IMG/VR virus record: IMGVR_UViG_3300044641_008508
Location: 1 to 21,952 of that record
Length of the DNA: 21,952 nt
Strand: one strand, 5' to 3'
Source: a virus
Shown here in pieces: positions 1 to 21,952 of this stretch. The notes under the pieces are model-generated. The model did not search any database. It saw nothing but the letters and a program-made list of their open reading frames with translations, and was not told the origin of the DNA. How positions within the stretch are numbered: the stretch's first letter is position 1; every line of letters begins with the position of its first letter. The position numbers were made by a program, and so were the translations under genes.

Positions 1-168
1 AAATTCATTCGTGATTAGATAAGTTTCGTATGCTTTCTTTATATCATAACCCTATATGATAAGAATGTCAAATTCATTCGTGATTAGATAAGTTTCGTAG
101 AGATCTTTATAGAGCTTTCGAAACCTGAAGAATAAGTATAAATCATTCGTGTATAATAGTTTTAGTTT
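1..168. repeat. 30-bp direct repeat, 69-bp period, with degenerate third copy
   Basis: Bases 1-30 and 70-99 are identical over 30 bp. A third, degenerate copy falls in register near 139-168 and keeps mainly the CATTCGTG core (6-13, 75-82, 144-151, exactly 69 bp apart). The 39-bp intervals between copies are unrelated to each other. The window begins at the first base of a copy, so the array may extend upstream. The stretch has stops in all frames and no gene is seen. The repeat is not palindromic. Function unknown. Confidence 0.8.
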
Positions 169-199
169 ACTTCTTACAAAATCTTATTGTAAAGAAGTA
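168..199 (+). terminator. Possible AT-rich stem-loop terminator
   Basis: An 8-bp stem (168-175 with 192-199) continues as a 4-bp inner stem (176-179 with 187-190) across one bulged A, with a 7-nt loop. T-rich sequence follows (201-219). It lies just upstream of the promoter at 232-260 and could end a transcript entering from the left. The low GC of the stem makes it weak. Confidence 0.35.
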
Positions 200-231
200 G
201 TTTTATAGTGTTTATTTTTCGTTGTGTAAAC

Positions 232-260
232 TTGACAGAAAGGCTTATAAGTGTTAGAAT
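232..260 (+). promoter_or_regulatory. Sigma-70-type promoter
   Basis: A perfect -35 box TTGACA (232-237) is separated by 17 bp from a -10 box TAGAAT (255-260, five of six consensus bases). The start site would be near 267, about 23 nt before the ATG at 290. Promoters of this form are the early class read by unmodified host RNA polymerase in T4-like phages, so the small gene downstream is probably early. Confidence 0.7.
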
Positions 261-289
261 AAAGTCGGTTCGTTCTATTCTTTTCACCA

Positions 290-457
290 ATGATGAATTC
301 GTATCTTTCTTCTCAAAAGCAACGTTATCGTATCACATTAGAATTGGATGTGATGAGTGATTTTAATCCTCATCAGATTGAATGGAATAAACTCTTTGAG
401 CTTGAACCTAATGAATCAGTAGAGAGTTATGTAGAAGATCTCTCTGTTCGTTGGTAA
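290..457 (+). CDS. Small conserved cyanophage-type hypothetical protein (55 aa)
   Basis: This short reading frame encodes a 55-residue acidic protein that resembles a small conserved protein of T4-like cyanophages, as I remember it. No catalytic motif, signal peptide or membrane segment is visible. A core of the type YRITLELDV followed by DFNPHQIEW suggests a small beta-alpha fold. The second codon is also ATG (293), so a 54-residue form is possible; neither start has a clear Shine-Dalgarno sequence. It sits about 30 nt downstream of a near-consensus sigma-70 promoter and is followed by an inverted repeat (474-527), which suggests a one-gene early transcript. Function unknown. I am fairly sure it is a real gene because of the promoter and the protein-like composition. 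Confidence 0.7.
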   Translation: MMNSYLSSQKQRYRITLELDVMSDFNPHQIEWNKLFELEPNESVESYVEDLSVRW

Positions 458-473
458 TAGTTTATCATCAGAA

Positions 474-527
474 CAGTTCTTTATATTCTTTATGCTTGAT
501 GTTGTTTGTATAAAATATAAAGAACTG
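474..527. repeat. 12-nt perfect inverted repeat after the small gene
   Basis: Bases 474-485 (CAGTTCTTTATA) are the exact reverse complement of 516-527 (TATAAAGAACTG), with a 30-nt loop. It lies 17 nt past the stop of the 55-aa gene and could act as an mRNA 3' end. It is also the left edge of the TATAAAGAA array, so it may exist because that motif occurs in both orientations. Confidence 0.7.
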
Positions 528-558
528 ATTCATTCGTCGTGTAAAGAACTGATGTTCG

Positions 559-626
559 TGTAAAAAATAACACAGAAATTGCGATTGTAAGTATAAAGAA
601 TTGCAATTTATGTGTTATTTTTATTT
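559..626 (+). other. Long hairpin within the array (24-bp stem)
   Basis: Bases 563-582 pair with 603-622 at 19 of 20 positions (mismatch 575/610). The stem extends inward by a G-U pair at 583/602 and three A-T pairs (584-586 with 599-601), leaving a 12-nt loop that contains most of a TATAAAGAA core. The T-rich 3' side and following T-rich bases could make it a terminator or a stable RNA element. It is far longer than expected by chance. Confidence 0.7.
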
Positions 627-715
627 TTATTCGTTCTAAAATAGTATAAAGAATTGCGTTAAGTATAAAGAATAACACTAAGATGTCGTCGTTTAGATGT
701 TTTTTTCGTCCTAAG

Positions 716-814
716 TATAAAGAATAACAGTGTAATTAACACGATTATATGTTTTATTCGTGTGTTGTTATTCGTTTATAGACAGTTATTTTATGTTGTT
801 TGTTATTCTTTATA
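716..814. repeat. 14-nt inverted repeat pair in the array
   Basis: Bases 716-729 (TATAAAGAATAACA) are exactly complementary to 801-814. The same sequence also pairs with 766-780 with one bulged G (774), and an identical forward copy lies at 664-677. The region can therefore fold in alternative ways. Confidence 0.7.
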
Positions 815-816
815 TC

Positions 817-871
817 GGGCGATGCGCCCCTAAGCCCCTCGCCCCCCCTCGCCCGTTCTTAAGCCCCCCCC
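817..871 (-). other. C-rich block with minus-strand G-quadruplex motif
   Basis: C runs at 827-830 (4), 835-838 (4), 842-848 (7), 852-854 (3) and 864-871 (8) are separated by loops of 4, 3, 3 and 9 nt. On the minus strand the first four runs fit the usual four-run G-quadruplex pattern. A small GC hairpin (817-821 with 825-829) overlaps it. This is by far the most GC-rich stretch of an otherwise about 30% GC window. Nothing coding is seen from 458 to 985. Confidence 0.75.
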
Positions 872-985
872 TTATAAAAAATCGAATACTACCCTAACCT
901 ACAGAGGTGACAATTCGAGAGAGTGATTATCTTTCAAATAAAAAAAATTTCAGTAAATTTTTTCCCCCAAAAAGTTGATTAAATT

Positions 986-1726
986 ATGAAATATCCAGAA
1001 GGCACAATTAAAACAAATTCCCAGGGTGCAAAATTCATCAAAAATGATGGGAAATGGGTTTACTTAAAGAAACCCAGAGAGGAGTGGAATATGTCGATTG
1101 CAGTTCCAAAACAAAAAGTAGTTTATAATTATCCTCCAATAAAAATTCCGAGTGAAATGAAAGAAACTGAGTTTCCTGGATATTATATTACAGAGGACGG
1201 GAGAGTATATCGCAGACCAGGAAAATGTGATAGAAATGGAAAATATGGGAAAATCAATGAGTATGGATTAATAGAACTTAAACCAGCTCTCAGGGGAAAT
1301 CCAAAATATCCAGAACATCAATATGAATGTGTGAATATCTCAATTATAGATGAGAATGGAAATTATAAGCAAATTAAAAGGTCAATTCATCAATTAGTTG
1401 CAGAAGCATTTGTATCAAATCCAAATAATTATAATGAGATAGACCATATTGATAGAAATAAATTAAATAATCATTATACAAATTTAAGATGGATTACTAG
1501 ATTTAAAAATGCATCTGAACCAAATCATAAGTCTTATACGATTACCGATACATTAACAGGACAGATGTGGAAAGGAAATAATCTAAGAGAATGGGTAAAG
1601 GAAAATTATGATTTTGTTTATAGTAGAATGAAAAATAAAAATTTATTAATCAATAAAATTGCAAGTAATCTTTCTACTGCAAGAAGAAAAGAAACAAAAA
1701 TTTGGAATTTAATTGTTGACTACTAA
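986..1726 (+). CDS. HNH homing-type endonuclease (246 aa)
   Basis: Predicted free-standing HNH endonuclease that would nick or cut DNA, probably at a site in related phage genomes. Residues about 60-75 (EFPGYYITEDGRVYR) look like a NUMOD4 DNA-binding segment. Residues 134-175 give the HNH_3-type core: HQLVAEAF at 135, the DHID motif with metal-binding or catalytic H154, NKLNNH near 159-163 and NLRWIT near 166-171. The C-terminal 60 residues are basic and helical and could be a further DNA-binding module of the NUMOD1 kind. No Shine-Dalgarno sequence precedes the ATG. It lies between the repeat-rich region and small phage genes, typical of selfish homing genes in T4-like phages. No split host gene is visible, so it is not obviously intron-borne. 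Family confident, target unknown. Confidence 0.85.
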   Translation: MKYPEGTIKTNSQGAKFIKNDGKWVYLKKPREEWNMSIAVPKQKVVYNYPPIKIPSEMKETEFPGYYITEDGRVYRRPGKCDRNGKYGKINEYGLIELKPALRGNPKYPEHQYECVNISIIDENGNYKQIKRSIHQLVAEAFVSNPNNYNEIDHIDRNKLNNHYTNLRWITRFKNASEPNHKSYTITDTLTGQMWKGNNLREWVKENYDFVYSRMKNKNLLINKIASNLSTARRKETKIWNLIVDY

Positions 1727-1772
1727 ACCTCCCTCGATTTATCTCTCTTAAAAAAATTTTTCAAAGAAAAAA

Positions 1773-1931
1773 ATGCATCATAAGTACGCATATAAAAAAA
1801 CTCCATATTGGAATTTTTGGAAAGTTATTCTTGCCGGTTGGATAATCAGATATCCACAAAAATTTTTTCAAATTATTGGATTTCCATTAGGAATTTTAAT
1901 TGTTTGGATATATAATTTAATTGCAAAATAA
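1773..1931 (+). CDS. Small membrane protein (52 aa)
   Basis: This short frame encodes a 52-residue peptide with a basic, aromatic N-terminus (KKTPYWNFWK) and two hydrophobic stretches, residues about 17-25 and 33-51. The second, containing FPLGILIVWIYNLI, is a plausible transmembrane helix. There is no cleavage site, so it would stay in the membrane. The leader before the ATG is A/T homopolymer without a clear ribosome binding site. It is flanked by the HNH gene and a 63-aa gene, both on the same strand. The tryptophan-rich composition is not what random AT-rich DNA would give, which supports a real gene. Function unknown. Confidence 0.6.
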   Translation: MHHKYAYKKTPYWNFWKVILAGWIIRYPQKFFQIIGFPLGILIVWIYNLIAK

Positions 1932-1981
1932 AATAAGGTAAAAAAATTTTTGCCAAAAATTTTTAATATAAAAGGTTTTAT

Positions 1982-2173
1982 ATGAATAAAATTTATCACA
2001 TTTACGCAAAGAATACTTGTTTATTTCATACACTAAACGAAGATGAATTCAAAATTACTTGGAAAACATTAAACCGTCTTGTTGGGTTAATGCACACCGA
2101 TTATAATTTAGAGGACTTATCTTATGAAGAACTTCATAATAATTCCGAAATAACACTAAACTCATCATATTGA
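1982..2173 (+). CDS. Small conserved phage protein (63 aa)
   Basis: Encodes a 63-residue acidic soluble protein starting MNKIYHIYAKNTCLFH. The pattern of a short beta strand, a helix around EEFKITWKTLNRLVG and an acidic tail (YNLEDLSYEEL) resembles small hypothetical proteins common in T4-like cyanophages; no function is known to me. A weak AAGG lies about 7 nt before the ATG. The stop codon overlaps the -35 box of the promoter that serves the next gene. No catalytic or metal-binding motif is seen. Confidence 0.65.
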   Translation: MNKIYHIYAKNTCLFHTLNEDEFKITWKTLNRLVGLMHTDYNLEDLSYEELHNNSEITLNSSY

Positions 2174-2199
2174 CAACTGCCTATATAAACTGTTAAAAT
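2170..2199 (+). promoter_or_regulatory. Sigma-70-type promoter for the glycosyltransferase
   Basis: A perfect TTGACA (2170-2175) and TAAAAT (2194-2199, five of six bases) are 18 bp apart. The start site would be near 2206, leaving a leader of about 18 nt that contains the ribosome binding site GGAG (2212-2215), 8 nt before the ATG. The -35 box overlaps the stop of the upstream gene. Confidence 0.6.
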
Positions 2200-2223
2200 T
2201 GATTTGACACTGGAGATTAATTT

Positions 2224-2991
2224 ATGGCTCGTGGATTTACTGTAAAAGCTGCATCACCAAAACCCAAAGAACAAGAATGGGATTATGATGCAATTAAACA
2301 AAGAATGCAAGGTAAATCAATTGTATTCTGTTTACCTGGAAGAGGATGTTCTTTCATTTTTCTGAAAGCATTTGTTCAACTTTGTTTTGATTTAGTTCAA
2401 AATGGAATGAGTATTCAGATTTCTCAAGATTATTCATCAATGGTTAACTTTGCTAGATGTAAATGTCTTGGTGCGAATGTTCTTCGTGGACCAAAGCAAA
2501 TTCCTTGGGATGGAAAACTTGAATATGATTATCAACTTTGGATTGATTCGGATATTGTCTTCAATACTCAACAGTTCTGGCAATTATGTGACCTTGCTCT
2601 TTCAGAGAATAATGAAGAGCGTGAGGTTGTCGCAGGATGGTATGCAACTGAAGATGGACACACAACTTCTGTCGCTCATTGGCTAGAAGAAGATGATTTC
2701 CGTTCAAATGGTGGAGTGATGAATCATGAAACCGTAGAAAGTATCTCAAAGCGTCGTAAGCCATTTACAGTAGACTATACTGGATTTGGATGGGTTCTGA
2801 TTAAGAAGGGCGTTTTTGAAAATCTTGAATATCCTTGGTTTGCTCCAAAGATGCAGGTTTTTGAATCTGGTGCAGTTCAGGATATGTGTGGAGAGGATGT
2901 TTCATTCTGTCTAGATGCAAAAGAAGCTGGATATGATATCTGGTGCGATCCTCGCATTCGTGTTGGACATGAAAAAACTCGTATTATATGA
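2224..2991 (+). CDS. GT-A fold glycosyltransferase (family 2-like, 255 aa)
   Basis: Predicted nucleotide-sugar glycosyltransferase; acceptor and sugar unknown. After a 30-residue linker, strand KSIVFCLPGR opens the GT-A fold. WIDSD at 106-110 supplies the metal-binding DxD. Residues 185-206 (YTGFGWVLIKKGVFENLEYPWF) and 223-249 (GEDVSFCLDAKEAGYDIWC, then GH) carry the acceptor-side acidic pair E224/D225 and a late histidine H249, as in phage GT2-like enzymes. No membrane segment is seen, so it is cytosolic. It has its own promoter and GGAG ribosome binding site. Its stop overlaps the next start (ATGA), implying translational coupling. It could modify host surface glycans, DNA bases or virion proteins; the sequence does not decide. 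Confidence 0.8.
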   Translation: MARGFTVKAASPKPKEQEWDYDAIKQRMQGKSIVFCLPGRGCSFIFLKAFVQLCFDLVQNGMSIQISQDYSSMVNFARCKCLGANVLRGPKQIPWDGKLEYDYQLWIDSDIVFNTQQFWQLCDLALSENNEEREVVAGWYATEDGHTTSVAHWLEEDDFRSNGGVMNHETVESISKRRKPFTVDYTGFGWVLIKKGVFENLEYPWFAPKMQVFESGAVQDMCGEDVSFCLDAKEAGYDIWCDPRIRVGHEKTRII

Positions 2992-3149
2992 GCGGGATTT
3001 CTTATCATATTTTATATAAAGGGCGCAAAATTTATAAAAACCTTTCGGTTGATGAATGTATGAAAGTCCTGAAAGAATTTGTTGAATCTACAGATTCTAA
3101 TACTATTGATTTAAATGAAATTGAATTGGAGGAAATTTTAAATGGCTAA
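2988..3149 (+). CDS. Small hypothetical protein coupled to the glycosyltransferase (53 aa)
   Basis: The ATG overlaps the glycosyltransferase stop by 4 nt (ATGA). The 53-residue product begins MSGISYHILYKGRKIYKNL and continues as an amphipathic, acidic helix rich in Glu and Asp (FVESTDSNTIDLNEIELEEI). Its last 8 nt overlap the next gene in another frame. The start-stop overlap at both ends argues for a real gene translated by coupling. It resembles no family I recognise. Confidence 0.65.
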   Translation: MSGISYHILYKGRKIYKNLSVDECMKVLKEFVESTDSNTIDLNEIELEEILNG

Positions 3150-3288
3150 GAGTGGTGGTGGAAGTGGTAAAGTTTCTTTTGAGGCTGGGGCTCCGAAAAA
3201 GACAAGACAGGGTAGATCATCTAGAACCTTATTAAGCCCATCTTCTCGCAATGGTAAAAAAAAGAAATATAGAGGTCAAGGAAAGTAA
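3142..3288 (+). CDS. Very basic small protein (48 aa)
   Basis: Encodes 48 residues beginning MAKSGGGSGKVSFEAG and ending in Lys/Arg-rich GKKKKYRGQGK. It has many Lys/Arg and only one acidic residue, so it is strongly basic and probably nucleic-acid or virion binding. A strong Shine-Dalgarno GGAGGA (3128-3133) lies 8 nt upstream, which fixes the start. Similar Gly-rich N-terminal, KKTRQGRSSRT-containing peptides occur in T4-like cyanophages near structural genes, as I remember it, without assigned function. The gene overlaps the previous one by 8 nt and ends 4 nt before a perfect intrinsic terminator, so it closes the transcript. Confidence 0.75.
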   Translation: MAKSGGGSGKVSFEAGAPKKTRQGRSSRTLLSPSSRNGKKKKYRGQGK

Positions 3289-3292
3289 TTTC

Positions 3293-3329
3293 AAGAGTGC
3301 TTAAATAATACTAAGCACTCTTTTTTTTT
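3293..3329 (+). terminator. Rho-independent terminator
   Basis: An 11-bp perfect stem (3293-3303 with 3312-3322) and an 8-nt loop are followed by an uninterrupted T run (3321-3329). It ends the transcript that carries the glycosyltransferase and the two tiny genes. The last T is directly followed by the ATG of the next gene. Confidence 0.9.
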
Positions 3330-3782
3330 ATGTCTACAGAAAAGGAAATTTATATTCTGAATTGGATTAAAGAAGTATCTCAAGTGAGAACTGAATTAAA
3401 GGGATTTGCGATATGTCCATTCGCTTCAACTGCAAAATATAAAATCATAGAGTGTTCTGTAGAAGAAATTAAACCAATTGAAGACTATCAGGTGATCATC
3501 TACATTATAGAAGACCATTTTGATCTTTGTGCAGTACAATCCTGGGTAGACTTTTATAATCTAAAATATGATAATTGGAAATTTTTTGAAGACTGTGGAT
3601 CATATGATACATATTTACAGGGAATTAAAACAAACAATGGTAAATATAACTTAATTTTAGCTCAACCTACAAAAAAATTAAGAAAAATTAGAGAATCACT
3701 GGCAAAAACTGATTATTATAATCTATGGGATGATGATTATCTCAAAGAAATTCTCGATGATGATATTGATATACTAGATTAA
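3330..3782 (+). CDS. Conserved phage hypothetical protein (150 aa), CPFA motif
   Basis: Encodes 150 residues with an alpha/beta look: N-terminal helix, then GFAICPFASTAKYKI (about 25-39), a strand with VIIYIIEDHF (about 75-84), aromatic region WKFFEDCGSYDTY (about 103-115), strand YNLILAQP and an acidic end. Proteins of this kind are common hypotheticals in T4-like cyanophages, as I remember it. The N-terminal CPFA motif recalls DUF1415, but I would not rely on that. There is no other Met in the frame, so ATG 3330 is the likely start although it directly follows a terminator T tract and lacks a ribosome binding site. Composition looks genuine. Function unknown. Confidence 0.75.
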   Translation: MSTEKEIYILNWIKEVSQVRTELKGFAICPFASTAKYKIIECSVEEIKPIEDYQVIIYIIEDHFDLCAVQSWVDFYNLKYDNWKFFEDCGSYDTYLQGIKTNNGKYNLILAQPTKKLRKIRESLAKTDYYNLWDDDYLKEILDDDIDILD

Positions 3783-3805
3783 CGGGATAGAAACCCCGTA
3801 AAAAG

Positions 3806-3828
3806 TTCTGATTTAAACAAATCAGGAG
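3806..3828 (+). promoter_or_regulatory. Hairpin that sequesters a ribosome binding site
   Basis: Bases 3808-3814 pair with 3819-3825 around the loop AAAC, and the stem extends by a U-G (3807/3826) and a U-A pair (3806/3827). The Shine-Dalgarno AGGAG (3824-3828) of the 81-aa gene, 6 nt before its ATG, lies mostly in the 3' arm. A second short stem (3782-3786 with 3795-3799) lies just upstream. Confidence 0.55.
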
Positions 3829-3834
3829 AAACAA

Positions 3835-4080
3835 ATGACTAAAAAAATTGATAAAAATGCAGATTTTATGTTAAATCAATGGGGAACTCAATACCTATCC
3901 AGTGAATATGGTTGGGAAGAAAAAATTTCGAAGCAAAAAATGCTTCGTGAAATTGTAAATGATGACCAGACTCCCAAAAAACACGATTTTTTAACTCAGA
4001 ACGAACTTCATTCAAAGATTCGCAATGATAATGACTATGATGATTGGACATATGGTACAGAGCCTCTGATAGGCGCATAA
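3835..4080 (+). CDS. Small acidic hypothetical protein (81 aa)
   Basis: Encodes 81 residues, acidic and soluble, with DFMLNQWGTQYLSSEYGW near the N-terminus and a charged, Asn/Asp-rich second half (NELHSKIRNDNDYDDWTYG). No membrane segment, signal or catalytic motif is visible. The start is fixed by AGGAG 6 nt upstream. The gene ends next to the late-promoter-like ATAAATA that precedes gp25 (its stop overlaps it), so it is the last gene before the baseplate block and may be read by transcripts that enter that block. Cyanophage-type hypothetical; function unknown. Confidence 0.7.
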   Translation: MTKKIDKNADFMLNQWGTQYLSSEYGWEEKISKQKMLREIVNDDQTPKKHDFLTQNELHSKIRNDNDYDDWTYGTEPLIGA

Positions 4081-4083
4081 ATA
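4077..4083 (+). promoter_or_regulatory. T4-type late promoter core before gp25
   Basis: ATAAATA, the core of the T4 late promoter (TATAAATA), lies 23 nt before the gp25 ATG. The first base is C instead of T at 4076. A 7-mer of A and T occurs by chance in this AT-rich DNA, so position is the main support. Confidence 0.5.
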
Positions 4084-4106
4084 AACATAAGAATGTAGTA
4101 TATTAA

Positions 4107-4508
4107 ATGCCGATAGAGCGAGTAAGTAAATCATTTAAAGACATAAGTCTGTCTCTACAGATTAATCCTTTAAATTATGATTTAATTGAGATTAAAAATG
4201 AGACTGCAATTGCTCGCTCTCTTCGCAATCTAGTACTAACATTACCCGGAGAAAGATTTTTTAATCAAAATCTAGGTTCAAAAGTTTCTCAAAGTTTATT
4301 TGAGACTATTAGTGATATTTCTGCTTCTATAATTCAAGATGAAATAAAGAATACAATTCAAAATTATGAGCCTAGAGTGAATTTAATTGAGGTAAATGTA
4401 TCTCCAAATGATGAATATAATGAATATAATGTAACAATTAAATATTATATTGTTGGAATTGATGCCCTTCCACAAAAACTTACATTTGCATTACAATCAG
4501 TACGCTAA
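4107..4508 (+). CDS. 25: Baseplate wedge subunit gp25 (sheath initiator)
   Basis: gp25 of T4-like phages sits on the wedge next to gp6/gp53 and serves as the first template for sheath polymerisation. The product has 133 residues, matching T4 gp25 (132). Residues 23-50 (YDLIEIKNETAIARSLRNLV, then LPGERFF) and the conserved EPR motif at 88-90, followed by VNLIEVNV, are the hallmarks of the gp25/GPW lysozyme-like fold, which is structural and not known to need catalysis. No clear ribosome binding site precedes the ATG. The stop overlaps the gp6 start by 1 nt (TAATG), so the two are translationally coupled. First gene of the late baseplate block; identification strong. Confidence 0.92.
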   Translation: MPIERVSKSFKDISLSLQINPLNYDLIEIKNETAIARSLRNLVLTLPGERFFNQNLGSKVSQSLFETISDISASIIQDEIKNTIQNYEPRVNLIEVNVSPNDEYNEYNVTIKYYIVGIDALPQKLTFALQSVR

Positions 4509-6409
4509 TGTCTTTAGTTAACTTTACAAGTTTAGATTTCGATCAAATCAAAACATCAATTCAGGATTATTTGAGAGCAAACTCAAATTTTACTGATTAT
4601 GATTTTGAAGGATCTAATTTATCTGTACTCATTGATATGCTTGCCTACAATACCTATATTGCATCTTACAATGCAAATATGGTAAGTAATGAAGTTTTTA
4701 TTGATAGTGCTACACTTCGGGAAAATGTTGTCTCATTGGCAAGAAATATTGGATATGTCCCAAGATCAAGAAAATCATCAAAAGCAACTATCAGTTTTTT
4801 TGTTGATGTTATAGATTCCACAATTAAAACGATTACACTAAAACGTGGATCTGTATGTAATACAAATAATTTTAATGGTTCTGGATTTGTATTTTCAATC
4901 TTAAATGATATTACAGTTCCAGTGATAAATGGAACTGCTTTCTTTGAGTCCATAGATGTTTATGAAGGCTCTTTCACAAAAGAGAATTTTACTGTAGATC
5001 CAAATAATAAAAATCAAAGATTTATAATTGAAAATCGAGGAGTTGATACATCATCGATAGAAGTTCTAATAAGAGATACTGAAAATAGTAGTAGCGTAAA
5101 AAAATTTATAAATTCATCAAGTATTTTAGATATTAATTCAACCTCAAGAGTATTCTTTCTTCAGGAAATTGAAGATGAAAGGTATGAACTTATCTTTGGT
5201 GATGGTATTTTTGGTGAAAAATTGACGGAAAATAATTACATTGATGTTTCGTACTTAATTTGCAATGGTTCTTCAGCAAACGGATGTTCACTTTTTAATT
5301 TTGTTGGTATTTTAATTGATGATAAACAAAGAACAGTAAATCAAAATGTTTCATTAATTACAACAAATAATAGTTCTTCAAGTGGTTCGGAAATTGAATC
5401 AATCAATTCAATTCGTAATTTTGCTCCAAGATCATACTCATCTCAGAACAGAGCCGTCACTGCATCTGATTATGAAATAATCATTCCAAAAATATATGAT
5501 GAGGCTGAATCTGTAGTTGCATATGGAGGAGAAGAATTAAATCCCCCACAATATGGAAAAGTTTTTGTTGTAATAAAGCCTTTATATAGTTCATTCTTAT
5601 CAAATTCACTTAAAGATAATATAAAAAATGAACTTAGAAAATATTCTGTTGCTGGAATAATTCCTGAAATAGTTGATTTAAAATATCTTTATATTGAACT
5701 TGATTCAAACGTTTACTATAACTCAAATTCATCTTTGAATATTGAAGCAACCAAAACAAAAATTATCAACAATATTACGAGTTATGCCAATTCTGAAGAA
5801 TTAAATAAATATGGTGCAAGATTTAAATATAGTAAATATCAAAGTTTGATAGACAATAGCGATTCTTCTGTTACATCAAACATTACAAGAGTTCAAATAC
5901 GCAGAAATTTAAAAGTATCTACTAACTCTTTTGCTGAATATGAAATTTGTTTTAAAAATCAATTTCATATTAAAAATACAAATGGTTATAATATTAAGTC
6001 ATCTGGATTTAAAGTATCTGGAATATCGAAAACTGTTTATTTTGGAGATGTTCCAGATTCAAATTTAAAAAAAGGAACTATATTTCTATTTTATTTGAAT
6101 TCAGAAACTCAACCAATAAAAATTAAAAATTCTATTGGGACAATTGATTATGAGACTGGTGAAATTTTAACAAATCCATTAAAGATTATATCTTCGGAAA
6201 AAAATGAAGATGGAACTCCAATTATAGAAGTTTCCGCTATACCAGAATCAAATGATATTTTGGGAATACAGGATCTTTATTTGCAGATAGATATTAATAA
6301 GTTAAATATATCTTTGATTTCTGATAATATTGAATCTGGTTCAGACACTTCAGGATCAAACTATATTACATCTTCAAGTTACACCAATGGAGTTTTAGTA
6401 AGAAATTAA
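4508..6409 (+). CDS. 6: Baseplate wedge subunit gp6
   Basis: gp6 forms the ring that ties the six wedges together and rearranges during sheath contraction. The product has 633 residues against about 660 in T4. Residues 1-100 (DFDQIKTSIQDYLRAN, GSNLSVLIDMLAYNTY, NEVFIDSATLRENVVSLARN) are the conserved N-terminal segment. Residues about 303-355 hold the baseplate J-like segment with NRAVTASDYE and YGKVFVVIKP. The C-terminal part is beta-rich and serine/asparagine-rich. The gene overlaps gp25 by 1 nt and ends 3 nt before the gp7-like gene, as expected for stoichiometric wedge proteins. No truncation seen. Confidence 0.92.
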   Translation: MSLVNFTSLDFDQIKTSIQDYLRANSNFTDYDFEGSNLSVLIDMLAYNTYIASYNANMVSNEVFIDSATLRENVVSLARNIGYVPRSRKSSKATISFFVDVIDSTIKTITLKRGSVCNTNNFNGSGFVFSILNDITVPVINGTAFFESIDVYEGSFTKENFTVDPNNKNQRFIIENRGVDTSSIEVLIRDTENSSSVKKFINSSSILDINSTSRVFFLQEIEDERYELIFGDGIFGEKLTENNYIDVSYLICNGSSANGCSLFNFVGILIDDKQRTVNQNVSLITTNNSSSSGSEIESINSIRNFAPRSYSSQNRAVTASDYEIIIPKIYDEAESVVAYGGEELNPPQYGKVFVVIKPLYSSFLSNSLKDNIKNELRKYSVAGIIPEIVDLKYLYIELDSNVYYNSNSSLNIEATKTKIINNITSYANSEELNKYGARFKYSKYQSLIDNSDSSVTSNITRVQIRRNLKVSTNSFAEYEICFKNQFHIKNTNGYNIKSSGFKVSGISKTVYFGDVPDSNLKKGTIFLFYLNSETQPIKIKNSIGTIDYETGEILTNPLKIISSEKNEDGTPIIEVSAIPESNDILGIQDLYLQIDINKLNISLISDNIESGSDTSGSNYITSSSYTNGVLVRN

Positions 6410-6412
6410 TAT

Positions 6413-9400
6413 ATGGAAAATACTAGAATTAAAATTAGTTCTATTGTAGAAAGTCAGCTTCCCCTTTTTGTAAGAGATGACTATCCTCTTGTTGCAGAAC
6501 TTCTTACTGAATACTATAGATCATTAGAATCTAAAGGTTCTTCATATGATTTATTACAAAATATTGATCAATATGTAAAAGTAAATAATTTATCAAATTT
6601 AGTAGAAAATACAACTCTTACATCGGACATTGATTTGATAGATGATGTCATTTATGTAGACAATACTGAAGGTTTTCCAAATACATATGGATTGATTTAT
6701 ATTGACAATGAGATTATTCTTTACAAATCTAAGACTTTAACATCATTCAATGAATGTGTTAGGGGATTTAGTGGTATAACTGAATTTTCAGTAGGGAATA
6801 CTGAAGATTTCTCTTTCAGTGCTACGGAAAGAGAAAGTCATATTTCAGAGACATTAGTTGTAAATTTAAGTTCTTTATTTCTAAAAGAATTTTTTCTGAA
6901 GACTAAAAAACAATTTTTACCTGGATTTGATGGAAGAGAACTATACGAAAATCTAAATGAAAATATATTTTTAAAACAATCAAAAGATTTTTATACATCA
7001 AAAGGAACTGACAGGTCTTTTGAGATTTTATTTCGTGTTCTATATGGTAAAAATGTTGATGTCATTTTACCAAAAGATTATTTAATAAAGCCTTCAAATG
7101 CAGAATATAGAGTAACAAGGAATATTGTTGTAGAGTCAATAGAAGGTGATGTTGAATTATTAAAAAATAAAACAATATTCCAAGACAAATATGAAAATAT
7201 TCCAAAATCGTTTGGAACTGTTGTAGCTATTGAGAAATTAATAAAAAATGAAAAAGAATATTATATTCTAAAGTTGGACTATGATTTTGATAAAGATATT
7301 AGTGTTTCTGGTTCAATTTTTGGTGAATTAAAAATTCACCCAAAAACTAAAATTATTGATGATTTAATAATCAATTCAGATACAATAATTGTAGATTCAA
7401 CTTTAGGTTTTTCTTCATCTGGAACTCTATCAATCAAAGGTAGTTCTGATTATATTTTAGTTACATATAATGGAAAAACTGTTAATCAATTTTTAAATTG
7501 TTCTGGAATTGTAGAAAACTTTACTTCAGGAACAGAGATTTATGAAAATGTATACGCATATGGTTATTCAAAGATAAATGGTATAAAGCAAAAAATAAAA
7601 TTTAGAATTAATGGTGTTTTATCTGATATTGAATTGCCAGATAATACTTTTTATTATCAAAAAGATGATACTGGAAGAATTATAACTCTTGGGTATAATG
7701 AAAATTCATTTAAAGATAATAATTGGATTTTTAATAAAACTGTAAGATGTAATGTTAAAAATTTTACTCCAGATGGAAATTTTACATATAATATAGAAAC
7801 ATATGATGATAATGGAATTTATTCTGGAGATTCTGTTGAAATAGAATATTTAAATCAAACTAATGGAAGTAGAGAAACTTTAATATCTCAGGCGTTAATT
7901 CCATCTGGTAGTATACCAAGAAAAACATTTAAAATCACCACAAATGGAATTAGTATATCAAATATATTTTCAGTTAAAAGATTAATACGAAAATATTCAA
8001 ATAAGTATGTAACTGATGTTTTAAACGTATACAAAAATTTAAATGAGGATGAAATTTTTATTACATCATCATCATTACCATCTTATCTTACTCCAGATAC
8101 ATTAAAAACATTCAAGTATACTTTGAGTGGATTATTTTCTGGAGATACTATAGACATTCAGAATCACGGATTTATTACTGGTGATGAAATAGAATATAAA
8201 TTTGAAAATTCTAATCAAAGTCTTGGTATTTCTTCTGGTGTATATTATGTTAAAAAAATTAATGGTTCTCAATCTCAATTAAAACTCTCTAGGAGTAAAT
8301 ATGACATTGAAAGTGAGAAATTTGTCAGTATAGGTGCAACTAATTTAGATATTTCATCAAATAATACTATATCTTTATTAAGATTATCAAAAGAGAATGA
8401 TTCTATAGATTCCCAAAGACTTGTTAGAGTAATAAAAAGTCCCATAAACGATGGTAACACTTATAAAACGCCAACAGGAACAACTGGAATTTTAATTAAT
8501 GGTGTTGAAATTTTAAATTATAAATCAAATGATTTTGTTCATTATGGTCCAATTAAATCAATAGAAGTATTATCTCCAGGAAATAATTATGATGTCATAA
8601 ATCCCCCTAGTCTTGAAATCTCTTCTTCGATTGGATCAACAGCAAGGGGTTACTGTGGAGTAGAGGGTTCTCTGAATAAAATTAACATTATAGATGGTGG
8701 ATTTGATTATATTGATACTCCATTAATTACTATATCTGGTGGTGGTGGATTTGGAGCAAAAGCGTTTGTAAAGATGGTTTCATATGAACATTTTATAGAT
8801 TTTAATTCATCATCATCAAATTCGAATATTTCATTATCTAATGATGTTATTGGATTCTCAACATCTCATAAATTTAGAGATGGTGAATCTGTAATCTATC
8901 AAACATCAAATAATCAACCAATTGGTGGATTAAATACTGATGCAAAATATTTTGTCAAAGTAATAGATGATAACAGAATAAAACTACATAAATCTTACAA
9001 CGAATCAATTGTAGGTATTAACACAATAAACATAACATCGTTTGGAGTTGGAAATCATAGATTTAATTCCACAAACAAAAAGAAAAAAATTGATTCTATT
9101 GTAATTGAAAGTGAAGGAAGTGATTATAAGAATAAGAAAATATCAATTCCATCATCAGGAATAAACACGACAAATAATACTATAAACTCTGAGCAAATTC
9201 CTTATGTTGATGGTGACATTATATATTATTACGGTGGAACAACTAATATAAGTGGATTATCTACAGGAAGTTATTATATAACAAAAGTCGATGAGACTTC
9301 GTTTAAATTATCTCAAGTTGGAGTTGGTTCCACTTCAAGAGACTTTTATTATAGAACAAACCAATATGTAGATTTAAAATCAAATGGTGTAGGTAATCAT

Positions 9401-12400
9401 ATATTTAACTATGAGCCAATTGAAGTAAAAGTTACTGGTAAATTGGGAATTTCTACAGTATCATCTATTGATTTATCTGCAAAAGTACAACCAGTTTTTA
9501 GGGGAAAAATAACCTCAGTATTTTCATATGAAGGTGGTGTTGGTTATGGTTCATCTGAAATTATTAATTTCAACAAACAACCAGACTATAATTTAAATAT
9601 GGGTTCAAATGCTATTTTGACTCCTATTGTTTCAAATGGAAAAATAGTAAGTGTGGTTATTAATAATCCTGGTGATGATTATAATTCTCCTCCAGATTTA
9701 GCTGTCAGAGGATTTGGAATAGGATCTAAATTAACAGCAGTCATAGAAAATGGAAAAATTGTAGACGTAAAGGTTATAAATGGGGGAATTAATTATGAGA
9801 AAAAAAATACATCAATAGATGTATTAACTTCTGGAGAGGGATGTAAATTAAAATTTTACCCTGAAGTTTGGAATATTAATAATTTCTCAAGAATAATAGA
9901 CTACAAAAAATCATCTATTGATGATGATGGTATTGTATATGAAGGAAATAATTCAGAATATGGAAATCAATATACTCACTTATATGCTCCTAGATCTCTA
10001 AGAGATAGAGTATATACGGAATTTATTTCAGGTGGATTAGTAAATTATAGAAGTGATGCTGAGAATGATAAAGATGACAATCAAATAAAATACCACTCAC
10101 CTCTTATTGGTTGGGCATATGATGGAAATCCAATTTATGGACCATATGGTTATATTTCACCGACAAATAAAAAAGTAAAACGATTATCTTCTGGTTACAA
10201 AGCACCGGAAGATAATCAGCAAAATAGACCAAATAAAAATATTTTTCCTGCAGGATTTTTTGTAGAAGACTATATTTTTACTGATAGTGGAGATTTAGAC
10301 GAACATAATGGAAGATTTTGTGTTACTCCAGAATATCCAAATGGAACTTATGCATATTTTATGACAGTAGATCCTATAAAAACATTAGGAAGTGTAAAGG
10401 AACCTACATTCCCATATATTATAGGAAATACATTTAAATCTAAGCCGATAGAATTTAATTTGGATGTAAAATCAAATCAAGATTTATATGATTTAAATAA
10501 TCCAAATTATATTAGAAATACAAATCCGTGTAATACTTTAAGTGAAAATTCAGCATATGACCATATATTAAAGCTATCACAATTATCAGATCAAAAAATA
10601 AAAATAAGAAGTACAAAAAAAGGATCAATAGACTCTGTAAAAATAGTTTCAGGTGGAAATAATTATAAAATTGGTGACAGATTGATATTCAATAATCTCA
10701 ATAGTAGAGGAAATGGGGTATCGGCTAAAGTTAATTATATAAAAGGAAAAACTATTAGTGGAATATCTCAAACATCTAGAGTTACAAGTGATGTTGAATT
10801 TTATCCATCATCATCTTCAAATAGATTGATCGGATTTTCTAGTAATATTCATAATTTTCAAGATAATGATTATATTTTCATTAATTCTTTATCTGATTAT
10901 GACTCATCGGTGCAGGGAGGTTTTAATATTGGGATAAGATCAGAATCTTTAATACTTAGTGTTGGTGTAGCAGATACATCAGTAACTGGAATTGTTACTT
11001 ATTTTTATGTTTCAGGAATTCTCGATTTTCCATCAATAAGAGAAAATGACATTTTAAGAATTGATTCTGAAGATATTAAAGTTCTGAATATTGATAAGGA
11101 TTCATCTAGAATTAGAGTTTTAAGAAACCAAAATCTAACAGTTTCTTCTGCACATTCCGCATACTCATATCTATATGAAAGACCCAGAAAATTCTATATC
11201 AATTTAAATACTGATTTAAAAAATAAAAATTATAAATTGAATACTCAACTATATTTTGATCCAAAAGAATCTCTTGGTATAGGAACAATAGCTGGTATTG
11301 GATATACAATAACAATCTCAAATCCCGGAGTAGGACAAACTAGTATTATAGTACCAACAAAATCAATATATTTAAAAGACCATAAGTTAGAAACTGGAGA
11401 TCAATTAATATATAATACAAATAGTGGAATTGGAATAACAGTAACAAATGGAATTACTAACTTTACACTTTCAAATAATAGTATTGTCTATGCTGCAAAA
11501 CTATCAAATGATCTAGTTGGAATATCAACAGTTAAAGTTGGACTTGGAACAACGGGAGAATTTGTAGGTATATCACAAACTGCATCTACTTTATTTTTTA
11601 CCAATATTGGAACTGGAAATTATCATAGTTTCACTACAAATTATAATAATGTATCAAAAGGAAATATAGTAAAAAATACTATAACAGTATCCACAGCATC
11701 TACTCATAAATTAAGTTTAAATGATTCAGTTGTAATTGAAGCATTTCCTGGAATTTCAACTACAATAGTAGTAAGATATAATGATTATCATAATAGAATG
11801 ATTATTAATCCAAGATCTATTTCATCTATAGATACGGTTAATAACTTGATTGTAATCAATGGACATAATTATACTACTGGAGAAAAATTAATCTATACTT
11901 CCTCCACACCTTCTATTGGATTGGAAAATCAAGGAATATATTATGCTATTGTTTATGATGAAAACCGAATTAGGCTTTCTAATTCATATTACAATGCCAC
12001 AAGAAAAGATAAATTGGCAATCAGTATCACAAGTTCTTCTGCAGGGACTTTATCCCAGATAAATCCAAAAGTAAAAATTATTAAAAATCAAAACGTAATT
12101 TTTGATTTATCAGATTCATCTCTATCTTCTCCATTGATAGGCTCTGGAAATACTTCTGCATTTGATTTCAATTTATTTTCAGATAAAAACTTTCAAACAA
12201 TATTTTTTCCAATAAATTCTGATGGAACTTCAAAAATTAATAAAACTGGAAATATTGGAATTAGTTCTAATGCTAATCTTAAATTTAAGGTAGATTCTGA
12301 ATTTCCTAACTTTATTTACTATAACTTGATACCAAAAATCATTCAAAATGCAGAAACATTACATCTAGAATCTGATGAAGATTCAATAGAAAGTAATAAA

Positions 12401-14041
12401 ATTGTTTTCATAAACAGTAATTTGAATGGTTCCAAAACAATTTCAGGAATAACATCCAATAGCTTCAGCTTTCAAAATAATTATCTTGAAAATATTAATT
12501 ATTCTTCTCTAAGTGGAGATTTTAGATACTATACAAATTCAACATCAGAAACTGGAGAAATAGAATCTGTTAAAATTACATCCGAAGGAACACTCTATGA
12601 AAAATTACCTTCAATTTCATCGATTTCTTCCATATATGGAACTGGTGCAATTTTAATTCCACAAAGTAAATCTATAGGAAAAATTAATAAGTGTGATATA
12701 AATGATATTGGATATGATTATCCAATCGATAAAACATTAAAACCAATTGTTAAGTTTCCTTCTATTATTAGAGTCGAACCTCTATCCACAATAGAATCTA
12801 TTGAGGTACTTTTCCCAGGAATAAATTACATTACAAAACCAAATTTAATTGTTATTGATGGTTTTACAGATAATGTAGTCAATGATGTTTATTTGGATTA
12901 TGATATAATCAACTCCAAAATCAATATTATTAAAAATACAAAAGGTCTTTACAATGTAACTCCAAGAGTAATTCCCATAAACAATTCAAATGGACTTGGA
13001 ATAAGCTCAATATCATATAACTCATCAACAAAAATAGTTACTGCTTTCTTCACTAAGCAATTTAGTGATCCTGGAACATTTCCATTTTCAGTTGGAGAAA
13101 ATGTTTTTGTTGAAGGAGTTTCTGTTGTAAATTCATCAGATAAAGGATTTAATTCTAAAAATTATAATTATGCAGTTTTTCCTATAGTTGGAGTTAATAC
13201 AAATCTGGGAGGTTCTGGATCTGCAATTACATACTCTTTAGAAAATTATATTGAATCTACAGAAAATACTGGAATATTTGATTCTCAAAATTCATCCGGA
13301 AGAATTATATCTGAAAATCACTTCCCTAAGTTTAAAGTAAATCTATCAAAAAATTATTTTATCTATGGTGAGGAAGTTGTAGGTAGTGATACAAAGGGAA
13401 AAGTTTTAAAATGGGATTCTGAAAATGAATATTTAAATGTTGAAGTTATAAAGGATTTTGACATAAATTCATTAATTACCGGAACAACATCAAAATCACA
13501 AGCATTCATTAGAGATATATTTAAAAATGAATCGTTCTGTAATATAGATTCTTCATCCATTGTCAATGGCAATTGGAATAAAGATACAGGGTTTTTAAAC
13601 AACAACTCACAAAGAATACAAGATAATGATTATTATCAAAATTTTTCATACTCTTTGAAATCTGAGATTTCAATTCAAGAATGGAATGATGCTGTCAGTA
13701 ATTTAAATCACACCTTAGGATTCAAAAAATTCAGTGATTTGATTGTGGAATCAATCCCATTGGTATCTGGAATTTCAACTACCCAAAATGAAGGATTATT
13801 GTCTTCTATATCTGACTTAAATAGTATAGTTGATATTGAATGTATAAATGATTATGATTTAGTTTCTGAAAATTATTTTTATGTCCAAGACACTTTAACT
13901 AGTGATGAAATAATATTTAATTCAGTAATACTACAGGATTATTTTGAATCAATTGGTAATAGAGTTTTAACTATTGATGATATAAGTACTAATTTTAATA
14001 CATCATTATCCAAATCGTTTGTAACATCCTTTTACATATAA
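6413..14041 (+). CDS. 7: Giant gp7-like baseplate wedge protein with YHYH domain (2542 aa)
   Basis: gp7 is the wedge initiator that binds gp6, gp8 and gp10; T4 gp7 has 1032 residues. The N-terminal 250 residues match the T4 C-terminal region: DDYPLVAELLTEYY (about 21-35) and FYTSKGTDRSFEILFRVLYG (about 193-213; T4 has FYSTKGIEASYKFLFKVLYN). Residues about 2410-2447 (SYSLKSEISIQEW, then LGFKKFSDL) match the later T4 segment MKIKSNLPSSRW followed by HPVGF. Between them lie about 2,000 residues of beta-rich repeats and a YHYH-type domain at about 1230-1340 (GWAYDGNPIYGPYGY, DLDEHNGRFC, YAYFMTVD, FPYIIGNTF). No signal or membrane segment. The gene abuts gp6 and the next structural gene with 3-nt gaps. 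Assignment rests on recalled T4 sequence. Confidence 0.8.
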   Translation: MENTRIKISSIVESQLPLFVRDDYPLVAELLTEYYRSLESKGSSYDLLQNIDQYVKVNNLSNLVENTTLTSDIDLIDDVIYVDNTEGFPNTYGLIYIDNEIILYKSKTLTSFNECVRGFSGITEFSVGNTEDFSFSATERESHISETLVVNLSSLFLKEFFLKTKKQFLPGFDGRELYENLNENIFLKQSKDFYTSKGTDRSFEILFRVLYGKNVDVILPKDYLIKPSNAEYRVTRNIVVESIEGDVELLKNKTIFQDKYENIPKSFGTVVAIEKLIKNEKEYYILKLDYDFDKDISVSGSIFGELKIHPKTKIIDDLIINSDTIIVDSTLGFSSSGTLSIKGSSDYILVTYNGKTVNQFLNCSGIVENFTSGTEIYENVYAYGYSKINGIKQKIKFRINGVLSDIELPDNTFYYQKDDTGRIITLGYNENSFKDNNWIFNKTVRCNVKNFTPDGNFTYNIETYDDNGIYSGDSVEIEYLNQTNGSRETLISQALIPSGSIPRKTFKITTNGISISNIFSVKRLIRKYSNKYVTDVLNVYKNLNEDEIFITSSSLPSYLTPDTLKTFKYTLSGLFSGDTIDIQNHGFITGDEIEYKFENSNQSLGISSGVYYVKKINGSQSQLKLSRSKYDIESEKFVSIGATNLDISSNNTISLLRLSKENDSIDSQRLVRVIKSPINDGNTYKTPTGTTGILINGVEILNYKSNDFVHYGPIKSIEVLSPGNNYDVINPPSLEISSSIGSTARGYCGVEGSLNKINIIDGGFDYIDTPLITISGGGGFGAKAFVKMVSYEHFIDFNSSSSNSNISLSNDVIGFSTSHKFRDGESVIYQTSNNQPIGGLNTDAKYFVKVIDDNRIKLHKSYNESIVGINTINITSFGVGNHRFNSTNKKKKIDSIVIESEGSDYKNKKISIPSSGINTTNNTINSEQIPYVDGDIIYYYGGTTNISGLSTGSYYITKVDETSFKLSQVGVGSTSRDFYYRTNQYVDLKSNGVGNHIFNYEPIEVKVTGKLGISTVSSIDLSAKVQPVFRGKITSVFSYEGGVGYGSSEIINFNKQPDYNLNMGSNAILTPIVSNGKIVSVVINNPGDDYNSPPDLAVRGFGIGSKLTAVIENGKIVDVKVINGGINYEKKNTSIDVLTSGEGCKLKFYPEVWNINNFSRIIDYKKSSIDDDGIVYEGNNSEYGNQYTHLYAPRSLRDRVYTEFISGGLVNYRSDAENDKDDNQIKYHSPLIGWAYDGNPIYGPYGYISPTNKKVKRLSSGYKAPEDNQQNRPNKNIFPAGFFVEDYIFTDSGDLDEHNGRFCVTPEYPNGTYAYFMTVDPIKTLGSVKEPTFPYIIGNTFKSKPIEFNLDVKSNQDLYDLNNPNYIRNTNPCNTLSENSAYDHILKLSQLSDQKIKIRSTKKGSIDSVKIVSGGNNYKIGDRLIFNNLNSRGNGVSAKVNYIKGKTISGISQTSRVTSDVEFYPSSSSNRLIGFSSNIHNFQDNDYIFINSLSDYDSSVQGGFNIGIRSESLILSVGVADTSVTGIVTYFYVSGILDFPSIRENDILRIDSEDIKVLNIDKDSSRIRVLRNQNLTVSSAHSAYSYLYERPRKFYINLNTDLKNKNYKLNTQLYFDPKESLGIGTIAGIGYTITISNPGVGQTSIIVPTKSIYLKDHKLETGDQLIYNTNSGIGITVTNGITNFTLSNNSIVYAAKLSNDLVGISTVKVGLGTTGEFVGISQTASTLFFTNIGTGNYHSFTTNYNNVSKGNIVKNTITVSTASTHKLSLNDSVVIEAFPGISTTIVVRYNDYHNRMIINPRSISSIDTVNNLIVINGHNYTTGEKLIYTSSTPSIGLENQGIYYAIVYDENRIRLSNSYYNATRKDKLAISITSSSAGTLSQINPKVKIIKNQNVIFDLSDSSLSSPLIGSGNTSAFDFNLFSDKNFQTIFFPINSDGTSKINKTGNIGISSNANLKFKVDSEFPNFIYYNLIPKIIQNAETLHLESDEDSIESNKIVFINSNLNGSKTISGITSNSFSFQNNYLENINYSSLSGDFRYYTNSTSETGEIESVKITSEGTLYEKLPSISSISSIYGTGAILIPQSKSIGKINKCDINDIGYDYPIDKTLKPIVKFPSIIRVEPLSTIESIEVLFPGINYITKPNLIVIDGFTDNVVNDVYLDYDIINSKINIIKNTKGLYNVTPRVIPINNSNGLGISSISYNSSTKIVTAFFTKQFSDPGTFPFSVGENVFVEGVSVVNSSDKGFNSKNYNYAVFPIVGVNTNLGGSGSAITYSLENYIESTENTGIFDSQNSSGRIISENHFPKFKVNLSKNYFIYGEEVVGSDTKGKVLKWDSENEYLNVEVIKDFDINSLITGTTSKSQAFIRDIFKNESFCNIDSSSIVNGNWNKDTGFLNNNSQRIQDNDYYQNFSYSLKSEISIQEWNDAVSNLNHTLGFKKFSDLIVESIPLVSGISTTQNEGLLSSISDLNSIVDIECINDYDLVSENYFYVQDTLTSDEIIFNSVILQDYFESIGNRVLTIDDISTNFNTSLSKSFVTSFYI
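8155..12830 (+). repeat. Two families of protein repeats inside the gp7-like gene
   Basis: Family one has a Gly-Tyr turn followed by Pro and a beta strand, e.g. SPGNNYDVINPPSLEI (8571), DGGFDYIDTPLITI (8692), NPGDDYNSPPDLAV (9664), NGGINYEKKN (9778), SGGNNYKIGD (10650), FPGINYITKPNLIV (12810). Family two reads H-x-hydrophobic-x-x-G-[DE], then YY-x-x-x-VD/YD and a R[IL]xL strand, near 8165, 8867, 9200, 11380 and 11861. Both are degenerate at DNA level, so they are old. Confidence 0.7.
10100..10440 (+). other. YHYH domain coding segment within the gp7-like gene
   Basis: Residues about 1230-1340 follow the order of the YHYH family (PF14240): a WAYDGNPIYGPYG start, a DLDEHNGRF centre, the four-residue YHYH position replaced by YAYF, and an FPYIIGNTF end. 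The signature histidines are lost, so any metal role is doubtful; a carbohydrate- or surface-binding role would be inference. Confidence 0.75.
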
Positions 14042-14044
14042 AAA

Positions 14045-17000
14045 ATGGTAGACAAAGTAAGATCAAAAAAATTATTTTTAGGTGTAAATGATACCCGTTT
14101 TTCGGATAGAAGACAGTCTTCAGTCATTACAATTTTAACAGATGGTAATGAAATTTATTCAAACCAATATGGTAAAATGTTTACCCTTGATGAAATTGGA
14201 AATTTTGATATAGTTAAAGTCGAAGACCAGGGGGCATTAGAGTTTGTTCCATTGGATGGGAGAAATGAATACTCCTACAATTTTATATCCTACGATACTA
14301 AACAAAATATTTTTGACTATGATGATTATACATTTGGAAATAGTGTAAAGATTAAATCAAATTATTCAAATATTGGTATAGGAACATCTTCTGTTTTATA
14401 TAAAATACCATCAACATTTACTTCATCGAAAATTTTAATTGAAATATCTTCAGATACTGGGAATAATTATGAATATAATGAGATAAATTTAGTTACAAAT
14501 GGGTCTAATACTTCATTTTCTGAATATGGTAGAATAACATTATCAACAAATTCATATTTAAATCAAGTTGGAATTGGAACATATTCAATTATTCCGAATG
14601 GTACTGATCTAGATTTAATTTTTTATTCCAATGTGAATGAGATTTTGACAAGCAATGTGATTGCTGTTTCAATAGCCAATACAAGTTTCAATATTACTGA
14701 AACTAGAACATTGAAATATGCAGATATAGCATCTAAAAATGTTTCCATAACATCATCACCTACACCATCTTCATCAATAATTGCAACACAAACTTTAAAT
14801 AATAATTTTGGATATTTTTTGGTTCAAATTACAGATAAAACAAATAATAGAGTACAATTATCTGAAGTAATTGTACTCAATAATAATTTAGATTCATACC
14901 TAATTGAATATGGAAATGTTTATAATCAAAACTCATTGGGAACATTTGATTCAAATTTATCTTCAAATCTAGAACTTTTATTTACACCATTACCAAATAT
15001 TAATGTAGATATTACTTTACTTCAACATTCTGCTTCATATGTTGAATTTTCATCATTTCCAAACTCTATAAACTTTAAAAATGCAGAGTTATCTACTGGA
15101 TCAAGTAAATTTCAATCTAGTGATATTAATTTCAAAAAAGATTTTCCATTAAATCATAAGTTTAATCCAATATTTCAAAAGACTTTTGATGGTAGTTTGG
15201 AATATACGACATTAAACCAAAAAGGTGTTGATTTAAATAATAATTTAATTTACATTCCAAATCATTTTTTTGTTAGTGGTGAAAAAGTAGTCTATAGATC
15301 AGAAGCATTCAGATATGTTGACATACTGACTACACAAACTACAGCAATTGCTGGAGTTGGAACAAATAAACTTAGTGTATCCTCTGTTTTGGGGTTGACA
15401 GTAGATGATTACTTCAAATCCACATCTCAAGGATATATTTCTATAACAAATATAAGTTCAAATATAGTATCTTTATCAAGTACAATTAGTTCTCAAATAA
15501 ATTCCGGTGTTGCTGTTACATTTTCTAAACAATCATCTTCCAATACTGAACAATATTCAACTTTAGGATCTATAGGAATAGCACAAACTTTTATTGTCGG
15601 AGTAGGGACTACAAATAAATTAAGTGGTGATCTTTATGTATATAAGTATGATGATAAATTTATAGGATTTTGCACATCATCTATTAATGCACTGTCAGCT
15701 CCTCCAAAATTAATAAATTTGACTTCAGTCGGCGTTGGAAATAATCATTTTGTAACTGCAACAAACCAAAATGCAAAATCAATAATTCTGATTGATAATA
15801 TCATTCAATCTCCCATAGTTTCAACATCAGTAACATCATTATTATTAAATAATCTGAGTCTATCGGATACCATATCTTATTTCTCAGGGATAACATCCTT
15901 TTTTGCCGGAGATTTAATAAAAATAGATGACGAAATTATGAAAATTTCTTCAGTTGGAGTTGGAAGCACAAATTATATCGCAGTACTGAGACCTTTTATG
16001 GGAACAGGTCTTTCTACACACAACAGTAATTCTCTTATTACAAAATTAAAAGGCAATTACAATATTATAGACAATACGCTATATTTTTCAGATGCCCCAT
16101 ATGGTCCAGTATATGATCCAATCAATGGAGATATCAATATTAGGTCGTCATTTCAAGGTAGGGTTTTTATAAGATCTGGAATTTCAAACTCAAATCAAGA
16201 AACATATCAAAATAACTATATTTTTGATGATTTAAGTCAAAATTTTAACGCTGTAAGTAAACAATTCAATCTAACATCAAGAAATCAAAATATTAGTGGA
16301 ATATCTTCATATAATTCTATAATATTGGTGAATAATATTTTTCAGAATCCCGAAGATGATTACAATTTATCTGAAATTTCATCCCAAACAAAATTAAATT
16401 TCACTGGAACCGCAACATCTACATTATATGATCCCAACAACTCAAGTGTTCCTAGGGGTGGTATTATCGTTTCTGTTGGTTCTAGTGGTGGATTTGGGTA
16501 TCAGCCTCTAGTATCTGCGGGAGGAACTGCAATAGTTTCCATATCTGGAACAATACAGTCAATTAGTATTGGGAATAGTGGTTCTGGATACAGAACTGGA
16601 ATTCAATCAATTGTGAGAGTAGGGGTCCAGACATTTAGTTCAGGAACTCCAAAAATACAGTATATTGGAACAGCAACAGTAACTAATGGAAATATTGTGA
16701 GTGTTGCAATCACAAATCCTGGAACTGGATATACATCATCAAATCCACCAAAAGTAGTTTTTGATGCCCCCTTATCATATTCAGATTTATCTTTAATTCA
16801 TACTGCTTCTAGTAGTGGTATTGGTTCTCAAGCAAAAATTGATATTGTAGTTGGTCAGGGGTCAAGTGTAATTGATTTTACGATTAAAAACTATGGATAT
16901 TCATATAGTGTTGGAGATATCTTAACAGTTCAATCTGGTGGATTGACTGGAATTCCTACCGATACATCAAAACCATTTAGTCAATTTTCAATTAGAGTTG

Positions 17001-18541
17001 ATAGAATTTATAATGATTCATTTAGTGGATGGTCCATTGGAGAACTTCAAAAATTAGATGATATTAGTTCTTTATTTGATGGAAATAGAAAAAAATTTCC
17101 TATTTCTGATAATGGAAACAGATTTGCAATCATTGCAAAGAAAAATTCAACTATAGATTTGAACTCAGTTCTTCTAATTTTTATAAATGATGTTCTACAA
17201 GAACCTGGGGTTTCTTACAATTTTAATGGAGGAAGTTATATAGAGTTTTCTGAAGCTCCTAAAAGTGGAAGTAAAAGTAAAATTATGTTTTACAAAGGAA
17301 CCCCAAATGTGGATGTAATTTATACTGATATACTGGAGTCCATAAAAACTGGAGATGAATTGAGAATAAATTCAAATGATTTAAATTTATCTGAAGAAGA
17401 GCGTGCAGTAACTGATATTATACTTCCAGATACCGTAAATACAATCCCATATAATTCAATTGGAATTACGTCAGATTTAAATTTAATTAGACCAGTAAAT
17501 TGGTGCAAGCAAAGAAATGACGCTGTGATTGATGGTGTCGTTGTTGGAAAAAGTAGGATTATATATGAGCCAAGTATTTTTCCTGTGTGTAATATAATTC
17601 AGTCTGTTGGAATTGGATCAACTCAAATTTTTGTTGATACTTTAAAAACTATATTTGATTCTAAAGCAGAAAATACAACAAGTGATATAATTTCTAAGGT
17701 AGAAATTATTGAAAATAATAATCAATCCGGTGCAATTGGAACTGCAATAGTATCTATTGCTGGAACTATTCAATCAATATCTATTATTGATGGTGGAGTT
17801 GGTTACACAACATCACCATCAATAACAATAGAAAATCCAATAGGAATAGGTACTACGGGAAAAGCATTAGCATACTCTAATATATCCATCAGTACAGTTT
17901 CATCTGTGATAATTTCATCTTCTGGATTTGGATATACATTCACAAATCCTCCTTTAGTTTTAATAGAACCTCCAAAATTAAAGAAAGAATTGATAAAAAA
18001 TGTTTCTTATTCTGGAGATTTTGGTATTATATCTGGAATAAGAACAACTAATGTTGGATTTGCCTCAACTGGATTAATTTTTGATCTCTATATTCCACAG
18101 TCATATTTAAGAAACTCTTCAGTAGTAACTCCAACAATAACGCAAAGTCAAATAAAACAAGATTATTATCTCAAAGTTTCAAATACAAAAGTTGGGTTTG
18201 GGGTTACTTCTTTGAGAAGAAATGGATCAATTATAGGAATAGGAACAACTGGAATTGATAACATTTATCAAGTAATTTCCGTATCTTCTGCATCAACTGA
18301 TGTATATGGAGTTGGAAATACTGCAGTAACAAGAGTTGTTGTTAGTGTTTCCAACTATAATGGATTAACAGGATTAGGTTTTAGTTCATATTATGGTGAT
18401 TATAGTTGGGGATTAATAGAAACTAGTTCAGTTTCAAACCAATATACAGTAAATTCTAATTTCGGAGTAGTTGGTTTAAACAGTACTCCAATAGTTAGAA
18501 GATATAATCCTCTAAGATATTCTAATTATAACTCTATATAA
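14045..18541 (+). CDS. Giant virion structural protein, baseplate-associated (1498 aa)
   Basis: Very large beta-rich protein, Ser/Thr/Asn/Gly-rich with few charged residues, as in phage fibres and baseplate extensions. I recognise no T4 homologue; T4 has nothing between gp7 and gp8. The N-terminal 90 residues (KKLFLGVNDTRFSDRRQ, IYSNQYGKMFTLDEIGNF) look like an attachment domain conserved in T4-like cyanophage structural proteins. The middle holds ILIDNIIQSP, ILVNNIFQNP and LIFINDVLQEPGVSYNF modules (about 578, 760, 1040), a repeat common in phage structural proteins. The C-terminal third carries Gly-Tyr repeats such as NPGTGYTSSNPP and DGGVGYTTSPSITI. A pair reading TAIVSI-GTIQSISI occurs at 16530 and 17745. 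It starts 3 nt after the gp7-like gene. Structural role confident, exact position not. Confidence 0.7.
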   Translation: MVDKVRSKKLFLGVNDTRFSDRRQSSVITILTDGNEIYSNQYGKMFTLDEIGNFDIVKVEDQGALEFVPLDGRNEYSYNFISYDTKQNIFDYDDYTFGNSVKIKSNYSNIGIGTSSVLYKIPSTFTSSKILIEISSDTGNNYEYNEINLVTNGSNTSFSEYGRITLSTNSYLNQVGIGTYSIIPNGTDLDLIFYSNVNEILTSNVIAVSIANTSFNITETRTLKYADIASKNVSITSSPTPSSSIIATQTLNNNFGYFLVQITDKTNNRVQLSEVIVLNNNLDSYLIEYGNVYNQNSLGTFDSNLSSNLELLFTPLPNINVDITLLQHSASYVEFSSFPNSINFKNAELSTGSSKFQSSDINFKKDFPLNHKFNPIFQKTFDGSLEYTTLNQKGVDLNNNLIYIPNHFFVSGEKVVYRSEAFRYVDILTTQTTAIAGVGTNKLSVSSVLGLTVDDYFKSTSQGYISITNISSNIVSLSSTISSQINSGVAVTFSKQSSSNTEQYSTLGSIGIAQTFIVGVGTTNKLSGDLYVYKYDDKFIGFCTSSINALSAPPKLINLTSVGVGNNHFVTATNQNAKSIILIDNIIQSPIVSTSVTSLLLNNLSLSDTISYFSGITSFFAGDLIKIDDEIMKISSVGVGSTNYIAVLRPFMGTGLSTHNSNSLITKLKGNYNIIDNTLYFSDAPYGPVYDPINGDINIRSSFQGRVFIRSGISNSNQETYQNNYIFDDLSQNFNAVSKQFNLTSRNQNISGISSYNSIILVNNIFQNPEDDYNLSEISSQTKLNFTGTATSTLYDPNNSSVPRGGIIVSVGSSGGFGYQPLVSAGGTAIVSISGTIQSISIGNSGSGYRTGIQSIVRVGVQTFSSGTPKIQYIGTATVTNGNIVSVAITNPGTGYTSSNPPKVVFDAPLSYSDLSLIHTASSSGIGSQAKIDIVVGQGSSVIDFTIKNYGYSYSVGDILTVQSGGLTGIPTDTSKPFSQFSIRVDRIYNDSFSGWSIGELQKLDDISSLFDGNRKKFPISDNGNRFAIIAKKNSTIDLNSVLLIFINDVLQEPGVSYNFNGGSYIEFSEAPKSGSKSKIMFYKGTPNVDVIYTDILESIKTGDELRINSNDLNLSEEERAVTDIILPDTVNTIPYNSIGITSDLNLIRPVNWCKQRNDAVIDGVVVGKSRIIYEPSIFPVCNIIQSVGIGSTQIFVDTLKTIFDSKAENTTSDIISKVEIIENNNQSGAIGTAIVSIAGTIQSISIIDGGVGYTTSPSITIENPIGIGTTGKALAYSNISISTVSSVIISSSGFGYTFTNPPLVLIEPPKLKKELIKNVSYSGDFGIISGIRTTNVGFASTGLIFDLYIPQSYLRNSSVVTPTITQSQIKQDYYLKVSNTKVGFGVTSLRRNGSIIGIGTTGIDNIYQVISVSSASTDVYGVGNTAVTRVVVSVSNYNGLTGLGFSSYYGDYSWGLIETSSVSNQYTVNSNFGVVGLNSTPIVRRYNPLRYSNYNSI
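16520..17985 (+). repeat. Duplicated Gly-Tyr module in the 1498-aa gene
   Basis: Codons around 16521-16575 and 17739-17793 encode nearly the same 16 residues (GTAIVSISGTIQSISI and GTAIVSIAGTIQSISI), each followed by a Gly-Tyr turn and then by a further strand with a PP motif. About three quarters of bases match, so the copies are more recent than most repeats here. Confidence 0.7.
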
Positions 18542-18547
18542 AGTAGA

Positions 18548-18554
18548 ATAAATA
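18548..18554 (+). promoter_or_regulatory. T4-type late promoter core before gp8
   Basis: ATAAATA sits in the 33-nt gap before gp8, 20 nt before its ATG, much like the copy before gp25. It is the only gap longer than 10 nt in the block after gp25, which supports a separate start of late transcription here. Confidence 0.5.
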
Positions 18555-18574
18555 CAAATAAATTACAAAAGTAA

Positions 18575-20128
18575 ATGTCAGCTATAATAACAGATCAATT
18601 TAGAATATTAAGTGCAGCAAATTTTATCACATCTATTGCCTCCACTTCAAATTCTTATTATTCTTTTGTTGGTTTAACAAATGCTACTGATTACAGCTCT
18701 ACTTGGGAGACAAATCCTTCTTCTCCAATAGATTCATTTGATAGTTATAATGATATTTGGGATACAGTTGTTGCATTGAAAAAAATTAATAATGATGACA
18801 TCAGGCAAGTAGTAAAAAGAATTGAATGGCAATCTGGAACAACATATGATTTGTATCGCCAGGATATTAGTGTAAATAGAGTTTCAACTGCCTCAAGTAG
18901 AACAAGTCTATATGAGTCTAATTTTTATGTAATGAATAGTGATTATAGGGTTTATATTTGTTTACATAATGGTAAAGACCCAGAAAATCCAAAAGGTAAA
19001 CCTTCTTTGGATGAGCCATTATTCACTGATTTGGAACCAAGAAGTGCTGGATTAAGTGGTGATGGATATATATGGAAATATCTTTATACAATAAAACCAA
19101 ATGATTTAATTAAATTTGATTCTTTGAATTTTATTCCTGTTCCTAAAGATTGGAATACAAATTTAGAAAACGCTTCTGTCAGAGAACATTCTGATGCGTC
19201 TAAGAGTGGACAATTAAAAGTAATAACAATTACAAATAGAGGAAGTGGCTTAGGAAATGCAAAAACTTACACTAATGTTCCAATTTTGGGTGATGGTTCA
19301 GGTGCTAAAGCAACAATAGTAGTTGGAAATGATTCCACAGTAGAGTCTATAGATGTAACAACTGGAGGAAGTGGATATACCTATGGAATTGTAGATTTAA
19401 ATTCTGCTGGAATTACTGGAAATATTTTACCCACATTTGATGTGATTATTCCCCCTACTGGTGGGCACGGATTTGATATTTACCAAGAATTGGGGGCAAA
19501 AAATGTTTTAGTATATTCTAGAATTGAAAATGATGATTTAAATCCAGACTTTATAACTGGAAATAAAATAGCAAGAGTTGGTATAATAAAAAATCCAGTC
19601 TCTTATGGAACAACAACACTATTAAATCAACAAAAAGTAAGTAATACATATGCATTAAAAGTTGGTGCTGGATATAGTAATGCAACGTTTAATGCAAATT
19701 CAGTAATAACTCAAACAATTTCTACAGGCCAAACTGCTGTTGGTAAAGTAGTTTCATATGATAACAAAACTGGAGTTTTGAAATATTGGCAAGATAGGTC
19801 ATTTGTTGGATTTACAAGTGGAACTAGTAATTTATCATTTACACCACAATATGGATATAATTTATATCGTTTTACTTCAAGTCCAGGAACTGGAGGTTCA
19901 AATATTATAGTAGGAACATCAAATAATCTTCCCATTGATACTTCATTCACTGGTATAAGTACAACTATAAATAATAGAACATATAATCTTGGTCAGTATT
20001 TTGAGAGTGGAATTTCATATCCAGAAGTAAAAAAATATTCTGGAGATATGATTTACATTGATAATAGACCATCTATTACTAGGTCATTAAACCAAAAAGA
20101 AGATATCAAAGTTATTTTGCAATTCTAA
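18575..20128 (+). CDS. 8: Baseplate wedge subunit gp8, with insertions (517 aa)
   Basis: gp8 binds as a dimer to the outer part of the wedge and joins gp7 and gp10. T4 gp8 has 334 residues. Residues 112-130 (LYESNFYVMNSDYRVYICL) and 163-190 (DGYIWKYLYTI, then FIPVP) match its conserved core (T4 GDGYVWEYLFEI), FITGNKIARVGIIKNPV near 325-341 matches T4 GNKGFRQISIITNPLE, and the last 31 residues (SGDMIYIDNRP, then a Q-E-I strand) match T4 SGEMIYMENRPP to its C-terminus. About 180 extra residues lie in two insertions. The first, about 208-290, is a Gly-Tyr repeat (TTGGSGYTYG) like those of the two giant proteins. It has a late-promoter-like box upstream and is followed after 9 nt by the next structural gene. 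Confidence 0.92.
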   Translation: MSAIITDQFRILSAANFITSIASTSNSYYSFVGLTNATDYSSTWETNPSSPIDSFDSYNDIWDTVVALKKINNDDIRQVVKRIEWQSGTTYDLYRQDISVNRVSTASSRTSLYESNFYVMNSDYRVYICLHNGKDPENPKGKPSLDEPLFTDLEPRSAGLSGDGYIWKYLYTIKPNDLIKFDSLNFIPVPKDWNTNLENASVREHSDASKSGQLKVITITNRGSGLGNAKTYTNVPILGDGSGAKATIVVGNDSTVESIDVTTGGSGYTYGIVDLNSAGITGNILPTFDVIIPPTGGHGFDIYQELGAKNVLVYSRIENDDLNPDFITGNKIARVGIIKNPVSYGTTTLLNQQKVSNTYALKVGAGYSNATFNANSVITQTISTGQTAVGKVVSYDNKTGVLKYWQDRSFVGFTSGTSNLSFTPQYGYNLYRFTSSPGTGGSNIIVGTSNNLPIDTSFTGISTTINNRTYNLGQYFESGISYPEVKKYSGDMIYIDNRPSITRSLNQKEDIKVILQF

Positions 20129-20137
20129 TAAAAAATT

Positions 20138-21952
20138 ATGTCACAAGAAACCAATCTTAATATAAATCCATATTTTGATGACTTTGATAAAAATAAAAAT
20201 TATTATAGAGTTTTATTTAAGCCAGGTTATCCAATTCAGGCTAGAGAATTAACATCTTTACAATCAATTCTTCAAAATCAAATAGAACAATTTGGTTCTC
20301 ATTTCTTCAAAGAAGGTGCAAGAGTAATTCCTGGACAATTGACATATATTAGTAATTTTTATGCAATAGAGATTAATAGTGAATATTCAGGAATTCCAGT
20401 ATCTTTATATTTAAATAATTTAGAAGGATTAAAAATATATGGAAAAAATTCAGGAGTAAAAGCCAAGGTAGTTAAAGTAATAAGTGCAGATGAATCTGAA
20501 AGAGGAAATATAACCCTTTATGTTGATTATCTTGAATCATCTGAAAATGATTTATCTCAAAGAGAATTTTCAGATGATGAGGTATTAATTTCAGAAACTC
20601 CAATTCAATTTGGAAATACTTTTATCAATGTGGATGAAGGTTTTGCATCTACTATCTCTACTAATTCAACTTCTGTTGGTTCTGCATTTGCATTATCAAA
20701 TGGAGTTTATTTTTTAAGAGGAACTTTTGTCGAGGTTTCAGACCAAATTTTAATTTTAGATCAATATACCAATAAACCAAATTATAGAGTCGGTTTATTG
20801 GTAAATGAAGAACTTATTACATCAGATGATGATCAAGATTTAACAGATAATTCTCAAGGATATAATAATTACTCTGCCCCTGGAGCAGATAGACTAAAAA
20901 TAACAGCATCATTATATAAAAAAGACCTTGATAACTATGATAATACCAGCTTTGTTCAACTCGCAACCGTAAAAGATGGTGTTATTAGGGAGTTAAACAA
21001 TAATACTGAATACAATATTATTGGAGATGAACTGGCAAAAAGAACTTTTGATGAATCTGGCCATTATTATGTAAAATCATTTTCAACTTTATGTAAAGAG
21101 AGTTTAAATGATGGAATTGGGAATGACGGTATATTCAATGAAGGGGAATTAACATACAATGGATCAGTTCCTAGTGAAGATTTGGCAATCTATAAAATAA
21201 GTTCTGGAAAAGCTTATGTTAAGGGATATGAAGTAAGTTTTGATGGATCAACATTTTTAGATGTACCAAAACCAAGAACTACAAAAACAATAGAAAATCA
21301 AGCAGTAAATTTTAATTTTACTCCAACTCTATCAGTAAATAATATTACAGGCTCTCCTTTAATTGGATTTAATACAACAACAATTTTAAGTTTGAGGGAT
21401 GAAAGAGTAGGAAGCAATGCAGGAATAGCTTCAGGGCAGGAAATTGGGTGTGCTAGAGTTTATGACTTTTCTTTGGAGCAGGGTGGTTATGATGTCAGTA
21501 ATTTAGATATAAATCAATGGGATTTATCTCTATTTGATATACAAACATATTCAATAGCTGATTTAAATGAACCAGTAACACTTAATGTGCCTACATTTAT
21601 TCAGGGAGACTCAACAGGAGCAACTGGTTATTTAAGAAATTCTGTAAGCAGTTCAAGTACAATTACAATTTATCAAATTAATGGTCAATTTTCACCCAAA
21701 GAAAATATTTCCTTTGGGTCAACAACAACTACAACAAATCAATCAAGATATATTACAAATATTAGAAATTATGGTATTTCTGATATAAAATCCGTTCATT
21801 CCACTGTAGGAACAGGAAAAACATTTAGTGCTGATACTATACAATCAGAGTCTTATTTTATAGGAATTGCTTCCATAAGTTCTTTTAGTGGAGGAATTTC
21901 AACAGTTACTGTAAATAATACAAATATTTCTGGAATTGTTACTTCAGGAAAT
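20138..21952 (+). CDS. Virion structural protein, DUF4815-type N-terminus (partial, cut by window end)
   Basis: An open frame of 605 codons runs without a stop to the window end. The product starts MSQETNLNINPYFDDFDKNK, then YYRVLFKPGYPIQARELTSLQ and ILQNQIEQFGSHFFKEGARVIPG, the conserved opening of DUF4815-type tail or baseplate structural proteins of T4-like cyanophages. Later residues include GVYFLRGTFVEVSDQ and YKISSGKAYVKGYEVSFDG, a repeated strand pattern (Y-V-x-G-x-x-V) seen in this family. It occupies the place of T4 gp9/gp10, so it may connect fibres to the wedge, but this is inference. No clear ribosome binding site lies in the 9-nt gap after gp8. Confidence 0.75.
   Translation, partial: MSQETNLNINPYFDDFDKNKNYYRVLFKPGYPIQARELTSLQSILQNQIEQFGSHFFKEGARVIPGQLTYISNFYAIEINSEYSGIPVSLYLNNLEGLKIYGKNSGVKAKVVKVISADESERGNITLYVDYLESSENDLSQREFSDDEVLISETPIQFGNTFINVDEGFASTISTNSTSVGSAFALSNGVYFLRGTFVEVSDQILILDQYTNKPNYRVGLLVNEELITSDDDQDLTDNSQGYNNYSAPGADRLKITASLYKKDLDNYDNTSFVQLATVKDGVIRELNNNTEYNIIGDELAKRTFDESGHYYVKSFSTLCKESLNDGIGNDGIFNEGELTYNGSVPSEDLAIYKISSGKAYVKGYEVSFDGSTFLDVPKPRTTKTIENQAVNFNFTPTLSVNNITGSPLIGFNTTTILSLRDERVGSNAGIASGQEIGCARVYDFSLEQGGYDVSNLDINQWDLSLFDIQTYSIADLNEPVTLNVPTFIQGDSTGATGYLRNSVSSSSTITIYQINGQFSPKENISFGSTTTTTNQSRYITNIRNYGISDIKSVHSTVGTGKTFSADTIQSESYFIGIASISSFSGGISTVTVNNTNISGIVTSGN

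Follow-up and report, generated by a model that had tools for sequence, protein, structure and literature searches.

An array of a 9-mer core, TATAAAGAA, occupies positions 473-815 of the marine cyanophage DNA analysed here (the window, i.e. the whole 21,952-base stretch of IMG/VR virus record IMGVR_UViG_3300044641_008508), and the matching tags that adjoin its copies either pair as hairpin arms or go back to local duplications. Arrays of the same core stand at the same place in relatives, whose freshwater hairpins covary and keep one strand, and the array diverges much faster than its flanks. The locus, which extends from an early-type 55-aa gene to a 25-mer before the gp25 baseplate module, is best read as a fixed, repeat-rich non-coding hub of the Kyanoviridae. 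For the array itself we tentatively favour a cluster of transcribed hairpins that act in cis where early genes give way to late ones, and that turn over fast; here we infer the transcription, the cis role and the mechanism of the turnover.

The array and its locus

The window is a fragment of a T4-like cyanophage of the Kyanoviridae, as judged from its open reading frames and from the gene order that it shares with the Synechococcus phages Bellamy, S-SM2 and S-SCSM1. The ORFs include a gp25-like, a gp6-like and a very large baseplate-type protein as well as a 255-aa protein of T4-GC 102 (GC102 below). Two conserved features flank the array: a 55-aa ORF before it and, after it, a 25-mer whose conservation is strong. 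The gene for gp25 lies further downstream. The serial order is promoter, 55-aa ORF, array, a GC-rich stretch, TATAAAAA, 25-mer, an HNH homing-type endonuclease gene (986-1726), small ORFs, GC102 (at 2224) and the gp25 module. The features are as follows; L374 is a sibling of the window.

35-43, minus strand: isolated copy of the core TATAAAGAA
232-260: sigma-70-like promoter, preceding the 55-aa ORF
290-457, plus strand: 55-aa ORF directly 5' of the array, syntenic with Bellamy gp103, S-SM2_088 and S-SCSM1_4
474-527, plus strand: hairpin A, arms 474-492 and 509-527 (19 nt, 89% complementary), loop 493-508
477-485, minus strand: core TATAAAGAA, tag CTG, 5' arm of hairpin A; TTCTTTGTA in L374
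516-524, plus strand: core TATAAAGAA, tag CTGAT, 3' arm of hairpin A
540-548, plus strand: variant core TGTAAAGAA, tag CTGAT; TATAAAGAA in L374
563-622, plus strand: hairpin B, arms 563-586 and 599-622 (24 nt, 92% complementary); the core at 592 spans loop and 3' arm
592-600, plus strand: core TATAAAGAA, tag TTGC
645-653, plus strand: core TATAAAGAA, tag TTGC; TATAAACAA in L374
660-761, plus strand: diverged 52-bp tandem duplication (660-709 and 712-761, 76% identity) that carries the TAACA pair
664-677, plus strand: core TATAAAGAA with tag TAACA, pairing with 801-814 at 14 of 14 bases
716-729, plus strand: core TATAAAGAA with tag TAACA, alternative 14/14 partner of 801-814
801-814, minus strand: reverse core (806-814) with tag TAACA, closing arm of the 3' hairpin or hairpins
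898-922, plus strand: 25-mer CCTAACCTACAGAGGTGACAATTCG, downstream of the array, present in at least 119 IMG/VR stretches

The exact core occurs seven times within 338 bp and eight times in the whole 22 kb window, where 1.45 copies are expected and the largest count in shuffled sequences was 5. The array reported in a preliminary description of this DNA is therefore real, and its figure of about ten copies counting variants is a fair count. The tags were also correctly assigned there, i.e. CTGAT (516, 540), TTGC (592, 645) and TAACA (664, 716), with reverse copies that carry the matching tags CTG (477) and TAACA (806). Along the array the copies are oriented -,+,+,+,+,+,+,- and spaced by 39, 24, 52, 53, 19, 52 and 90 bp. 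The spacing of about 52 bp that had been pointed out is present at 540-592-645 and 664-716 (52, 53 and 52) but not at 516-540 (24) or 645-664 (19), and the core spacings in relatives are 24, 28, 34, 37 or 76. Since the other spacings in the window and those in the relatives differ from it, 52 bp is not a conserved period.

The 25-mer is near-invariant and non-coding, and in cyanophage stretches it follows the TATAAAAA box by about 20 bp; it is a candidate conserved leader or origin element. HNH homing-type endonucleases recur at the array locus: the gene in the window adjoins the 25-mer, L369 has a short remnant ORF of the HNH type (about 768-868), and in the freshwater phage S-SRM01 the array is replaced by an HNH gene (91021-91458), close to which a single stray core persists. 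The palindromes TCTCGTCGAGA and TCTCGACGAGA are clustered in a non-coding part of S-SRM01 (90907-91006), and stretches similar to TCTCGTCGAGA were also seen in L207 and L230. Two copies of a 30-nt repeat, AAATTCATTCGTGATTAGATAAGTTTCGTA, lie within positions 1-99 of the window; in L374 this repeat is included in a 69-bp tandem array, and a perfect 32-bp tandem array lies further upstream (regions 7520-7761 and 8555-8669 of L374). No tRNA or tmRNA was found in the window, a search of positions 1-2300 against Rfam 15 gave only sub-threshold matches at chance level, and positions 458-815 contain neither terminator-like sites nor plus-strand promoters.

Hairpins, turnover and covariation

The array region folds more stably than its dinucleotide shuffles (z = -6.0 on the plus strand and -6.9 on the minus strand); as both strands fold well, RNA and DNA cannot be told apart from the window alone. 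On opposite-strand copies the tags match by pairing with each other, as the two arms of hairpins, and the equal tags of neighbouring forward copies come from short local duplications: in a repeat search the TTGC pair fell within 15-nt and the CTGAT pair within 12-nt local repeats. The 9-mer is best explained as the shared lower stem, or the apical part, of each hairpin, with the tags as adjoining stem bases. In other words, the suggestion of hairpins in the preliminary description was borne out by pairing, by folding and by tags that co-vary in relatives (see below), whereas its notion of tags as recognition codes between partners gives way to hairpin arms and duplications. Paired recombination sites found no support, the sole candidate enzyme seen in the window being the HNH homing-type endonuclease, and iterons in the form that was proposed do not agree with the mixed orientation, the irregular spacing and the cores that change faster than their flanks. 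The array is an example of how hairpin arms can pass for matched recognition tags when a sequence is read on its own.

The turnover of the array is seen in the comparison with L374, which shares 97.6% identity with the window across 7.5 kb. Within positions 1-1726 of the window, 13 of 358 array positions are substituted as compared to 5 of 1357 in the rest (odds ratio 10, p = 4e-6), and three of the 13 substitutions fall in cores. The array thus diverges about 10-fold faster than the flanks, so the individual cores are not strictly conserved. Besides a mutation hot spot it is possible that the array alone was recombined from another strain. For the maintenance of pairing in the window itself the comparison is confined to these two siblings: two of the L374 differences in hairpin A, A-to-G changes at 483 and 515, replace U-A pairs by U-G or G-U on the plus strand, and the single G-A mismatch of hairpin B (at 610) is G-C in L374.

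Folding was also compared among 67 distinct marine relatives, using the 300 nt upstream of the 25-mer and 25 shuffles each. The lowest z values were those of L065 (-9.4), the window (-8.2, rank 2), L118 (-6.7) and L096 (-5.7), and the median was -1.7. These four top folders all have hairpins of the TATAAAGAA or TATAACGAA type: TATAAAGAA hairpins were found in L065, the window and L096, and in L118 the related TATAACGAAC sits in a hairpin loop. The preliminary description had held that relatives without the core, or tags varying independently, would speak against it. Neither is seen where arrays exist, but the core is absent from the array locus of most marine relatives and is therefore dispensable for the family. 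Other repeats were noted as well. In another lineage (L017, L042, L104, L105 and L058) a stretch of 500 bp that lies about 2-2.8 kb before GC102 holds 6-7 copies of TGAGAATCA, and in S-PM2 (L379 21529-24620) a repeated promoter-leader unit similar to TATAATGACTTCAGTTCAAACGAAACGACCCATGACC precedes many small genes upstream of gp25.

A scan for spaced copies of TATAAAGAA returned mostly unrelated AT-rich contigs, and only contigs with syntenic genes were taken as relatives. Several contigs with clustered TATAAAGAA are cyanophages with arrays upstream of the same GC102 and gp25 genes, and their GC102 is nearest to that of S-SRM01. In contigs of 83-175 kb the motif GTATAAAGAAY has 3-5 clustered copies at the array locus and few elsewhere, and a genome-wide, dispersed motif was rejected on this ground. 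Two freshwater hairpins recur. HP1 consists of TATAAAGAATTAAGAA, a short loop and TTCTTAATTCTTTATA. In HP2 a stem of about 15 bp stands on TATAAAGAATTA/TAATTCTTTATA and ends in a loop, TTATNGTCAGTGGTGTGGTTNATTC, that hardly varies. A search with the loop pattern gave 42 IMG/VR stretches, and with further loci the set comprises 46 loci (among them L137, 1372-1446) and 31 distinct sequences; the invariant part of the loop is GTCAGTGGTGTGGTT.

Covariation in HP2 was calculated from 20 sequences (18 distinct). In its 12 stem pairs 98.6% of the stem cells are paired, and six of the pairs are changed on both sides (covariation score of HP2 0.436 as compared to 0.214 in shuffled data, reached in 0 of 500 shuffles); pairing collapses when the structures are slid as a control. 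The tags vary together with their partners, as TTA/TAA, TAA/TTA and CTAA/TTAG in the stem extensions of HP2 and as TTAAG/CTTAA versus TAGAG/CTCTA in HP1. In the 40 convergent core pairs of all arrays, a few of them on contigs whose available stretch carries no syntenic genes, 175 tag matches between forward and reverse partners were counted versus 129 +/- 7 after shuffling of partners (0 of 2000). We note that the sequences are phylogenetically related, so these covariation counts are not independent events.

The stem of freshwater HP2 is kept up by compensatory changes and it has a strand preference. Cells with G-U outnumber those with A-C in HP2 (15 versus 3) as well as in HP1 (3 versus 1), and HP2, which lies 1.2-3.4 kb upstream of GC102, has the orientation of that gene in 40 of 40 loci. 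Both the G-U excess and the fixed orientation speak for RNA and against a DNA cruciform, but neither is decisive. HP2 had no Rfam match at the gathering score in nine relatives, its loop was not found in GTDB genomes, and GenBank phages gave no homologue of either array, only weak AT-rich chance matches. Freshwater HP2 is a conserved, RNA-like and apparently undescribed hairpin on the same core and at the same place. The window has no homologue of it (E = 2.2), which means that the strongest covariation evidence comes from the relatives; a weak match was found in the marine L050 at the array position (E 0.0027 to 0.035).

Explanations of the array

If the array is a cluster of cis-acting hairpins, transcription from the early promoter (232-260) would run along the plus strand across the 55-aa ORF and then the array, and the hairpins, as structured RNA, would have their effect in cis between early and late genes. 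Candidate roles are to protect or set the 3' end of the early mRNA or to insulate the late leader. The core copies would turn over fast by duplication and hairpin-templated mutation, and with such a turnover we propose that the shape is kept and not the individual copies. Mutation could also be the whole story: at an intergenic site rich in AT, slippage and the template switching of quasi-palindromes would make and correct inverted and direct repeats, so that the array may be a self-made product without function. We consider this unlikely, even if a fast-changing array could be neutral or shaped by mutation only. The 10-fold divergence over the flanks, the hairpin B mismatch of the window that is paired in L374, the local duplications and the HNH gene that replaces the array in S-SRM01 are all in line with it. 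On the other hand, distant relatives, marine as well as freshwater, share the core at this one locus and have scarcely any copies in the rest of their genomes, and neutral template switching does not predict a near-invariant HP2 loop with a covarying stem and a fixed orientation. Mobile regulatory cassettes, i.e. T4-type PeSLs or MITE/REP-like hairpins that insert into intergenic spaces, seem highly improbable. L065 has two oppositely oriented hairpins whose stems are GC-rich and whose loops are TATAAAGAAC, with T-rich DNA after the first of them, and PeSLs have been discussed for cyanophage S-PM2; nevertheless, the array of the window has no terminator-like site and no plus-strand promoter inside, and the copies are found at one locus per genome instead of being dispersed.

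A replication origin, with the array as an iteron-like or DNA-unwinding part that is recognised as DNA and with hairpins that reflect protein-binding dyads or cruciforms, is a possible but rather doubtful explanation of the locus. Most cyanobacteria have TTTTCCACA as their DnaA box (PMC4674748). Two of the three boxes in the genome of S-SM2 are at the array locus, 21 bp apart; in several contigs of 15-47 kb all boxes are there and spacings of 21 or 42 bp recur, and S-PM2 has three within 34 bp upstream of gp25. L369 carries a 49-bp tandem unit in which TATAAAGAA, TGTAAAGAACT and a DnaA box stand together, and L374 has its 32-bp and 69-bp tandem arrays and more than 1 kb without convincing ORFs just upstream. 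The read depth of S-PM2 rises 2-3 fold adjoining this part of the genome, which its authors ascribe to terminal redundancy (PMC4503421). Against these observations, neither Bellamy nor any of 7 further complete cyanophages has a DnaA box at the locus, for which reason DnaA boxes were rejected as a universal feature of the locus. The GC skew of S-SRM01 is nearly uniformly positive without a switch at the locus, the copies are of mixed orientation and irregular spacing with cores that vary faster than the flanks, and the G-U bias and the fixed orientation of HP2 favour RNA. A putative origin at this place is plausible in part of the Kyanoviridae. The DnaA-box clusters, which are origin candidates, include those of L005 (1730-1760), L379 (S-PM2, 19231-19264), L097, L009, L077 and others. 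In the collection of papers that was searched, none joins cyanophage, origin of replication and DnaA box.

It is also conceivable, but quite improbable, that cyanophages encode at this locus a new family of regulatory RNAs, of which the array of the window would be a diverged marine form. The loop GTCAGTGGTGTGGTT of the freshwater HP2 could, as a hypothesis, pair with the 5' leaders of many early mRNAs, whose genes lie just upstream of it, and switch them off; a loop of this kind would be a phage-encoded multi-target antisense RNA. The complement of the loop, AACCACACCACTGAC, has 54 sense sites of at least 10 bases in 27 loci, 42 of which lie within 15 nt before an ATG, versus seven sites on the antisense strand and none before an ATG. 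The number of distinct 10-mer contexts was 36. Composition shuffles gave 0.7, but the reversed sequence, used as a control, gave 22, because the early-gene leaders are rich in CAC repeats.

Comparison with known systems

Replication origins and RNA-level control are hardly mapped in cyanophages. Since covarying hairpins and tandem repeats are concentrated here along with the conserved 25-mer, joined in some lineages by DnaA boxes, while the genome is otherwise packed with genes, the locus is a small and defined target for transcript and origin mapping and for deletion. The array resembles origin iterons and DnaA-box clusters in that a short motif is repeated in an AT-rich, ORF-poor region, and the L369 unit shares both core and DnaA box. 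It differs in the mixed orientation, the irregular spacing, the poor conservation of the copies and the lack of a GC-skew switch in S-SRM01; iterons are regular, helically phased direct repeats in one orientation, which the array of the window is not.

The BIME and REP palindromes of enterobacteria are inverted repeats whose stems are related; they form clusters between genes, and REPs are dispersed through genomes. The array is similar in its clusters and stems but is confined to a single locus, whereas dispersed elements such as REP and MITE occupy several loci per genome; GTATAAAGAAY is essentially restricted to the array locus in the 83-175 kb contigs.

PeSLs (promoter early stem-loops) of T4-type phages combine an early promoter with a stem-loop terminator (Arbiol 2010 and Comeau 2014, as cited in PMC4503421). 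From what is given there, the array is like them in having short intergenic stem-loops near early genes of T4-like phages, and unlike them in having no U-tract terminator-like hairpin, no promoter in the unit, one locus only and one shared AT-rich core; an early sigma-70 promoter followed by a stem-loop terminator in one unit is not present in 458-815. Another parallel is psbA of S-PM2, where a long inverted repeat, probably an RNA hairpin in the 5'-UTR, lies in an unusually long intergenic region (PMC5931967). That hairpin is single and upstream of psbA, and the cited part of the paper describes no shared core or array; what the two have in common are inverted repeats that probably form RNA hairpins in a long intergenic region of a cyanophage.
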